Shown here: in pieces, positions 1 through 64,000 of the stretch
How positions within the stretch are numbered: position 1 is the first letter of the stretch
Layout: the number at the start of each line of letters is the position of its first letter
Origin: Candidatus Thorarchaeota archaeon
GTDB lineage: Archaea > Asgardarchaeota > Thorarchaeia > Thorarchaeales > Thorarchaeaceae
DNA: 64,000 nt
NCBI GenBank assembly: GCA_018335335.1
Contig: JAGXKG010000002.1
Coordinates: forward strand, 1 to 64,000
Direction: 5' to 3'
The notes under the pieces: model-generated
What the model was told of the DNA's origin: nothing
The model's database searches: none
What the model saw: the letters and a program-made list of their open reading frames with translations, nothing else
Translations under genes and position numbers: made by a program

Positions 1-2
1 GA

Positions 3-1391
3 AGGAGAGCAGGGCTTCTTAATTTCGGACATGTAGCACTCTTTGGTGTGGGAGCCTACTTTATGGCATTCACATTGGATGCATCAGTTCTTCCCCCTCC
101 CCTGAATCTTATCGCAAGCATTCCCTATCCACTTACTATCCTCCTCGCAATGATGGTAGGTGCTGGTCTGGGCTTCGTCATGGGGCTGACAACCAGCCGT
201 ATGAAAGGTACCGCCTTTGCATTTATTGCTCTAGCAATCGCTATGTTCATCTACAATTTTTTTGCTGGATCCCCAGACATATCTGGTGGTGAAACGGGAC
301 TGGGCGTATCAACTCCAGCTATTCTCAGAACTGCCCCAGTTTATCTTCTCTACGTCTGTCTTGCATTCATCTTCATTGCGGGCTTCTTTGGAATGGTTGT
401 CCTCTATGTAAAGGAAAGAGCCGAGAGCATTGGACTAGTTCTCTTAAGCCCTGTGATGATTGCCTTCACAGGTATCCTTCTTATTTTCGGAGTCAATATT
501 CTTGGACCGATATTGGTCTTTGTTTCATTCCTCATGATGATTGTTCTTTACTGGATGGAACGAAAAGCGTCAATCGAGGATCCCCTTCAGTTTTCTGAGA
601 AAACAAGTACACAATCTGGCGAAAACGGAACTGTAAATTCACTCACTTCTTCCATTTTGCCCATTGCTATCATGGCTACTGCCCTCATTGGTGTGTTTAT
701 CACTTTTGGGACCAACATCTTTGAAATGGTATCACTATGGATTGCGAACTCTCAGACCTTCTATTACACAATCCCTGTGCAGTACTATCTTGTACTGACC
801 AGTGTCATGATAGTCTATATTTTCATGAAACGACTTGTTGTTTCACCATTTGGCAGAATGGTGGTTGCTGTGGCTCAGAATGAAGAGCGGGCTCAAGCTC
901 TTGGTTACAACAGCTACTTCTGCAAGATAGTCGTTGTAGTCATAAGCGGTGCAATTGCAGGCCTTGCAGGGGCACTATATGCACCGATTATTAGAACCAT
1001 TGATCCAACAAGTGCCTTAGGAGTCGAGATATCGATAGATGCAATGCTTTACACGATTATCGGAGGCATTGGCACATTACTCGGTCCTTTGCTTGGGGCT
1101 GGAGTCGTAGTATATTCAGAACTGAATCTTACCGAATTCCTGAGAGATGTGTTGGGTCTTCCAGGCGAACTCTGGTTGGTGGGATTGGGCATAGCCTACG
1201 TCTTCATTGTGTTGTTCCTTCCCCTGGGTATTGTGGGTTCTATTAAGAACAGGGCTGGTTTTATCCGAGAGAAACTAGGAAAACTGAAACCCTCCAAATT
1301 TGAATTCCGTATAAGAGATGATGATTATTGGGTATTCGCACTACTGGGTATAATGGGTTTGTTTGTGTCATTGTTGATTTTTAGTCTCTAG
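3..1391 (+). CDS. livM: LivM-type branched-chain amino acid ABC transporter permease (5' partial)
   Basis: Membrane permease subunit of a Liv/HAAT-family importer. The frame is open from the window edge, and the residues before the first ATG (base 63) already match the family's N-terminal motif (GLLNFGHVALFGVGAY), so the gene starts upstream of the window. The second half carries the LivM signature: an FGR loop, NEERAQALGYN, an AGLAGALYAP helix and GGIGTLLGPLLGA near the C-terminus. The middle is longer than usual: roughly residues 110-260 add several extra membrane segments and a polar linker between the two halves. It is followed after 66 bases by an alpha/beta hydrolase, and its likely binding protein lies at 5958. 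Ordinary LivM proteins are near 300-350 residues; this one exceeds 460. The substrate cannot be read from sequence. Confidence 0.9.
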   Translation, partial: RRAGLLNFGHVALFGVGAYFMAFTLDASVLPPPLNLIASIPYPLTILLAMMVGAGLGFVMGLTTSRMKGTAFAFIALAIAMFIYNFFAGSPDISGGETGLGVSTPAILRTAPVYLLYVCLAFIFIAGFFGMVVLYVKERAESIGLVLLSPVMIAFTGILLIFGVNILGPILVFVSFLMMIVLYWMERKASIEDPLQFSEKTSTQSGENGTVNSLTSSILPIAIMATALIGVFITFGTNIFEMVSLWIANSQTFYYTIPVQYYLVLTSVMIVYIFMKRLVVSPFGRMVVAVAQNEERAQALGYNSYFCKIVVVVISGAIAGLAGALYAPIIRTIDPTSALGVEISIDAMLYTIIGGIGTLLGPLLGAGVVVYSELNLTEFLRDVLGLPGELWLVGLGIAYVFIVLFLPLGIVGSIKNRAGFIREKLGKLKPSKFEFRIRDDDYWVFALLGIMGLFVSLLIFSL

Positions 1392-1457
1392 ACGGAGATG
1401 GAAATATGATTATGATTTCGCGAAGAAGGGAAGCTGAAACGAAAGTAGGTGATTATT

Positions 1458-2309
1458 TTGCCGTATGAGACAGTAGGTGACATAGATATCTACTACGAAG
1501 TTCATGGACCATCTGATGCTCCAACACTTATCTGCATAGAGGGGTGGGGCTATTCCCTCTGGATGTGGTTTCGACAAATTCCTACTTTCAAAGAAAAATA
1601 CAGGTGTGTCGTCTTTGATAATCGAGGAGTAGGCAGAAGCTCGATGCCCGATTATCCATATACAATGGAGATGTTTGCCAATGATACCATTGGTCTGATG
1701 GACGCATTGGATATCCCAAGCGCACATATCCTCGGAATATCGATGGGCGGCTTTATTGCGCAGCAGGTGGCCATTTCGTATCCAGAGAAGGTTCGTAGTT
1801 TAGTTCTTGGCTCCACAAGTTTTGCCGGTCCGAATTCTATCTCTGCTGATGACAAGACGCAGGCCCTGATGTTTGCCAGTCCAACTGAGACGTTATCAAA
1901 AGAGCAGGCCATGGAAATGCGCTATAGTGTCACTTTCAGCCCGAACTTCTATGAAGAAAACAAACCTCTGATAGAGCAAATCATGGAATGGCGAGAAAAG
2001 CGTCCTCAGCCCTTGTACGCGCGGGGACATCAAGCTTCTGCAACGCTGGGTCTAAATCTTGAGCCGGAAGTTGAGGAGATATCCTGTCCAGTGCTTGTTA
2101 TCCATGGTGATAGCGATTTTATTGTTCCACCAAAGAATGCAGAGATGCTGGCTGAAGCTCTGCCAAAAGCGAAATTGATACTCGTAGAGGACGGCCCCCA
2201 TTTGAGCTTCATTGAATACTACGAGAAATTCAATGAGGAAGTGTTGAACTTCCTTGATGCAGTTGAGGACGGTTCATTTACTCCTGAATCCAAGGGGGAG
2301 ATAGTCTAG
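1458..2309 (+). CDS. Alpha/beta hydrolase
   Basis: Cytoplasmic alpha/beta-hydrolase-fold enzyme of about 283 residues. Nucleophile elbow GISMGG (Ser), the NRGVGRS oxyanion-side loop, an acid in HGDSDFIVP and a late catalytic His in DGPHLSF are all visible, so a complete Ser-Asp-His triad is likely. The TTG at 1458 is preferred over the GTG at 1449 because the latter overlaps an AGGTGAT ribosome-binding site placed correctly for the TTG. It sits between livM and the KAS III-like gene and resembles the second hydrolase at 5033 at its N-terminus (IDIYYEVHG versus IDFYYEIHG), so the two are probably distant paralogues. Possible roles are ester, lactone or thioester hydrolysis in the same pathway; the exact substrate is unknown. 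Confidence 0.88.
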   Translation: MPYETVGDIDIYYEVHGPSDAPTLICIEGWGYSLWMWFRQIPTFKEKYRCVVFDNRGVGRSSMPDYPYTMEMFANDTIGLMDALDIPSAHILGISMGGFIAQQVAISYPEKVRSLVLGSTSFAGPNSISADDKTQALMFASPTETLSKEQAMEMRYSVTFSPNFYEENKPLIEQIMEWREKRPQPLYARGHQASATLGLNLEPEVEEISCPVLVIHGDSDFIVPPKNAEMLAEALPKAKLILVEDGPHLSFIEYYEKFNEEVLNFLDAVEDGSFTPESKGEIV

Positions 2310-2381
2310 CCGTAATAGCTGCTTGGTAACCAGCTTTGCTTTCGTTGATAGTTGTCGAAAAGAATACTGAGGGTTTTGATA

Positions 2382-3392
2382 ATGGAACATTCGGCGTTAA
2401 TTACTGGTTTAGGCATGTATGTGCCTAAGAAGACTGTAACAAATCAAGAAATAGAAGATATGCTCGATCGCCCGGGAACAGGCGACTGGTTGGTAGAGAA
2501 CGTTGGTATCAAAGAACGTCGCGTTATGGCTGAGAATGAAACCACATCAGATCTTGCTCTCCACGCAAGCCGCGAGGCGCTAGAGAATGCAGATGTGAGC
2601 CCAGAAGACCTTGATTTAATCATACTTGGTACTGACACGCCCGATTATCTCTCCCCAGCAACATCAGTCGTACTTCAGTACAAGCTGGGTGCTAAGAACG
2701 CTGGAACCTTTGATGTCAATTGTGCCTGTGCAGGATTTGTCACCTCTCTGGATGTTGGTTCTCGGTACATACAGACGGATAGCACATTAGAGTCGGTTTT
2801 GGTTGTTGGAGCATATGGGATGACCAAATTCGTTGACTGGACGGATCACTATACATGCACGATGTTTGCTGATGGTGCAGGAGCTGTAGTGTTGGAACCC
2901 AGCGACGAACACGAGGGAATCATCACCTCGAAACTTATCGCGGATGGCTCCTATTATGATCATGTGGGGGTCTACGTTGGAGGAACTGCTGAACCACCCA
3001 CGATTGAAGCCATTGAAAACGATCAACACCATCTTGCCTTTCGCAAGCGTTTCCCAGCAGATACCAATCTTCAGCACTGGCCTGGATTGACGAGAGAGTG
3101 CGTGTTAAAGGCCAATCTGACCCTTGAGGATATTGATTGGTTCTTTTTTACACAGATAAACATCCGTACCATCGAGGCTGTTATGGAGGAGCTTAGTATT
3201 CCCTTTGAGAGGACTCACACAGTCATGGACAAATGGGGCTATACAGGATCAGCTTGTATTGCATTGGCCATGTATGACGCCGTTGACCAAGGGAAGCTTC
3301 CCCCTCCCGGTCAAGGAAACGGAGAATATATCGCGCTCTGTTCTTCTGGAGGTGGTTTCAATATGGCAGCTGCCGTTTTAAGATGGTGGTAA
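2382..3392 (+). CDS. KAS III (FabH)-like thiolase-fold protein lacking catalytic His and Asn
   Basis: Full-length homologue of 3-oxoacyl-ACP synthase III (about 336 residues). The start is ATG 2382 behind a GAGGG site. The nucleophilic Cys is kept (about Cys116, in DVNCACAGF). The loop that normally reads HQAN is FTQIN, putting Thr (about 257) where the catalytic His should be. The GNTS loop reads GYTGS, putting Tyr (about 287) where the catalytic Asn should be. The C-terminal SSGGGFNMAAAVLRW matches the family's closing strand. In KAS III the His/Asn pair drives decarboxylation of malonyl-ACP, so this protein probably does not condense in the usual way; acyl transfer or a non-decarboxylating reaction is more likely. 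It lies between a hydrolase and an acyl-CoA ligase, which argues for an acyl-CoA substrate. Confidence 0.85.
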   Translation: MEHSALITGLGMYVPKKTVTNQEIEDMLDRPGTGDWLVENVGIKERRVMAENETTSDLALHASREALENADVSPEDLDLIILGTDTPDYLSPATSVVLQYKLGAKNAGTFDVNCACAGFVTSLDVGSRYIQTDSTLESVLVVGAYGMTKFVDWTDHYTCTMFADGAGAVVLEPSDEHEGIITSKLIADGSYYDHVGVYVGGTAEPPTIEAIENDQHHLAFRKRFPADTNLQHWPGLTRECVLKANLTLEDIDWFFFTQINIRTIEAVMEELSIPFERTHTVMDKWGYTGSACIALAMYDAVDQGKLPPPGQGNGEYIALCSSGGGFNMAAAVLRWW

Positions 3393-3479
3393 AGAGTTTT
3401 CTAGGTGTTTATTCATTCTATACGGAGAAAGAATCCGGGTCTTTATGGCAAGGAATCAATCTGTATTGAAGGGATATAA

Positions 3480-5030
3480 TTGGCAAATCAATTTGATTAT
3501 CTATCTAAAAGAGAGGTTTACTCTGCTGAAGATGAAGCTATTTTTGATGTAGGGACTGGAAGAAGATATACGTACAGGGAGTTCAACCAACGATCAAATC
3601 AAGTAGCCAACTTCCTGCAACAGACAATCGGATTTCGCAAGGGCGACCGGCTTTGCATTCTTGCATACAATAGCCTGGAATATTGGGAGACATTTTTTGG
3701 TTGTCAGAAGTGTGGAGGCATTTTCAGTCCACTCAATTGGCGTCTTGTGGCCCGAGAGCTGGAGCATCTGGTCAATGACCTTGCCCCTTCAGTGGTGTGC
3801 TATGACGCAAATATGGCTGACGTTGTGCATGAGCTGGAAGACGGAGTAAGTGTAGACTATTGGGTTTCATTGGACCACACTGAATCCAGACTGGATGGCT
3901 CTCTGGATTACGAAGATGTAGTCGGCGATGCATCCACCAACCCTCCTGAAGATGTAGACCTTTCCTATGAAGATGCAATGGGGATTATGTATACGGGGGG
4001 AACAACAGGGCTGCCGAAAGGGGCTATGATTACCTACAGGCACGTCGCATTCAATACTCTCAACACCATTCGTGATATTCTCCCCGGCGACGTCTACATC
4101 AACCATCTACCACTATTCCATGTTGGGGGACTATACGTGTATGCTATACCCAATTTCATTCTTGGGGGGAAGGTCATTCAGATGGAAAGATGGGATGTTG
4201 AGACACTGATTGAACTCATCAACAACGAGCGACCGAATTTCTTCTTTGCTGTTCCAACACAGTATAGAATGCTCATGAATAATCCTAATTTTGCGTCCAT
4301 AGATTTCAGTAGTGTTCGTTTCTTAACATCTGGAGGTGAGCCTTTGCCATTGGATATCATAAAGACATTCAGTCAGACGCATGGTGTCAAGTTCAAACAA
4401 GGATTCGGGATGACCGAAGTTGGTCCTGGCTGTTTCGCTTTGGACCCCTGGCATGCTCAAGATAAGGTGGGCAGTATTGGAACTCCTAATTTCTTCATAG
4501 ATGCGAAGGTCGTTGATCCTGAAACCGGAGAGGAATGTAGTGCAAACGAGAATGGTGAGCTCTTGTTTAAAGGCCCCACAGTCACAACAGGCTATTGGAA
4601 TAGACCAGAACTGAATAAGAACCTCTTAGATGAAGATGGATGGTTCAGAACTGGTGATATTGTCTACTTCGATGAGGAAGGATTCTTTTACGTCGTGGAC
4701 CGTCTCAAGGACATGTTCATCTCAGGTGGCGAAAATGTCTACCCTCGCGAGATTGAGAAGCTACTGGAGGAGCATCCTAAGGTTGCCGAGGTACAGGTTA
4801 TTGGAGTCCCCCATCCTAAGTGGGGCGAAGTGGGACGTGCTCTTGTTGTCCAAGAATCTGGGGGAGATGTCACGGAGAATGAGATACTGAATTTTTGTAA
4901 GGGGAAACTTGCAAAGTTCAAAATACCGAAATCTGTAGTTTTTGTGGAGAGCTTCGAACCCTATATTTCGGGAGCTGGAAAAATCTTGAAGCGAAAATTG
5001 CGGGAAGATTTCGGGCAGGAGGAAGATTAG
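3480..5030 (+). CDS. AMP-forming acyl-CoA synthetase
   Basis: ANL-superfamily acid:CoA ligase, 516 residues, the usual length. It activates a carboxylic acid through an acyl-adenylate to acyl-CoA. Visible motifs: the P-loop-like YTGGTTGLPKG (about 170-180), GFGMTE (A5 region), the GWFRTGD ATP-binding motif, DRLKDMFISGGENVYP hinge region and the terminal catalytic Lys in GAGKILKRKLR. The start is TTG 3480 after a GAAGGG site; the reading frame has no better upstream option. The downstream hydrolase begins 3 bases after the stop, so the two are co-translated. Substrate chain length or aromaticity cannot be decided from the motifs. Confidence 0.93.
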   Translation: MANQFDYLSKREVYSAEDEAIFDVGTGRRYTYREFNQRSNQVANFLQQTIGFRKGDRLCILAYNSLEYWETFFGCQKCGGIFSPLNWRLVARELEHLVNDLAPSVVCYDANMADVVHELEDGVSVDYWVSLDHTESRLDGSLDYEDVVGDASTNPPEDVDLSYEDAMGIMYTGGTTGLPKGAMITYRHVAFNTLNTIRDILPGDVYINHLPLFHVGGLYVYAIPNFILGGKVIQMERWDVETLIELINNERPNFFFAVPTQYRMLMNNPNFASIDFSSVRFLTSGGEPLPLDIIKTFSQTHGVKFKQGFGMTEVGPGCFALDPWHAQDKVGSIGTPNFFIDAKVVDPETGEECSANENGELLFKGPTVTTGYWNRPELNKNLLDEDGWFRTGDIVYFDEEGFFYVVDRLKDMFISGGENVYPREIEKLLEEHPKVAEVQVIGVPHPKWGEVGRALVVQESGGDVTENEILNFCKGKLAKFKIPKSVVFVESFEPYISGAGKILKRKLREDFGQEED

Positions 5031-5032
5031 TT

Positions 5033-5821
5033 ATGCCCATTAGCAATGTGAATGGAATAGATTTCTACTATGAAATCCATGGTGAAGGTGAACCTGTTGT
5101 TTTTGGTAATGGTATCTTCTCAAACACTCTAGGCTGGGTAAACCAGCTTCCGGCTTTCTCTAAGCACCATCAAGTCATACTCTATGATATGCGTGGGCAA
5201 GGACAGAGCGATAAACCGGACGGAGAGTATACCTTCGAAATGCACGCAGATGACCAGATGACTCTTCTTGAGAATCTAGGCATAACCAAGGTTCATCATG
5301 TTGGAATCAGCTATGGGGCTGAGTTAGGCTTAGTTTTTGCATTGAAATATCCCGACGCGGTTAGGAGCCTTGTAGCTTGTAGTGCTGTTTCTGAAATTAA
5401 TCCCCTTCTCCGTGATATGTGCCTGCTGTGGCGTTATGCATGCGAGGTTGAAGATGCTGAGATGTTCTATCGGGCGACGGTGCCACTTAATTTCGCAGAA
5501 ACCTTCATTCGAGAACAGACAGATATTCTTGAGAAGGCAAAAGAGCGCTACAAAACACTGGATTTTCCCGCACTTGTGCGACTACTTGATGCGTTCCTGA
5601 TGCTTGATATCACGAATCGATTACCTGAAATCAGAGCACCGACTTGCATTATTGCCGGCGAGCAAGACATCTTGAAGCCAGCTTATCCGTATTCTCAGCT
5701 GATTCACGACAAAATTCCTGATTCAGAAATGACCATTATTCCTGATTCGGGCCACGCAATTACTTTTGAGCAACCTGATGAATTCAATAGCATTTGTCTT
5801 GGCTTTCTTCGAAAGAAGTAG
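5033..5821 (+). CDS. Alpha/beta hydrolase
   Basis: Second alpha/beta hydrolase of the cluster, 262 residues. Nucleophile elbow GISYGAE (Ser), RGQGQSDKP loop, acid in AGEQDILKP and catalytic His in DSGHAITFEQP. It resembles enol-lactone and C-C bond hydrolases in length and layout, but those families are too broad for a named substrate. ATG 5033 lies 3 bases after the ligase stop, so translational coupling is likely. The binding-protein gene follows after a gap of 136 bases with its own TATA-like sequences. Confidence 0.87.
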   Translation: MPISNVNGIDFYYEIHGEGEPVVFGNGIFSNTLGWVNQLPAFSKHHQVILYDMRGQGQSDKPDGEYTFEMHADDQMTLLENLGITKVHHVGISYGAELGLVFALKYPDAVRSLVACSAVSEINPLLRDMCLLWRYACEVEDAEMFYRATVPLNFAETFIREQTDILEKAKERYKTLDFPALVRLLDAFLMLDITNRLPEIRAPTCIIAGEQDILKPAYPYSQLIHDKIPDSEMTIIPDSGHAITFEQPDEFNSICLGFLRKK

Positions 5822-5884
5822 GAATAGACCTCTTGAATCCACAGAAAAGACATTCAGTATTGCTTCGTCAAGTCATACTGAACA

Positions 5885-5912
5885 GATATATACCGGCATT
5901 CTAAGTATATAT
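5885..5912 (+). promoter_or_regulatory. Candidate TATA boxes for the binding-protein gene
   Basis: Two AT-rich TATA-like stretches (GATATATA near 5885 and GTATATAT near 5905) lie 45-75 bases before the chosen start at 5958. They would give a short leader. This is pattern matching only. Confidence 0.4.
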
Positions 5913-5957
5913 GGAAAAGCACTGAGTATTTCGTGCTTGGATATGGGAGAAGAGAAT

Positions 5958-7397
5958 ATGAACAAGACTAAACTGATTTCTGCTTCTATTTCGATGCTCT
6001 TGTTAGTATCTATGTGTCTACCTGCTGTCCTTGTAAGACCAGCTGCTGCACAAGACGAAGAGCCTATAAAAATAGGCGTCTTTGCACCTTTCACAACTGC
6101 TGGCCTTTCATTTTATGCACCATGGACAAAGCAAGGCTTCGAACTAGGAATGGTCTATGCCACATCGGAGATGGGGTATGAAAACGAGAATAAGACTGAA
6201 GCAGGTCGGCCCTATGAAATCATATACTATGATACAAAGGGTTCACCGACCGAAGCAGCATCGCTCGTGACATCCGCAATCGAAACAGACGGCATTGACA
6301 TAATCGTTGGAGGAACCTATAGTAGCGTTGCCGCAGCAATTGCTCCTATTGCCGAAGAGTACGAGAAATTGTATTTCATAAGTCCGGCTGCTGATACCAC
6401 ACTAACTGCGGAGAACTTCAATCCGTATATATTCCGCATTGCGAGGAATAACTGGCATGATGCCTATGCAGGTGTGACTTATGCAATGGATTATCTCAAC
6501 TACACGGACTTTGCATTCTTGGCTGCTGACTATTCCTTCGGGTATAGTGGCGTCCAATCAATGACAGAAGTAATAGAAGAGAAAGGTGGTAATGTGCGAA
6601 GCATTCAGTATGCACCGCTTACAGCCAATGACTTCTCGCCGTACATCTTCAATCTCCAGGATGCCGATGATACGTACGATATCGAATATCTGTTTGTCAT
6701 CTGGGCTGGTGACTTCTCATTTCTGTATGAAGATTTGGAGACTTATGATCTTGCGGCAGACATGGAAATCTCTGGAGCATGCATTGATATCCTGTCTATG
6801 AACGTTATTGAGGCAAGTTTGACCCCTCCTGCGACCTATGAGGGTTCTACTGGTCTCTGCCTGTATGGTTATGAGCTGCCAGATAACGATGTCAACGACT
6901 GGATGGTAGAGCAACACGTCGAAAGGAACATCATGCCCAATGGAGCCTTCGGATTAACCTACCGTGTTCCGGAGCTATTTACCGCAAGCGGGTTTGCCAC
7001 GGCTCAGTTCTTGGTGAACGTGACTAATGCAGTTCCTGATCTCAACACTAATGACATGATTATGCATCTGGAACAGGGACTCACCATCGATTGTCCGAAA
7101 GGCCCAACATATCTCCGGCCAGAGGACCACCAGGGACTTGCAGAGATGTACATTGCTGAGGCGTGGAAGGATGATCGATCCGGATCTGAAACAGAAGGTT
7201 TCATCATTGCAAAGCATGTTGAGACCCTTGACAGATTTACTGTCGCACCTCCAGTGGCATCTAACTATACGCCTATGACTACTACTGCTCCACTACCTCC
7301 AATACCCTTTGACCCATTGGTTGTCGGTGTGGTTGCGGTTGTTGCTGTTGTGGCATTAGTTGTCATATTTTGGATAGGAAAATCCCGGGGGTCCTAG
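5958..7397 (+). CDS. livK: Liv-type ABC transporter substrate-binding protein, membrane-anchored
   Basis: Periplasmic-binding-protein fold type I (LivK/HAAT) receptor, 479 residues. ATG 5958 is chosen because it gives a clean signal peptide (MNKTKLISASISMLLLVSMC) behind a GGGAGAAGAG site; the frame is open further upstream. The mature part opens with IKIGVFAPFT, the typical first strand, and contains the GTYSSVAAAIAPIAEEY and FISPAAD ligand-lobe segments. A TTTAPLPPIP linker leads to one C-terminal membrane helix (about 455-475), the usual archaeal way to tether a binding protein. A hairpin terminator follows. Its ligand is presumably the acid handled by the neighbouring ligase and dehydrogenase, which is inference. 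Confidence 0.9.
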   Translation: MNKTKLISASISMLLLVSMCLPAVLVRPAAAQDEEPIKIGVFAPFTTAGLSFYAPWTKQGFELGMVYATSEMGYENENKTEAGRPYEIIYYDTKGSPTEAASLVTSAIETDGIDIIVGGTYSSVAAAIAPIAEEYEKLYFISPAADTTLTAENFNPYIFRIARNNWHDAYAGVTYAMDYLNYTDFAFLAADYSFGYSGVQSMTEVIEEKGGNVRSIQYAPLTANDFSPYIFNLQDADDTYDIEYLFVIWAGDFSFLYEDLETYDLAADMEISGACIDILSMNVIEASLTPPATYEGSTGLCLYGYELPDNDVNDWMVEQHVERNIMPNGAFGLTYRVPELFTASGFATAQFLVNVTNAVPDLNTNDMIMHLEQGLTIDCPKGPTYLRPEDHQGLAEMYIAEAWKDDRSGSETEGFIIAKHVETLDRFTVAPPVASNYTPMTTTAPLPPIPFDPLVVGVVAVVAVVALVVIFWIGKSRGS

Positions 7398-7406
7398 GGC
7401 CCCGCA

Positions 7407-7450
7407 GAAGGTTCGAGTGATTGAAGCTTGAACCTTCCCCTCTTTTTTTT
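7407..7450 (+). terminator. Hairpin plus T-run terminator
   Basis: GAAGGTTC (7407-7414) and GAACCTTC (7430-7437) form an 8-bp stem with a 15-base loop, followed by CCCTCTTTTTTTT. It lies 10 bases after the binding-protein stop and would end the Liv/acyl-CoA operon. Confidence 0.75.
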
Positions 7451-7973
7451 CAGTAAGATTGAATCGCCAGTGCATCAAAGGCATATTTCTCACGCATTAT
7501 TCGCGGCAAAACGGAAGATAGTTTGCTCTAATTCAATTTCTATTTCATTCATCTAACACGCACAAAAGAAAAGGAAAAAGGATTGAATTCGACTCTTTCT
7601 GTCTTTGTTGAGAATGTGAAGAAGTTGATAGGTGTAACTACAACATGGCTGCATGTCCTTTATGATCACTTATGATAAGAACCTCTTCGATGATAAAACC
7701 GCTATTCAGTTCAAAGAGAGTTCGATGGACATTCTCCTACAATATTCAAATGAAATGGCTTTGTAACCTTCTATCAGTACTATTCGAATCCCTAGTGCAT
7801 TAATGCATCTAATTGGTTCCGTGTCCTCTCCACAAACTGCAATGCCTTTTGGCGGTCAAGAATCGCAAGGTACTGTGTGTAGTAGAACTCTCCAATATGG
7901 TGAGTCGTGGGATATCAGCACTATTGAACATGCCGTGAAACGAAATATGAATGGCTGAAAGAAAACAAAGCCC
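7451..7973. other. Long intergenic region without an intact gene
   Basis: About 520 bases between two converging transcription units. The only structure noted is a 12-base palindrome TGCATTAATGCA at 7796-7807 and a possible 38-codon coding remnant on the minus strand (listed separately). No RNA gene, insertion element or promoter was recognised. Confidence 0.5.
7792..7905 (-). pseudogene. Possible decayed coding fragment
   Basis: Between two stops on the minus strand lies a 38-codon open stretch whose translation reads like real protein (IGEFYYTQYLAILDRQKA, then FVERTRNQLDALMH). It has no start codon. A different frame just upstream carries MFNSADIP, so a frameshifted remnant of a regulator-like or helical protein is conceivable. 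Too short to assign a family; it could also be chance. Confidence 0.2.
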
Positions 7974-8012
7974 AAAAAAGAAGAACGAATGGGACTGATA
8001 AAATGCCCCATT
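7974..8012 (-). terminator. Hairpin terminator of the acyl-CoA dehydrogenase gene
   Basis: On the minus strand AATGGG and CCCATT (8007-8012 and 7988-7993 in plus coordinates) pair around a 13-base loop and are followed by a T-rich tract ending in TTTTTT. It starts about 14 bases after the stop of the dehydrogenase gene. Confidence 0.6.
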
Positions 8013-8025
8013 TTCTGTGATTGTT

Positions 8026-9264
8026 CTACATCTGTTTGTCTTGCCGGTATGGCAGGTTCTCAGGACCGAAAAGCTCGCGGGCAATAACGATTTTTTGCAC
8101 ATGCGACCCACCTTCTGCGCCAACCGTGTATGATCGCACGCCTCGGTAGGCTGCTTCGAGAGGACACTCCTTGGTGTACCCGAAGGCACCGTGCCAAGTC
8201 ATGGCTGTTTCTATCGCGTCAAGACTATCATGAGGTCCACGGTACTTGGCTGCAGCAGTCCACTTGGCGACATCTAGTTTGGAGATACTGGGGTTGTCTT
8301 CGCGGTAGTGCTGGTCCATCATCCATGCTGCCTTGTAGGTCAATTCTCTGTCGGCCTGTAGGGCCATCCAGGAATCGACGCCTTCGAACTGGATACCTTC
8401 GAAAGCTGCGAGTGGTCTGCCGAACTGTTTACGCTGCTTGACGTAGTCGATGCCCAAATCGAGACAAGCCATACCACTCCCAATCGTCGTGGCTGCGATG
8501 AGTACTCTCGCGGCGGAGAATCCTTCCATGGCCATGTAGAAGCCGCGTCCACGCTCACCGATGATGTAGTGTTCTGGGATTTCGACATTCTCGATATTGA
8601 AACCGCCTGTAGAGACACCCATTCGCCCCATGTCCTCGAAGAGGGTTGTGGTGATACCGGGGTGAACACCATCTCCCATGTTGAGCGGCAGAATAAACGC
8701 GGTGAAATCTTTGTGATCGCCTTTTGGATCTTCTTTGGCGAGTGTCCAGTAGACGCCGCCGTGCTTCTCTGATTCATTCACACCACTGATGTAGACTTTC
8801 TCACCGTTGACTACGAACTTGTCGTCCTTGGGTTCGATGATTGTCTTGGTGGTGTTAACAAGGTCGGAACCACCCGTTGGCTCAGTCGTTGCGATACCGA
8901 AGAAGAGGTCACCATCTGTAACTCTTGGGAGGATTTCGCTCTTTGCTTCGTGTGTACCATACCTGTCGAAAACGAAGGCCCATGAAGCCTCGACAAGGTA
9001 CATGACTGGAAGTGCAATTGAGAGGTCTGCTCTTGCCAGCTCTTCTGCAGCTATACAGGCCATGGTCATGGACAGGTTTGAGCCTCCATAGTCTTCGGAA
9101 ACGGTTGGAGCCCACAGTCCCATCTCGGCCATCTTCTTGATGATGTCGCGGGGAATCTCGTGTTCTCTGTCATAGTCACGCCATGCAGGTTCTACGTAAC
9201 GTTCCGCAAAGTCACGAACAGCTTCCCTAAACATCCTCTGCTCGTCGGTTTCTTCAAAATTCAT
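8026..9264 (-). CDS. Acyl-CoA dehydrogenase
   Basis: FAD-dependent acyl-CoA dehydrogenase, 412 residues, complete. It oxidises acyl-CoA to 2-enoyl-CoA. Visible: the N-terminal helical domain with FRDFAERYVEP-like start, WAPTVSEDYGGSNLS, the TEPTGGSDL flavin-binding segment (about 129), the RKQFGRPLAAFEGIQ signature, and AEGGSHVQKIVIAREL near the end, whose Glu aligns with the catalytic base of the medium-chain enzyme (YEGT motif). ATG 9264 follows a GAGGT site. It is transcribed toward the Liv/acyl-CoA-ligase operon and separated from it by about 630 bases. A functional link is plausible but not shown. A palindrome upstream may be its operator. Confidence 0.93.
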   Translation of the reverse strand: MNFEETDEQRMFREAVRDFAERYVEPAWRDYDREHEIPRDIIKKMAEMGLWAPTVSEDYGGSNLSMTMACIAAEELARADLSIALPVMYLVEASWAFVFDRYGTHEAKSEILPRVTDGDLFFGIATTEPTGGSDLVNTTKTIIEPKDDKFVVNGEKVYISGVNESEKHGGVYWTLAKEDPKGDHKDFTAFILPLNMGDGVHPGITTTLFEDMGRMGVSTGGFNIENVEIPEHYIIGERGRGFYMAMEGFSAARVLIAATTIGSGMACLDLGIDYVKQRKQFGRPLAAFEGIQFEGVDSWMALQADRELTYKAAWMMDQHYREDNPSISKLDVAKWTAAAKYRGPHDSLDAIETAMTWHGAFGYTKECPLEAAYRGVRSYTVGAEGGSHVQKIVIARELFGPENLPYRQDKQM

Positions 9265-9339
9265 TTTTCTTTACCTCGCTGATGCTGTGATTGGTCGGGT
9301 GAGTTGCCAGAAGTCGTGCCTTCCTTATAGATGATTCTC

Positions 9340-9384
9340 TATAGCCGCTTATGGCTGTTCTACAGTAGAATAGAAATAGCTATA
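9340..9384. promoter_or_regulatory. Nested palindrome upstream of the acyl-CoA dehydrogenase
   Basis: TTCTACAGTAGAA (9358-9370) is a perfect 6-bp inverted repeat with one central base. It sits almost centred between TATAGC (9340-9345) and GCTATA (9379-9384). The whole lies 75-120 bases before the dehydrogenase start, in the promoter zone. This looks like a binding site for a dimeric repressor; the regulator is not in the window as far as can be told. Confidence 0.4.
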
Positions 9385-9435
9385 AGAGGCCGGGCTAGAC
9401 AGAGGTGTGCTGAATTCCCGCCCTCTTTTTTGCTC

Positions 9436-12357
9436 CTAGTATTTCGTCCAAGTATCTGATGTTTCCACATTTGCTGATGAATCATACTCAAAACCGGTTC
9501 CGGAGAGGTTGGTCACGGTGAAAGTGTAATCTCCGGTTGGCAGGAACTTGTTTGGTTTGAGGTAGTAGGTGAAAACAACTTGACCTTCTGCATTGGAAAC
9601 GCCTGTATAGCTCTCAACTGAACCGTCGGGTAGCAGTAAATCACCACCAACCGTGACACCCTCGACAGGTGAGCCTACATCATCCACTACAGTAACAGTA
9701 ATGTCCAGGTACTCCGTTCTTCCGTTACTTGAGTAACTCGTGGAGAATGAGATACTTGACACGTGTACTGTCGTAGTTGCGCTTTGACCAGTATTGCTTT
9801 CACCAGGTGTAGGCGAATCGAAAGTAGTCCATGAGGAATCACCGTCAGTTTCCCGGCCATAGCTGACATCATTTGTTGAGGATGAATAACTATACGAATC
9901 AAGAACTGTTGTTCCATCCGGCATGAGGAAGTTTGCAGTGTCGCCATCATTGTTTAAGGCGATTCCAGTTACGCCTTGATAGAATACGGTGAATCCATAT
10001 GCTGGTATTGTGGTTCCATCCGGGATAGTATAAGCTCCAGTGCCACCCGAGGTGATATCGTCCAGAATATATCCAGAGATATCTACTTCAGTATCAGATG
10101 GGTTATAGAGCTCTATCCATTCCTCGCTGTAAAGGGAATAAGGATCTGGTAGAAACTCATTCAATAACACAACGTCTCCGCTTCCTGAAGTCCCATTATT
10201 TGTGGCTCCTGGTGTGGGTGAATCGAAGGTAGTCCAAGTGGATCCACCATCGGTCTCACGACCATAACTGACATCATTTGTTGAGGATGAATAGCTGTAG
10301 GAGTCTTGTACAATGGTCCCATCTGGCTGAATGAGATTTGCTGTATCACCCGCATTATTCAGGCCAACTCCAGTAGTCCCCTGGTAGAACACCAAGAATC
10401 CTTTTCCAGGAATTATTGTGCCATCTGGAATTGTGTATGGGTTAGTTCCTCCATCAGTGATGTCGTCCAGAATGTACCCTGATAGGTCTGCATCCAAGTC
10501 CTGTGGATTGTAAAGCTCAATCCATTCTTCATTGTAAAGGGTGTAAGGATCTGGCAAAAACTCATTGATTACTATGAGTGTGGCACTTCCTCCGTCGTTC
10601 GTTGTTGCACTGACAGGGTCGGATTTTGGTCCTTCGTTCAAGCTCGTATCCCGAGCTGAAACCTCATATGTGTATGTAGTGCTGGGTTCAAGTCCTGTGT
10701 CGCTATAAAAGGTGTCGTATACTTGTGCAATAAGACTACCATCTCTATAGACACGATAATGAGACAAGTCTGTTTCTGTATTTGCATCCCAAGCTAAGTC
10801 AATCTGTGACATACTCGCAGTAGTGGCTGTCAGGCCAGTCACTTGAGCTGGTGGGGTTGTATCCGGTTCGGATGTTGAATTCCAATTGACAAAGAGATCA
10901 ACAGAATAGTGGTCGGATCCTGTGTCTGCAGTGGGGGTATCACCACAAGTTGAATTAATTAGCTTGTCATTGAAATAGGAATTGGCTACCAGGAAGTCTA
11001 TTCTTGATGTATATTGTGGATCTTGATGTCCGTAGGTATAACCCGGGTCTGTTGGATTCAGGGTTCTGAACACGTCGGTGAACTCATGTACTGCGGAAGA
11101 ATATTGACCATAGGTGGAATCTGACGGATACAGCTTCATCGTCATGGGACCATATCCCAAATCGCCTGATGGTGCAAGATCACCGGTATCATCCGGTGAA
11201 AATGAATTCAGGTCCCCCATGTACATTATAGGTACGTTGCCAAGGTTATCCATATAGTTGATTATCCCCTCAGTCTCTCTTTCTCTCCTCCATTCGTTGT
11301 CTGAGCCAGACATGGCCTTCAAGTGAGAACCAAAGACATGTGTGATGGTTCCATCTATGTCGATTATAGCCTCCACAAAATCATGAGTTACATCGTAGTC
11401 GGATCCATCGTCAAGAGGAACAATGGGGATTTGATTGAACTCCACGACTGGATATCTACTCAAAATTGCCTCGCCGCTGGTGGAATATGTTATGTCTTGA
11501 GCACAGTAACCAACATACGGTACTTCATCTGCGAAGTAGGAATTGAACTCATCTATGACTTCATTGAGAGTCTGGTTGCCGTTATCGTCCCAAGTACCCG
11601 TTTCCACGAGGATTAGAATATCTGGATTCTCTTCCTTCACTACTTGTTTCCAATCCTCATTCGCCCCTGAAGCCTCAATGTTGTACGTCATGACCTTGAA
11701 AGCTTCAGCACTTGGTTCTTGGGTTTCGCTGTTATCTACTGTCACTGTGTTAGTATCCGTTCCACTGAGTCCATTCGTATCGGTGGCTTCTGCATATATT
11801 TCGTGTGTACCATCTGCATAGATGGTCGTGTCCCAATCATATGTTGATGCTTGGGCAACGAGAGTACCGTCGATGTATATGTCGGGAGTCAATGTATCCT
11901 CGTCATCTACAGTGACCTCTATCGTCACTGTCTCAGATACTGTTGAGCCTTCTGCCGGGTTTGCAATGCTGACTGATGGAGGAAGATTCGTTCCACTGTT
12001 ATCAACGGTAACTGTAACTGTATCTTCACCCCAGTTCTTTGAATTATCCCTTGCTCTACAAAGGATGGTATGATCACCATCGTTTTCTGTGGTAGTATCC
12101 CAATCATAGCTTTGTTGGTCTGAACGCAGCTGACCATCTATGAGAATTTCATATCCCACAACAGGGTTTTCATCGGTAGCTGAAAATGCTATGGTGATAA
12201 TTCCAGATACTGTCGCACCATCATTAGGATTGGTGATGGTGACTAACGGTGGTGTTGTGTCCTTCGGTGGTTTAGCTGCCAATGAGGGCGATACTATAAC
12301 CACACCTAAAAGAAGGAATGTTACTGCTAGAAATAGTCTTAACCTATGAAATTTCAA
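9436..12357 (-). CDS. Secreted endonuclease/exonuclease/phosphatase protein with Ig-like, FnIII and lamin-tail domains
   Basis: 973-residue surface or secreted protein. Order: signal peptide (about 1-27); two Ig-like domains (about 36-115 and 125-212, each with the DTTPPLVTITNP / PPSVSIANPAEG style strand); an endonuclease/exonuclease/phosphatase domain (about 220-500) with TYNIE, the catalytic Glu in LVETGTW, GSHLK, MGDLNSF and GSDHYS all present; a fibronectin III domain (about 508-590); two lamin-tail domains (about 594-717 and 730-853), each starting with INEFLPDP or LNEFLPDP; and a final Ig-like domain. There is no C-terminal membrane helix. Start TTG 12357 follows GGGAGG. The nuclease core looks active, so extracellular DNA or phosphodiester cleavage is likely. 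The substrate is unknown. Confidence 0.88.
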   Translation of the reverse strand: MKFHRLRLFLAVTFLLLGVVIVSPSLAAKPPKDTTPPLVTITNPNDGATVSGIITIAFSATDENPVVGYEILIDGQLRSDQQSYDWDTTTENDGDHTILCRARDNSKNWGEDTVTVTVDNSGTNLPPSVSIANPAEGSTVSETVTIEVTVDDEDTLTPDIYIDGTLVAQASTYDWDTTIYADGTHEIYAEATDTNGLSGTDTNTVTVDNSETQEPSAEAFKVMTYNIEASGANEDWKQVVKEENPDILILVETGTWDDNGNQTLNEVIDEFNSYFADEVPYVGYCAQDITYSTSGEAILSRYPVVEFNQIPIVPLDDGSDYDVTHDFVEAIIDIDGTITHVFGSHLKAMSGSDNEWRRERETEGIINYMDNLGNVPIMYMGDLNSFSPDDTGDLAPSGDLGYGPMTMKLYPSDSTYGQYSSAVHEFTDVFRTLNPTDPGYTYGHQDPQYTSRIDFLVANSYFNDKLINSTCGDTPTADTGSDHYSVDLFVNWNSTSEPDTTPPAQVTGLTATTASMSQIDLAWDANTETDLSHYRVYRDGSLIAQVYDTFYSDTGLEPSTTYTYEVSARDTSLNEGPKSDPVSATTNDGGSATLIVINEFLPDPYTLYNEEWIELYNPQDLDADLSGYILDDITDGGTNPYTIPDGTIIPGKGFLVFYQGTTGVGLNNAGDTANLIQPDGTIVQDSYSYSSSTNDVSYGRETDGGSTWTTFDSPTPGATNNGTSGSGDVVLLNEFLPDPYSLYSEEWIELYNPSDTEVDISGYILDDITSGGTGAYTIPDGTTIPAYGFTVFYQGVTGIALNNDGDTANFLMPDGTTVLDSYSYSSSTNDVSYGRETDGDSSWTTFDSPTPGESNTGQSATTTVHVSSISFSTSYSSNGRTEYLDITVTVVDDVGSPVEGVTVGGDLLLPDGSVESYTGVSNAEGQVVFTYYLKPNKFLPTGDYTFTVTNLSGTGFEYDSSANVETSDTWTKY
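9785..10575 (-). repeat. Tandem duplication encoding two lamin-tail domains
   Basis: Two units of roughly 400 bases encode the paired lamin-tail domains of the large secreted protein. Stretches such as the one around 9865-9890 and its partner around 10265-10290 are nearly identical in DNA (both encode SSSTNDVSYGRETDG). This points to a fairly recent internal duplication. Confidence 0.7.
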
Positions 12358-12550
12358 ATGTTTTTCCTCCCGGCAGGCGCACGCAAGGTTCTGCCCGATG
12401 CGTGTGGAGCGGAGTTATGCGTAATAAGTCTTCTTTCAAATCCAGGAATATGAAAACGCCTGCAATAAATGAAAACAAGAATGAAGACGAAAATATACTC
12501 CCAGATATTAGCTAGATCAAGCTTTCAGTAATTCAATCAAATCGTATGTG

Positions 12551-13342
12551 TTACTTCCTGCGCATATAGACTACAATGGCAACAATGATGGCTACTGCTA
12601 TACCAATACTAATCACGAGTATGGTAGAGAGCTGTATTTCAGCTGGCAACACGGTTGGAACTCCAGCATACCAGTGTACAAATACAATGTCCACTAAATC
12701 GTTTCCGAGGGCTGAGAACCGAAGGCGCAAGTAGCTCAACGTACCGTTCTGCTTCTCATAGCGAATCTCTTCGTATACATCCACGGTAGTTTGACCCGCA
12801 ACTATCTGTCCCCTATTTATGGTTCCCCACTCTTCATCTGTTTCAACCTCTGAGAGACCAGGTGTTGACTCGATTTCTCCGATTTCTCTGAGCAGGCTCC
12901 AGTTACCTACGGGCACTGACATAATGGTATATCCTGCTGTGAGTACATGTGAATCGTTTTTTCTGCTCAGGGTGCAATATGACCGTGGCAATTCGTCATA
13001 GGAGCCAATCTCATCGGGTAGCTCCTCAAAATCAGTGAATGTGGCTATTGCCTTCTGCCCCTCATTCATACCGACAACGAAAGGTAGATAGCTCGCAACG
13101 AACCCTTCATTTTCCGGGTCAACAAGCTTTCTTTGGAGGACATACGTGAAGTTCTCTCCTGGTTCAATGCCCCATTCCAATCCGGTTGCTGCCGAGACTA
13201 AGGGAGTTAACATAACAAGCTGGACCAATATCAAAATAACTGCAGATGTTCGAACTTTCGAGTTGATTCTCGCCACCAACCTTCTTACATTATTTTGTAT
13301 GTGCTTCTTAGTTCTCATGCCGCTTGTAAGGCTTGCGACCAT
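12551..13342 (-). CDS. Membrane-anchored extracellular protein of unknown function
   Basis: No family recognised. 263 residues with an N-terminal membrane or signal segment (about 33-52, ILILVQLVMLTPLVSAA), an extracellular domain of about 180 residues, and one C-terminal membrane helix followed by YMRRK. This topology suggests a single domain displayed outside the cell. ATG 13342 begins 5 bases after the stop of the upstream hydrolase gene; a second ATG at 13318 would shorten the charged N-terminus. It appears to be the last gene of a DUF763-hydrolase-membrane protein run. Confidence 0.75.
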   Translation of the reverse strand: MVASLTSGMRTKKHIQNNVRRLVARINSKVRTSAVILILVQLVMLTPLVSAATGLEWGIEPGENFTYVLQRKLVDPENEGFVASYLPFVVGMNEGQKAIATFTDFEELPDEIGSYDELPRSYCTLSRKNDSHVLTAGYTIMSVPVGNWSLLREIGEIESTPGLSEVETDEEWGTINRGQIVAGQTTVDVYEEIRYEKQNGTLSYLRLRFSALGNDLVDIVFVHWYAGVPTVLPAEIQLSTILVISIGIAVAIIVAIVVYMRRK

Positions 13343-13347
13343 CTAGT

Positions 13348-14163
13348 TCATCCATTCCCAGCCACTCTTTCGGATAGCAACGAATCGATCATATGCTCTA
13401 GGCCGAACCGTCCCATAGTCATATCCATGTACCAAGGGGCTTTCCATCCCAATTCCGCAACGATTTCAGCTGCTGATAATCCCTTCTCGTGCAGTTCCAT
13501 AGCGATTTCACGGACCCTACTCAAGTAGTCCAGTCTTTTCTGAATATGTCTCTCTGGTGCTTCGATAGGTCCAAGATGACCATCAAAAAGCACTTTCACA
13601 TCCAAATCTAGGATATGTTCCATTGTATGCACCATTTGTGGGATATTCTCATCAGTCATCGATATCTGCTTGTGAGAGGGAAGGGGTACTGCATCAGCTG
13701 AAAAGAGCCAACCTTTCTCCTTCTCGTAGAACCCAACCATATCTTCTCCATGACCGGGCAACTTGACTGTATCAAAGCATAGATTTCCTACTTGGACTTG
13801 GGATGGCATGATTTGAACTTCGGTTACTGGTTCTGGTTGTCCCCATACCCATTGAAAAAACTCGTTCAGATCTGGAGGATTCAGTAGTACGTCTCTCGCA
13901 CGTGGAGGGGCAAATATGGTAGCCGATTCACTGAACGCTGAACAACAACCGTAATGATCCTCGTGTCCATGGGTCACATAAATGAAATCGATATCTTCCC
14001 CATTAAGGAGTGAAACCAATTCATCCTTGGCATTGGCACAGCCACAATCGATGAGAGCGTTTCCCACCTTGTAAAGACATACCCACATGGTTCTGTCTTC
14101 GTATCTGATGCTTCCAGTCTTGATACAGGTGACCTGTTCATTGACATGATTTTCTTCAATCAT
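13348..14163 (-). CDS. Metallo-beta-lactamase-fold hydrolase
   Basis: Cytoplasmic MBL-fold metallohydrolase, 271 residues. All five metal motifs are visible: THGHEDHYG (HxHxDH), PGHGED, FSADAV (Asp) and FDGHLGP (last His). The C-terminal part (RHIQKRLDYLSRVREIAMEL onward) is a helical domain seen in glyoxalase-II-like and lactonase-like MBL proteins. Such proteins hydrolyse thioesters, lactones or related bonds; the substrate is undetermined. It sits 45 bases after the DUF763 gene and directly before the membrane-anchored protein gene. Confidence 0.88.
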   Translation of the reverse strand: MIEENHVNEQVTCIKTGSIRYEDRTMWVCLYKVGNALIDCGCANAKDELVSLLNGEDIDFIYVTHGHEDHYGCCSAFSESATIFAPPRARDVLLNPPDLNEFFQWVWGQPEPVTEVQIMPSQVQVGNLCFDTVKLPGHGEDMVGFYEKEKGWLFSADAVPLPSHKQISMTDENIPQMVHTMEHILDLDVKVLFDGHLGPIEAPERHIQKRLDYLSRVREIAMELHEKGLSAAEIVAELGWKAPWYMDMTMGRFGLEHMIDSLLSERVAGNG

Positions 14164-14208
14164 AGCTAGACCATACTTAGACAGCAGCTGAATTGTATTC
14201 TTCGGTTT

Positions 14209-15360
14209 TCAAGATGCGCATTGTTCCGGAGACGCTATGTTGTCTGAATCTCTTGGAATTGGGGGAGCAAAACGCTTGAGGCGCTTCAAACACACAACCT
14301 TGTCTCTCCTTCCCATTTTGGCCTCCTGTAAAACCGTTTCTAGGAACTTGATAGCCTCGTCATACTCCTTTCGCTTGACCGGGAATGGAACACCGTCCTT
14401 GCCACCAAACGCGAAGGTCATCCTAACGGGATCCGCCCAAGATGGGCTCTCGCCGTAAATCATCTCTGAAATCAAGGAGAGTCCGCGTATCGTAGCTGGT
14501 CCAATCCCGTTGATGAATAGGAGTTCCGAATAATCTGAAGGTTGTCTCTCATATGCTTCTCGGACTGCGTTCCAGTTCATGCGCTTCGGGAAGACCTTGT
14601 AGGACTGCAATTCTCTTCGTGGACTGTAGTCATCCAACCAGGGAATGAGTGTGCTCTCTCCATAGGGTTTGATGTCTTCAAAAAGGCGTTTAATTTTGAT
14701 GGGCTCTTCTTGAGAAATATCGACAGAGATATCTCTGCATTCTTCGCTTTCTTTTGCTGTCATATCTAGGGCTGCGGTTTTGACAGCGCCCGAAATCATT
14801 CCTGTGTGAGGTTCCTCAATGAATTGGTCGGTGGTCTGAGATGTCCAGTGGTACCGTCTAGCATCCCCAGAATCGCCATCCATGCCCTGTTGAACAATCG
14901 TCCAATTCTCTTCCACATCAACAAAGAAAACGTGTTGATAGAGTGCATATCCGTCTTGGACTGCTGCGTTATCTACCTTGGCTACTGCTCTGCTTATTTC
15001 TCCAAGACCCGCTCCATCGAGCCCATAGTCCTCAAGCGCCCGAAGATGGTCAGGTGTTTTCATTGATGTTTTCCCCTTACCACCTGCAGCGGCCACACCG
15101 TGTTCTTCAATACTCAGTACAGAGCGTAATACTCCACAGGTAACAGTGGTCGAACCTGAGCTATCCCAATCGTACCCTAGAACGTTTGATAGGGCTTGGA
15201 AGTAAACTGGATCTGCAAGCCGTTCCAGAAGCTCAAGCGGACCATGCTCTTCTACGATGAAGCCACAGATGGCTTTCGCCATGGGTTTCATGCGCTTGAC
15301 AAGCCAACTTGGGGCTTTTCCACCATGAAGTTTCAGATCAGCTACGCCGGATCTTCTCAC
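14209..15360 (-). CDS. DUF763 family protein
   Basis: 383 residues with the DUF763 opening (RRSGVADLKLHGGKAPSWL) and LGYDWDSSGSTTVTCGVL, both hallmarks of this archaeal and bacterial family. A helix-hairpin-helix-like stretch, LLFINGIGPATIRGLSLISE, lies near residue 270-290 and suggests DNA contact. The function of the family is not established. The start is GTG 15360; the family begins directly with this motif, so no longer form is likely. It is divergent from the thioredoxin-fold gene at 15589. Confidence 0.88.
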   Translation of the reverse strand: MRRSGVADLKLHGGKAPSWLVKRMKPMAKAICGFIVEEHGPLELLERLADPVYFQALSNVLGYDWDSSGSTTVTCGVLRSVLSIEEHGVAAAGGKGKTSMKTPDHLRALEDYGLDGAGLGEISRAVAKVDNAAVQDGYALYQHVFFVDVEENWTIVQQGMDGDSGDARRYHWTSQTTDQFIEEPHTGMISGAVKTAALDMTAKESEECRDISVDISQEEPIKIKRLFEDIKPYGESTLIPWLDDYSPRRELQSYKVFPKRMNWNAVREAYERQPSDYSELLFINGIGPATIRGLSLISEMIYGESPSWADPVRMTFAFGGKDGVPFPVKRKEYDEAIKFLETVLQEAKMGRRDKVVCLKRLKRFAPPIPRDSDNIASPEQCAS

Positions 15361-15588
15361 CAGTCACACATTTTTCATACTCATGCAAGTCAAAATAAAT
15401 CTAACAGATGGCCGAAAGTATCCTTGCGCTAATCTATCTTGTACTTGATGCCGTTTTTCGTTCTGCCCCCTCTCGACAAAAAGTTTTGAATCTCATGGCG
15501 GCCAATACGCATATTCTTTTTATTGCTTGTTTGATACTACAGATTGCCGGTAGTCGGTGCGATTCTACTAAGAATTGACGTGATACAT

Positions 15589-16122
15589 ATGTCTGAGAAT
15601 GCCCTATGGGAAGAAGCCATGGAATACAGTGAGTGGTTGGATTCGGCTCGCGAGAATGTCGAGCTGATGAAGGCTAGATTCAATGACCTGATGCTTAATG
15701 AACAAGAGGAGGAAGAATTAGCAGGCATTCAGAGCGAGATTCACATGTTGGTTATAGGTACCGACCGATGCAATGATACAGCGGGAAACCTCCCCGTTTT
15801 GGCTAGAATGGCTTCACTTTCTTCACGAGTACATCTCCGAGTACTAGATAGCGATGATAACGCGAAGGCGCATCAGGAATACCGCGTGAATGGCAAGAGA
15901 AAGACCCCTGTGGTCTTATTCCTGAACAAAGACAATCAGGAACTTTGTCGATGGGTTGAACGCCCTAATGCTGCTTATCGTACACTACATGAACAAGCTG
16001 GCAGTATAGATGACAGGCGCGATTTTCTGAAGAACTTGTATAGTGATCCCGAAATCCTACGACAAAGTTTGGGTGAATTAATGCCTCTTCTTATTCGTTC
16101 CGACTATTTATTGCAGGTGTAG
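15589..16122 (+). CDS. Thioredoxin-fold protein without a CxxC motif
   Basis: 177 residues. A helical N-terminus is followed by a thioredoxin-like core: a first strand MLVIGTDRCNDTAGNLPVL, where bacterial relatives carry a CxxC in TWCGDC-type sequence, and KTPVVLFLNKD with the cis-Pro-like turn. Only one Cys is present at the active-site position, so a dithiol exchange mechanism is unlikely. ATG 15589 is preferred over an upstream ATG that lacks a ribosome-binding site. It begins a run of four genes ending with the primase subunit; the methyltransferase starts 3 bases after its stop. Confidence 0.7.
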   Translation: MSENALWEEAMEYSEWLDSARENVELMKARFNDLMLNEQEEEELAGIQSEIHMLVIGTDRCNDTAGNLPVLARMASLSSRVHLRVLDSDDNAKAHQEYRVNGKRKTPVVLFLNKDNQELCRWVERPNAAYRTLHEQAGSIDDRRDFLKNLYSDPEILRQSLGELMPLLIRSDYLLQV

Positions 16123-16124
16123 CA

Positions 16125-16784
16125 ATGACAAATCCTGCAAAAGCGGACTGGGAAGATGACAAAGAGATTGAAGAACTGGTGCAGCTATATGATGACCGAT
16201 ATGGCCAAGCGTTCTGGAAATCATTTCTAGAATTGGTTGGTGATGCTCCCCGTCGAACAATTGCTGATTTTGGTTGCGGACCGGGCCTGTTCTTGGTTGA
16301 TGCCGCAAAGAAATTCCAAGCTGAAGAGATATACGGACTTGATGAGAGCTCTCGTATGCTTCAGACGGCTACTTTGGTTCTTACAGGCGAAGTTGATGTC
16401 GAGAAGATATCACTTAGACAATTGGATTTCGATTTCCAGAAGATAGAGCTTCAGTCAAGAAGTATTGAGTTGGCTTTTTCAGGCTACTTGCTTCACGAGC
16501 TGATGAATCCCCCGAATCTACTAGAACAGATATTCAAGGTCTTGGATGAAAATGGTTTGTATGCAGTATACGATTTCATTTCTGGCGATGAAGAGGCTTT
16601 TGTCAATCGAATGACGAATCTTGGATGGTCCGAGAAACGAGCTCATGAGAAATATCCTGGTATGTGTAAGCATTCCCTTGATGATTTGAAGGATCTTATG
16701 AAAAATGCTGGTTTCACAATCTTTGGTTCCAAAACGATTAACAATGTTCTAGCGATAATTACGGGGGGAGGAAAAGCGTCATAG
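16125..16784 (+). CDS. Class I SAM-dependent methyltransferase
   Basis: 219 residues. Motif I is clear (IADFGCGPGLFLVDAA, about 43-58), followed by an acidic motif II (YGLDESS), and a post-I strand with AFSGYLLHELMNPPNL. The C-terminal segment LEQIFKVLDENGLYAVYDF is the usual methyltransferase strand. Substrate unknown. It is coupled to the upstream gene (stop and ATG separated by two bases) and is followed by a small zinc-ribbon gene. Confidence 0.87.
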   Translation: MTNPAKADWEDDKEIEELVQLYDDRYGQAFWKSFLELVGDAPRRTIADFGCGPGLFLVDAAKKFQAEEIYGLDESSRMLQTATLVLTGEVDVEKISLRQLDFDFQKIELQSRSIELAFSGYLLHELMNPPNLLEQIFKVLDENGLYAVYDFISGDEEAFVNRMTNLGWSEKRAHEKYPGMCKHSLDDLKDLMKNAGFTIFGSKTINNVLAIITGGGKAS

Positions 16785-16799
16785 GTCAGTGAGCTTTGA

Positions 16800-16991
16800 A
16801 TGGATGAAGAAGAAAAGGAAAAGGAAAGTCCTACCAATGATGGACTGAAATGCTCTTTTTGTGGCAGCACTCATGTATACCGGTGTCTTGATGACATATG
16901 CCGAAAGAAACGGGTGCAGGTATTCAAATGTGCCTCCTGCGATAAAAAATTCTACAAACGCCATGTGGAGGATTACAGACCTACTTATTGA
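16800..16991 (+). CDS. Small zinc-ribbon protein
   Basis: 63 residues. An acidic N-terminus precedes CSFCGS and CASCDKKF, forming a CxxC-x(n)-CxxC zinc ribbon, plus one further Cys in the linker. ATG 16800 is 15 bases after the methyltransferase stop, and the next gene starts 6 bases after its own stop, so it is a genuine operon member. Zinc ribbons of this kind bind nucleic acid or protein partners; being directly before the primase subunit gene suggests an information-processing role, which is inference. Confidence 0.75.
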   Translation: MDEEEKEKESPTNDGLKCSFCGSTHVYRCLDDICRKKRVQVFKCASCDKKFYKRHVEDYRPTY

Positions 16992-16997
16992 TGGGAC

Positions 16998-18128
16998 GTG
17001 GCATTCTTGCTTACACGAACGAAGCTGTTGAAATACCCATTCTCGCGAGAGGCTCGGCAAGCTACACAGAATTTTGCTCGCGATGTTCGGGCACTCATTG
17101 AATTCCTGTCCTCTGAAGAGAATGAATATCTCATTGAAGAGGCAGAACAACGAGTGGCTGCGGCACTCAAGGGTAATCAAATCAAACTCCCTGATTATGG
17201 TGATTCCCGAGATGTATTGGTTTATCCGACTGCAAGACTGATTGTTGAGAAAATAAATCATCCTCGGTTGAAACAATATCAAGCAGAAGCTGAATCAAAG
17301 GCTGTTAACAGACACCTAGGTTCCGAGAAGAACGGTGTTGTCCTGCACCTCGCTGATTCCTCTTTTGATTGGTCCATCAAATCCCTAGGTGAGATTAAGA
17401 ATCGATCACGACTTCCTTTATCCCTTCGCACCTTCGATTTCAAGATACGTTTCGAAGATTTTCTTGAAGTTGCCCCATCTTTTCATCAGGCTGCGTGGAA
17501 GCTTATAAACCGCTATGTTGACGAGGGCTGGGTCTTTGTCAAACGATCAGAACTGGATCGATTGATGTCGGGAAAGTCCAAACAGCTCATTCTTGAAAGT
17601 GGTCTTGATGTTCCAACTCTCCCTCAACGCTTGACGGAGGCTGTACAAAGGATTGAATCCCAGCTGCGTGGACGAATCAAGAAGAGTGAGCCAGTTGAAA
17701 TTACGGGTGACATAACCGCCGCGTTTCCGCCCTGTATTGGTCGCATGTATGATGATTCAGTCCAGGGAAAGAATCTTGCGCATGATGCAAGGTTTGCTCT
17801 TGCTGCATTTCTACTGAAAATAGGCATGAGCAAGGATGAAGTGATTGGTATATTCAAAGCCGCACCTGATTTTGCTAGAGGCCTTGCTGAGTATCAGGTC
17901 CGCCATATCGCCTCGAAATCGGGTGGGGAGGGATATACCCCTCCTGGTTGCAATAAACTGCAGGGCAGCAGCTTATGTCCGGTGTATCTCGGAGAAGCAT
18001 GGGACCCACTCTGTGAATACATTCTACATCCATTGGAGTTCTATCAGACTAGAGCGTGGGAAATATCGAAGGATGTTGATTCACATGATTGGTATGCACG
18101 CAAGAGGCAAAAGAAACAGACCTTCTAA
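16998..18128 (+). CDS. priL: DNA primase large subunit PriL
   Basis: 376 residues, the usual size for the archaeal large subunit. N-terminal helical domain opens with YPFSREAR. The C-terminal Fe-S domain holds four candidate ligands: PPCIGRM, PPGCNKL, SSLCPVY and DPLCEYI followed by HPLEFY, the family's closing motif. PriL supports primer initiation by the catalytic PriS subunit at replication forks; PriS is not in this window. Start GTG 16998. It is last in an operon with the zinc ribbon, methyltransferase and thioredoxin-fold genes, and converges on an OGG1-like glycosylase gene. Confidence 0.92.
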   Translation: MAFLLTRTKLLKYPFSREARQATQNFARDVRALIEFLSSEENEYLIEEAEQRVAAALKGNQIKLPDYGDSRDVLVYPTARLIVEKINHPRLKQYQAEAESKAVNRHLGSEKNGVVLHLADSSFDWSIKSLGEIKNRSRLPLSLRTFDFKIRFEDFLEVAPSFHQAAWKLINRYVDEGWVFVKRSELDRLMSGKSKQLILESGLDVPTLPQRLTEAVQRIESQLRGRIKKSEPVEITGDITAAFPPCIGRMYDDSVQGKNLAHDARFALAAFLLKIGMSKDEVIGIFKAAPDFARGLAEYQVRHIASKSGGEGYTPPGCNKLQGSSLCPVYLGEAWDPLCEYILHPLEFYQTRAWEISKDVDSHDWYARKRQKKQTF

Positions 18129-18147
18129 TCTCAGGCAATTCGTCTCT

Positions 18148-18987
18148 TTATCTTTTACAGCTATTCTCGCGCGAATAATAGTAGAGATACTGCTGTGCAT
18201 ATCCTGCATACTTGCCAAAGTACTCCCTTGCTGCTGTAGATTTCTTTGCATATGAGGTACCTTCTTCTGTGAAGAGGCTATAATGCTCTTGGATTACTCT
18301 TTCAATCCACACGTCCATGGGAAATGCTTCAAGGAACCCAAGCGAGAACAGAAGCACACAATCTGCTACTTTGTTTCCAACCCCATGCAATTTCTTGAGG
18401 GTTCGGTGGGCTTCTTCGTACGGCATCTCCAATAAGGCATCTGGGGTAACATCGCCTTCTAGAATCGAGCGTGTAGACCTTGCAATGAATTCACTTCGCC
18501 ACGCAAGACCCAATTCTTTCAAGGAATCGATTTCCACAGTTGTGAGCTTTTGAGGGTTTGGCATCCCGTAAACCTCCTTTCCTCTAAATTCATATCTTGG
18601 GCCATAATTTTCACGAATTGATGCTACAAGACCTTGGATACAAGGAATGCTCTTCCAGATAGAGCATAAAAAGGAAATAAGACACGGGAAGAACTGGTCT
18701 TTTACTATGCGTAGACCTTTCGCAAATTGCATACTTTTTTCCAAGAATGAATCGCTAGGAAGATGACCCCGAATTTGACCAATCGGATGTTCAAGCCCAA
18801 GCATTTCTCTCAATGGAACCTCTCTGTCTGTCGATTCATAGAACAGGGAATCGCCTTGTTGTTCAACATATACGACCTGTCCAACATCCGCGTTGAGATA
18901 CCCGTTGTAAAATTTGATCCAACAAAACGTTTGTCCACATTCGAGTGTGTCTTTCAGGGAGAACCCCTTGACTTGAATCTCTTTCAT
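18148..18987 (-). CDS. ogg: OGG1-type 8-oxoguanine DNA glycosylase/lyase
   Basis: 279 residues. N-terminal domain with LKDTLECGQTFCW; HhH-GPD core with LHGVGNKVADCVLL, where the Lys matches the Schiff-base Lys of OGG1, then FPMDVWIERV containing the catalytic Asp. This enzyme removes 8-oxoguanine from DNA and can nick the abasic site. The region that is SSNN-rich in classical OGG1 reads CSIWKSIPC, a departure near the lesion pocket. The ATG at 18987 gives the expected start. It is convergent with priL, with stops 19 bases apart. Confidence 0.88.
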   Translation of the reverse strand: MKEIQVKGFSLKDTLECGQTFCWIKFYNGYLNADVGQVVYVEQQGDSLFYESTDREVPLREMLGLEHPIGQIRGHLPSDSFLEKSMQFAKGLRIVKDQFFPCLISFLCSIWKSIPCIQGLVASIRENYGPRYEFRGKEVYGMPNPQKLTTVEIDSLKELGLAWRSEFIARSTRSILEGDVTPDALLEMPYEEAHRTLKKLHGVGNKVADCVLLFSLGFLEAFPMDVWIERVIQEHYSLFTEEGTSYAKKSTAAREYFGKYAGYAQQYLYYYSRENSCKR

Positions 18988-19027
18988 TTGCTTCTTGAGA
19001 ACAACACGATGAAATGAGTGTTATTAT

Positions 19028-21037
19028 TCACTCACTCTTGTTAGCAACTGTTTCTTCTCTATGATATGCTCGGTATTTCAACAACGCAAAAATTCCCATG
19101 AGTGAAGAAATCGTAATCATCAGAACGGGTGAGACTACACCTATCCAATGATTATGGGGGTCCCAGTCAATACCGTCCGATAGACCGTCTCCATCAGTGT
19201 CGCTATTAATAGGAGAAAGGGATGACTCTAACTCGTACGCATCTCCCCATCCATCATTATCAGAATCTGGGGACAGGGGGTCCATTTGGTTGAGAATCTC
19301 AAAGAAGTCGGTTAATGTATCATCATCAGAATCTATTGATAGAGGATTCAGCCCATATGTTACCTCGAATCCGTCTTCGAGTCCGTCGTCATCCGAGTCA
19401 GGGTCAAGGGCATCGGTTTCGAATACCTTTATCTCATCGTAATCAGAAAGCCCGTCCCCATCTGTATCATTACAGGTAAGATCAGTTCCGAAATCAATTT
19501 CAATCCCATCAAGAAGTCCGTCTCCATCCGTGTCATTTGAGGTAGAAGAAGAACCCCAATAGTATTCCTGTGAATCGGAGGCTCCATCACCATCCGAATC
19601 AGGTAGGCATGGATTCGTCTCGATGCTTAATTCCAAATCGTCATCCAATCCATCCATGTCGCTATCTCGCAGATATACTCTGGTACCAATCTTTAATTCT
19701 TGTGAGTCTGAAATACCATCCCCATCACAATCACTGTCTAGAGTTGCATTCATTTGGCAAGCGGTAGCGTTTTCCCCCAAATTCTTTATTGTTACTGTGT
19801 AGGTTCCCTTTGAAGAGGCTCTATATCTTAGCTTGATCAGCCCGTCATCTTCTGTTCGCTGGTACACGGTCTCATTTGTGTCTTTATAGACTATACTTGC
19901 CCTGATTGTGTTGCTGGTATTGTATATAATTGTAGAATTCAAAAAACAGCTGATGGTTACGTAAGTGTCTTGACTGATACTTTCTCCACCAAATAGAATT
20001 CCTTCCCAGTCCAGTTCTATTTTGGTGCCGTTTCCAAGCCTACCCAGATAGTAAATCGCGGATGCTGCAGAAGATACAGTCTCTCCAGCTTTCTCATAGC
20101 TATAGTCTGTGTAATTCCACAAATCATTCGCTGTTCCGCTTTGCCCGTTGGGCCAGTAGCCTTGAGATATATGAACGGCAGGACGTCCAACTTGCCACAT
20201 CTCATACGCACACGATTTCTCAGCGACACCAAGATTTGATACTTGAGAGATTCTTCCGGCCCCACGAGTCGCTGAGAAGCTCTTAATCATGTCAGGAACC
20301 CATTGTGTTTCCTGATAGACTTCACCTACCAAGGCGCTTCTAAGAATTGTTTTGGTTCCGAATAGATACTGGGAATTATGGAAGAGAAGCCTATCGAATA
20401 TCAATGCATTAATGGTCTGAATGCTGTTGTTTTCCAGCCATTCTACTAGTCTTCTGCTTCCAGAATCAGAATCCGAATTACTGTGGTATCCGTTCATCAG
20501 AAGATAATAAACATCGAACGGAAAGGTATACTCTGATAGAAGAGAACTCACTTCCAATACTGCTGCTGCACTTGCTCCCATATCATTCGCACCGGGACTA
20601 TAACCCGAATCTATGATACCTGTGACAAGAAAAGCAGGTCTTTTGTCCTCAGCATATCCTTCTTGTATGGTCAGAAGATGTTGGTATTCTGTCACTTGGT
20701 GGAATACAAGCTCTCCTTTTGTGATATTCTTAAGAGTCTGATTTGCCCAGCTCCAAGCATCAATCAAGTTATTTGATGCAGTCATATTTGCATGAAACCA
20801 TACTCTCTGAGGGAATGTGTCTGAGATTTTCCTAGTTCTATTTCTCAAATTGTCTATTGTATTTGCATTCCACATATTTTCTAGCTGTAGGTTAACATCT
20901 GATGCAGAGTAGTGATTTCTTCCCAGCATATTATGGGGCTGTTCAGTATTGGCGAACTGGCAATCGATGGTATCTGCTGTGGGGATGGAGAGAACAAACA
21001 CTATTGCAAGAACCCAGGTAAATTGCCTTGTCCTCAT
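19028..21037 (-). CDS. Surface-anchored M28-like protein with nine calcium-binding repeats; probably catalytically inactive
   Basis: 669 residues: signal peptide (1-22), an M28 aminopeptidase-like domain (about 45-345), a beta domain, nine DxDxDG thrombospondin-3-type repeats (about 430-620), one membrane helix and a short tail. The M28 fold signature GANDMGASAAAVLEV is retained (Asp152), as is SGSRRLVEWLE. The first zinc His, normally in a GHYDS motif, is Ile141 (GIIDS). The catalytic Glu-Glu pair, normally DAEE, is replaced in the segment NGYHSNSD. The late HTP-type His motif reads TANDLWNYTD. It therefore looks like an inactive peptidase used for binding. It is divergent from the ABC cluster at 21308. 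Confidence 0.82.
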   Translation of the reverse strand: MRTRQFTWVLAIVFVLSIPTADTIDCQFANTEQPHNMLGRNHYSASDVNLQLENMWNANTIDNLRNRTRKISDTFPQRVWFHANMTASNNLIDAWSWANQTLKNITKGELVFHQVTEYQHLLTIQEGYAEDKRPAFLVTGIIDSGYSPGANDMGASAAAVLEVSSLLSEYTFPFDVYYLLMNGYHSNSDSDSGSRRLVEWLENNSIQTINALIFDRLLFHNSQYLFGTKTILRSALVGEVYQETQWVPDMIKSFSATRGAGRISQVSNLGVAEKSCAYEMWQVGRPAVHISQGYWPNGQSGTANDLWNYTDYSYEKAGETVSSAASAIYYLGRLGNGTKIELDWEGILFGGESISQDTYVTISCFLNSTIIYNTSNTIRASIVYKDTNETVYQRTEDDGLIKLRYRASSKGTYTVTIKNLGENATACQMNATLDSDCDGDGISDSQELKIGTRVYLRDSDMDGLDDDLELSIETNPCLPDSDGDGASDSQEYYWGSSSTSNDTDGDGLLDGIEIDFGTDLTCNDTDGDGLSDYDEIKVFETDALDPDSDDDGLEDGFEVTYGLNPLSIDSDDDTLTDFFEILNQMDPLSPDSDNDGWGDAYELESSLSPINSDTDGDGLSDGIDWDPHNHWIGVVSPVLMITISSLMGIFALLKYRAYHREETVANKSE
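19190..19740 (-). repeat. Array of nine thrombospondin-3-like calcium-binding repeats
   Basis: Nine motifs of the form D(S/T)D-D(G/D)-D (for example DTDGDGLLD, DSDDDGLED, DSDNDGWGD) spaced about 18-28 residues apart. They form a rigid calcium-loaded stalk between the M28-like domain and the membrane helix. Confidence 0.8.
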
Positions 21038-21261
21038 ATATCTTGGGGCCCTTGACTACATAGTTATAGTTTACGTCTTCCGCTTTTACAATATGCAGCA
21101 TATGCCCTGTAGGATTCACTCTATTTCTTGCATGGATTTCTAGTTTAGACTCCTAGTTTGCGTTTGATTTTCCCATTTTCTTCAGTAATGGAGTCAAAGA
21201 TAACCAATCTAGACTGGGGCAGAGTACGTCTGCGGAGTACAAGACTTGCTTCAGTAACAAG

Positions 21262-21271
21262 CTTAAATATT
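21262..21271 (+). promoter_or_regulatory. Candidate TATA box of the FtsX-type ABC cluster
   Basis: CTTAAATATT lies about 40 bases before the preferred TTG start at 21308, leaving room for a transcription start near 21295 and a short leader. The rest of the divergent region 21038-21261 shows no other clear signal. Confidence 0.45.
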
Positions 21272-21307
21272 GGTGGTTTGGTTCTGGACAATCGAGTGGT
21301 CCTAGCG

Positions 21308-22087
21308 TTGGTTTCCAATGACGATGCAGCAGTTTATTGCAATGATGTGCATAGACAATTTCAGGATGGTACCCGCATCATTCGGGTCCTTAGAGGAATA
21401 AACTTAACCGTTCATAGAGGCGAGTTCACAGCAATCGTTGGTGCTTCAGGATCTGGTAAGACAACTCTCTTGAATCTTATCGGTGGTCTGGATACACCTA
21501 CTAGTGGAACTATACTTGTTGATGGTATGGATATTACTACTTTGAATGACGAAACGCTATCTGAGATAAGACGCCGAAAAATTGGAGTTCTTTTCCAGGA
21601 TCAGTATCTTTTGCCAATCTTTACTGCTGTCGAGAATGTGCAGGTACCAATGTTGCTTGATGAGGTACGAGAACAGGAAAGATACGAACGCAGTATGGAA
21701 CTTCTAGAAGCAGTTAGTGTTGACCATAGAGCTCATCATATGCCCCATGAACTTTCTGGTGGGATGCGTTCTAGAGTAGCCCTTGCACGTGCACTTGCAA
21801 ACAACCCTGTAGTACTACTATGTGATGAACCGACCGGTGACTTAGATCATAAGACAGGAAGTCAGATAATACGACTCATGAAGAGCCTTGCTCAGGAAGA
21901 GAAACGAGCGGTTATCACGGTAACACATGATCCCGAAGTAGCGAGGATGGCTGATAGGATTCTCCTCCTGAGAGATGGCGTTTTGGTAGAGGAACTTGTT
22001 TCTGCTTTCTTCAAGCATAGCGGAGTGGATGTTGGGAAGAAAATGCAATCGGGCAGTAATGGCACCAATGTATCTACTGAGGGGTGA
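21308..22087 (+). CDS. MacB/LolD-family ABC transporter ATPase
   Basis: About 259 residues if started at TTG 21308; a GTG at 21296 is also possible, and the open frame runs back to 21158. The TATA-like box at 21262 favours the short form. Motifs: Walker A GASGSGKTT, Q-loop LFQDQYLLP, signature LSGGM (Met replacing the usual Gln), Walker B VVLLCDEPTGDLD and switch His in VTHDPE. It powers the FtsX permeases encoded next; the first permease begins 5 bases after its stop. Confidence 0.9.
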   Translation: MVSNDDAAVYCNDVHRQFQDGTRIIRVLRGINLTVHRGEFTAIVGASGSGKTTLLNLIGGLDTPTSGTILVDGMDITTLNDETLSEIRRRKIGVLFQDQYLLPIFTAVENVQVPMLLDEVREQERYERSMELLEAVSVDHRAHHMPHELSGGMRSRVALARALANNPVVLLCDEPTGDLDHKTGSQIIRLMKSLAQEEKRAVITVTHDPEVARMADRILLLRDGVLVEELVSAFFKHSGVDVGKKMQSGSNGTNVSTEG

Positions 22088-22091
22088 TAGA

Positions 22092-24980
22092 TTGGCGAGG
22101 AAAACAAGGAACACCAACCCTTTTAGTGGTAATCGTGCATATCCATTATCCTACGCAATTGGATCCATAAAATCGAATTCAACCCGGGCATTTAGTTTAG
22201 CTTTCACTTTGGCTCTTGGGGTCGCATTGGTTGCTTCAGTTTTTGTCTGGGCGGATACAGGTGTGCATGTTAGTGTTAACGGATATTTTGAAGAGAATTC
22301 CTTCCAATTGCTGATAGATAACCCCCCTGGCGGGACCGAGCAAGTAATAGCTGCTAGAAAACAGGTTTCCAACAATCCATTTGTTGCTAATACTCACACA
22401 ATCAACTCCACTATTGGCCTTGTATCTGCCAGAAGCCTTCCTAATGATACGCTTTATGCCAGAGATGACCCTCTATATTCCTATGGCATGAAGGACTGTG
22501 AAGTTATATTCGTAACCGAGGAATTCATGGAGGAATCCGAAAGCCAATTCAAGGTAGATGGAACTTGGAAACTGAAAGACGGACAGACGGTTGTTTCAAC
22601 TCAATTCGTAAAGTATTATTACGATGTATTTGGTATAACTCTTTCAATCAATTCAACTATAGATGTTGACCTTCTTCAGCAAAGAGCAAATGGCTCAAGG
22701 TCTCCAATTGGTGAGCTGGGTAGACTCAGTATTGAATCTCTCAAGGTATCTGGGATTTATGAACTAAAGTCTTCAAATTCTCTGATTGCAGAAGGATTTC
22801 CTTCCATTCACCGGTCTAACTACGACCACTATCACTACAATGTCCCCGTCTTGGGAATTCACGATAGTATGATGATTCTCGCTGATTCTTTGAACACAAG
22901 TTCCTATCCCGAAGAGGGATTCTTTGGTGCACGTTCATTTGTTCGGGCCTCAGCCAACGAACTCATTTCTGCTGGCGTAGAGTCGATGGCGAATAACCTG
23001 TTAACGCTCAAGGAACGAATTGAAGAAAGATATGATGTTAATGTCGCTGGTCTTAGTCAGATAATGTATCTTCAAAATATGGTAAACCGGTATTTAGAGA
23101 CTATACCCCTTTCTCTTTTCAATATGCCAATATTCATTCTCGCCCTGTTCGTCTCTGTTTTCGCGGCAAATACGTTCACGGCTGCAAGACAACGGGAAGT
23201 CAGTGCTCTTCGATCGAAGGGGGCCAGTTCAAGGCAAATCTATGGCATCTTCATTGTGGAATCTGTCTTGATGGCAATAATAGGCCTGTTTCTAGGACTG
23301 ATAATGAGCATCTTTTTCGCTGCACTAATTCCTTCTGCACAAGCATTCATGGTTTTCAATTGGATTGAGTATCAGTTTTTCTTAGTCAATACTATTATGC
23401 AACCCCGAACTATGATTCTCTCAGCGCTCATATGTATTACACCTCCACTTCTTTTCATTCTTTGGAGTGCTAGGAAAGCTGCTCAAGCCGAGATTGGCAC
23501 GTCACTTGTAGAGTCGACTGAAACGATAGTGTCTGGTGGAGAATCCTATGGTTTCACAATTGGCGCGTCTCTTGTTCTGCTTCTATTGGTCTCTGGGGCC
23601 ATTATTCTCTTACCTGGCAACTTGTTCGTTTTCATAATTGAAATTGGATTTGGGGCTGCTGCTTGGTTTTTCATTGCTTACAATGGCTCCAGAATTTCAC
23701 GTGCTGGCTTTGCGAGAATCTCTAGTAAAGCTTCATTCATTCTTGGTGAGAAAAGCCGAATTTCAGCTGGCAACCTTAGGATGAGGAAAGGCCGTGTTAT
23801 TCCTTTAATGGCCGTGCTAGTCTTGACTCTGTCCTCTACAATAGCATTTAGTGTTCAGGCTTCGAGCTTTCATACTGATTTGGAAGATGAAATTGCCTAT
23901 GCGGTTGGAAGTGATTTGCGCGTTCGATGCACATCCAAACCTTTTAACTTCACGACCACCCTGGAGACATACCCGGGGGTGAGAAATACCATTCCAGTTA
24001 TGCGTACATGGGGTGGCATTGGGACAGAGAAAATTACTATGATTGGTATTGATGCTATCAACTACTCTCTCATCGCAAATTTCGATCAATCTAGCTTTGG
24101 TGGGAAAGATCCTAATTTCGTTCTATCACGTCTTGCTACTATAGATAATGGAATCATCCTTAGCAAATATCATGCTCATCGTTGGAACAAGACAATTGGG
24201 GATAGTGTCAATCTTGAGGTAGGGGGGAGTCTCGCATCTTCGTCAATCAGTTTTACTCTGACTGGAATAGTTCATAGTGCTCCGGGATTTGGGTATGCTT
24301 CCGTGAACGACATCCCTCCCTCAAGGTTGGGTGCATCCTTTGGATACCAAGCCGGGTTCTCAGGTTTCGCAATTACGAATTTGAATTTTCTTTCATCTGA
24401 GACAGGCATAAATACAGCCAATTTGTTCCTCGGGGAGTTGTTATGCGTGGGTGATCAAGGCCAAGTTACTAGAGCAATACAGGACCTGCCAGGTGTTAGT
24501 GCTACTACACCAAAAAGTTTCGATCTTTACGGATTTTCATTCGGAACAGCATTGTTCTTGAGCACGATGCAGGGCCTCTTATCTATTGGATTCACAATGT
24601 CTTTCGTTCTGAGCATATTTGCATTGACACTGTTTCTAGGTTCAATTGTACGTGAACGCAGAAAGGATTATGCAATCTTGCGAGCCCTTGGGAGCTCCAG
24701 AACTCAAGTAGTACGAATAATAGTTTCAGAGTTTGCGGGTATAATTCTTGCCTCTGCTGTGCTAAGTATTATACTGGGGACAATATTTGGATATATTCTC
24801 TCGATGCTTACGTTCTCAATGAGCCCCTTTTCACGGGTATTGCCAGCAGTGATAACCTTCCCTATTGAATTTCTTACTCCTGTGTTACTCATCGAAATAA
24901 TCGTCATGATGTTTGCAGCTTATCTACCTGCTTATGAAGCCTCGAAAACTGATCCAGCTATTGTACTAAGAAATCTCTGA
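22092..24980 (+). CDS. Large FtsX-family ABC permease (two FtsX modules)
   Basis: 962 residues with about ten membrane helices: one near 30-50, a group near 343-460, more near 487-530 and 568-585, and three at the C-terminus (821-850, 876-900, 921-945). Two long extracellular domains (about 55-335 and 590-815) lie between. TTG 22092 is chosen for the GGGGTGAT site just before it; the frame is open further upstream inside the ATPase gene. The motif REVSALRSKGAS and the C-terminal LPAYEASKTDPAIVLRNL are classic FtsX/MacB features. It is clearly paralogous to the next gene. Such permeases usually drive mechanical work or lipid and lipoprotein extraction rather than classical import. Confidence 0.88.
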   Translation: MARKTRNTNPFSGNRAYPLSYAIGSIKSNSTRAFSLAFTLALGVALVASVFVWADTGVHVSVNGYFEENSFQLLIDNPPGGTEQVIAARKQVSNNPFVANTHTINSTIGLVSARSLPNDTLYARDDPLYSYGMKDCEVIFVTEEFMEESESQFKVDGTWKLKDGQTVVSTQFVKYYYDVFGITLSINSTIDVDLLQQRANGSRSPIGELGRLSIESLKVSGIYELKSSNSLIAEGFPSIHRSNYDHYHYNVPVLGIHDSMMILADSLNTSSYPEEGFFGARSFVRASANELISAGVESMANNLLTLKERIEERYDVNVAGLSQIMYLQNMVNRYLETIPLSLFNMPIFILALFVSVFAANTFTAARQREVSALRSKGASSRQIYGIFIVESVLMAIIGLFLGLIMSIFFAALIPSAQAFMVFNWIEYQFFLVNTIMQPRTMILSALICITPPLLFILWSARKAAQAEIGTSLVESTETIVSGGESYGFTIGASLVLLLLVSGAIILLPGNLFVFIIEIGFGAAAWFFIAYNGSRISRAGFARISSKASFILGEKSRISAGNLRMRKGRVIPLMAVLVLTLSSTIAFSVQASSFHTDLEDEIAYAVGSDLRVRCTSKPFNFTTTLETYPGVRNTIPVMRTWGGIGTEKITMIGIDAINYSLIANFDQSSFGGKDPNFVLSRLATIDNGIILSKYHAHRWNKTIGDSVNLEVGGSLASSSISFTLTGIVHSAPGFGYASVNDIPPSRLGASFGYQAGFSGFAITNLNFLSSETGINTANLFLGELLCVGDQGQVTRAIQDLPGVSATTPKSFDLYGFSFGTALFLSTMQGLLSIGFTMSFVLSIFALTLFLGSIVRERRKDYAILRALGSSRTQVVRIIVSEFAGIILASAVLSIILGTIFGYILSMLTFSMSPFSRVLPAVITFPIEFLTPVLLIEIIVMMFAAYLPAYEASKTDPAIVLRNL

Positions 24981-24993
24981 GGGAGCAGCGGAA

Positions 24994-27900
24994 ATGAAAG
25001 ATACAAAACCCAGAATGCGGGGCGGAAATCCCTTTTGGCCACCTCTGCACGCCTTCCGGTCCCTGAAGAACTATCCAATTCGGAACATGGGCATTGTACT
25101 AGTTTTGGCTATTGGCATTGCCCTTCCAACAACGATTTTCGCTTGGACAACTACGGGGACAAGAATTGCTGTAGAAGATTACTTCGCAGAAGAGCCGTAT
25201 CATCTAGTCGCAAGACCGAAACCAGGTCACTCCTATTCCTCTTCAAGTATGGAAGCAGCCAAACAATCGCTTAACGAACATCCATATACCGAATTCATCC
25301 ATCTGGTACCATCAACCATAGGGATTCTTGCAGGGGATTCTATCTCCAATTGGACAAGTTATAGCGCCACTGGTTTGAACTATGCAAACAGAATCAAGGA
25401 TATGCGTGTTCTCTTTGTAACAAATGATATCCTCGATACATGGGAGAATGACTTCAAGTATGATGGCGCATTCTCACTAGAGTACGGGAGAATTCTAGTC
25501 TCTGAGCTTTTTGTGAATTATACTTTGGAAGTCCATGACATCAGTATTGAAGTTGGTAGCGTGATATCTTTCGATTTGCTACGTTTTGGTGCTCCCCTTG
25601 ACGTTTCTCTTCCACCTGACCAACTTGGTAGCTACAATGTTGAGCACCTTGAAGTCAGTGGAATCTATGAGCTTGAAGACCGCTCGTCCGTGATTGCAGA
25701 ATCTTTCTCTGAAATACGGCGAAAAAACTGGGATCCACTGGATATTGCTAAAGACCCTGTGTTAGGTTTGGAAGATTCAGTCATGATTTTACAAAACCAA
25801 CTTGAAGATGAAGTTGTTAGCCAAGTAACTGGTAGGGGTTACTTTGATCCCGTGATGTTTGCCAGAGTATCACAGACCCGCCTATTAGAGACAGGAGTTG
25901 AGAACCTGGTTGATAATATCTTGACCTATAAAACTCAACTCGAAGAAGAGTATACCCGGCTGGCCGTTGTAGGTCTAGAAGAAGCTCGCGAACTGGATTC
26001 CTACATCCAAACCTATCTTGGAAGCCAAATTCTTGCAATCGTTGCTTTTCCTGTAATGATTATGAGTATGATGCTGACTATTTTCGCTTCAGAAAGCTCT
26101 GTTTCTAGACGGGGTGGTGAGGTTAGTGCTCTTAGATCAAAAGGTGCATCTTTCAATCAGATTTTTGCTGCTTTCATGTGGGAATCGGTTATACTATCTA
26201 TTGTTGGTTTTGTGTCGGGTATCTTCCTCTCCTTTTTGATGGCCCCCCTTATCGGATCATCCCTATCCTTGTTTGTTTTTGATCCTTCTCTTTACGTGAC
26301 GTTTCTCACCAATTTGAGTATCCCTCCTTTGGGACTAATCATTGCCGCGGCACTTGCATTATATCTACCAGCCGCATATTTGCTGCATGTTGCGAGACAG
26401 ATTGATATTACTGAGATTGGTCAACCAACAACCGAACTAGAAGTGGAAGACGCAGAAGAAGTGGAAATCTGGCCGTATGCAGCTGGGTTAGTTACCATCT
26501 TAGGTATTCTACTGGCTATGCCAGTTTTAGTACCTCCCATCGGTTCATACGCAATCGGTGAGATTCTAGGTGCTACTGCTATGTTCTTTGGCGCAGCATA
26601 TTTGTCTTCAAGGGTCATCCGGTTTGTAACCGCCAAACTTTCCGAAGACACAAATTTCCTGTTAGGGGAAAAGAAGCTATATGTGAGCCAAAGCCTCCGC
26701 AAGAGGAAGGGGCGTTCTATTCCTCTGCTAGTTATATTAATTCTGACTTTAGGCGCAACCACAATGATGGTTGTTCAAACTTCGAGCTTCGAAGCTACGC
26801 TTGATAATGAACTACGGTATTCTATTGGCACAGATTTACGTGTTGAATGTGAACAAAAACCTCTATCTTTCAGAGATGTCTTGCTTCAGTATTCTACTGT
26901 GACTAGTGTAACTCCTGTTCTACAGACCACTTCATATATTGGCGAAAATACTTTCTTTCTAGAAGGTGTAGATGCTGAGAAATACTCTGAGATGGCATAC
27001 TTCTCTGAGGAGAGTATAGTAAGTGATTCTCCCAAGGCAGTCTTCGAAGACCTGAGTGAGACACCTAATGGTATTGTAATTAGTAGACATTATCAATCAC
27101 TGTGGGATCTTAGTTTGGGGGACACGATAAGACCAGATGTTCGCACCTCGGAGGGTGTTAGAGCAGCAAGCTTTGAAATTGTAGGAATCATGAGAAGTGC
27201 TCCCGGATTTGGTGCAGCATCACCTAATGAGATTGCAGGTAGTTCATTGGCCTCTCAACTAGATTTTCAGATTGGTCAGGGGGGTTTTGCAGTTGTTAAC
27301 CTTGATTTTCTATCAAACCTGACAAGCATAGACACTAGTGATCTGTTTCTGGTAGATACAACAGAAGGCGCCAATTTGGGACAGCTGGCGGAAGTACTGA
27401 ATCAACAGGTTGGCATAACCGCATATACAGTAGAATCCATCGATATCAGTGGTAAGAATGAATCAATTGGTCTTTTCCTTTCAGGTATTCAGGGTCTTAC
27501 GACAATCTCCTTTTTCATGTGTGCTGCCATGGGATTTGCCGCAATTCTTTTATTCTTGGGCTCTGAGGTCCGTGAGAGGAAAAAGGAATATGCGATACTA
27601 CGAGCAATTGGAGGTACGCAGCGGCAACTGGTTTCATTAGTTCTTGGGGAATTTGCTAGCATCGTAGTAGTTGCGATTGTTGTTAGTTTTGCCATTGGTT
27701 CAATTTTTGCCTATGTCTTGTCTATACTTACATTTGGCATATCTTCATTTTCGCCGATTCTACCTGTGGTATTTTCATATCCTCTAGACCTTGTGTTTCT
27801 AATACTGCTCTCTCAGAGTGGTATACTGCTTGCCAGTTGCTATCTGCCCGCAAAGAAAGCAGGTTCAACAAATCCTGCGGTTATACTACGGAATCTCTAA
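24994..27900 (+). CDS. Second large FtsX-family ABC permease
   Basis: 968 residues, same architecture and topology as the preceding permease: a first helix near 30-50, large outside domain, GGEVSALRSKGASFNQIF in the first FtsX module, a second outside domain, and SEVRERKKEYAILRAIGG plus LPAKKAGSTNPAVILRNL at the end. The two permeases probably form a heterodimer. ATG 24994 lies 13 bases after the upstream stop, with GGGAG ahead of it. Sequence divergence between the two is high outside the core motifs, so the duplication is old. Confidence 0.88.
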   Translation: MKDTKPRMRGGNPFWPPLHAFRSLKNYPIRNMGIVLVLAIGIALPTTIFAWTTTGTRIAVEDYFAEEPYHLVARPKPGHSYSSSSMEAAKQSLNEHPYTEFIHLVPSTIGILAGDSISNWTSYSATGLNYANRIKDMRVLFVTNDILDTWENDFKYDGAFSLEYGRILVSELFVNYTLEVHDISIEVGSVISFDLLRFGAPLDVSLPPDQLGSYNVEHLEVSGIYELEDRSSVIAESFSEIRRKNWDPLDIAKDPVLGLEDSVMILQNQLEDEVVSQVTGRGYFDPVMFARVSQTRLLETGVENLVDNILTYKTQLEEEYTRLAVVGLEEARELDSYIQTYLGSQILAIVAFPVMIMSMMLTIFASESSVSRRGGEVSALRSKGASFNQIFAAFMWESVILSIVGFVSGIFLSFLMAPLIGSSLSLFVFDPSLYVTFLTNLSIPPLGLIIAAALALYLPAAYLLHVARQIDITEIGQPTTELEVEDAEEVEIWPYAAGLVTILGILLAMPVLVPPIGSYAIGEILGATAMFFGAAYLSSRVIRFVTAKLSEDTNFLLGEKKLYVSQSLRKRKGRSIPLLVILILTLGATTMMVVQTSSFEATLDNELRYSIGTDLRVECEQKPLSFRDVLLQYSTVTSVTPVLQTTSYIGENTFFLEGVDAEKYSEMAYFSEESIVSDSPKAVFEDLSETPNGIVISRHYQSLWDLSLGDTIRPDVRTSEGVRAASFEIVGIMRSAPGFGAASPNEIAGSSLASQLDFQIGQGGFAVVNLDFLSNLTSIDTSDLFLVDTTEGANLGQLAEVLNQQVGITAYTVESIDISGKNESIGLFLSGIQGLTTISFFMCAAMGFAAILLFLGSEVRERKKEYAILRAIGGTQRQLVSLVLGEFASIVVVAIVVSFAIGSIFAYVLSILTFGISSFSPILPVVFSYPLDLVFLILLSQSGILLASCYLPAKKAGSTNPAVILRNL

Positions 27901-27901
27901 C

Positions 27902-28024
27902 ATGAAACTACGAGTTGACACTGTGAGAAGAGAGTACCACATGGCGCCCAGAGTATTCGAAGAAGAATTACATCAACGAGTGATGCGTCTCTCAATAGTT
28001 TTATCTAATTGGACGGAGCGATGA
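27902..28024 (+). CDS. Candidate 40-residue ORF coupled to the next ATPase
   Basis: ATG 27902 follows the permease stop by one base and the TGA at 28022 overlaps the ATG of the next gene (ATGA). The product (MKLRVDTVRREYHMAPRVFE, then 20 more residues) is basic and helical, with no known domain. Both junctions look like translational coupling, but there is no clear ribosome-binding site, so it may be only a leader. Confidence 0.3.
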   Translation: MKLRVDTVRREYHMAPRVFEEELHQRVMRLSIVLSNWTER

Positions 28025-29058
28025 GAGATATGACTTCAACAGCCCCCCACGAAGGAATCGATATCTACGATGACTTCGCTGATGATATTGTTGTCAGCGT
28101 GGACAACGTATACAAAATTTACAAGGCGCATGATCTTGAAGTGGTGGCTCTAAGTGGCGTTTCTCTCCAGATTCTAAAAGGAAAAATCATGGCTGTCGTC
28201 GGCCCAAGTGGCTCGGGCAAAACGACACTAACGAACATAATTGGGGGCATCACAAAAGCTACAGTGGGCAAGGTCTACTGGGCCAATCTTAAGACCGATA
28301 TAACGAAACTGAGTGAACGCGTTCTGACGCAGGCACGACGAAACTTCATCGGATTTGTTTTCCAGGTCAACAACCTCTTACCCCATCTGAATGCTTGGCA
28401 GAATGTTGAATTAGCAGCACGGATAGCTGGTGTTCCAAAGGATATTCGAGAGGAACGAGTAGATCGTCTTATCAGTCTTGTTGGATTGGAGGACCGGCGT
28501 AATAACAAGGCAACCACACTCAGCGGTGGTGAACGCTCACGAGTAGCTATTGCCAGTGCTTTGGTCAACCTTATCGATTCTGAGGGTCATGGACTTGTTC
28601 TTTGTGACGAACCAACAGGCGATTTAGACCCTGAAACTGCAGAGCGTATTCTGAATCTTTTCCAGGAGTTAAATGACACTCTTGGCACCTCCTTCTTCAT
28701 TGTCACACACAGTCAACAAGTAGCATCAAAGGCGGATGTTACGGTCGAAATCCGTGACGGTATCATCTCAGGATTTCATCAGGCAGGAATTGACCTTGAC
28801 ACGCTTGACTACACACGTGTAGTTAAGCTTGACAACAATTACCGGTTACCTATGCCTACTGACCTACTTGAAGCCGCAGGAGATCCAAGCGAGTTCAAAA
28901 TTACGTATGAAGATGAGAAAGATAGATTCATTCTGGAACCACAGAAAGCTGGTGTTGTTGATGAGATGCGAGTGAAGAAGACTCGAACGTGTAGGGTATG
29001 TGGGCATGAGATTGAACCCGGCAGTTTCATCTGCAGTAACTGCGGTAGTACAGTTTAG
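28021..29058 (+). CDS. MacB/LolD-family ABC ATPase with C-terminal zinc ribbon
   Basis: 345 residues. ATG 28021 is preceded by GGAG; an ATG at 28030 is the alternative. ATPase core: Walker A GPSGSGKTT, Q-loop FVFQVNNLLP, signature LSGGE, Walker B GLVLCDEPTGDLD, switch His VTHSQQ. After about residue 245 comes an extra domain of about 70 residues, then a CRVCGHEIEPGSFICSNCG zinc ribbon. The extension is unusual for LolD-type ATPases and may recruit a regulator or the permeases. It overlaps the small upstream ORF and is followed by the membrane hydrolase gene. Confidence 0.88.
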   Translation: MRDMTSTAPHEGIDIYDDFADDIVVSVDNVYKIYKAHDLEVVALSGVSLQILKGKIMAVVGPSGSGKTTLTNIIGGITKATVGKVYWANLKTDITKLSERVLTQARRNFIGFVFQVNNLLPHLNAWQNVELAARIAGVPKDIREERVDRLISLVGLEDRRNNKATTLSGGERSRVAIASALVNLIDSEGHGLVLCDEPTGDLDPETAERILNLFQELNDTLGTSFFIVTHSQQVASKADVTVEIRDGIISGFHQAGIDLDTLDYTRVVKLDNNYRLPMPTDLLEAAGDPSEFKITYEDEKDRFILEPQKAGVVDEMRVKKTRTCRVCGHEIEPGSFICSNCGSTV

Positions 29059-29064
29059 GTGATT

Positions 29065-30873
29065 ATGCTGGCAACGAAGCGCCAGAAAAAGGGTATTGTT
29101 GCGTTCCTAATTGCACTGGTTCTGATATCTCTCGTCACTTCTTGGGTTTCTTTCGGCGCTCACTATCCAGTTCGAAATGAATCGCCTCCCCCTCAACAGT
29201 ACTATCAAACCGATTTCTGGAATCTAAGTAGTGTGAGGAGTGACATTGGAATAATAGAAAACACGTCGCTACACTATGAGACCGTTGCAAATGACGGCGA
29301 ACCTGTAAATATCACGAAGTGGAATTTCAAATTTTACAGCCACGTTTATGCGGGAATAGAGATTTGGATTAATGCTTTGCTTATGATGAAAACAAATCAT
29401 TCACAAAGCATGCCTGGAATACTCATGTTGCATGGTTACGGTCAAACAATAGATGATCTTGAAGGTATGATGGAGCATTTTACTGCGGAAGGTTATGTCG
29501 CCATGGCTATTGATGCTCCTGGTGTAGGAGATTCTACGGCTTTTCCGTTATTGAATCCTTATACTTTTCTGAATATTTCTGACGGCCCCCAAAACGCCCA
29601 CCTCTACCATTCAGTAACTGCTGCGACAAGAGGACTAACAATACTCGAAAGATTGCAGTATGTTGACAACCGAAGCACTACCGTAATCGGTATCTCAATG
29701 GGGGGCCTAGAGACGTATATTCTATCAGGGATGGATTCTAGGATTGATGCATCTGTTGTTATGCTGGCAGCCGGGAATTTCCGAGATTCCATTATTGCAG
29801 GTACGTTTCTCAACGGATTAATCAATCCTGACTATTCAACTACATCGTATGAAGTAGAACTCATCATCAGATGGTTTGATCCCTTAGCATATACTCCCAT
29901 GATTACACATCCTGTTTACCTGCTTTTTGGGACTGATGACGAATACTTCACTCTATCCTCATTTGAAGATACCATTGATAGCATCGACTCAGAATTGTCT
30001 TTGTGTATCCGACCAAATCATGGACATCGAGTTGAAGAGCACTGGGCCCCCAATATAGTGAATTGGCTCGACTCTGTATATGACGAACAAACCCTCCCCT
30101 CCATAACGATGTCATATGCCGTTTCTCTGATTCCTGTCGGCAACGCTATCCGTGTTGACTCAGAACTATCCAATAATGAAACAGCGATCCTATGCTGGAG
30201 GACAAGTGAACCCGGGGCTACTTGGTTGACAACCCCGATGACCCATGAGGGTGCTAACAGGTATCATGGGCGTATTTTCCCTGCAATTCCTGCAAAGGTT
30301 ACTTTCTTTGTGACCACGGGAAGTAGTTACTCATACTACGTCAGTACATCAACAGCCTCGGCTAGGGCTGGCTCTTATGGTGTGATGCTTATAGGTCTAT
30401 TAGCTGCTATTAGTTTGTCTTGGATAATTTACTCGGGCTATTATCCTCTTAGCTCATTGAATCTTTCACAGGAAATCCCTGTTATTACCGGTTCGCTGTT
30501 GACTATTGCTGGTTTTGTGTTACCTTTCATCCTAATTGAGGGTAGAACGGGTCTTTCGTTGGTTGATTTCATCGAACAATATGGACATATTTTCTTGGTT
30601 GGAGGGTGGCTTTTGCCTGTTGTTCTGGGTTTGATATGTGTCACTTTGGCTCTATCGAGCTTTAGACATGAATTACCATTAAGAATCATAACTGCGGGAT
30701 GGTTACCCCTACTTGTTGTGTTTGTGGTAGAGTTTATACTCTTTTCTGGTTTCTTCGCACTACAGGGAACTGTTTCACTAGTTCGTAATGGGATAGGATC
30801 CTATCTTCTTCTGATGGCTGTACCTACTATTCTAATCTTGGAATCTGCGTCTCGTAGGTATCTGCAGCAATGA
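29065..30873 (+). CDS. Membrane-anchored alpha/beta hydrolase with C-terminal transmembrane domain
   Basis: 602 residues. An N-terminal membrane helix (about 11-30) leads to an outside alpha/beta hydrolase domain (about 75-330): LMLHGYGQ, IDAPGVGDST, nucleophile elbow GISMGGLE, acid in FGTDDEYF and catalytic His in NHGHRVEEHW. A beta domain follows and then about five membrane helices from residue 435. ATG 29065 lies inside an AGGTGATTATG context. It is the last gene of the FtsX cluster, so the transporter may hand over or receive a lipid, peptide or glycan that this enzyme hydrolyses outside the cell (inference). Confidence 0.83.
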   Translation: MLATKRQKKGIVAFLIALVLISLVTSWVSFGAHYPVRNESPPPQQYYQTDFWNLSSVRSDIGIIENTSLHYETVANDGEPVNITKWNFKFYSHVYAGIEIWINALLMMKTNHSQSMPGILMLHGYGQTIDDLEGMMEHFTAEGYVAMAIDAPGVGDSTAFPLLNPYTFLNISDGPQNAHLYHSVTAATRGLTILERLQYVDNRSTTVIGISMGGLETYILSGMDSRIDASVVMLAAGNFRDSIIAGTFLNGLINPDYSTTSYEVELIIRWFDPLAYTPMITHPVYLLFGTDDEYFTLSSFEDTIDSIDSELSLCIRPNHGHRVEEHWAPNIVNWLDSVYDEQTLPSITMSYAVSLIPVGNAIRVDSELSNNETAILCWRTSEPGATWLTTPMTHEGANRYHGRIFPAIPAKVTFFVTTGSSYSYYVSTSTASARAGSYGVMLIGLLAAISLSWIIYSGYYPLSSLNLSQEIPVITGSLLTIAGFVLPFILIEGRTGLSLVDFIEQYGHIFLVGGWLLPVVLGLICVTLALSSFRHELPLRIITAGWLPLLVVFVVEFILFSGFFALQGTVSLVRNGIGSYLLLMAVPTILILESASRRYLQQ

Positions 30874-30892
30874 AATACATAGATTTTAAGGT

Positions 30893-31309
30893 CTACTTTG
30901 GGAAATCCCTCTTCTTGAACAGGGCAACTAGTTCTTCTATAGCTCTGTAGGGACCCATGTATTTGCGTATTACAAGCCGAAGTCTTCTCATAACACGAAC
31001 GTCATACCGTTCAAGTGCTCTACTAAGAGACTTCGCAATTTCTATGCCTTCGCTGTCAAAATCGGTTAGAATCAGGACCTTTCCTCCTTTGTCAGCCTTT
31101 CTAACAATCTCTTCGACCAGCTGAAACCGGGATTTCCCTGCTTGAGTTCGAATGATGGGAGCTTCAACCCCGAAATCCCTGAGCAGTTGTTCATCTCGTT
31201 TTCCTTCTACGATGATAATGAAATCCCCGTACGTATCGTCGATCGTCTGCAGAATTTCTATGAGTTTCTTCTCATACTCTTCCAGCTTTTCATTGCTTTT
31301 CCAGTACAA
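30893..31309 (-). CDS. TOPRIM-domain protein (M5-like nuclease fold)
   Basis: 138 residues. The TOPRIM signature is clear: IIIVEGKRDEQLL (Glu motif) and VLILTDFDSEG (DxD motif). Small stand-alone TOPRIM proteins of this size include RNase M5-like and archaeal DnaG-related nucleases that act on RNA or DNA ends with magnesium. TTG 31309 follows GGAG. It lies 41 bases after the dehydrogenase gene on the same strand and is probably co-transcribed with it, without an obvious functional link. Confidence 0.82.
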   Translation of the reverse strand: MYWKSNEKLEEYEKKLIEILQTIDDTYGDFIIIVEGKRDEQLLRDFGVEAPIIRTQAGKSRFQLVEEIVRKADKGGKVLILTDFDSEGIEIAKSLSRALERYDVRVMRRLRLVIRKYMGPYRAIEELVALFKKRDFPK

Positions 31310-31350
31310 TTCTGGCTCTCCTGTTTTCCGTTTGGAATAGCATAGAGATA

Positions 31351-32415
31351 CTATGGCTTGATTGCTATCTTCATGCTTTTTCCCGCCCCCATCATCTCTA
31401 TGGCCTCAGTTATCCGATTTAATGACATCTCATGGGTAATGAGCAAATTCGAATTTATGATACCAGATTCTAGTAATTTCAATGCCTCTTCGACATGACG
31501 CGGTGTGAGATGAAATACACCCTTAATCGTGAGTTCGCCATAATGAAGGCGTTCTGTATCTACTTGAAATTCAGTACCGCTCTTGGTACCCCCAAACAAG
31601 ACCGTAGTCCCCGCATCTCGAGTCATCTCTACTGCCTGTTCCCAAGTTTCTGTTAGACCTACTGCCTCTATGACAACGTCAGCTCCGTATCCCGAGGTTT
31701 CTTCTTTGACACGCTCAACAGGACTTTCCTCGTTTGGATCCACTGTAATATCTGCTCCTGCCTTCTTCGCTGATTGCCTTCTCAGATACTCAAGATCTGA
31801 TGATATCACAGTACTGGCTCCACTATGTTTCGCAAGCATAATCATCATTTGTCCAATTGGTCCAGCCCCAATGATGGCTACAGTATCTCCCAGCTGAATG
31901 TTTGCCTCCTCTATTCCATGAACAACACACGCAAGAGGCTCGGTGAGTGCAGCGACTCTGTAAGGGAGATTGTCGGGAATTCTGTGCGTATTCCATCGCA
32001 CGACTTGTTTTGGCACTCGTATGTACTCAGCGAATGCTCCATTTACAAGACTAGCTTTCAATGTTGGACAAAGGTTCTGTCGTCCTCTTTTACAGAAAAA
32101 GCAGGTGCCACACGGTGCTGAATTTGTAGCTACAACTCTCATCCCTTCTTCAAAATCATCGACTCCCGCTCCAACTCTCTCAACAGTTCCAGCATATTCA
32201 TGACCGAAGGGTGCTGGGGTTTTGCCGATTAGTAGCGGATGACCCCGTTTGTAGGTCTTAACATCTGTACCGCAGGTAAGCGCGGTTCCAATCTTAATCA
32301 GGAGTTCGCCATCTTGAATCTCTGGGATGTCGGTTTCCTCAACTCTAACATCGCCAACGCCGTAGTACAGGGCTGCCATCATCTTTTCGGGCAACTGACC
32401 ACCCCGTTGTGGCAT
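31351..32415 (-). CDS. Zinc-dependent medium-chain dehydrogenase
   Basis: 354 residues, MDR family (alcohol, sorbitol or threonine dehydrogenase-like). Catalytic-zinc residues: Cys in ALTCGTDVKTY and GHEYAGTVERV. The structural zinc loop has four Cys in CGTCFFCKRGRQNLC. The Rossmann NAD(P) site is VAIIGAGPIGQMM. It oxidises an alcohol or polyol, or reduces the corresponding carbonyl; the substrate is not determined. ATG 32415 is used; an ATG 33 bases on would also fit the family start. Confidence 0.92.
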   Translation of the reverse strand: MPQRGGQLPEKMMAALYYGVGDVRVEETDIPEIQDGELLIKIGTALTCGTDVKTYKRGHPLLIGKTPAPFGHEYAGTVERVGAGVDDFEEGMRVVATNSAPCGTCFFCKRGRQNLCPTLKASLVNGAFAEYIRVPKQVVRWNTHRIPDNLPYRVAALTEPLACVVHGIEEANIQLGDTVAIIGAGPIGQMMIMLAKHSGASTVISSDLEYLRRQSAKKAGADITVDPNEESPVERVKEETSGYGADVVIEAVGLTETWEQAVEMTRDAGTTVLFGGTKSGTEFQVDTERLHYGELTIKGVFHLTPRHVEEALKLLESGIINSNLLITHEMSLNRITEAIEMMGAGKSMKIAIKP

Positions 32416-32533
32416 GATGATTCAAGCTTAAATCCCTTCCTCAGAACTGACACATACCATAGCAAAATCGACATAACCGGGTACAATAATGAGTGGCCAA
32501 GACCATTAGAGTAAGCTCTGTGAGGCAAGCATC

Positions 32534-32986
32534 ATGAAGATTCGGAAGAAATATCCTGAGACCATGGAATATGTTACAGCGACAGAATGGGACGGTAAGA
32601 CCGGAGGAACCGCGAAACTAAAAGAATCCGAGCTCATTTTTGATACTCCCAAGGTATACGGCGGAAGGGGAGAAGGACTATGCCCTTACCGGCTCTTCCT
32701 TTCCGGTATTCTTGGGTGTCTCAACAACACACTACTCGATGTAAAGCGTCGTTCTAATTTGGATATGTACGGATTTACCCTTCATGCGAAACTGACTGTC
32801 AAATTCGATGGAGAAGGCTACTCTATCAGCAAGCTGCATATCTCCGGAAAATTGGAGGTGGCTAAAAGCGAATTATACCTTGGTCAAAGATGCCTAGAAC
32901 TGGCGAAGAAGTATTGCCCACTTACACGATCTACAAAAGATTGCGTGCCCATCGAATATGATATTGAGATAGAAGAAACTCGCTAA
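32534..32986 (+). CDS. OsmC-family protein
   Basis: 150 residues. Two conserved Cys of the OsmC/Ohr fold are visible in ILGCLNNTL and KKYCPLTRS, about 70 residues apart. Proteins of this family reduce organic hydroperoxides or act on related thiol chemistry. The partner Arg of true Ohr proteins cannot be assigned safely. The last 4 bases overlap the end of the convergent Mut7-C gene. Confidence 0.85.
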   Translation: MKIRKKYPETMEYVTATEWDGKTGGTAKLKESELIFDTPKVYGGRGEGLCPYRLFLSGILGCLNNTLLDVKRRSNLDMYGFTLHAKLTVKFDGEGYSISKLHISGKLEVAKSELYLGQRCLELAKKYCPLTRSTKDCVPIEYDIEIEETR

Positions 32987-33522
32987 TCCTGGCCGGTATA
33001 TGCAGAAGCTTCTTGATGGGTACTAGTATTTCCGTTTCCAAACTTGTATTTCATAATCTCTCTGATTTTTTGCATGTATTGCTGAATATTAGACCAGTAA
33101 CCTCCTTGGAAGTACACGCTATTGCAGTCTTCACATAACCAGAACCTATCATAATGATTGTAAGTCTGTTCAAACACTAAATCTTTGATTTGCTCTTTGT
33201 CGTCAGCCTCTATTTCTCTGAGTTTGCCGTTGCATTTTGAACATCGTGATTGCGAGGGATCTACATAAGGCTCAATGCCATATTCGTGAAATACTCTTGC
33301 TAATCGTTCATGAACGGATTCCTGAAGGAGCATAGATTCAATCCCTCTCTTTTCAGCTAAGTGGTGAAGTTCACTATCCGCTGTCAATAACACTCTATCT
33401 TCATTTTCCGCTTTGTGCAAAAGCTCTTCGTCCTGAATATCTGCAGAGTAGATTGTATTGTTTCCTGTCAGGCGGAGCCATACAGCTAGTCTACCGAGCA
33501 TCGCGTCTGCAATGAAATCCAT
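32983..33522 (-). CDS. Mut7-C RNase-domain protein with zinc ribbon
   Basis: 179 residues. PIN-like Mut7-C domain: MDFIADAMLGRLAVWLRL at the start with the first catalytic Asp, a further acidic pair in VLLTADSELHHLA, then a zinc ribbon (CSKCNGKL and CEDCNSVYF). Proteins of this family are probable ribonucleases; the RNA target is unknown. Its start overlaps the end of the amidohydrolase gene by one base, so the two are coupled. Confidence 0.88.
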   Translation of the reverse strand: MDFIADAMLGRLAVWLRLTGNNTIYSADIQDEELLHKAENEDRVLLTADSELHHLAEKRGIESMLLQESVHERLARVFHEYGIEPYVDPSQSRCSKCNGKLREIEADDKEQIKDLVFEQTYNHYDRFWLCEDCNSVYFQGGYWSNIQQYMQKIREIMKYKFGNGNTSTHQEASAYTGQD

Positions 33523-34424
33523 CAGTTTTCACCAAAGAAAACTCTGGCTGCATTCTTTCCCATAACAAGCTCCATTTCATCTGATGTGACCTGTGGATAT
33601 CCCTGGTCAGTGAGTTCCTCAGGTATGATTAAACCACTCATGAATTCAACCCAGCTACCAATGTGCATTCTGTGTTCAAAGAGTGGGAAATCACTGCCAA
33701 AGAGAACCTTCTCGGGAAATACATCGGAGAGTTTTGCTTCTGCTATTAACTTGTATAATTTCATCGGCACGGTAGAAGCATAGAGCTGCAATCCTGAGAG
33801 ATCAATGAAGACATTTGGATTCTTGGATGCAACAAGCAGACATTCATCAACCCATGGAATTCCTGCATGAGCAAGGACGATTTGAAGTGACGGAAAATCA
33901 GCAGCCATCTTATCAACGAATATTGGACGTGCATGTTTGACGTGTTTGAACCGTGAAGTGAAACCCTGATGAATTACTACCGGGATATCGAGTTGGGTGC
34001 ATAGCTCATAGTATGGATAGAACTCGTGGTCATCCGGATAGAAGCCGTTGGGTGGATACATCTTCCAACCAATACAGCCTTTCTCTTTGACAGCGCGTTC
34101 GAGCTCAGCTAGGCCCTCCTCTCCTCTTCGAGGGTCAAGACCTAGGAATGTTGCAAGCGAATCCTCATCTCTGATTTGATCTGCATGCCAGTCTGTTTTC
34201 TCTTGAAGTGTTAAGGGCATTCTCTGGTTAAGCCCACTATCAATCGGAAGAATAATTGCCTTTTCAATCTGAGCTGTAGTCATCGCGACTTTCAGGTCCT
34301 CAACCGTAGAATCTGTTTGTGGTTCAATTCCTGCTTTTTCAGCGGCAATCTCCCTAGCTTTAAGGTCGCTCTCGCTTATGATTTCACTTGTCCAGATATG
34401 CACATGTGCGTCGATTACGAGCAA
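33522..34424 (-). CDS. Amidohydrolase-family protein (amidohydrolase 2)
   Basis: 300 residues. TIM-barrel metal-dependent hydrolase or decarboxylase: N-terminal DAHVHIW (HxH), VVIHQGF, LAHAGIPWVDE and FGSDFPLFEH. Members cleave C-N or C-C bonds or decarboxylate aromatic acids; nothing here narrows the substrate. TTG 34424 starts the protein directly before the DAHVH strand as in the family. A 17-base palindrome lies 47 bases upstream. Confidence 0.88.
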   Translation of the reverse strand: MLVIDAHVHIWTSEIISESDLKAREIAAEKAGIEPQTDSTVEDLKVAMTTAQIEKAIILPIDSGLNQRMPLTLQEKTDWHADQIRDEDSLATFLGLDPRRGEEGLAELERAVKEKGCIGWKMYPPNGFYPDDHEFYPYYELCTQLDIPVVIHQGFTSRFKHVKHARPIFVDKMAADFPSLQIVLAHAGIPWVDECLLVASKNPNVFIDLSGLQLYASTVPMKLYKLIAEAKLSDVFPEKVLFGSDFPLFEHRMHIGSWVEFMSGLIIPEELTDQGYPQVTSDEMELVMGKNAARVFFGEN

Positions 34425-34470
34425 GAGATGAACCCAACCTTTACTGCTAGCCTATTCCTGATTAGCCTTC

Positions 34471-34487
34471 CTCAAAGTAACTTTGAG
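34471..34487. promoter_or_regulatory. 17-base perfect palindrome upstream of the amidohydrolase
   Basis: CTCAAAGTAACTTTGAG is an 8-bp inverted repeat with one central base, 47 bases before the amidohydrolase start, near where a TATA box would lie. A typical size and position for an operator of a dimeric regulator. Confidence 0.45.
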
Positions 34488-34566
34488 AAACGCATTTTCT
34501 CTCAAGAGTCTTGCATACTCATTATCTCAATAGCAATTCCAAAAGTCTCAGAGCTTATTTTTGGCT

Positions 34567-34704
34567 ATGGCGGCGGCTCTGTTGTTCATAAGTTTTGATA
34601 TTAGAGAACGAGAGAAGAATCTAGCCGAGCTTGTCTATCTACGCCTTGCTGTATTAGTTGCCCTCGTTTTGCTATTGATTGCCTTTGGCACTCCTTCTCC
34701 TTAA
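34567..34704 (+). CDS. Candidate 45-residue tail-anchored membrane protein
   Basis: ATG 34567 to TAA 34704. The product starts MAAALLFISFDIREREKN and ends in one hydrophobic helix (LRLAVLVALVLLLIAF) plus GTPSP. It lies in an otherwise gene-free 356-base region, 80 bases from the palindrome. A charged stretch followed by a single helix is coherent, but no ribosome-binding site is visible. The rest of 34425-34780 holds no other recognised feature. Confidence 0.3.
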   Translation: MAAALLFISFDIREREKNLAELVYLRLAVLVALVLLLIAFGTPSP

Positions 34705-34780
34705 CGGCATTCTCGTCTCAATCCGCACCCCTCCTAATTCAATTCGTCCAGTATAAAGTGGATACTACATGAAATTACCA

Positions 34781-35608
34781 TTATCTAAGCCGTTTTGACT
34801 CGGTCGCCAATTTTTCGACGATCCTCATCGGAACCGTCACTTCTCCAATAAGGCTTCTAACATCATCACCATGATGGTCACTTCCACCAGTTTCAATGAG
34901 ATTGTACTCTCTTGCGATTTCTCTTATCTCATGGGTATTGCCATCCACTACAAGATGTTGGTAACTGTATTCTGTTTCAATGCCTAGCAGTCCCTTGTCA
35001 ACGAGATTGCCAATGAACTCAGAGTAGTCATCGGTTTGTACGGTCAGTGGGTGTGCAAGTACGGATACTGCACCTTCAGACTTCAGCAATTTGATTGCTT
35101 CATCCGTTTTCATTCGATCCTTCTTAACATATGCTGGTTTTTCCTTTCCCAGGTACCGTTTGAATGCTTGATCCACATCCTCAACTACTCCCTCCTCTAC
35201 AAGAGCTCTAGCAAGATGAGGTCTTCCGGGGCTTGTTGTGTTTTTTAGAATGTGATTGACAATTCGATTATCGATATGGATTCCAAGTTCTTCGAGTTTG
35301 GCGACCATTTTTGGTAATCGTTCTATCCTTGCTTCTTCAAGATCCTGTAGTCTGTTTTCCAGTTTCTCTGATTCAAGCGGAACGAAGTATCCAAGCAAAT
35401 GTGCTTCTTTGTCCCAGCACTCTGTGCTTATCTCAACACTAGGTATTCTGATTATATTTTCAGGGGCGCTGGCAGATACAAATTCTCGATTACCGTCTAT
35501 AGTGTCATGGTCGGTAAGAGCAATTGCTCCAAGAGCCAATTTTGCCCCCATTTGAACTAATTGGCTGGGTGTATGAACACCATCAGACACACTCGAATGT
35601 AGATGCAA
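34781..35608 (-). CDS. PHP-domain phosphoesterase (TrpH/YciV-like)
   Basis: About 275 residues from the TTG at 35608. Metal motifs of the PHP fold: LHLHSSVSDG, LTDHDTIDG, PSVEIS, VLAHPL and TGGSDHHG. Members hydrolyse 3',5'-nucleoside bisphosphates or short RNA 5' ends. The family normally begins ...RADLHLHS, and the in-frame residues directly before the TTG are HRAD. An ATT codon at 35621-35623 follows a GGAGG at 35636-35640 with usable spacing, so the true start may be this rare codon, overlapping the end of the upstream gene. The upstream YkgJ-type gene is on the same strand. Confidence 0.85.
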   Translation of the reverse strand: MHLHSSVSDGVHTPSQLVQMGAKLALGAIALTDHDTIDGNREFVSASAPENIIRIPSVEISTECWDKEAHLLGYFVPLESEKLENRLQDLEEARIERLPKMVAKLEELGIHIDNRIVNHILKNTTSPGRPHLARALVEEGVVEDVDQAFKRYLGKEKPAYVKKDRMKTDEAIKLLKSEGAVSVLAHPLTVQTDDYSEFIGNLVDKGLLGIETEYSYQHLVVDGNTHEIREIAREYNLIETGGSDHHGDDVRSLIGEVTVPMRIVEKLATESKRLR

Positions 35609-35615
35609 ATCAGCT

Positions 35616-36032
35616 CTATGAATCGTCGTAGATAGCCTCCGTTCGTAGCTGTCGCACCAGTTCCTTCACCTTAGGACATACCCGACGTATATCCTCTTTC
35701 GTTACTGTTTCTGCTGAAGGGCAGTCCCTGTCAGCCACGCAGGTTCCAAGATGCAGGTTGTAGACAATCGGATAATATTGGCATCCTTCGGGTCTCGCAT
35801 CATATATTTTGCATGATTTGGATTCCTTATCATAGAAATAGCAATATCCATCGATATTCTTGAGCTCAATGAAGCCGTCTGGGGCTTTTCTAGCGTAATC
35901 GTCGCGGGAATAGCCAAGAGAGTTGATACGGTTGATGTCCTTCTTGGTTAGCGTCATCTCTGTTTTTGTACAGCAAATGCGCACTTCGTCGCAATCCCCG
36001 TTGTGATTACATTCGAAAGGTGGCAGAGTCAG
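35616..36032 (-). CDS. YkgJ-type zinc/iron-chelating Cys-rich protein with apparent non-standard start
   Basis: YkgJ-family protein: FECNHNGDCDEVRICC, then MTLTKKDINRI, CYFYDKESKSCKIYDARPEGC and C-terminal Cys residues. The first Cys pair lies upstream of the only ATG/GTG/TTG candidate (GTG at 35984), so that start would cut the metal site. The frame stays open to a TAG at 36066, but the extension contains only CTG (36032, 36026) and ATC as possible starts; a GAGGG precedes the CTGs. CTG 36032 is a provisional choice. Family proteins bind iron or zinc; the biochemical role is unsettled. Confidence 0.65.
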   Translation of the reverse strand: MTLPPFECNHNGDCDEVRICCTKTEMTLTKKDINRINSLGYSRDDYARKAPDGFIELKNIDGYCYFYDKESKSCKIYDARPEGCQYYPIVYNLHLGTCVADRDCPSAETVTKEDIRRVCPKVKELVRQLRTEAIYDDS

Positions 36033-36174
36033 TCGTCCCTCTACTTTTCCTTTTCTAGTGATTGGCTATTAGTTGTATGGTATGCCTTCGCCCCAGGAAC
36101 CTCAAGTAACAGCAATCTAAACTAAAAACACAACAATGGAACCTGTCAAAATGAAAGAAAACGGCAACTGTTTC

Positions 36175-36402
36175 CTAATGCCTTAATCTCCTGAGCAAGG
36201 ATAATCTGCCACTCTTGCCTAGTTTGTCTTTTGAATCAAGAGAATCGATGACACGCAGCTTCTTGCCCGTTATCTTTTGAAATGCTCTCGCTCGAACCGC
36301 TCTGACATGTTTGAGAAGATTCATTGATTCTGATGGGCGAGAACCTAATGTCTTGTTGATGCTAAACACCTCAAGAAGCCGATCTAGAATATTCATTCTC
36401 AT
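36175..36402 (-). CDS. Small basic hypothetical protein
   Basis: 75 residues, rich in Arg, Lys and Leu, with no recognised domain. Helical throughout by composition. It has no strong ribosome-binding site (two close ATGs, 36402 and 36396). Its setting between the YkgJ-type gene and the divergent ABCE1 gene is compatible with a real small gene, but it could be a chance frame. Confidence 0.35.
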   Translation of the reverse strand: MRMNILDRLLEVFSINKTLGSRPSESMNLLKHVRAVRARAFQKITGKKLRVIDSLDSKDKLGKSGRLSLLRRLRH

Positions 36403-36539
36403 CCATGCTCTTCAGTGTGAATGACCTCAAAAGCCTTTGCAACATTGCAGATATGACAACACGAAAGATGGACCGTTTGTAGCCAAAGCGCTAAATACGC
36501 AGAAACAAAGCCAAACTTGGACAGTAGTGGAGCTGTGAT

Positions 36540-38369
36540 ATGGTGAGGATAGCCATCCTGAATAAAGACGCTTGCAGGCCAGATGATTGCACCCATGAAT
36601 GCAGACGGTTTTGTCCTCAAGTAAGAACTGGTGTCGATGCTGTCATTTTTCCTGATGGACAGGATGAACCACCCACAATTGTTGAAGATTTGTGTTCAGG
36701 CTGCGGTATGTGCGTGAAGAAGTGCCCCTATAATCATCAGGGGGCTGTAATTAAGATTATCAACCTGCCAGAGGAACTTGATACCGATACGAGCCATCGG
36801 TATGGTGTTAATGCATTCAAGCTATTCCGCCTTCCGATTCCCAAGGAATCACAGGTCTTGGGTCTGATTGGACCTAATGGCGTTGGCAAAACCACAGCTA
36901 TTCGTATCTTGGCTGGAGAAATTAAACCTAACCTTGGACGATTTGAAAATCCTCCAGACTGGGATGAAATCATTCGTGAGTTCAGAGGATCTGAGCTTCA
37001 ACCATTCTTTGAGAAAATCCAGGAAGGTTCTATTGTTCCTATCCATAAACCTCAGAACATAACCGGTCTGTCAGAAGTGGAATCGATTGCTGGAAAACCA
37101 ATCAGCGCCCTTCTGGAATCTTCAGATAGTTCAGGTCGATTGTCTGAGATGAAAACCGAACTCAATCTGCAAGACATTTGGGATCGAGATGTTGGACACC
37201 TGAGCGGTGGCGAGCTACAACGTGTGGCAATCACTGCGGCGATTGTTCGAGAAGGCGACATTTACTTCTTTGACGAGCCTACGGCCTATCTGGATGTTCG
37301 AGAACGCCTCCGTGTTGCCAGAGCGATTCGTGACTTATCCGACCTTGGAAAGACAGTGGTCGTTGTTGAGCATGACTTGTCTATCTTGGATTACGTCTCT
37401 GATTTGATTTGCATGCTTTATGGTGACCCGGGAGCTTATGGTATCGTTTCTCATCCGCATGGAACAAGAAAAGGTATCAACATATTTCTTGATGGATACA
37501 TTCCTGATGAGAATATGCGTTTCAGGGACACATCCATTACTTTCAAGGGGATGTCTGCTGATGATAGGGAATTCAAAGGAGCTCAGGCATTCATCCGCTA
37601 TGACAATATGACCAAAGAATTCGAAGACTTCAAGCTTGAAGTTCATGCTGGCGAAGTGTCGAAAGGTCAGATTATTGGCATATTGGGTGCAAACGGTATA
37701 GGAAAAACAACTTTCGTGAAGATGTTAGCCGGAGTATTGGAGCCAGACGAGGGTGAAGCTCCCAATACGACTATAACCGGTATGGAGTTGCAAGTCAGCT
37801 ACAAGCCCCAGTATATTAGTGCAGATTATGAGGGGACAGTCAGAATGTATCTACGAAAGGTGGGTAAAGGTAGAGAGGCCACTTCACAGTTCAAGACTAC
37901 GGTTATTCGAAATATGGGTCTTGAGCATCTACTAGAGAATTATGTTCCGGATTTGAGTGGGGGTGAGCTCCAACGTGTAGCTATTGCTGGATGTCTGGCC
38001 CGAGATGCAGATATATACTTGTTAGACGAGCCTTCTGCCTTCCTCGATATAGAGCAACGGCTTGCATCAGCACGAGCAATTGGGCGTATCATCCGTAACA
38101 ATATGAAGACCGCCTTTGTAGTTGAGCATTCCATTCTCATGGCTGACTACCTGAGTGATTCAATGATTCATTTTGACGGTATCCCTGGGAAGCATGGTTA
38201 TGCATCAAAGGTCATAACTGTGAAGCAGGGAATGAATTCCTTCTTGAAAGAGATGGGTGTAACCTTCAGACGTGATCCGCAAACTGGACGTCCCCGAGTT
38301 AACAAAGAGGGCTCTCAGATGGATCAGAAACAGAAGGCTGAGGGTGACTACTGGGGTTCCCCCTCCTAG
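36540..38369 (+). CDS. abce1: Ribosome recycling ATPase ABCE1 (Rli1)
   Basis: 609 residues, full length. N-terminal two [4Fe-4S] clusters: CRPDDCTHECRRFC and CSGCGMCVKKCPYN. First ABC: Walker A GPNGVGKTT (about 113), signature LSGGE and DEPTAYLD. Second ABC: GANGIGKTT (about 384), LSGGELQRVAI and DEPSAFLD. Hinge residues follow each. It splits 70S ribosomes after termination together with aRF1 or Pelota. ATG 36540 follows GGAG; a TATA-like TAAATAC lies near 36490. The C-terminal tail (about 20 polar residues) is longer than in some relatives. Confidence 0.97.
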   Translation: MVRIAILNKDACRPDDCTHECRRFCPQVRTGVDAVIFPDGQDEPPTIVEDLCSGCGMCVKKCPYNHQGAVIKIINLPEELDTDTSHRYGVNAFKLFRLPIPKESQVLGLIGPNGVGKTTAIRILAGEIKPNLGRFENPPDWDEIIREFRGSELQPFFEKIQEGSIVPIHKPQNITGLSEVESIAGKPISALLESSDSSGRLSEMKTELNLQDIWDRDVGHLSGGELQRVAITAAIVREGDIYFFDEPTAYLDVRERLRVARAIRDLSDLGKTVVVVEHDLSILDYVSDLICMLYGDPGAYGIVSHPHGTRKGINIFLDGYIPDENMRFRDTSITFKGMSADDREFKGAQAFIRYDNMTKEFEDFKLEVHAGEVSKGQIIGILGANGIGKTTFVKMLAGVLEPDEGEAPNTTITGMELQVSYKPQYISADYEGTVRMYLRKVGKGREATSQFKTTVIRNMGLEHLLENYVPDLSGGELQRVAIAGCLARDADIYLLDEPSAFLDIEQRLASARAIGRIIRNNMKTAFVVEHSILMADYLSDSMIHFDGIPGKHGYASKVITVKQGMNSFLKEMGVTFRRDPQTGRPRVNKEGSQMDQKQKAEGDYWGSPS

Positions 38370-38377
38370 TTCTGAAT

Positions 38378-39208
38378 TCACGCTATGCCCCGATACCAAT
38401 AGTCTTTGTTAGCCTCGCTCTTCTCCTCATCCATCTCAGCAAGGATTCGTATGGTCTCATTACCACAACGGATTGCGTTCTCTTCCCCTTGTACGCGGAA
38501 TTCATCCTTTACCCTGTTTGCATAAACCGCACATATTGCACCAGTTCTGAATCCGTAAAGATTGCCTAGAGTGAAAAGGGTGGCCGCCTCCATCTCGAAG
38601 TTCATAACTTTTGCTCTCTGCAGTTCTTGAATCAGGGCTTCGCTGTAATCTTGTTTGTATCCTTCAAAACCTGGCCTTGATTGGCCAAGATAGAATGAGT
38701 CGGTTGAAGCAGATATCCCCAAATGATAGTTGATGTCTAGCGATTCTGCAGCTGTTACAGCTGCAAGCACCATCTCGTAGGAGGGACTGGCTGGATATTC
38801 TTGCCTGATATACTGGTCGCTAGTCCCTTCTAAGCGAACGGCCCCTGTTGATATGATGATATCCCCTATGTTGATTTCTGCTTGAAGCGTGGCTGTAGAT
38901 CCTACCCGGAGAAAATCTCTAGCTCCCACATTAGCAAGCTCTTCAACTGCAATAGCCGTTCCCGGTCCTCCAATACCGGTTGAGCAGGCCGATATCTTCG
39001 TACCCTTGTACTTTCCTGTATGCGTGACAAATTGCCGGTGCACACCTTTTTGCTCATGACTATCCCAGAAACTGCTAATCTTTTCGACGCGACCAGGATC
39101 ACCTGGCAATATAACGCTCGATGCAACATCACCCTCCTTTACTTCAAGATGATACTGCTCTCGTTCCTGTGTTTCGGGTCTCTCGGCAGATACTCTTCCT
39201 TCTTTCAT
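38378..39208 (-). CDS. udp: Uridine phosphorylase (nucleoside phosphorylase I family)
   Basis: 276 residues. The signature STGIGGPGTAIAVEEL is visible, with GDPGRVEKI at the phosphate site, RVGSTATLQ, and the nucleoside-binding NFEMEAATLFTLG. It cleaves uridine (or a similar nucleoside) with phosphate for salvage or pentose use. ATG 39208 is preferred to GTG 39220 because GGGTG lies at proper distance. It converges on the ABCE1 gene, with only 8 bases between stops. Confidence 0.92.
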   Translation of the reverse strand: MKEGRVSAERPETQEREQYHLEVKEGDVASSVILPGDPGRVEKISSFWDSHEQKGVHRQFVTHTGKYKGTKISACSTGIGGPGTAIAVEELANVGARDFLRVGSTATLQAEINIGDIIISTGAVRLEGTSDQYIRQEYPASPSYEMVLAAVTAAESLDINYHLGISASTDSFYLGQSRPGFEGYKQDYSEALIQELQRAKVMNFEMEAATLFTLGNLYGFRTGAICAVYANRVKDEFRVQGEENAIRCGNETIRILAEMDEEKSEANKDYWYRGIA

Positions 39209-39297
39209 GATATTGCACACCCATTTTCAATCTAAGATGGATTGCCCACTGACAATATAGGGAAACGAACATATGGCTTTGTCGGGATAAATACACC

Positions 39298-40320
39298 ATG
39301 GAACCCTCCATTGTTGCTCCTTCGAAAAGGGGCTCGAATAGATACGTTACAACCGTTAACTCCGCAAGACACTACTTGCGTAAGAGAGACTTTTTGACAT
39401 ACGCGTCACAACTACTACCGGAACCACTTGGTTCAGAAACTTGGTCGCTTGCTTGGGGATATATTCGGCGATTTGATGATTTACTGGATTCCCCAACAAT
39501 CAACAAGACACAGGCTGTAGCGTTACTGGAAAATGAGCAGTCAGTAGTAGAAAGAGGGTTTGACGGGAGCTTGAGAGTAGGTAGGAGCTCACCTAGACGT
39601 CATCATTGGCTTGCACAGTTCTTTGATAATGAAAGTACATTCTATTCGGGAAGGGCCCTTCGGCAGGTTCGAGACCTCTATGATAGTGCTTGGGGCGACG
39701 TAGACCGCCGAAACAAGATTCTTTCTCAGAATGAAATGGATCGACTACTCTACAAGAAGGCCAGAAGTTTCTTCAAATTGTATTTTATCCTCGGCCAGTT
39801 GGATCTGGAGGGTTACCTTGATGAATTCTCATATCTGCTGGGGATGGGCCTTGGCATGCTCGATGATATGCTTGACATTCTGACAGACCAGGACGCCGGA
39901 TACATCAATATCACTCAAGAAGAGATGCAAACTCTTGGCATCGATTTGAATCCAAGAGACAAACTATTCGTTAAGAAGGCGATTGAAAGAGGATATATGA
40001 CATATAAGGCGAAGAGGATTCTACGATTACTGCTTCGTGCCCGTCGACTTACCCGCCGATTAAGAATGTCGTTGATTCGGAAGTTCATTCTACGGCTAAC
40101 TGAAGTTTTTGCAGCTCCAATATTCGAGGGCCGCTTCATTCCCGGACAGTCTTATTTCTTCAAAGGCGGAAGAATTGCTGATTTGATTCTGCCTAATAAT
40201 GAGTCAATAGCATACAGAATGGGCCATCAGGTTCTCAAGGCAATATTGGCTGTTCCACAGGTAATTCCTGTTCTTTTCGAAAACCTTCATGATGAATGGG
40301 CAGAATCCGGAAAGGTGTGA
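39298..40320 (+). CDS. Squalene/phytoene synthase-superfamily protein
   Basis: 340 residues. Head-to-head prenyl synthase fold: first aspartate-rich motif RRFDDLLDSP (about 57-66), second motif LGMLDDMLDILTDQDAGYIN (about 186-205), followed by ITQEEMQTLGI, which matches the YLP-Q-ELxxFG segment of phytoene and squalene synthases. The typical N-terminal SFxxA and the middle YCxxVAG motif are not recognisable, so chemistry may differ from plain squalene synthesis. It could make a C30 or C40 isoprenoid or act on another prenyl diphosphate. It is divergent from uridine phosphorylase, with a small membrane protein downstream. Confidence 0.78.
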   Translation: MEPSIVAPSKRGSNRYVTTVNSARHYLRKRDFLTYASQLLPEPLGSETWSLAWGYIRRFDDLLDSPTINKTQAVALLENEQSVVERGFDGSLRVGRSSPRRHHWLAQFFDNESTFYSGRALRQVRDLYDSAWGDVDRRNKILSQNEMDRLLYKKARSFFKLYFILGQLDLEGYLDEFSYLLGMGLGMLDDMLDILTDQDAGYINITQEEMQTLGIDLNPRDKLFVKKAIERGYMTYKAKRILRLLLRARRLTRRLRMSLIRKFILRLTEVFAAPIFEGRFIPGQSYFFKGGRIADLILPNNESIAYRMGHQVLKAILAVPQVIPVLFENLHDEWAESGKV

Positions 40321-40476
40321 GGTTATTCTGAAATAGGTGAGTAGAATTGCTGATGGGGACCCTAAATAATTTGGAATCTACCTGATTCCTGATATGGATG
40401 AATAGAAAAGCCTATTTTCTAGTTCCTACAAAAGGTCTAAATCCACGGGTGTGCATAGATTTGTGGGATGTAGAGT

Positions 40477-40767
40477 TTGAGCGTACGGCGTCGTTTCAAG
40501 ACTTTCGTTACTGAGCAAAAGACCCTTCTTTTCTTTCAAATCATGATTCTGCTTGGGCTACTTATTCAAGTGATTATGTTTTTTGCCTATATTTGGTACG
40601 GACGGCCTCGTGAAGGAGATTACCTGGCCATTACACAGTTCTTCCTTGTGGCTGCAATATGGGTGCTCACCATCAACACTGGTATTGTCCTCTTCTGGTG
40701 GGTATCTAGACTTGGAAGTTGGCCTATAAGGGCCGCCTCATCTGATGACTTATCAGACACGGCGTAG
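40477..40767 (+). CDS. Small two-helix membrane protein
   Basis: 96 residues with two membrane helices (about 19-43 and 52-76), a basic N-terminus (MSVRRRFK) and an acidic tail. TTG 40477 lies after GGGATG. No family recognised. It is 157 bases after the prenyl synthase-like gene and directly before the aldolase gene. Confidence 0.65.
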   Translation: MSVRRRFKTFVTEQKTLLFFQIMILLGLLIQVIMFFAYIWYGRPREGDYLAITQFFLVAAIWVLTINTGIVLFWWVSRLGSWPIRAASSDDLSDTA

Positions 40768-40791
40768 TATGAAGTATCATTACCGGTGAAT

Positions 40792-41688
40792 TTGACGATG
40801 ACCTTGGAAGATACGAAATTTGAACATCTTTGCATGGGAAAACGAACGCGGCTACATCGTATGATGTATGATTTTGGACCCGGCAATGGCAAGCTTCTGA
40901 TTCTGCCAATAGACCAAGGTCTTGAACATGGTCCGATTGATATGTTTGCAAATCCTGAGAGCATCGATCCAGACTTTCAGTTTCGCTTAGCAGTGGAGGG
41001 TAGTTTTTCAGCGATTGCTCTACATATTGGTCTTGCCGAGAAATACGCAGGAAAATATGCTGGGAAAATACCTATTGTATTGAAGTTGAATGGGAAAACG
41101 AATATCCCTTCCGACGATGAAGCCCTCTCTCCACTGACTGCATCAGTAGAGGATGCGGTTCGTATTGGTGCAGATGCGGTTGGATACACCCTTTATGTGG
41201 GATCTCCCAATCAGGTTGCTGATTTTACACAACTGCGGCAGGTGAGACAGGATGCTACTCAATTTGGTCTGCCCTTGATTGTATGGTCTTATCCTCGGGG
41301 TAGAGCCATTGAATTGAAGGGTGGAAGAGATTCGCTTTACGCGGTTGATTATGCGGCTAGAGTCGCCAACGAACTCGGTGCAGATGTTGTGAAGCTGAAT
41401 GTTCCTGCTACTGATCCTAACAAGAATGCAGACCAGCCATCACCCTATGACTCGATGGAGCTGGACTATGGCGAGAGAGTAAGAAAGGTTGTCGAATCTG
41501 CCGGGAAGACTATGACTATCTTTTCTGGTGGGAGTAAAATTGGAGATGAAGACGTTCTCAAAAAGGCCAAAATATGCATGGAAAACGGTGCGAGAGGACT
41601 GATTTTCGGACGGAACATCTGGCAAAGAGACTGGGAAGATGCACTTGACATGACCTCTAAGATCAAGAAACTCATGAAGAATGCTTAA
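40792..41688 (+). CDS. fba: Class I fructose-bisphosphate aldolase, DhnA type
   Basis: About 298 residues, archaeal class I aldolase. LLILPIDQGLEHGP opens the barrel, the Schiff-base Lys is in ADVVKLNVP, and the phosphate-binding end is TIFSGGSKIGDEDVLKK, ARGLIFGRNIWQ. It interconverts fructose-1,6-bisphosphate with DHAP and glyceraldehyde-3-phosphate. Starts GTG 40786, TTG 40792 and ATG 40798 are close; a GGTGA at 40785 suits TTG. Members of the family can also make aromatic precursors, so a role other than glycolysis is possible. The next gene encodes an FBP aldolase/phosphatase. Confidence 0.92.
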   Translation: MTMTLEDTKFEHLCMGKRTRLHRMMYDFGPGNGKLLILPIDQGLEHGPIDMFANPESIDPDFQFRLAVEGSFSAIALHIGLAEKYAGKYAGKIPIVLKLNGKTNIPSDDEALSPLTASVEDAVRIGADAVGYTLYVGSPNQVADFTQLRQVRQDATQFGLPLIVWSYPRGRAIELKGGRDSLYAVDYAARVANELGADVVKLNVPATDPNKNADQPSPYDSMELDYGERVRKVVESAGKTMTIFSGGSKIGDEDVLKKAKICMENGARGLIFGRNIWQRDWEDALDMTSKIKKLMKNA

Positions 41689-41851
41689 TACTGATACAAT
41701 ACCTACTCTTGCGGTACTATTATATGCATGTATAATAGTGAACATCTCAAAAGGGTGCCTACCTCCTATGGTAGTTCGAAAACCCTATTATGGGTCCTTG
41801 GGAGAGGCCTCCTGAATCTGAAAGACCGAGAATATATGGAGCGAGTTGTGA

Positions 41852-42973
41852 ATGGTAAAGACGACTCTCAGTGTAATAAAGGCCGATATAGGCTCACTGG
41901 CTGGACATGTTATAGTGCCTGATTTTCTAATGGAGATTGCTCGTAAATCTCTGAAAGAGGGCGTTGAAGACGGGATAATCAACGATTACTATGTTACTCA
42001 TGCAGGTGACGACTTGGAACTCATTATGACCCATGATAAGGGGGAGGATAATGAGGAAGTTCATGAACTTGCATGGAACACTTTCATGAAAGGTACAAAA
42101 GAAGCCAGGAAACGGAAAATCTATGCCGCAGGGCAGGATATGCTTGAAGACACTTTCAGTGGTAACGTCAAGGGTATGGGTCCTGGATCTGCAGAAATGA
42201 CCATTGAAGAACGAAAATCTGATCCTTTTGGAATTTTCTGTGCTGATAAGACGGAACCTGGTGCTTTTAATCTGCCATTGTTCCGCATCTTTGCGGATCC
42301 GTTCAATACTGCAGGTTTGGTAATAGATCCCAGCTTCCACGAGGGCTTCAGTTTTGTTGTTCAGGATATCAAAAAGGAGATACCCTGTTACCTTGAAATG
42401 AAATGCCCAGAGGAGATGTACGACCTTCTGGCTCTGTTAGGTAGCACCGGTCGGTATACTATCAAGAAAATCTACCGAAAGGACGGGATGCCTGCAGCTG
42501 CAGTAAGCACTGATAAACTGCATCAGATTGCAGGGAAGTACATAGGTAAGGACGATCCCGTAGCTATTGTTAGGGGTCATTCAGGTTTTCCAGCAATGGG
42601 TGAAATCCTGGAGGGCTTTACAATACCACACCTTGTATCAGGTTGGATGCGAGGTTCTCATACTGGCCCCCTGATGCCAGTTAGTCTGGAGGATTCTCGA
42701 TGCACACGTTTTGACGGTCCTCCGCGTGTAATCGGTTTAGGTTTCCACGTAGCTAACGGCAAGTTGCTTGGTCCTGTTGACCTATTTGCAGATGTAGCAT
42801 TCGATGTGACCCGAAAACGGGCAATGGATGCTGTCGAGTATCTCAGGAGACATGGCCCCTTTATGCCTCACCGGCTAGATGAGGGCGCGATGGAATACAC
42901 AACCCTCCCTGGTGTCTTAGATAAATGTGAAAGCCGTTTCACTGAAGAAGAAATACGTCCAGAAAAGGAATAG
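41852..42973 (+). CDS. fbp: Fructose-1,6-bisphosphate aldolase/phosphatase (class V)
   Basis: 373 residues, bifunctional archaeal enzyme. Metal sites: KADIGSLAGH at the start, YAAGQDMLEDTFSGNVKG and ADKTEPGAFNLPLF. Y230-x-x-K233 (GKYIGKDDP) matches the Tyr and Schiff-base Lys of characterised enzymes. RGSHTGPLMPV and HGPFMPHRL near the end are typical. It turns DHAP and glyceraldehyde-3-phosphate directly to fructose-6-phosphate in gluconeogenesis. The 160 bases upstream contain a TATA-like ATTATATG near 41718. A strong terminator follows the stop. Confidence 0.95.
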   Translation: MVKTTLSVIKADIGSLAGHVIVPDFLMEIARKSLKEGVEDGIINDYYVTHAGDDLELIMTHDKGEDNEEVHELAWNTFMKGTKEARKRKIYAAGQDMLEDTFSGNVKGMGPGSAEMTIEERKSDPFGIFCADKTEPGAFNLPLFRIFADPFNTAGLVIDPSFHEGFSFVVQDIKKEIPCYLEMKCPEEMYDLLALLGSTGRYTIKKIYRKDGMPAAAVSTDKLHQIAGKYIGKDDPVAIVRGHSGFPAMGEILEGFTIPHLVSGWMRGSHTGPLMPVSLEDSRCTRFDGPPRVIGLGFHVANGKLLGPVDLFADVAFDVTRKRAMDAVEYLRRHGPFMPHRLDEGAMEYTTLPGVLDKCESRFTEEEIRPEKE

Positions 42974-42991
42974 TTAGTTTACCTTGTTCTT

Positions 42992-43037
42992 GGACTCGAG
43001 GGCCCTCTTACGGGCCCTGGTCCAATTTTATTGTTTC
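42992..43037 (+). terminator. Strong GC hairpin terminator
   Basis: AGGGCCC (42999-43005) and GGGCCCT (43012-43018) pair around a 6-base loop, extended by GGAC and GTCC outside, then a T-rich tract. It lies 19 bases after the FBP aldolase/phosphatase stop and may also serve the convergent parvulin gene. Confidence 0.8.
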
Positions 43038-43056
43038 TCTATTAATGGCTATGGGC

Positions 43057-43341
43057 CTAGCCAGTCCGCTTTATTATGTGATATCCGAATTTCGTCTTAA
43101 CTGGTTCCTGTGTCATAGCACCAACAGAGAGATTGTATGTTGCTTGCTCAAATGGTTTCACCATTTGCCCTCTTGCGAAGTATCCGAGATCGCCGCCCTT
43201 TTTTCTGCTTGGGCATTCGCTATGTTCCTTTGCCATCTTCTTGAAACTAGCGCCCTCCTTGATTTTGTTTATGATTTCAAGAGCTTTGCTATGCTTATCA
43301 ACAAGAATGTGGCTTGCTCTGACTTTTCCTTGATTTCCCAT
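43057..43341 (-). CDS. Parvulin-type peptidyl-prolyl isomerase
   Basis: 94 residues, a single cytoplasmic rotamase domain. [37 protein letters not shown] and [12 protein letters not shown] match the PpiC/Pin1 core including both conserved His. ATG 43341 is preceded by GGTGATATAA. It assists folding by proline isomerisation. No WW or signal sequence is present. Divergent from MscS. Confidence 0.94.
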
Positions 43342-43533
43342 TTATATCACCATCTATCCTGTTTTCCGTGACTCCCTTCCCTCTATAAGTTCTTGTTTTC
43401 GAAGAAGAACTTGCTGCGGTTTTTGCTGTTAATGTATCTCTGAAGCTACGTATTTCGTTAAAAGCAAATATTAATCACCGTTAACACCGTAAATATCAAT
43501 TGGGTATCCAAAATTCAGATTGATTCATTTCAG

Positions 43534-44406
43534 ATGTTTGTAGAATTCATAGCTTCACTTCTTCAGCCATTCGGGTTGGATCCCTATGCACAATACATAG
43601 CCATTGTGCCATTTTTGATAATACTCTATATTGTCTATCTTATTGTTGCACGTTCAATTCGGATGTCATTCCACAGGGCTGGTTTACCACGGGAAGCTAC
43701 TACAGGCGTAATATTCATTGTTCGTCTAATCTTCTTCGGAATTGCGGTTATTGCGGCTTTGACAATAACAGAGATAGTAGCTGGTGAGGGAGTTGTTGCC
43801 TTTGGTGCCCTAACAGGTACAGCTGTGGGTCTTGCCTTTTCAAGGTCATTAAGCAACATGGTTAGTGGCCTCTATGTATTTGCTTCGCGCCCGTTCCGCA
43901 TTGGTGACTACATCAGAATTGGCTCAGTTGAAGGAATTGTCCGTGATATTACTCTCAATTACACGAAAATAGTGAAACCCGATTATACGATTGAGGCAAT
44001 TCCTAATTCAGATATTGTTGAAGAGAAATTGGTGAATTTCCGCATCAGGATTGATCAGTATTTGAACCTTAGAGGAATGAAGAAAGAGCAAGAAATAACA
44101 GAAGAAGGCCGGCTTTCGAGCGCGATGAACAAATTCAAAAAGTTGACGACTGGAGAAGAAATATATCGCTACACGTTTGAGATATTTGCACATCGAGCCT
44201 ATGATGTGGGTGAAGCTCGAGAAAGCATGAGGCGCGTTGTCCAAGAGTGGGAAAACCGTTTCCTTAATCCGCCAGAGATGTTTTACAGCACAAATGATTA
44301 CAATGGCACAAGATTCGGTTTTGCTATCATTGTGGATGATCCTAAGAAGATACTTGAAGATGGTGCTGATTTCCAAGAAGCACTAGTAAAGTCATTTCAA
44401 GGTTAA
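43534..44406 (+). CDS. mscS: MscS-family mechanosensitive channel
   Basis: 290 residues. Three membrane helices (about 20-43, 55-75 and 82-108); the pore helix contains GALTGTAVGLAFSRSLSNMVSG, where Gly/Ala packing resembles MscS TM3, followed by RPFRIGDYIRIGSVEG and a beta domain (VRDITLNYTKI). A C-terminal alpha/beta domain completes it. It opens under membrane tension during osmotic downshift. ATG 43534. Downstream lies a dyad before an RHH gene. Confidence 0.9.
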   Translation: MFVEFIASLLQPFGLDPYAQYIAIVPFLIILYIVYLIVARSIRMSFHRAGLPREATTGVIFIVRLIFFGIAVIAALTITEIVAGEGVVAFGALTGTAVGLAFSRSLSNMVSGLYVFASRPFRIGDYIRIGSVEGIVRDITLNYTKIVKPDYTIEAIPNSDIVEEKLVNFRIRIDQYLNLRGMKKEQEITEEGRLSSAMNKFKKLTTGEEIYRYTFEIFAHRAYDVGEARESMRRVVQEWENRFLNPPEMFYSTNDYNGTRFGFAIIVDDPKKILEDGADFQEALVKSFQG

Positions 44407-44422
44407 GCGCAAGGCTATTGGA

Positions 44423-44455
44423 GGGGATATGTGTTCCTAAGTGAGTAATATCCCC
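44423..44455. promoter_or_regulatory. Widely spaced dyad before an RHH regulator
   Basis: GGGGATAT (44423-44430) and ATATCCCC (44448-44455) are perfect 8-bp half-sites separated by 17 bases, 64 bases upstream of the RHH gene start. The half-site GTAATATCCCCA recurs at 44736-44747 across the end of the same gene. There is no T-run, so a terminator is unlikely. Confidence 0.5.
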
Positions 44456-44518
44456 ATTGTAACCTGAGTGAGACACCAATTCATTATCTGGTTTACCTCA
44501 CACTTCAAACGAACCAAG

Positions 44519-44740
44519 ATGAAAGTCGTGACGATTTGCTTGCCAAAGAGGTACGTTTCAGGTATTGAGGACTTGGTAGAACAGAGCAAATATCCTAATC
44601 GATCTGAAGCAATACGAATCGCAATCCGGGATATGCTTGTTGATGAATTGTGGGGGTCTCGAACACAAAAACGTCCTTCTGTACCTCTTGTTTCGCAACT
44701 AAAGGAGACATCTCCTCCGGAAGAATCAACCCCTCCGTAA
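44519..44740 (+). CDS. Ribbon-helix-helix transcription regulator
   Basis: 73 residues from ATG 44519; the longer frame back to 44468 lacks support. The first strand (MKVVTICLPKRYVSGIEDLV) and the NRSEAIRIAIRDMLV helix are a typical CopG/NikR-like RHH fold that dimerises to bind DNA. The C-terminal tail is Pro/Ser-rich and probably disordered; no metal-binding domain is present. A wide dyad upstream may be its own operator, suggesting autoregulation. The next gene begins 43 bases downstream. Confidence 0.8.
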   Translation: MKVVTICLPKRYVSGIEDLVEQSKYPNRSEAIRIAIRDMLVDELWGSRTQKRPSVPLVSQLKETSPPEESTPP

Positions 44741-44783
44741 TATCCCCAAGCTATCTTTTTTAGTAGTCTAGTAAGAGTGTTGC

Positions 44784-45407
44784 TTGAGTGCCTATCTAAC
44801 TCAAGATGAACTTAGGAGAATTATGAACATGGTTATGGATCGCATCAAGAAAATCCTCGGCAAAGAAGAAGAGGAAGAAGTCGAACCTGAAGCTGAAGCC
44901 GAACCTGAAGTAGCAGAAGAATCCCCTACCGAAGATGAGGCCGAAGAAGAGGCTGAATTTGAGGAAGAAGAAGCTGTGGAGAAACCCCCTGCTCGTGGAA
45001 AAAGCACTATTCCATATCATGATACATTTCAGAAAAGATTGGAATTCCTATTTGATAACGAGGAAACTGCGGGAGAAATGAAGGCTCCAGATGAATTCTC
45101 GCTGGAGTTCATGGTTATGGGTGAACGATTCAATGTAACAAAGGACTCTATGGGTCCTGTTGAGATTGAGTCTGGAACTACCTCTGGTGAAGATGTATTC
45201 ATTCGAATGTCAAACACCGTAGCGAAAAACCTGCTTGATGCTGCTTCCTTTGATGAATTCTCAGAAATCTACATGCAGTATTACCGAGAATCGGAATCTG
45301 ACAAGTACGTGAAAATCGACCTTCGTAAACCCATTGAGGAATTGAATAAGCGAGGTTATGTTAGAGTACCCATTTTACGGCTCTTAGTTGGTCAGGTCCG
45401 TCCCTGA
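44784..45407 (+). CDS. Acidic protein with a possible SCP2-like domain
   Basis: 207 residues. N-terminal helix (LTQDELRRIMNMVMDRIKK), then about 50 residues that are mostly Glu and Ala (likely disordered), then a domain of about 120 residues. In that domain, FSLEFMVMGERFNVTKDS and EDVFIRMSNTVAKNLLDA resemble the strands and helix of sterol-carrier-protein-2-like lipid-binding folds; this match is weak. TTG 44784 has a poor site; ATG 44823 follows GGAG and could be the real start. No catalytic residues recognised. Confidence 0.6.
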   Translation: MSAYLTQDELRRIMNMVMDRIKKILGKEEEEEVEPEAEAEPEVAEESPTEDEAEEEAEFEEEEAVEKPPARGKSTIPYHDTFQKRLEFLFDNEETAGEMKAPDEFSLEFMVMGERFNVTKDSMGPVEIESGTTSGEDVFIRMSNTVAKNLLDAASFDEFSEIYMQYYRESESDKYVKIDLRKPIEELNKRGYVRVPILRLLVGQVRP

Positions 45408-45493
45408 TAGATGATTTGGCTACAATTAATCATAGGCACTTATTAGGCTGGGAGACACTACTTCATTTACACCTAATGGTGGGAACGTAGAAA

Positions 45494-46174
45494 ATGAAGG
45501 ATATCAATTTACCAGCTATTGTGATTAACTTCAAAACATATCCACAAGCCAACGGTGAAAGAGCTGTTTTGTTGTCACAGGCTTGTGAACGAGTCGCAAA
45601 GGAATACGACGTTTCTGTTATAGTTGCCCCCCAGGTTACGGATCTCTATAGGGTCAGCAGGGCTGTGGATATTCCTGTGTTCTCACAGCATATGGATCCT
45701 GGATCTCCTGGTCGCTTTACTGGTCACGTTCTTGGTGATGCACTTGTAGAGTCAGGTTGCTCTGGAACGATACTCAATCATTCTGAAAACAGAATGGAAC
45801 TAGCCGATATCGAGGCTGCTATCCAGACTGCTGAAGAGCACCATCTGTATACTATCATATGTACGAACAATCCAGCTGTGAGCGTTGCTGCATCGGCCCT
45901 CAATCCTTCAGCTGTCGCAGTTGAGCCTCCCGAACTCATAGGAACTGGTATCTCGGTTTCTCAAGCTCAGCCAGAAATCATAAGCGGTACTGTTGAAAAA
46001 ATCCGTGTAGTGAATGAAGAAGTCGATATCTTATGTGGAGCTGGCATATCAAGTGGTGATGATGTTGAGGCTGCACTTGATCTTGGAGCACAGGGAGTTC
46101 TACTTGCATCGGCAGTTGCCAAGGCGGAAGAACCAGTCGAGGTTCTAAGAGACCTTGCTCAGCCAATCGCCTGA
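45494..46174 (+). CDS. tpiA: Triosephosphate isomerase
   Basis: 226 residues, the short archaeal form. Catalytic Lys in INFKTYP, His in ILNHSENR and Glu in AVEPPELIGTG; the phosphate loop is CGAGISSGDDV and QGVLLASAVAK. It interconverts DHAP and glyceraldehyde-3-phosphate, supplying the FBP aldolase/phosphatase encoded 2.5 kb upstream. ATG 45494 is preceded by GGTGGGAACG. Confidence 0.95.
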   Translation: MKDINLPAIVINFKTYPQANGERAVLLSQACERVAKEYDVSVIVAPQVTDLYRVSRAVDIPVFSQHMDPGSPGRFTGHVLGDALVESGCSGTILNHSENRMELADIEAAIQTAEEHHLYTIICTNNPAVSVAASALNPSAVAVEPPELIGTGISVSQAQPEIISGTVEKIRVVNEEVDILCGAGISSGDDVEAALDLGAQGVLLASAVAKAEEPVEVLRDLAQPIA

Positions 46175-46231
46175 GCGTCTATTTCGTTTGATTTTTCAGG
46201 TATCTGAACCATTACAAAAACGGCGATATTA

Positions 46232-47116
46232 TTGAAAGTCGACCTTGAATGTGCTCATTGTCTTATTGAACGAGCAGTAAACCAAGCTAAGCTTGCTACT
46301 GATGATCCCCAAAAACAAATGGAAGTCGTAACAAAAGTCACCGAACTGTTCGGTAGAGAGCTAGACGAGAATTCAGTTCCAAGTCACATTGGTACAGACC
46401 GAGACTTGCTTGTCCAAGAGATAACGGGAAGGGATCCGTACGTACATCTCAAAGAAGAATCCAATGAACTAGCCCTTGAGCTATTCCCAACGCTTCGGAG
46501 TCTAGTACATGAACAGACTGATTCTGATTCTAGATTCAGAAAAGCTGCGCTTATTGCCGCAGCAGCTAATGCCATTGAGTTTGATGTTTCGGGGCGGGAA
46601 TTCGACTTGGAGACTCTCCGAGAATTGGTCGCTGATGTAGAATCTGGTTTGGCTATTGATGAGGTCAGTGAATTCTACAAAATGTGTCACGAGGTCGGCG
46701 AAGTTGTATATTTGATGGACAATGCTGGCGAAGTTGTCTTGGATATGGTACTTATTGAACAAATTCAGAACATCGGACCAGAAGTGGTTGCAGTTGTTAA
46801 AGGTGGGCCGATTCTTAATGATGCTACTATGACTGATGCGGAAGCAGTTGGACTAGATGAATGTGCTGACCAGGTGGTAGATACCGGAGCTCCAGCTATA
46901 GGCGTCAATCTAGATCGTGATTCAGACGATTTCAAGCAATTGCTGTTTTCAGCCGAATTGATTGTGGCCAAAGGAATGGGCAACTATGAGAGCATGACAG
47001 AATTTGATACGAGTGAGCTGTGTCCTGTAGTACATATAATGCGAACCAAGTGTTGGCCTGTAGCTCGTCATGTTGGTGTAGATCGTTACAAGAATATTGT
47101 TCTGATTCGAACTTAG
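46232..47116 (+). CDS. DUF89 (ARMT1-like) metal-dependent phosphatase
   Basis: 294 residues. N-terminal CAHC (subfamily I feature), the metal-site LMDNAGEVVLDMVL (Asp, Asn) and VKGGPILNDATMTDA, then SAELIVAKGMGNYE. Family members are manganese- or cobalt-dependent phosphatases that clear damaged or side-product sugar phosphates. That fits its position after triosephosphate isomerase. TTG 46232 is the only start in place before the CxxC. Confidence 0.9.
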   Translation: MKVDLECAHCLIERAVNQAKLATDDPQKQMEVVTKVTELFGRELDENSVPSHIGTDRDLLVQEITGRDPYVHLKEESNELALELFPTLRSLVHEQTDSDSRFRKAALIAAAANAIEFDVSGREFDLETLRELVADVESGLAIDEVSEFYKMCHEVGEVVYLMDNAGEVVLDMVLIEQIQNIGPEVVAVVKGGPILNDATMTDAEAVGLDECADQVVDTGAPAIGVNLDRDSDDFKQLLFSAELIVAKGMGNYESMTEFDTSELCPVVHIMRTKCWPVARHVGVDRYKNIVLIRT

Positions 47117-47118
47117 AC

Positions 47119-47943
47119 CTACATGTCTCTATCAAAACAGAATGTTCTGCTGTATGGTTTGGCTTCTACATAGAACACCTTCAATTCCGGGAATTCTAGA
47201 TTGAGATAGTTGTTGAGTCGTTCCATACCCGGATTCTCCGTAGAAAGCGAACCTAATTCTAGCAGATTACAGCCGCGTTCGTTTGCTATGATTCTCGTTT
47301 GCGGTGTTGCATCCCCCGTCACGATTGTCCGTGCCTCCTTCTCTAGGGCACTTAGGATTTCGTTTTTTGAAATCAAACTACCTGGAAAAACCAGTACTTT
47401 CTCCACTTCTTGGTCGAGCTGACCTGTGAACTTAATTGAACTGAGGTTCATCTTATCTGCCACGTAGTTGAGAAATCGCGAGTGATTCATCGGCTCAGTG
47501 GTCTTGACTATGCGGCCTGCTGGAACTAATGATTCATGTTCTCCCTTTGTCATAAACTGTTGTTTATGTGTCAACCCCAGTCGCTCTACAAGTGCATCGC
47601 TGAGCCCGTTTTCAGCCCCTGTCCAAGCGGAGCTCATGACATATGTTGATATGTAATTCTTACTCAGTAATCGCACTCGGTCAAGATCCCACCCACTAAG
47701 GTGTTTTTTCGGCGCGGCGAAAATTGGTCTATTTGATATCAAGAGGTTTGCTTTTTGCTGTGTAGCACTAGTCACTACTCTTGCAGACGGATAAGATGCT
47801 ACCAAAACCCGATTCACGGTAGTTTTGATTTGATCGGATGTAGATTGAGGCCCTATTTCAACGTAGCTTTTCCGCTTTGCAAAAGCAAGTCTGTTTGGAG
47901 CTATGTCTTCTAGATATTGGACTATATCAAACAGAGTAACCAT
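47119..47943 (-). CDS. NIF3-like (DUF34) protein with degenerate metal site
   Basis: 274 residues. The fold is recognisable: DIVQYLEDIAP at the start, ANLLISNRPIF where NIF3 proteins have ITHHP, SSAWTGAENGLSDALVERL where they have HT-N-D, and VTGDATPQTRIIANERGCNL followed by GSLSTE where they have a GHY-x-E. Most metal His are replaced (Asn-Arg for His-His, Ser/Ala near the third, Ser for the last), though the late Asp and Glu remain. Metal binding is therefore doubtful, and it may bind nucleotide or protein instead. Confidence 0.7.
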   Translation of the reverse strand: MVTLFDIVQYLEDIAPNRLAFAKRKSYVEIGPQSTSDQIKTTVNRVLVASYPSARVVTSATQQKANLLISNRPIFAAPKKHLSGWDLDRVRLLSKNYISTYVMSSAWTGAENGLSDALVERLGLTHKQQFMTKGEHESLVPAGRIVKTTEPMNHSRFLNYVADKMNLSSIKFTGQLDQEVEKVLVFPGSLISKNEILSALEKEARTIVTGDATPQTRIIANERGCNLLELGSLSTENPGMERLNNYLNLEFPELKVFYVEAKPYSRTFCFDRDM

Positions 47944-48019
47944 CTTCTCTCTCCTTAGCTTTTTTCATGTTGAGTGATTGGCTGGGACGCATCAGGAACT
48001 ACATCCCAGCCGTATCAGA

Positions 48020-50446
48020 TTACATCATCCCTTTCTTCCGCATAACGACCAAGATAACTGCAATAATCGCGACTCCACTTATAGCTATTGCAGTAAATAC
48101 CAGAGGATTAAGAATTCCGGGTGAAATAGGCGGGGTCTCTCCGGTGACTGTAATCGTCTTGCTTTCAAGGATGAACGTATTGCCAAGTTTATCTCCAACA
48201 GATACTTGGATAGTTACATTCGTCCCATTGGAGTATGGACCGATTTCAGCCTCATACTTACCACCCACATATTCCATCGATATTGCGTTCTCTGTTTCGT
48301 CTACTGAATAAGTCAGGTTTACGGTTGAAATCAAAGATTTGCTCCCGATATCCTGTGGGAGCTCGACGATCAACATCAATCCTTCATCGGCAGACTCGAC
48401 TGAAGAGGTAACGCTATCAATTATACCTCCAGTCAATAGAGTGACAGGTTTCAAACTCTCAGTCGTGTTGAAGTCCTTGAGGTTGAAAACAATTTTCGTA
48501 TATCCATAGCTACCGGTTTGAGCATCAAAATCAACGGTTCCCGTAGTGCCAGCACCAGCAGCAAGAGCTCGCCAATCCTCTTCAAAACTCAAAGAAGTAC
48601 TATCAAATGGAGTGACATTCAGTTCAACTCCGGTTTCAAGCCTGTTTGCCATGGATAAGCTTATTGTGGTCTCGCTACTTGGTTCAGAAACCCCAATACT
48701 CTGTGAGACCTCTAATGCAATGCCCGTGACTTCCTCACTTATTGCATCTTCTGCATATGCTATGGCTCGTGATGGATTCCACCAATCTAATGCACTCTTT
48801 GCATGGTCAAGATAGAGCTGCGAAAGGGACACATTATATCCGCCCCCCTCAAGAGTCTCAATTTGACTCTCCGCATTCTCAACAGTTGTTTTGGCCTCTT
48901 CCTGAATTGAGAGAAAACGGTCCACCCAGACACCCTGACCGAAAACGAGATTGTTATACTTATCAAGAACAACTATTCTGCGATTCAGGACTGCATTTAT
49001 GAGATCATCAGCTGTGATTGTACCCCCTGGCCCGCTGGGATTCTTTACAAACGCCACATTTCTGGTCAAACCGAGTTTCTTAGCAGAATGCCCATCCGAG
49101 GCTCCCATGAATGGCCAGAAATATGCTTGCTCTCCCAACCCGTGGATGTATCCGGAGTTATCCACTTCGAATGCATCATAGCCGTAGTTTTCGAAGTTTT
49201 CCCACACTGCTGCATACGGGAATCCTATGGTTGGGTGACAGAATACCGCTATGCCCCCTTGGGTATGTATGCCATCTACAGCTTCTTGTGTATTATCTGC
49301 ATAGATCTGTTCGGTGAGTGGAAAGCCGACTGTATGTGGGATTGCAGACAACTCAGCTCCAATGAAAATCTCCGAATCTAGACCATATGTCTCTGTGAAA
49401 TCTCTGACTGCTAGTGCTCCATAGATGCCATTAGTAGAGGGCTTATCATAGGAGTGGTCTGACATGACAAAGAAATCCTGATGGACCTCCAAGTTCCTGA
49501 TTGCCATCTCACTAGGAGTATTCTGCCCATCGCTCGCAGTTGTGTGATCATGATATGCCCCATTGAAAATTTCATACTGCTCAATCTCTGTTTCGTTCAG
49601 GTCTGGTCCGTGGCCGATTCTGATAATTGCCCTCTCCGGCAGATTAACCGCTCTTTGCTCAGCCCCGACCAACCAATCGAAGATATTTACAGTTAGCTGT
49701 GAGTGGTCATCATCATTCACTTGCCACCCCACATTCTTTCTGTACTGCGTGAATGGAGCAAGAGCACCTATTGCCACTACTCTACCACTTCCATCTTCTG
49801 CAATGGCAAGCGCATCTCCAGAATCACTTGTTGCTAATGAAGTAGCTGCACCACTAACCGAGAGCGGGCAGCCACTGAGCTGGTCTGCATTTGAATGGAA
49901 TGAGTCGACATCTGTGGTTATCTGATGGTCCTCCATCTCCCCTTCACTTCTGAGTACGCGCCCTCGCCATCTTTCTGCATCAAACTCGATACCATACGTT
50001 GTGGAAACCGGATTCAGATTCTCGACACTGTATCCCCAGGACCCCTCAAGGGGCTCGACGCCAACCAGCAGTAATCCACCACCATTCTCAACAAAGGTAT
50101 GAATAGCATCAACTTCCCCCGTTGTAAGAGCAATGTACGGGAAGAATAGGGCTAGAACATCGTAATCATCAAGAAAACCACTATCAAGTGAACCATTCCA
50201 GTTCATGCTCACATTATATCCATGTTCGGAGAGTATCCAGCCAAACATGGATGCATTTCCCGGTGTCCACATCTCTGATGCGTTACCAGTATGTGACTCG
50301 TCAACTAGGACGTTCCCTCCACCAGAATTGGAGAGGGAATTCCCCATGTCAGGCACATCTGATGTAGTCGATACATCATGCGCAATTGGTACCTGTAATG
50401 ATAACATTAGAAGAAGAAAGAAACTTAGCAGAGCAATTTTTTTCAT
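48020..50446 (-). CDS. Surface-anchored PHP-domain metallohydrolase with N-terminal glutamine-amidotransferase-like domain
   Basis: 808 residues. Signal peptide (1-24); a DUF4350-like or glutamine-amidotransferase-like domain (about 45-270, with VENGGGLLLVG); a PHP/CehA-like metallohydrolase domain (about 295-500) with YHDHTTASDG, MSDHSYD, VFCHPTIGF and GASDGHSAKKLG; then a coiled or helical stretch and Ig-like beta domains; and a C-terminal membrane helix with MRKKGMM. All the expected metal residues are in place. It may act on an extracellular phosphoester or related substrate. ATG 50446 is preferred to GTG 50452. Its upstream region is shared with 50453-50565. Confidence 0.82.
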   Translation of the reverse strand: MKKIALLSFFLLLMLSLQVPIAHDVSTTSDVPDMGNSLSNSGGGNVLVDESHTGNASEMWTPGNASMFGWILSEHGYNVSMNWNGSLDSGFLDDYDVLALFFPYIALTTGEVDAIHTFVENGGGLLLVGVEPLEGSWGYSVENLNPVSTTYGIEFDAERWRGRVLRSEGEMEDHQITTDVDSFHSNADQLSGCPLSVSGAATSLATSDSGDALAIAEDGSGRVVAIGALAPFTQYRKNVGWQVNDDDHSQLTVNIFDWLVGAEQRAVNLPERAIIRIGHGPDLNETEIEQYEIFNGAYHDHTTASDGQNTPSEMAIRNLEVHQDFFVMSDHSYDKPSTNGIYGALAVRDFTETYGLDSEIFIGAELSAIPHTVGFPLTEQIYADNTQEAVDGIHTQGGIAVFCHPTIGFPYAAVWENFENYGYDAFEVDNSGYIHGLGEQAYFWPFMGASDGHSAKKLGLTRNVAFVKNPSGPGGTITADDLINAVLNRRIVVLDKYNNLVFGQGVWVDRFLSIQEEAKTTVENAESQIETLEGGGYNVSLSQLYLDHAKSALDWWNPSRAIAYAEDAISEEVTGIALEVSQSIGVSEPSSETTISLSMANRLETGVELNVTPFDSTSLSFEEDWRALAAGAGTTGTVDFDAQTGSYGYTKIVFNLKDFNTTESLKPVTLLTGGIIDSVTSSVESADEGLMLIVELPQDIGSKSLISTVNLTYSVDETENAISMEYVGGKYEAEIGPYSNGTNVTIQVSVGDKLGNTFILESKTITVTGETPPISPGILNPLVFTAIAISGVAIIAVILVVMRKKGMM

Positions 50447-50565
50447 AAGCACTCAACCAATTAGATATTTACACTTGTCCTACATAAGATGTTTCATTTA
50501 GACAGAGTGTCAATTGGCTGAGAACCTTGTGGATGAGGATTTGTGGCTAGCAATAAATTGGGGCT

Positions 50566-50865
50566 TTATTCTTCCTCTTCAATCTCCTCATCATATTGGT
50601 ACAGTTCATCGAGATCTTCGTCAGAGACAAGCTGTTCTCTTGGCTCTTCTTCAATCTCTTCGATTTCCGGCTCCTTCTCGGGAGCTTCTGGAACTTCTCT
50701 TTCAAAAACACGCCCCTCTCTTTCTGCCTTCGTTTTCTTAATCTTCCAGTACTTGGCATTAACACTGCGTAGTCTTTTCTCGCGCTTCTCATTAGTAACC
50801 GAGGGATTCTGTACGTTTCGTAACCTTGCTCGTTCTCTTTCTAGAGCTTTCTCCTTGTCGCCCAT
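50566..50865 (-). CDS. Small charged protein of unknown function
   Basis: 99 residues: a basic N-terminal half (MGDKEKALERERARLRN) and a very acidic C-terminal half ending EEIEEEE. No domain recognised; mostly helical or disordered. ATG 50865 has a GGTGAA site 5 bases ahead and a TATA-like ATAAAAA near 50905, so it looks like a real gene. It is divergent from the RHH regulator at 50986, and both may share the promoter region. Confidence 0.6.
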   Translation of the reverse strand: MGDKEKALERERARLRNVQNPSVTNEKREKRLRSVNAKYWKIKKTKAEREGRVFEREVPEAPEKEPEIEEIEEEPREQLVSDEDLDELYQYDEEIEEEE

Positions 50866-50904
50866 TTCTTTTCACCGCAGCGCTTCGGTCCAGTCCGGGA
50901 ATGT

Positions 50905-50930
50905 GTTTTTATAACTGTGTCGAATACACA
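50905..50930. promoter_or_regulatory. Divergent promoter region with a short dyad
   Basis: TTTTTATAAC at 50906-50915 can serve as a TATA-like element in either direction. It is followed by TGTGT (50916-50920) and ACACA (50926-50930), a 5-bp dyad with a 5-base spacer, between the small charged gene and the RHH regulator gene. Confidence 0.35.
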
Positions 50931-50985
50931 AAGAAATCGGTATGTCCATATCACTTCTTATCTACTGAATCGGTGGTTGTTTGGT

Positions 50986-51504
50986 ATGCCCCCTTCAAAT
51001 CAAGAAGAAGTAAGCATCAGAATACGTCTTAGCCCTGAACTTCTACAGAGAGTAGATCGGGCTGCTGGTGAACATGGCCGGCAGCGGTTTATTCGAGATG
51101 CCATTCTTTCCAAGCTTGATGAGGAGCTTCCGCCTATTGTCAATCGGCTTGTAGATGAAGTTGAAGAACTCCGAGCTCGTGTCGAATACCTTGAGGAACA
51201 ACAATCAGCGAGTATGTATAGGGATCAGCTAAGCTCAGTAACCAAGCGGCAAATATGCCGAGATGAGTTGGACAGAAAGATACTGACATACTTCGTTCAG
51301 CATAAGGGCGCAACTACTCCCGAACTTGCTGAAGAGTTACTGGGAAGTGAATCTAAGCGTCGCACCATTTTGGACAGAATTCATAGAATAAATGACGTAG
51401 CAGAAGAGATAGTGGACTTTCGGATTTTGGAATATGAGAAGGGACTGCGTAATGGTAAGCAAGGAGCTTGGTGGCTCATTGATAAGAATGAACTCATTCA
51501 GTAG
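50986..51504 (+). CDS. RHH-type regulator with coiled coil and winged-helix-like C-terminus
   Basis: 172 residues from ATG 50986 (the frame is open back to 50917). N-terminal RHH segment VSIRIRLSPELLQRVDRAAG and RFIRDAILSKLDEEL, then a coiled coil (VDEVEELRARVEYLEEQ), then a C-terminal domain from about 95 (DELDRKILTYFVQHKGATTP, ELAEELLGSESKRRTI) like a winged helix. The combination suggests a DNA-binding dimer with a second DNA or effector site. Divergent from the small charged gene; upstream of the first tRNA-Arg. Confidence 0.72.
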   Translation: MPPSNQEEVSIRIRLSPELLQRVDRAAGEHGRQRFIRDAILSKLDEELPPIVNRLVDEVEELRARVEYLEEQQSASMYRDQLSSVTKRQICRDELDRKILTYFVQHKGATTPELAEELLGSESKRRTILDRIHRINDVAEEIVDFRILEYEKGLRNGKQGAWWLIDKNELIQ

Positions 51505-51513
51505 GTGGTAAAT

Positions 51514-51522
51514 GCTTTAAGG
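51514..51522 (+). promoter_or_regulatory. Candidate TATA box of tRNA-Arg(CCG)
   Basis: GCTTTAAGG lies about 25 bases before the first base of the mature tRNA, the usual archaeal spacing. Confidence 0.4.
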
Positions 51523-51542
51523 TCGTGAGAACGTGAAGCGGT

Positions 51543-51620
51543 GGGGCCGTAGTCTAGTCTGGATAAGGCACCAGCCTCCGGAGTTGGTAATCCCCGGTTC
51601 AAATCCGGGCGGTCCCGCCA
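51543..51620 (+). tRNA. tRNA-Arg (anticodon CCG)
   Basis: 78 bases including encoded CCA. Acceptor GGGGCCG pairs with CGGTCCC (one G-T), anticodon stem CCAGC/GTTGG with loop CTCCGGA, so the anticodon is CCG, reading CGG. T arm CCCGG-TTCAAAT-CCGGG, discriminator G. No intron. A T-rich stretch follows (CTCTTTTTGATTTC). Very similar to the tRNA-Arg at 51982. Confidence 0.95.
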
Positions 51621-51661
51621 CAAATTAACCTCTTTTTGATTTCTATTCTATTTGCGCGGAC

Positions 51662-51669
51662 TTTATATC
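51662..51669 (+). promoter_or_regulatory. TATA box of the 62-residue protein gene
   Basis: TTTATATC lies about 45 bases before the ATG at 51711, consistent with a short leader. Confidence 0.45.
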
Positions 51670-51710
51670 TCTATAATGACTATTAATAACTAATATGGAC
51701 GGTTGACCCT

Positions 51711-51899
51711 ATGAGCTCAAAATTCGAAGAAGTCATCTCTAAATACGAAAAGAAACTGAATAGTGTCCCAGGAAATTCGGTTCTTGAGTATTTAGCAGAG
51801 GGTGAGAGTTTCCTAATCGACACCTCAGATTGTTTGCTCCGTGTTACCAAACGCAATGGACGGGCTGAAGTAGCCATGGTTGAAATCCCTGTTCCGTGA
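51711..51899 (+). CDS. Small hypothetical protein
   Basis: 62 residues starting MSSKFEEVISKYEKKLNSV, then a beta-strand-like section (SFLIDTSDCLLRVTKRNG, AEVAMVEI). Helix followed by a three-stranded sheet suggests a small folded protein, perhaps DNA-binding or regulatory. No family recognised. A TATA box precedes it, and it lies between the two tRNA-Arg genes. Confidence 0.6.
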   Translation: MSSKFEEVISKYEKKLNSVPGNSVLEYLAEGESFLIDTSDCLLRVTKRNGRAEVAMVEIPVP

Positions 51900-51950
51900 T
51901 CACCTGCTTTCTCTTGCCAACTACCGATTTCATTCATTACCCAGCGAAGG

Positions 51951-51960
51951 GTCTATAAGA
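51951..51960 (+). promoter_or_regulatory. TATA box of tRNA-Arg(GCG)
   Basis: GTCTATAAGA lies about 26 bases before the mature tRNA start at 51982, an ideal archaeal position. Confidence 0.55.
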
Positions 51961-51981
51961 AACTCTAGGAGGATTCAGTTA

Positions 51982-52091
51982 GGGGCCGTAGTCTAGCCTG
52001 GACTTTCAGAGGACGACCTTCTGGAAGAGGCAGATAAGGCACCAGCCTGCGGAGTTGGTAATCCCCGGTTCGAATCCGGGCGGTCCCGCCA
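51982..52091 (+). tRNA. tRNA-Arg (anticodon GCG) with D-loop intron
   Basis: 110 bases; after removal of a 32-base intron it is 78 bases with CCA. Acceptor GGGGCCG/CGGTCCC, anticodon stem CCAGC/GTTGG with loop CTGCGGA (anticodon GCG, reads CGC/CGU), T arm CCCGG-TTCGAAT-CCGGG. It differs from the tRNA-Arg(CCG) at 51543 by only a few bases. The intron is in the D loop, a non-canonical archaeal position. Confidence 0.93.
52002..52033 (+). other. 32-base bulge-helix-bulge intron in the D loop of tRNA-Arg(GCG)
   Basis: Exon GCCT (51996-51999) pairs with intron AGGC (52028-52031) to make the 4-bp central helix. The 3-base bulges are GGA (52000-52002) and AGA (52032-52034). The intron folds into a 10-bp hairpin (CTTTCAGAGG with CCTTCTGGAAG). 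Cutting each bulge between its second and third base removes exactly 52002-52033 and restores the D loop seen in the neighbouring tRNA gene. Confidence 0.88.
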
Positions 52092-52292
52092 TATCTAATT
52101 CTCATCTTGTGCGCTATTACTTGATCGAAACTTGGCGATTTGATGGCTAATGGCGTTTGCGTTCTCAGGCTTTTAGCCAAACCCCCTCAAAGGTATCATC
52201 TATAGTCTTAAATCATCGTAGAAGGGGAAATACTAGAATCAACACGAAGACCGCTTTTCGAAGTAAGTAGGTTGTTTTCGGAGGTTTCAATC

Positions 52293-53408
52293 ATGCAGTT
52301 TACTCCCCAACGGCTAGAAAAAGTCCATCGTTCAATGAGGGCCGAAGAAATCGATGCTATCATTGTTACTCGAAAGCCTGATGTTCAATACCTTACTGGC
52401 TACCAACCTCCACAGCGTGACCTTCCTGTTGCATGCGTTGTCGTTGACGGCCATCAACCCCATTTGATTGTCTCTGAAACACAAAGAAAAGCATTATCCC
52501 TAGATTTGGTAATGGCAAAGGTTGTTACTTTTCCCGAAATTGGGTCCCCAGAATGGTTTTTAGCTCACAGTCCTCAAATGTGGAACTGCGCCATCGGAGA
52601 AATTCGAGATCTGGGTGCAGAAAGTGGCATGGTTGGCTTCCAACAAGATTGGGTCTCAGTATTGGAATTCGACGTTTTGAAAAAGTCTCTTCCTAAAGCT
52701 GGTTTCTGTGATTTTTCCAAGAACCTATGGCGGTTGCGCCAGACAAAAGACCCTTCTGAGATTGAATCTATCAAGGCCGCCACTAAGATAGCTGAGATTG
52801 GCTTGAGGACAGCATTAGAAATCGTAGTCCCTGGGAAGACAGAAGAAGAAGCTTCAGTTGAAATTGAAGCGGCAATACGAGGGTCCGGTGGGCAACAAGA
52901 AGGTATTCGGGCAGCTGTGTTGTCTGGACGGCACGGGAGTTTTCCTTTTGTTGAGCCTAGTGCAGAACGCATTGGTAATGATGAATTAGCTCTCATCGAC
53001 ATAACCGTAAGTCATGATGGCTATTTCGCAGAGATATCCCGAACACTACATACGGGAAGTCCGGATGCAAACGAAAAGTCGTTATTTGATAGTGTTCTAA
53101 AAGTATCACTCAATCTAGAGAAGCTAATGGCCCCCCACTTGCGGATTTCCAAGCTTGCAGCAAAATGCGTTGAGGAGATATTGAGTACTAAAAAGCGGAG
53201 GGTCTTAGGTTCGTCAATCGGTTTAGATTTGCGAGAACCACCCCAAATACAGTCGAATAGCACGTACTCCTTACGAGAAGGAATGGTTTTTTCGGCTCAT
53301 CCCACTTTTTATGATGAAGAGGTGGGAACTGCTAAAATAGCGGATATGCTCCTCATCACTGAGAATGGCTGTTCTCGTCTTACAGATATGACTCGGGAGA
53401 CATTATGA
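52293..53408 (+). CDS. M24 (Xaa-Pro aminopeptidase)-fold protein lacking its metal site
   Basis: 371 residues. ATG 52293 has an excellent GGAGGT site. N-terminal creatinase-like domain, then the pita-bread fold with LALIDITVSHDGYFAEISRT (about 232-250), RVLGSSIGLDLREPP, GMVFSAHPTFY and AKIADMLLITENG. In active M24 enzymes the ligands are D, D, H, E, E. Here they read Asp236, Glu247, Ser (GSSIG), His (AHPTFY) and Ala (KIAD), so at most one canonical ligand remains. It is probably an inactive, binding-only homologue. Convergent with the gamma-CA-like gene; the stops abut. Confidence 0.82.
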   Translation: MQFTPQRLEKVHRSMRAEEIDAIIVTRKPDVQYLTGYQPPQRDLPVACVVVDGHQPHLIVSETQRKALSLDLVMAKVVTFPEIGSPEWFLAHSPQMWNCAIGEIRDLGAESGMVGFQQDWVSVLEFDVLKKSLPKAGFCDFSKNLWRLRQTKDPSEIESIKAATKIAEIGLRTALEIVVPGKTEEEASVEIEAAIRGSGGQQEGIRAAVLSGRHGSFPFVEPSAERIGNDELALIDITVSHDGYFAEISRTLHTGSPDANEKSLFDSVLKVSLNLEKLMAPHLRISKLAAKCVEEILSTKKRRVLGSSIGLDLREPPQIQSNSTYSLREGMVFSAHPTFYDEEVGTAKIADMLLITENGCSRLTDMTRETL

Positions 53409-53933
53409 CTATGGCTGAAACTGCCATTTACGAAGTTTCTGGAATACTTGGCTTATGACTTCTGCGTTGGCCTTTTGACGTTGTACTTCTTTCCGTGATA
53501 GTTCTCGTATTTGACTAGCTGGTGAACCAGAATTAAGACTTCTTGGCGGAATAACAACATTTTCAGGTACTATGGAACCTGGCACAAGTTTTACTCCTTC
53601 TCCTAAGGTTGCACCGTCAAAGACCACACATGCATCTCCGATATCAAGCGAATCGCCTAGATATACACCATGTAAGACCGAGCTAGATCCAATTACTGTA
53701 TGACTCCCGATCATGGCTGGGTTGTCTTCGTTATGTGCATGGATAACAACACTATCTTGTATACACGAGTTCTTTTCAATACTAACTGAAGCGCGATCTC
53801 CGCGGATTACAGCTCCGGGCCAAATACTCACACCTTCACCAATCGTGACATCACCTACGATGGTTGCTTGTGTGCTAATATAGGCTTCTGGATCAATATC
53901 CGGCTTTGTATCTCCAAAGGGCAGTATCGGCAA
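53409..53933 (-). CDS. Gamma-carbonic-anhydrase-like left-handed beta-helix protein
   Basis: 174 residues. Hexapeptide repeats (TIVGDVTIGEGVSIWPGAVI, DIGDACVVFDGATLGEGV) form a trimeric beta helix with a C-terminal helix. Of the three zinc His of gamma carbonic anhydrases, His in VVIHAH and His in SVLHGV are kept, while the third, normally in IGHGA, is Ser (VIGSSS). Carbonic anhydrase activity is uncertain; it may be an assembly or acyl-binding relative. Start ATG 53933. Confidence 0.85.
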   Translation of the reverse strand: MPILPFGDTKPDIDPEAYISTQATIVGDVTIGEGVSIWPGAVIRGDRASVSIEKNSCIQDSVVIHAHNEDNPAMIGSHTVIGSSSVLHGVYLGDSLDIGDACVVFDGATLGEGVKLVPGSIVPENVVIPPRSLNSGSPASQIRELSRKEVQRQKANAEVISQVFQKLRKWQFQP

Positions 53934-54015
53934 TATTCATACCCCTACAAGGTGATTGTTCTGGGAATGGGCCTTATATCTAATAAACCCATAACCTATG
54001 AACCCGAATATAGGT

Positions 54016-54372
54016 CTATTCTAAAAGCGCATCTATTACCTGTTGATACTGTTCTGCCGGGCGTAATCCAATAAGTCGGTCCGTTTTTCCTCCTCTATGA
54101 GGATCTTCGTAAGTTGCTAACTCGCCATCCTTGTAGACAAGGACACAGGGAATCGCGGTAAGGTTGTTCTCCAAAGCAAATTGCCTGTGTTCATCAGTAT
54201 TGACTTTGAAGAACTTCACCGCTGAATTATCCGAGTACTTCTCTTCTAACTCTTCGAGAATGGGACCCAAAGCTTTGCATGGGCCACACCACGGCGCCCA
54301 GCAATCGACAAGGACAATCCCGGCGTTCTTCTTGGCCTGCTCAACTTCTTCTGGGGTTACATCGCTGACCAA
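54016..54372 (-). CDS. trx: Thioredoxin
   Basis: 118 residues with the WCGPC active site (CWAPWCGPCKALGP), the cis-Pro in AIPCVLVYKDG and the usual fold. It reduces protein disulfides, or takes part in redox relay with the tandem thioredoxin upstream on the same strand. An extra Cys follows the cis-Pro (IPC). Start ATG 54372, 64 bases from the preceding gene. Confidence 0.93.
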   Translation of the reverse strand: MVSDVTPEEVEQAKKNAGIVLVDCWAPWCGPCKALGPILEELEEKYSDNSAVKFFKVNTDEHRQFALENNLTAIPCVLVYKDGELATYEDPHRGGKTDRLIGLRPAEQYQQVIDALLE

Positions 54373-54436
54373 TTCATTTTCTCCTTTGAGAGCTACAGAT
54401 TTCTGTCCTTAATCAAGGTTGTTAATTATCCATTCT

Positions 54437-54796
54437 TCAAGATGCTTCGCCGAGCAATTCATTAGCTATAGTATCATAGACTTCCATTGGCATTACGCCA
54501 ACCAGTCTATCCATTTTGTTGCCATTACCATCGTCAAATACAACGCGTTGTCCGTTAGCATACACTAGTACACTGGGCACGCCGGTGATTTGGTTCTTGG
54601 TGCTGAATTCGCGATTTTTGTCGACGTCCAGCTTCACCACTCGCAGCCCTTTGTTATTGTATTTCTCATGAATTTCCTCAAGCATAGGACCAAGTGTTCT
54701 GCATGGTTGACACCAGACAGCGTGGCAGTCAACGAATACAACTTGATTGTTTTCAACTATTTCTGGAATTTGATTTGCATTGATGTCTTCGACCAT
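54437..54796 (-). CDS. trx: Thioredoxin with WCQPC active site
   Basis: 119 residues. Active site WCQPC (Gln in place of Gly) and cis-Pro in GVPSVLVYANG. The altered dipeptide should shift the redox potential relative to the WCGPC protein. ATG 54796 with TATA-like TTTATAAAC near 54832. It is the first of the two tandem thioredoxin genes. Confidence 0.92.
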   Translation of the reverse strand: MVEDINANQIPEIVENNQVVFVDCHAVWCQPCRTLGPMLEEIHEKYNNKGLRVVKLDVDKNREFSTKNQITGVPSVLVYANGQRVVFDDGNGNKMDRLVGVMPMEVYDTIANELLGEAS

Positions 54797-54873
54797 TGTC
54801 TATATCTCGGTTGTGAAATTTAGCTGCACAACCGTTTATAAACTTCCGCAAGCGGCAAAAAAACACGCCATTT

Positions 54874-55065
54874 CTATGTCTTCTTTCCAATAGAATTCGA
54901 AAAGAAAAATGGGATCCCTTCTCCTGGTTCACTCTCAACCCACATTTCATCATTGTGACCTTCGATGATTTTTTTTTGCGATTGTAAGCCCAAGCCCAGT
55001 AGTTTTCTCATCTGCAGCTATGTCTATTGTAGAGCCTACTGCCAAAATTTGATAAGCGGCTTGAT
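54874..55065 (-). pseudogene. Decayed histidine kinase C-terminal fragment
   Basis: Minus-strand translation gives AADEKTTGLGLTIAKK, then, after a frameshift, IIEGHNDEMWVESEPGEGIP and FFFSNSIGKKT ending at a stop. This is the G-box end of a GHKL ATPase domain. The frame breaks at a run of nine A; eight would restore it. The kinase's N-terminal part, dimerisation domain and N box are missing. The other parts of 54797-55096 hold only promoter-like sequence. Confidence 0.7.
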
Positions 55066-55096
55066 TCAGCCTTTTCTAGAGGTTTCGTAGAGTTCA

Positions 55097-57724
55097 ATGC
55101 CTGTACTCCACTGTCTCAAATGCGGCTCGAAGCTGAATATTAGTCAAAAAGGGCGTATTTGGACGGTTCGTTGTAGCCATTGCGATGCAGAGCTGAAGCG
55201 GAAAGGTGGTGACCTCTTTGACGCATATGAGGCATACTCAGAGGCCATAAAGAGTGGCAAAATAGGTGGTTCCACACCAAAACGGAAGACGTGGAAGAGA
55301 AAATCTCGCTCCCGCTCTTCTCGGCGGAGAAAGAAGACTGGTAAGGAGCGAGTACAGTCTCTTGAGGAAGTTCAGAAGCTGATCAAGGAAGGTGGGGCCG
55401 AGATTGATGAACTGCCCCGGGGGCTAGAAGACCTTGCCCGTCGTGGACATGACTATCTAGTAACTTATCGACACATGGACGAAACAGATGCTGAATATGG
55501 ATGCTATATTAAGGATATCAAATTACCATCACGCCTCAAGGAGCTCTTGCGAAAAAGAGGGATAGAACGGCTCTATAAATTCCAAGAACTCTGCTACAAT
55601 CTCATCATGGATGGACATGATGTTGTTATCTCTGCCCCTACTGCGCAGGGCAAAACGGAAGGCTTCATTCTTCCCATTATGAAGAAGCTCCTAATCAACA
55701 TCCGTGATGCTGTCATGAATCCTGGTGTGAGAACACTACTTGTTTATCCTACGAAAGCCCTCGCAAGAGATCAATACGAGAAAATATCGGCCATGTGTGA
55801 TGCATCCGGTTTATCGGCGGCTATTTTTGATGGTGATGTCTCACAACATAAGCGAAGGAAAATATACTCCAATCCCCCGGACATTATGCTGACAAACCCA
55901 GATATACTTCATTACCACTTGGGATGGAAACGGTCTAGATTAGTACCACTCCTGGAGACTGTTGATTTTGTCGTGCTTGATGAAATCCACCTATACTCTG
56001 GCTCAATGGGTGCGAACCTCTTCTACATCCTGAAGCGACTTGCACTTACCTGCGGAGATTTCCAGAAGATTGGTGCATCTGCAACAATCGCAAATCCCAA
56101 AGAGTTTGCTGAACTCATATTCGATACAAATGTCAAGCTTGTTGCATCAGAGAGTGCCAAACGCGGCCCGATACATTTCATGATGTATTATCCCGGGGAA
56201 CGAAGCAAATACAGCATGATTGTTGATATTGTTGACAAGCTCCAGCAAGGTGATTTCAAGACGCTTGTATTTGGCAACACGCATACTGAAGCCGAGCTTC
56301 TCAATATGCTCATCAACGATAGCGGACACAAGTCGATGGTTCATAGAGCAGGCTTGTCGAAGAAATACCGAAATGATGTCGAGGAGGATTTCAAATCTGG
56401 CGACCTTCCGATTATCGTGTCAACTCCAACGCTTGAACTTGGGGTAGATATTGGGGACCTTGATTCCGTTGTTAGCATGATTACATCAATTACGAGATTG
56501 ACTCAAAGAATCGGGCGGGCCGGGAGAAAAGGTCAAGAGAGTGTTGCAGTTCTGGCTCTTCGTGATAATGATCCAATTTCCTCGTTCTATAGACATCAGC
56601 CTGAGAAGTACTTTGCTGATATTGATGCAGCCTATATGGAGCCAGAAAATGAGGTCGTAGGCTATTTCCAGCTCATTGCTGCAGCTATGAGCGGCAAATT
56701 GAATGTTTCACATTTTCCTGGACAGGAGGATATACTCGATGAGTTGGAGCAGGAAGGCATTCTTTCTGTGATTGAGAATGGTGAAGTACGAGTTGCTGAT
56801 TATGAGCGAGCGAGAAAGGAATGGAGGGGGTATAGCATACGCGGAATTGGCGATACAGTCCAGATCAAGTCTGGAAGGAAAACTATTGGCCGTCGTTCAA
56901 TGCCAATGGCAGCACAAGAACTGCATCCAGGATCCATATACTTGCATGGGGGAGATAACTACAAGTCGGTGGAATTCCGTTACACCTCGGGTTTGGGCAG
57001 AGCCAGAGTAGTACAAATTGACGAGAAGAACGTCTACACTAAGCCATTGTATGTTACAATGCCCCGGATTGTCGAAATAAACGAGCATCAAGACTTGCTT
57101 GGAATGGATGTAGTGTACTGCGATCTCAAAATGAAACAAACAGTGGATGGCTATGTAAAGAAAGAAACTGGAAGTGGTGACATTATCGATGTGACCCAGT
57201 TACAAGATCCCTTGGTTTACACTTACAAGACGAAGGGCTTTGCTTTTACGGCACCAGAACCTGATATCGCAGTAGACAAGTACCTATCCGGGGAGTTTCG
57301 AAATGCTGAGGGCCCCAAAATGGGACCGGCAGACCTTTACGGTGGAGCTTTCCATGCATTGGAACATGTAGTGATAGAATCAAGCGATATGTTGACTGGC
57401 GGCAGTACAAGGGAGATTGGTGGCGTATCCATGGGTGATAGTGGCATCATATTCGTCTATGATGGTTGCCCGGGAGGGAATGGTGCCTCTAAGCTGTTGT
57501 TTACAAGACTTCAAGAGGCCTTAAAGCGGTCTGAAACCATCTTGAACAAGTGTGATTGTGATACTATCGATGGATGTCCCCTCTGTACGTACTCTTATCA
57601 ATGCGGTAACAATAACAGTCCACTATTCAAACAGGGGGCTTTGGAAAGCGTCCGGCAGGTACTTGCCGGAACCAATACACAAGTGGATACCGAGGGCTAT
57701 CGTGGATACGAACCCTTGGTCTAA
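55097..57724 (+). CDS. DEAD/DEAH superfamily 2 helicase with N-terminal zinc ribbon and MZB/DUF1998 end (MrfA-like)
   Basis: 875 residues. N-terminal zinc ribbon (CLKCGS, CSHCDAEL), a basic linker (KRKTWKRKSRSRSSRRRKK), then SF2 motifs: APTAQGKTEG (about 180), LLVYPTKALARDQYE, DEIHLYSG (about 295), GASATIANP, STPTLELGVDIGD and QRIGRAGRKGQ (about 470). The C-terminal region has the Cys cluster CDCDTIDGCPLC and CGNNN, as in YprA/MrfA and Hrq1. Those proteins unwind DNA 3'-5' in repair. ATG 55097. It lies 19 bases upstream of arcS. Confidence 0.92.
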   Translation: MPVLHCLKCGSKLNISQKGRIWTVRCSHCDAELKRKGGDLFDAYEAYSEAIKSGKIGGSTPKRKTWKRKSRSRSSRRRKKTGKERVQSLEEVQKLIKEGGAEIDELPRGLEDLARRGHDYLVTYRHMDETDAEYGCYIKDIKLPSRLKELLRKRGIERLYKFQELCYNLIMDGHDVVISAPTAQGKTEGFILPIMKKLLINIRDAVMNPGVRTLLVYPTKALARDQYEKISAMCDASGLSAAIFDGDVSQHKRRKIYSNPPDIMLTNPDILHYHLGWKRSRLVPLLETVDFVVLDEIHLYSGSMGANLFYILKRLALTCGDFQKIGASATIANPKEFAELIFDTNVKLVASESAKRGPIHFMMYYPGERSKYSMIVDIVDKLQQGDFKTLVFGNTHTEAELLNMLINDSGHKSMVHRAGLSKKYRNDVEEDFKSGDLPIIVSTPTLELGVDIGDLDSVVSMITSITRLTQRIGRAGRKGQESVAVLALRDNDPISSFYRHQPEKYFADIDAAYMEPENEVVGYFQLIAAAMSGKLNVSHFPGQEDILDELEQEGILSVIENGEVRVADYERARKEWRGYSIRGIGDTVQIKSGRKTIGRRSMPMAAQELHPGSIYLHGGDNYKSVEFRYTSGLGRARVVQIDEKNVYTKPLYVTMPRIVEINEHQDLLGMDVVYCDLKMKQTVDGYVKKETGSGDIIDVTQLQDPLVYTYKTKGFAFTAPEPDIAVDKYLSGEFRNAEGPKMGPADLYGGAFHALEHVVIESSDMLTGGSTREIGGVSMGDSGIIFVYDGCPGGNGASKLLFTRLQEALKRSETILNKCDCDTIDGCPLCTYSYQCGNNNSPLFKQGALESVRQVLAGTNTQVDTEGYRGYEPLV

Positions 57725-57743
57725 TTAATTGGAGGCTAGAGAC

Positions 57744-59687
57744 GTGAACAAGTTCCTTGTAGGCGAAGGCCATGATGGGCCCGCCAGAATTGGCGAATTC
57801 CAAGCTGGAAAGACCCGTGTTGAACTTCCAGCGCTTCTTGCTTCCAGAAGGAGTAAGATACGCGGTTTCCACCATGTTAGTTATTCGGAAGAAAATGTGA
57901 AATCTTTGGATTCAGGGATTCTATCATTACCGTTTCACAAAGAAATCGATATGAAGTCTCTCGAAGAACACGAAAATATGATCTTGCTTCCCTCTGTGCC
58001 ATACTCATCCGATTCAATTTCTGGTATGGCTCAATCTCTGCTAGAGCGTCAAAGAGCTTTGGCAACGGAATGGGGCAGAAAAATCGACCCGAGCCGTCTA
58101 GTTCTTCGAATACCTGCGGATGCGAGCACTAGTGACCTCTTGACTGTAGTTGAGGATCTTCATGAAGAAGGTATACGGTCTGCAGCATTTCTATTCAATG
58201 GGAATCTCGGTCCGAGGGATTTCAATGCGCTGCGATTTAGGGCTGAAATGCCTTCTTGCTGGCTCACAATTGCTCTTGGAAAAATTCAACCTTGGCTAGT
58301 ACCTCTTCTATATTACTTCGGAATAGACGCCTTCGATGTTGAGTATGCACATCTAGCCGCACTTCAAAAAACCCGGCTCTGGCAAATGGAATCCGAAAAA
58401 ATCGAAGAACATATTCCCTTGCGATTCTGTCCATGTGATGCGTGCACAGGAATTGCAGATTTTGATAACATAAGTGGCTCACAGCTTGAGGACGCGCTTC
58501 TGAGACACAATCTCAATACATACCGGAAGATTAAATCAAGGGCTGTTGATGCACTTCACAGAGAGAAGCTCAGGTGGCTTGTCGAGTCTTTTACGCACTC
58601 AAGTCCTGCTTATGCAGCTACGCTTAGACGGGCCAACAAAAAACTCTACAACTATCTCGAAGAGTTTACCCCGACTGCGGGGGATGCGACGCTGAATCTA
58701 ATTGGTTCAGAATCGTATTACGCTCCCACAGTCCAACGTTTCAGGGAGTTTATCATTTCACGCTATTTCCCACCAGACGGAAAACAATTGGTGCTCCTAT
58801 TGCCTTGTTCTGCTAGGAAGCCTTATTCGGAGTCTAGATCTCACAGAAGGTTTGAGCGAGCCATACAAGCAGGTTTGGGAAGGAATAGAGGAGCACTTTC
58901 TGAAATCATTCTAACGTCTCCTTTAGGTGTTATCCCTCGTGAGCTTGAACGAGCATATCCTGTTGCAGAGTATGATATTCCTGTGACAGGTGACTGGGAC
59001 CAAGAAGAGCTCGATATTGCTGCAGATGCGCTTACTGCGACTCTTGAGAAATATAACGATTCAGTCGTTGTAGTTGCACATGTCTCTGGAGGATATGCTG
59101 ATGCAGTGAAAGCGGCTGAGTCTAAGATTTCGCAGAGCATAATTTACTCCATTTCCGATGCACACCCCACAGGACAGGATTCTCTCACGGCCCTGAGTGA
59201 GACTCTACGTGACATGCAAGAGGTTCTGAATATCAAGTCTCGTGAACCAACCAAGTTCAGAGATACTCTTCGTGCGACTGCTGATTACCAATTTGGGGCT
59301 GATGCTGGAGAAGTACTCATCCCTGAGGATGCTGATTTTCGGGGGAGGTTGTATCGTACAGTTGTTTGTGAAGTAGACGGCGAGCAGGTTTGTACCTTTG
59401 TTGGTTCAAATGGCTCCCTCTCCTTAACTAATGCTGGTGGAAGGAGACTTTCGGAACTGGATGCTTACTGGGTTAGAACTGGCTTTGATGGTTCCAAGTT
59501 GCGAGGAAGCTCGCTTTTTGCTATTGGCATTGAAGAAGCTGATAACGCAATCCGGCCAGGGGATGAAGTTATAGTTCTTGACCCAGATCAACGAGTCATC
59601 GCTGTCGGAAAAAGCGAGATGTCAGGTCGTGAGATGTGCGAATTTGAAAATGGGTTGGCGGTGCATTTGAGACACAAGAGAGGCTAA
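57744..59687 (+). CDS. arcS: Archaeosine synthase ArcS
   Basis: 647 residues. GTG 57744 is chosen because a GGAGG lies at 57731-57735; the TTG at 57729 overlaps it. N-terminal TGT-like barrel (about 1-260) with FCPCDACTG, then the ArcS-specific motif PCSARKPYSESRSH (about 354; PC-x3-KPY-x2-S-x2-H), and a C-terminal PUA domain (about 555-640). It adds lysine to preQ0 at position 15 of tRNA, which RaSEA, encoded next, then converts to archaeosine. The two genes are 5 bases apart. Confidence 0.95.
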   Translation: MNKFLVGEGHDGPARIGEFQAGKTRVELPALLASRRSKIRGFHHVSYSEENVKSLDSGILSLPFHKEIDMKSLEEHENMILLPSVPYSSDSISGMAQSLLERQRALATEWGRKIDPSRLVLRIPADASTSDLLTVVEDLHEEGIRSAAFLFNGNLGPRDFNALRFRAEMPSCWLTIALGKIQPWLVPLLYYFGIDAFDVEYAHLAALQKTRLWQMESEKIEEHIPLRFCPCDACTGIADFDNISGSQLEDALLRHNLNTYRKIKSRAVDALHREKLRWLVESFTHSSPAYAATLRRANKKLYNYLEEFTPTAGDATLNLIGSESYYAPTVQRFREFIISRYFPPDGKQLVLLLPCSARKPYSESRSHRRFERAIQAGLGRNRGALSEIILTSPLGVIPRELERAYPVAEYDIPVTGDWDQEELDIAADALTATLEKYNDSVVVVAHVSGGYADAVKAAESKISQSIIYSISDAHPTGQDSLTALSETLRDMQEVLNIKSREPTKFRDTLRATADYQFGADAGEVLIPEDADFRGRLYRTVVCEVDGEQVCTFVGSNGSLSLTNAGGRRLSELDAYWVRTGFDGSKLRGSSLFAIGIEEADNAIRPGDEVIVLDPDQRVIAVGKSEMSGREMCEFENGLAVHLRHKRG

Positions 59688-59692
59688 GAATA

Positions 59693-60778
59693 ATGGTGAA
59701 ACCATTGGACAGGATAAATGAACTTGTGACGCAAGCTGCATTGGAAGAACGGGAACGATCCTTATCGAAGAGACGTCACTCAGATCCCACTCAACCTGCT
59801 GCAGCATGGGTTACACGAGCTAGAATTGAAGGTGAAATCGGATATGCGCTTTCTGTCGTTCTTGCGACCGTTGGCTGTTCTCATGCCCGAGGACCCTATG
59901 GCGGATGTACCATGTGCAGCTATTTGCTCGACGGATCTGCAGAGCAGATAAGCTCCAGTAACGTTGTCAAGCAATTCAAGAAAGCTATCTTGAGATTAGA
60001 AAATAGGGAACCTCCTCTTTCTGTAAAAATCTACACGAGTGGCAGTTTCCTTGACATCGAAGAAATCCCTCTAGAGGCTAGGGGGAAAATACTTGAAATA
60101 ATCTCAGAAGATGACCGAGTACAAGAAGTCGTTATTGAAACACGACCAGAATTTGTTCAACTCTCCACTCTCGAGGAAATCAAGACGAAGCTTGCTGGAA
60201 GAACCGTCGAGATAGCAATTGGTCTTGAAAGCAGTAATGATGTTATACGAGAAGTTTTCATCAACAAGGGGTTCACTCTTCAGGATTTCAAAGATGCTGT
60301 TGATAGTATACATTCAAGCGGTCTTGACATTCGATCTTATGTCTTGATTAAGCCGCCGTTTCTCACTGAGAAACAAGCACTTTTGGACGGTATTCAGAGT
60401 ATCAAAGACGCTGCTAATATGGGAGCAAGTACTGTTTCAGTCAATCCGGTGGCAGTTCAGAAAGACACTGTAGTTGAAAGGCTCTGGTATCGCCGAGATT
60501 ATCGACCCCCATGGCTCTGGACTGTCTCCGAGGTATTGAGACGAGCAAGAGAGGATGTAAATCCTGATGTGCGAATAATCTGCGATCCTGTTGCTCCTGG
60601 AAAGAGAAGAGGCCCTCATAATTGTGGGGAGTGTGATGATGCTTTCTCGAAGGCGATTAACAGATTTTCATTAACCCAGGATGCTCAATCGCTAGTTACT
60701 CTTGATTGTGATTGTCGAAATATCTGGGATCACACACTCAAACATGAAGAGCTTTCGTTGCTGGTTCACGGCCGATGA
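59693..60778 (+). CDS. raSEA: Radical SAM archaeosine synthase partner RaSEA
   Basis: 361 residues. Cluster Cys62, Cys72 and Cys75 in GCSHARGPYGGCTMC (CX9CX2C spacing), the SAM-binding TSGSFLDIEEIP and ETRPEFV strands, and C-terminal GPHNCGECDD and CDCRN Cys motifs. It uses a radical reaction to turn the ArcS product into archaeosine. The arcS neighbour with 5-base spacing makes the assignment firm. ATG 59693. Confidence 0.93.
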   Translation: MVKPLDRINELVTQAALEERERSLSKRRHSDPTQPAAAWVTRARIEGEIGYALSVVLATVGCSHARGPYGGCTMCSYLLDGSAEQISSSNVVKQFKKAILRLENREPPLSVKIYTSGSFLDIEEIPLEARGKILEIISEDDRVQEVVIETRPEFVQLSTLEEIKTKLAGRTVEIAIGLESSNDVIREVFINKGFTLQDFKDAVDSIHSSGLDIRSYVLIKPPFLTEKQALLDGIQSIKDAANMGASTVSVNPVAVQKDTVVERLWYRRDYRPPWLWTVSEVLRRAREDVNPDVRIICDPVAPGKRRGPHNCGECDDAFSKAINRFSLTQDAQSLVTLDCDCRNIWDHTLKHEELSLLVHGR

Positions 60779-60902
60779 GTCATGAATCCAATTTTGCTGG
60801 TTGATAACGTTCATTGCTGATTTGAGTGATAGGTTGTGTAGCAAATGCTTATAGGACGAGCAGAGAGCTTGGTCTTGTTCAGAAAAGGCGGAGTGTAAAG
60901 AA

Positions 60903-61241
60903 ATGTCTGAAAAATTCATTACGAAAGTAAGCATTTGGTTCAATAGCGAAGGGGCGGCCCCAAGTGAAGTTATTCATAAGCTACTCGAACTCGGATTTAC
61001 ACCTGTAAGAGGAGCTTACGATTTTGTATACAGCCATCACGAAGATGTGCAGGATGATATAACCAAAGCTATTCTGGAAACTAGCGATGCCCTTCACAAG
61101 ACATTGTCAGGCTTCAATGTCATGTATACATTAGATACACATCGAGCAGACACTGAAGAAGAATACATTCCGTTGGAAGACATAGACGCCGAACTTGAAG
61201 CTACTCGGCAAGAACTAGAAGAGCTGGAAGACGAGACCTAA
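60903..61241 (+). CDS. Small hypothetical protein with acidic tail
   Basis: 112 residues: an alpha/beta N-terminus (KFITKVSIWFNSEGAAPSEV, IHKLLELGFTPVRGAYDF, VYSHHEDVQD), then an acidic helical tail (DIDAELEATRQELEELEDE). The first 80 residues may be a ferredoxin-like fold. No family recognised. ATG 60903 follows GGCGGAG. Confidence 0.65.
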   Translation: MSEKFITKVSIWFNSEGAAPSEVIHKLLELGFTPVRGAYDFVYSHHEDVQDDITKAILETSDALHKTLSGFNVMYTLDTHRADTEEEYIPLEDIDAELEATRQELEELEDET

Positions 61242-61283
61242 TCAATGAACTTCTAAAAATTCCTCCACAGATTACTTGCGCTT

Positions 61284-62333
61284 CTACTCACCGTGAAGTG
61301 CTGAGAAATTGAGGTCAGTACCGCAAGAGGCACAACAACCGTCTTCAGTTACTCCCTTGTTTATGGATGTCATATTGGATCGCTCATAGCATAGGCTACC
61401 GCATGATGGGCATAGTGTATTTTGCAGGTCTCGGGAGTGCACGTTTCCAACATATACGTAATCGAGTCCATTTTCCTCGCCTATCTCCTTTGCAGCAAGC
61501 AAATCTTGGATTCTGGTGGGTGGCTCGTCGTATTCAAAAGCAGGAAAATACCGGCTAAGATGCCAAGGAGTAGAAGTCCCCAAGTCATCGTGAATTCGTT
61601 TTGCAATCGACTTGATGCAGGAAAGGTCATTACTCAACCCCGGGACCATGAGGGTGGTCAGTTCAACATGAACTCCTTTCTCTTTCATCCGTATCGCATT
61701 TTGCCACACTAGTCCTACATCTATTCCACATTCTTCTTTTACACCTTCACAGCCTTTGACATCTATATTCGCTGCATCAAGTCCCGCATCTATCATCAAG
61801 TCAATTGTCTTTCTGCTCATGTAACCGTTTGTCACAATGGTATTGTAGAGATCTTCTCTTCTTGCAGCGTCAAACATCTCTATGTTCCATTCTAACATGA
61901 GAGTTGCAGCTTCATTTAGAGAGACAGATGTTCCCTGTGACCCTCGTTTTTTTGCTTCTTTGACAAAGGCATTAGGAGCCATGAAATTCGCATTTTCTGG
62001 TGTCGGTTCTGTTTTTGATATCCTGAAATTTTGACAGAATCCGCAGGTTGCGTTACAGCTCCAGCTGCCTACGGTTAGTGCCCTCGTACCAGGGGCAAAA
62101 TGGTATATTGGCTTCTTCTCGATGCGGTTGTTGCTAATCGATGATATATTACCATAAACGAGTGTGATGATTGATTCGTTGTGGTTTGCTCTGGTTCCAC
62201 AAAATCCACGTTTTCCCTCCTGTATCTTACATCTATGCCCACAGGTTAGGCATTGTACACCGTGCTGGTGCTTTCTCTGCAACATTCCTTTCTGGATAAC
62301 TCTATCATCGAAGTCCCCGATTCGGACATTCAC
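61284..62333 (-). CDS. AmmeMemoRadiSam-type radical SAM enzyme
   Basis: 349 residues. N-terminal zinc motif (CLTCGHRCKIQEGKRGFCGT), radical SAM motif SCNATCGFCQNF (CX3CX2C), SAM barrel segments (VGSWSCNA, IVTNGYMSRKTID, LTTLMVPGLSND, WHLSRYFPAF) and a C-terminal zinc ribbon (CPSCGSLC, CASCGTDL). It belongs to the PflA-like group that pairs with AMMECR1 and Memo proteins; neither partner is in the window. Its role is unknown. Start GTG 62333. Confidence 0.93.
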   Translation of the reverse strand: MNVRIGDFDDRVIQKGMLQRKHQHGVQCLTCGHRCKIQEGKRGFCGTRANHNESIITLVYGNISSISNNRIEKKPIYHFAPGTRALTVGSWSCNATCGFCQNFRISKTEPTPENANFMAPNAFVKEAKKRGSQGTSVSLNEAATLMLEWNIEMFDAARREDLYNTIVTNGYMSRKTIDLMIDAGLDAANIDVKGCEGVKEECGIDVGLVWQNAIRMKEKGVHVELTTLMVPGLSNDLSCIKSIAKRIHDDLGTSTPWHLSRYFPAFEYDEPPTRIQDLLAAKEIGEENGLDYVYVGNVHSRDLQNTLCPSCGSLCYERSNMTSINKGVTEDGCCASCGTDLNFSALHGE

Positions 62334-62480
62334 TTTTATGTTCCCACCGAGATTCTACAGATTGTTGCTCTTATCCTATAATTCGACTACCAAATTAATG
62401 ATTATTGAAAATTCCATTACGAACAAGTTGGAATACTTCTGTAATCAGAGTTAACCGCGTAGACCGACAAGTAATAAACT

Positions 62481-63932
62481 ATGAAACTTCATTCTATTGC
62501 CGAATTGGGGGACGAACATCCAATGTCTTCATTCGGTGGGTATCTAACGATTCCAAGGCGCATGATTGGAGTTTCTACTGCTCTTGTAGTGTTTCTGGTT
62601 TCTGTTCAATTCTTCGCAGTTGGTGCCATAACTGGCGAGATAATTGGTGATGATTCTCCTATTCACTCGGTCCCAAGCTTGTCATCTACCACTGTTATCA
62701 ATCCTATCTACGAAACAACATGGAAATACTCTGCCCAAAATGTCTTTCCTGATATTCCGGGCGAATTCGCGAATGCAACATTGCAGTTCCGAGATTTAGT
62801 AACTGATGATGACGGATTTGTATATGTTCTCTGCAACGCGTGGTCAAGCTACGAGTATTATGAGGCTGAGGGGATATACTTCAACTACCAGTTCTTGGTC
62901 AAGTACGATTCAAGACTCAAAATTATCTGGGCAGTCCATAATGAGAATGGGACATACGGTAACGCGATGACTATCAACGATGGATACATCTATACGACAG
63001 GATCCATCTCTACGCGAAATAAAGAGACATCTACAAAGGTGATAGTAACAAAATGGGCATCAAATGGAGAACGAATATGGCAGGCCGAATGGGCGGAATA
63101 CTATTTCAATCGGGGTGTAGTAATAGCTGTTGGCCCAGATGACACAGTATACGTCTCCACAGAATATCGGCAACTTCGCTGTTTGGACGGGTTGAGAAAA
63201 TCAAGGTTCTTGAAGTTCAATTCATCTGGTTTCCTACTGTGGAACAAGACAACAGAGGTGCAATTCTCAATCAAATCGAAATTGGAGACACGACCAGATG
63301 GAATCTACAGTTGGACCGGAATAGTCGAAAAGCGTGATTTCTCTTGTAGTCTTATCTGGAACATCAGCCGTCGTTCAACTGCCATGAGTGTCGATGAATC
63401 CGGTAATGTCTATCTTATCGAAACCACAAGTCAATCATCAGATTTTCTAAATAAATTTCAGGCAATTCTGAGTAAGTGGGATGCCGATGGAAACCGCGTC
63501 TGGGCGTCAAACTTCTCTCGGGAGCTGGAAGATGGGTGTTTTTGGCGCTTCGATTGTAGAAGTTTGAACATTGCACCAGACGGAAACTTGATTGCGATAT
63601 TCAGAGGATTAGATCCTGAAAATAGTTATCACATATTCAAATTTGACTCAGGGGGGGAGCTTTCTTTGGGACAGAACTATCGGCGATGAAACATGGCAGG
63701 ATTGTGGTATCCTCGGCCTATGATTGAACTAGCTGAAAATGGACTGGCATATGTGGCGCTTGATATAGCTCGGCGAGATAAAGTAGTAATTTTGGCATTT
63801 GTAGTGGGCCCCTCTCGTATTATCTCAGAATTCCCACCTGTGATAATACCTCTGGGGATAGCTGGGGGCATTCTGACCCTTCTTGCAGCAGTAGTATACA
63901 TTAATGCAAGGCCTGCTAATCCTGCTGAGTGA
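62481..63932 (+). pseudogene. Membrane-anchored beta-propeller-like surface protein, apparently frameshifted
   Basis: N-terminal signal segment (about 28-50), then blade-like repeats with the pattern K(W/F)D-x-x-G-x-x-x-W (LVKYDSRLKIIW, VTKWASNGERIW, FLKFNSSGFLLW, LSKWDADGNRVW). The frame ends at a TGA at 63687. The next blade (FLWDRTIGDETWQDCGI) is in the +1 frame after a seven-G run at 63651, and MIELAENGLAYVAL plus the C-terminal membrane helix are back in the original frame (63720-63932). Two compensating single-base shifts would restore one 483-residue protein. These may be real mutations or assembly errors. Function unknown. Confidence 0.65.
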
Positions 63933-64000
63933 AGATAAGCTAGCATCATACGAGTTGCTTTTTCCAATTCGGTTTCCAAGTAGTCAACTGCTAGAGGGGT

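Follow-up and report, generated by a model that had tools for sequence, protein, structure and literature searches.

The window (the whole 64,000-nt stretch analysed, contig JAGXKG010000002.1 of assembly GCA_018335335.1) comes from a Candidatus Thorarchaeota archaeon of the Asgard group and carries two neighbouring tRNA-Arg genes on its forward strand. The second of these, tRNA-Arg(GCG) at 51982-52091, has a D loop that is interrupted by a 32-nt insertion at 19/20. The two genes and the elements discussed below are as follows:

51543..51620, + strand: tRNA-Arg(CCG), intronless, the comparison gene
51952..51959, + strand: TATA-like box TCTATAAG, 23-30 bases 5' of tRNA-Arg(GCG), found in the sister species too
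51982..52001, + strand: 5' exon of tRNA-Arg(GCG), positions 1-19, 20 nt, ending ...GCCTGG, one base off the CCG gene
51996..51999, + strand: exon strand of the central helix, GCCT, 4 bp, covarying with 52028-52031 in related genes
52000..52002, + strand: 5' bulge GGA, predicted to be cut between GG and A
52002..52033, + strand: intron ACTTTCAGAGGACGACCTTCTGGAAGAGGCAG, 32 nt, between positions 19 and 20, common to the sister species G001
52003..52027, + strand: intron hairpin, 52003-52012 with 52018-52027, 10 bp (two G-U), loop of 5
52028..52031, + strand: intron strand of the central helix, AGGC, 4 bp, identified by covariation
52032..52034, + strand: 3' bulge AGA, predicted to be cut between AG and A, closed in the free minimum-energy fold via AGAU:GUCU
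52034..52091, + strand: 3' exon of tRNA-Arg(GCG), 58 nt, with encoded CCA; anticodon GCG at 52049-52051

The intron boundary can be moved by one A with the product unchanged. Removal of the insert leaves an intact 78-nt tRNA-Arg(gcg), which ARAGORN reports at full length from the spliced sequence; from the genomic sequence the same program places the 5' end inside the intron and calls a gene at 52014-52087, and the unspliced gene falls below the gathering score of the Rfam tRNA model. The coordinates, 32-base length, GCCT:AGGC helix, GGA and AGA triplets, 10-bp hairpin and 78-nt restoration given in the preliminary description were all correct. The spliced gene differs from its CCG neighbour at 3 of 78 positions (string positions 16, 36 and 59, the second of these in the anticodon). 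A 62-aa ORF (51711-51899) lies between the two Arg tRNA genes and has a counterpart at the equivalent site of the sister species (L081).

GGA and AGA lie on opposite strands, on either side of the central helix. When the intron was shuffled 200000 times, all four central pairs formed in 2.3% of cases, and all four together with at least eight intron-helix pairs in none; the fold of the precursor had a z-score of -3.8. Folding constrained to the cloverleaf arms gave -46.5 kcal/mol when both bulges were kept open and -48.7 kcal/mol for the best alternative, which is ∼2.2 kcal/mol more stable. In this alternative the 3' bulge is lost to pairing of AGAU with the D-stem strand GUCU, whereas the hairpin, the central helix and the 5' bulge remain. 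Given the cloverleaf arms, the strict bulge-helix-bulge (BHB) structure is not the minimum-energy fold of the precursor and had a probability of ∼0.03, an estimate from nearest-neighbour folding that leaves tRNA tertiary contacts and protein out. In the sister species ACAU replaces AGAU and the minimum-energy fold is the open form; since ACAU cannot pair with GUCU, the competing pairing is not conserved.

Features of archaeal BHB introns found here are an intact tRNA on removal, a 4-bp exon-intron central helix and 3-nt bulges. The strict (hBHBh') arrangement, in which the outer helix is stable and neither bulge is closed, was not found in tRNA-Arg(GCG), where the outer helix comprises 0-2 bp and, with the D stem formed, at most one isolated A-U pair beside the central helix. 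Based on this weak outer helix and the closure of the 3' bulge in the free fold, the motif is assigned to the relaxed HBh' type, a recognised class of archaeal BHB introns (PMC6379350), and the earlier wording of a "clean bulge-helix-bulge" was too strong.

The pairing between exon and intron was followed across 36 Arg genes in which the same D-loop site holds an insert. Perfect central helices were formed in 22 of these genes, compared with 6.9 ± 2.1 after permutation (maximum 15; none of 20000 permutations reached 22), and 124 of the 144 central pairs were formed against a permutation mean of 99.6. Among 24 distinct Thorarchaeal exon/intron combinations, 15 were perfect versus 4.6 when permuted, and none of 50000 permutations reached 15; these permutations ignore the kinship of the sequences, and several independent double changes are present. 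The matched 4-mers were GCCT/AGGC, GTCT/AGGC (one G-U), GTAT/ATAC, GCAT/ATGC, GCCG/CGGC, GCTT/AAGC and GCCA/TGGC. Some of the insert-bearing relatives form only two or three of the four central pairs, and the motif fit is uneven in distant or outgroup matches (Hela, L109; Sif, L118; Diapherotrites, L119). Among relatives, the introns range from 26 to 34 nt and differ freely in sequence, with only the BHB-type pairing kept. At the level of sequence comparison, we consider the covariation strong evidence for selected splicing.

The CCG-GCG gene pair is syntenic, with a spacing of ∼430-480 bases in many genera, and the sister species carries an intron in the orthologous, syntenic GCG gene, of which the 3' exon is identical. 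The GCG intron was present at 19/20 in genera g1 (both species), g2, g8, g10 and g12, whereas the GCG gene was intact in g3, g4, g5, g6, g9, g11 and g13. Inserts at the same D-loop site were found in GCG, TCG, CCG, CCT and TCT Arg genes. A pattern scan of 228 genomes of the phylum, from 62 genera, located such inserts in 24 genomes and 10 genera, and the reversed control pattern gave no matches in the same scan. Two of the 24 genomes (G135 and G030) fall outside the Thorarchaeal family and show an uneven motif fit. In a scan of the whole collection, nearly all named records with such a gene were Candidatus Thorarchaeota, with which the genome of the window groups; two Desulfurococcales records and one Nitrospirae record also matched, and were dropped as due to chance or to a gene start downstream of CTAG.

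Interrupted tRNA genes are common in the genome itself. The census, a search with the Rfam tRNA model combined with a T-arm/CCA pattern, is incomplete, with Ser, Ile and Trp genes missing from it, and found 23 of the 37 genes examined to be interrupted, with ∼10 introns at 37/38 and ∼14 elsewhere, the latter count being approximate and liable to move by one or two. Introns in the D arm or at its start were found in Arg-GCG, Pro-CGG, Pro-GGG, Pro-TGG, His, Asp and Glu-CTC, and introns near the variable arm in Val-TAC, Leu-CAG and Leu-GAG; the introns of the Asp, Glu-CTC and Phe genes were placed by hand, and the exact positions in Leu, Val, Glu-CTC and Pro-GGG are uncertain. T-arm introns were found in Gly-CCC (53/54), Lys-TTT and Thr-CGT (both 59/60) and Met(CAT) (58/59), genes for which the Rfam model matches were partial or low-scoring. 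Asp(GTC) seems to be interrupted a second time, at 37/38. The genes with T-arm introns, and those with D-arm introns other than Arg-GCG for which a location is given, are:

G000:C1:219760 (L048): Lys(TTT), T-arm intron
G000:C1:38672 (L046): Thr(CGT), T-arm intron
G000:C1:135109 (L050): Met(CAT), T-arm intron
G000:C1:285154 (L047): Gly(CCC), T-arm intron
G000:C1:192269 (L043), C1:294285 (L180) and C1:403508 (L184): all three Pro tRNAs, D-arm introns
G000:C2:110703 (L189): His(GTG), D-arm intron
G000:C1:220256 (L170): Asp(GTC), D-arm intron

With ∼14 non-canonical introns in this one genome and same-site Arg inserts in 10 genera, the earlier view that a D-loop intron would be notable in such a lineage could not be upheld.

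An insertion of this kind might have killed the gene, leaving a pseudogene and the CGU/CGC codons to be read by another tRNA, and standard tools do indeed call a truncated gene only. However, the exons are intact, the CCA and the TATA box are kept, the sister species shares the arrangement, and the exon-intron pairing covaries. Moreover, this is the only gene of its anticodon found in the assembly, which is 97% complete, and among the 225 Arg codons of 11 nearby genes, 54 are CGU/CGC; with a sole GCG gene found and these codons in ordinary use, a functional gene is very probably required. We therefore regard a pseudogene as very improbable.

The genome encodes the enzymes expected for splicing. 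Two PF01974 proteins were found, and two such genes are present in nearly all of the 39 genomes searched, this one included. The best match of the alpha subunit was the Aeropyrum pernix EndA alpha subunit (3p1z; E 1e-52), with an alignment that runs gaplessly through the Crenarchaea-specific loop (CSL) and retains the equivalent of Lys44 and the catalytic Y/H/K. The beta subunit is without the CSL and without the catalytic His, as expected of a structural subunit. The architecture that had been proposed for checking is accordingly one of two subunit genes with the catalytic triad in alpha only, and the versatile endonuclease that the preliminary description had called for has a predicted counterpart in this CSL-bearing alpha subunit, with its lysine, together with beta. 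RtcB, the archaeal tRNA ligase, is also encoded (E 6e-181). The CSL confers broad specificity on crenarchaeal enzymes (PMC6379350). Its lysine was present in 25 of 25 Asgard alpha sequences aligned (L001-L020, L202, L208-L211), and the occurrence of the loop throughout the sampled Asgard genomes means that it is not specific to Crenarchaea.

The presence of these enzymes also bears on the possibility that the mature tRNA retains the 32 bases as an extended D loop, for which the stable free fold of the unspliced RNA could be cited. Such a retained element would have to be 26-34 nt long and variable in sequence, with nothing but BHB-type pairing kept, and to be missing from the orthologues of most genera, and we give this explanation even less credence than a pseudogene. 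An assembly or binning artefact, conceivable in a draft of 176 contigs, is the least probable of all, as a second, independently obtained genome from this genus carries the same intron at the syntenic place and D-loop introns occur at the same site in records from many separate studies.

The intron is thus real and, judging from the comparative evidence, very probably spliced. We are highly confident that the 32 bases represent a proteinaceously spliced archaeal tRNA intron at 19/20, with a relaxed HBh' motif, processed by the EndA/RtcB route. In the pathway that we propose, exon GCCT of the transcript would pair with AGGC near the 3' end of the intron, the intron core forming the 10-bp hairpin; an alpha-beta endonuclease with the CSL and its lysine, presumably assembled as alpha2-beta2, would cut between GG and A in the 5' bulge and between AG and A in the 3' bulge; and RtcB would join the exons into the 78-nt tRNA. 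In the Thorarchaeal lineage, D-loop introns would come and go among Arg isoacceptors, perhaps with some spread from one isoacceptor to another.

Such spread is suggested by similarities between introns of different genes. The GCG intron of this genome (G000) is 84% identical both to the GCG intron and to the TCG intron of the sister species (G001), while the G000 TCG gene, likewise located near the EndA beta gene, is intronless. Similar intron pairs were also found for CCG/GCG in G020 (74%) and TCG/GCG in G002 (72%), and none of 5000 shuffles matched the scores of the similar introns in G000/G001, G020 or G002. Overall, the similarity between isoacceptor introns within a genome averaged 0.61, versus 0.57 between genomes, and only these three pairs stand out. 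The exon bases beside the intron stay distinct (GTCT in TCG, GCCT in GCG), and the retention of these flanking differences would fit an intron-sized copying step. It is an even chance, in our estimation, that D-loop introns of Thorarchaeia move between Arg isoacceptor genes by intron-sized copying, for example through reverse splicing or conversion over a very short tract. The similarities could also stem from short gene conversion, or from a common ancestral intron that was later lost in some genes. Copying of introns between tRNAs has been described for Thermoproteales (PMC4033280). Since nothing stood out when the non-Arg introns of the genome were compared for similarity, genome-wide transposition is not claimed. 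The tRNA-Arg(CCG) and (GCG) genes of G020:C96 (L095), which have similar D-loop introns, are interrupted in the T loop too, so that each probably contains a second intron.

The preliminary description had placed D-loop introns mainly in Thermoproteales. This is too narrow, as non-canonical introns are abundant in Crenarchaeota, Nanoarchaeota and Thaumarchaeota (PMC4090602, PMC8450103), and intron-saturated, non-canonical tRNAs of Asgard Atabeyarchaeia and Freyarchaeia were reported in 2024 (PMC11291895). Long-known non-canonical sites in archaeal tRNAs include 20/21, 53/54 and 59/60 (PMC4090602), and tRNAscan-SE 2.0 lists 673 non-canonical introns in 217 archaeal genomes (PMC8450103). The tRNA-Arg(GCG) intron extends this known pattern of oddly placed archaeal introns and breaks none. 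In the largely open-access literature searched, no paper was found that describes D-loop introns from Thorarchaeia or a CSL in an Asgard enzyme.

These data place Thermoproteales-like disruption of tRNA genes in Thorarchaeia, alongside a CSL-bearing endonuclease in all sampled Asgard genomes, and connect the type of enzyme with the freedom of intron placement in those archaea that are nearest to eukaryotes. If true, intron-sized copying would be active in a close relative of eukaryotes. There is also a practical consequence, in that such genes are truncated or missed when Asgard tRNAs are annotated with standard tools, Arg-GCG with its false 5' end being one example.

Three known systems allow comparison. 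With A. pernix EndA alpha (PDB 3p1z, 3ajv; PMC6379350) the Thorarchaeal subunit aligns over 179 residues and shares the CSL, Lys44 and the conserved catalytic Y/H/K; the host group here is Asgard, and the specificity of the Thorarchaeal enzyme is predicted from its similarity. Atabeyarchaeia and Freyarchaeia (2024) are likewise Asgard hosts with introns often at non-canonical positions, but according to the accessible text of PMC11291895, which makes no mention of the endonuclease or of Thorarchaeal tRNA introns, 92-95% of their tRNA genes are interrupted and more than half have several introns, compared with 23 of 37 here and one gene with two. The non-canonical BHB introns and intron transposition of Thermoproteales and Crenarchaeota (Sugahara 2008 and Fujishima 2010, as cited in PMC4033280 and PMC4090602) provide the nearest likeness, with short introns in the D arm, T arm, anticodon and variable regions, similar introns across tRNAs of one genome, and an alpha-beta endonuclease with the CSL. 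The Thorarchaeal case differs from these in its Asgard host, in introns that are nearly all single per gene, and in that similar introns were found at a single site, among Arg isoacceptors only.
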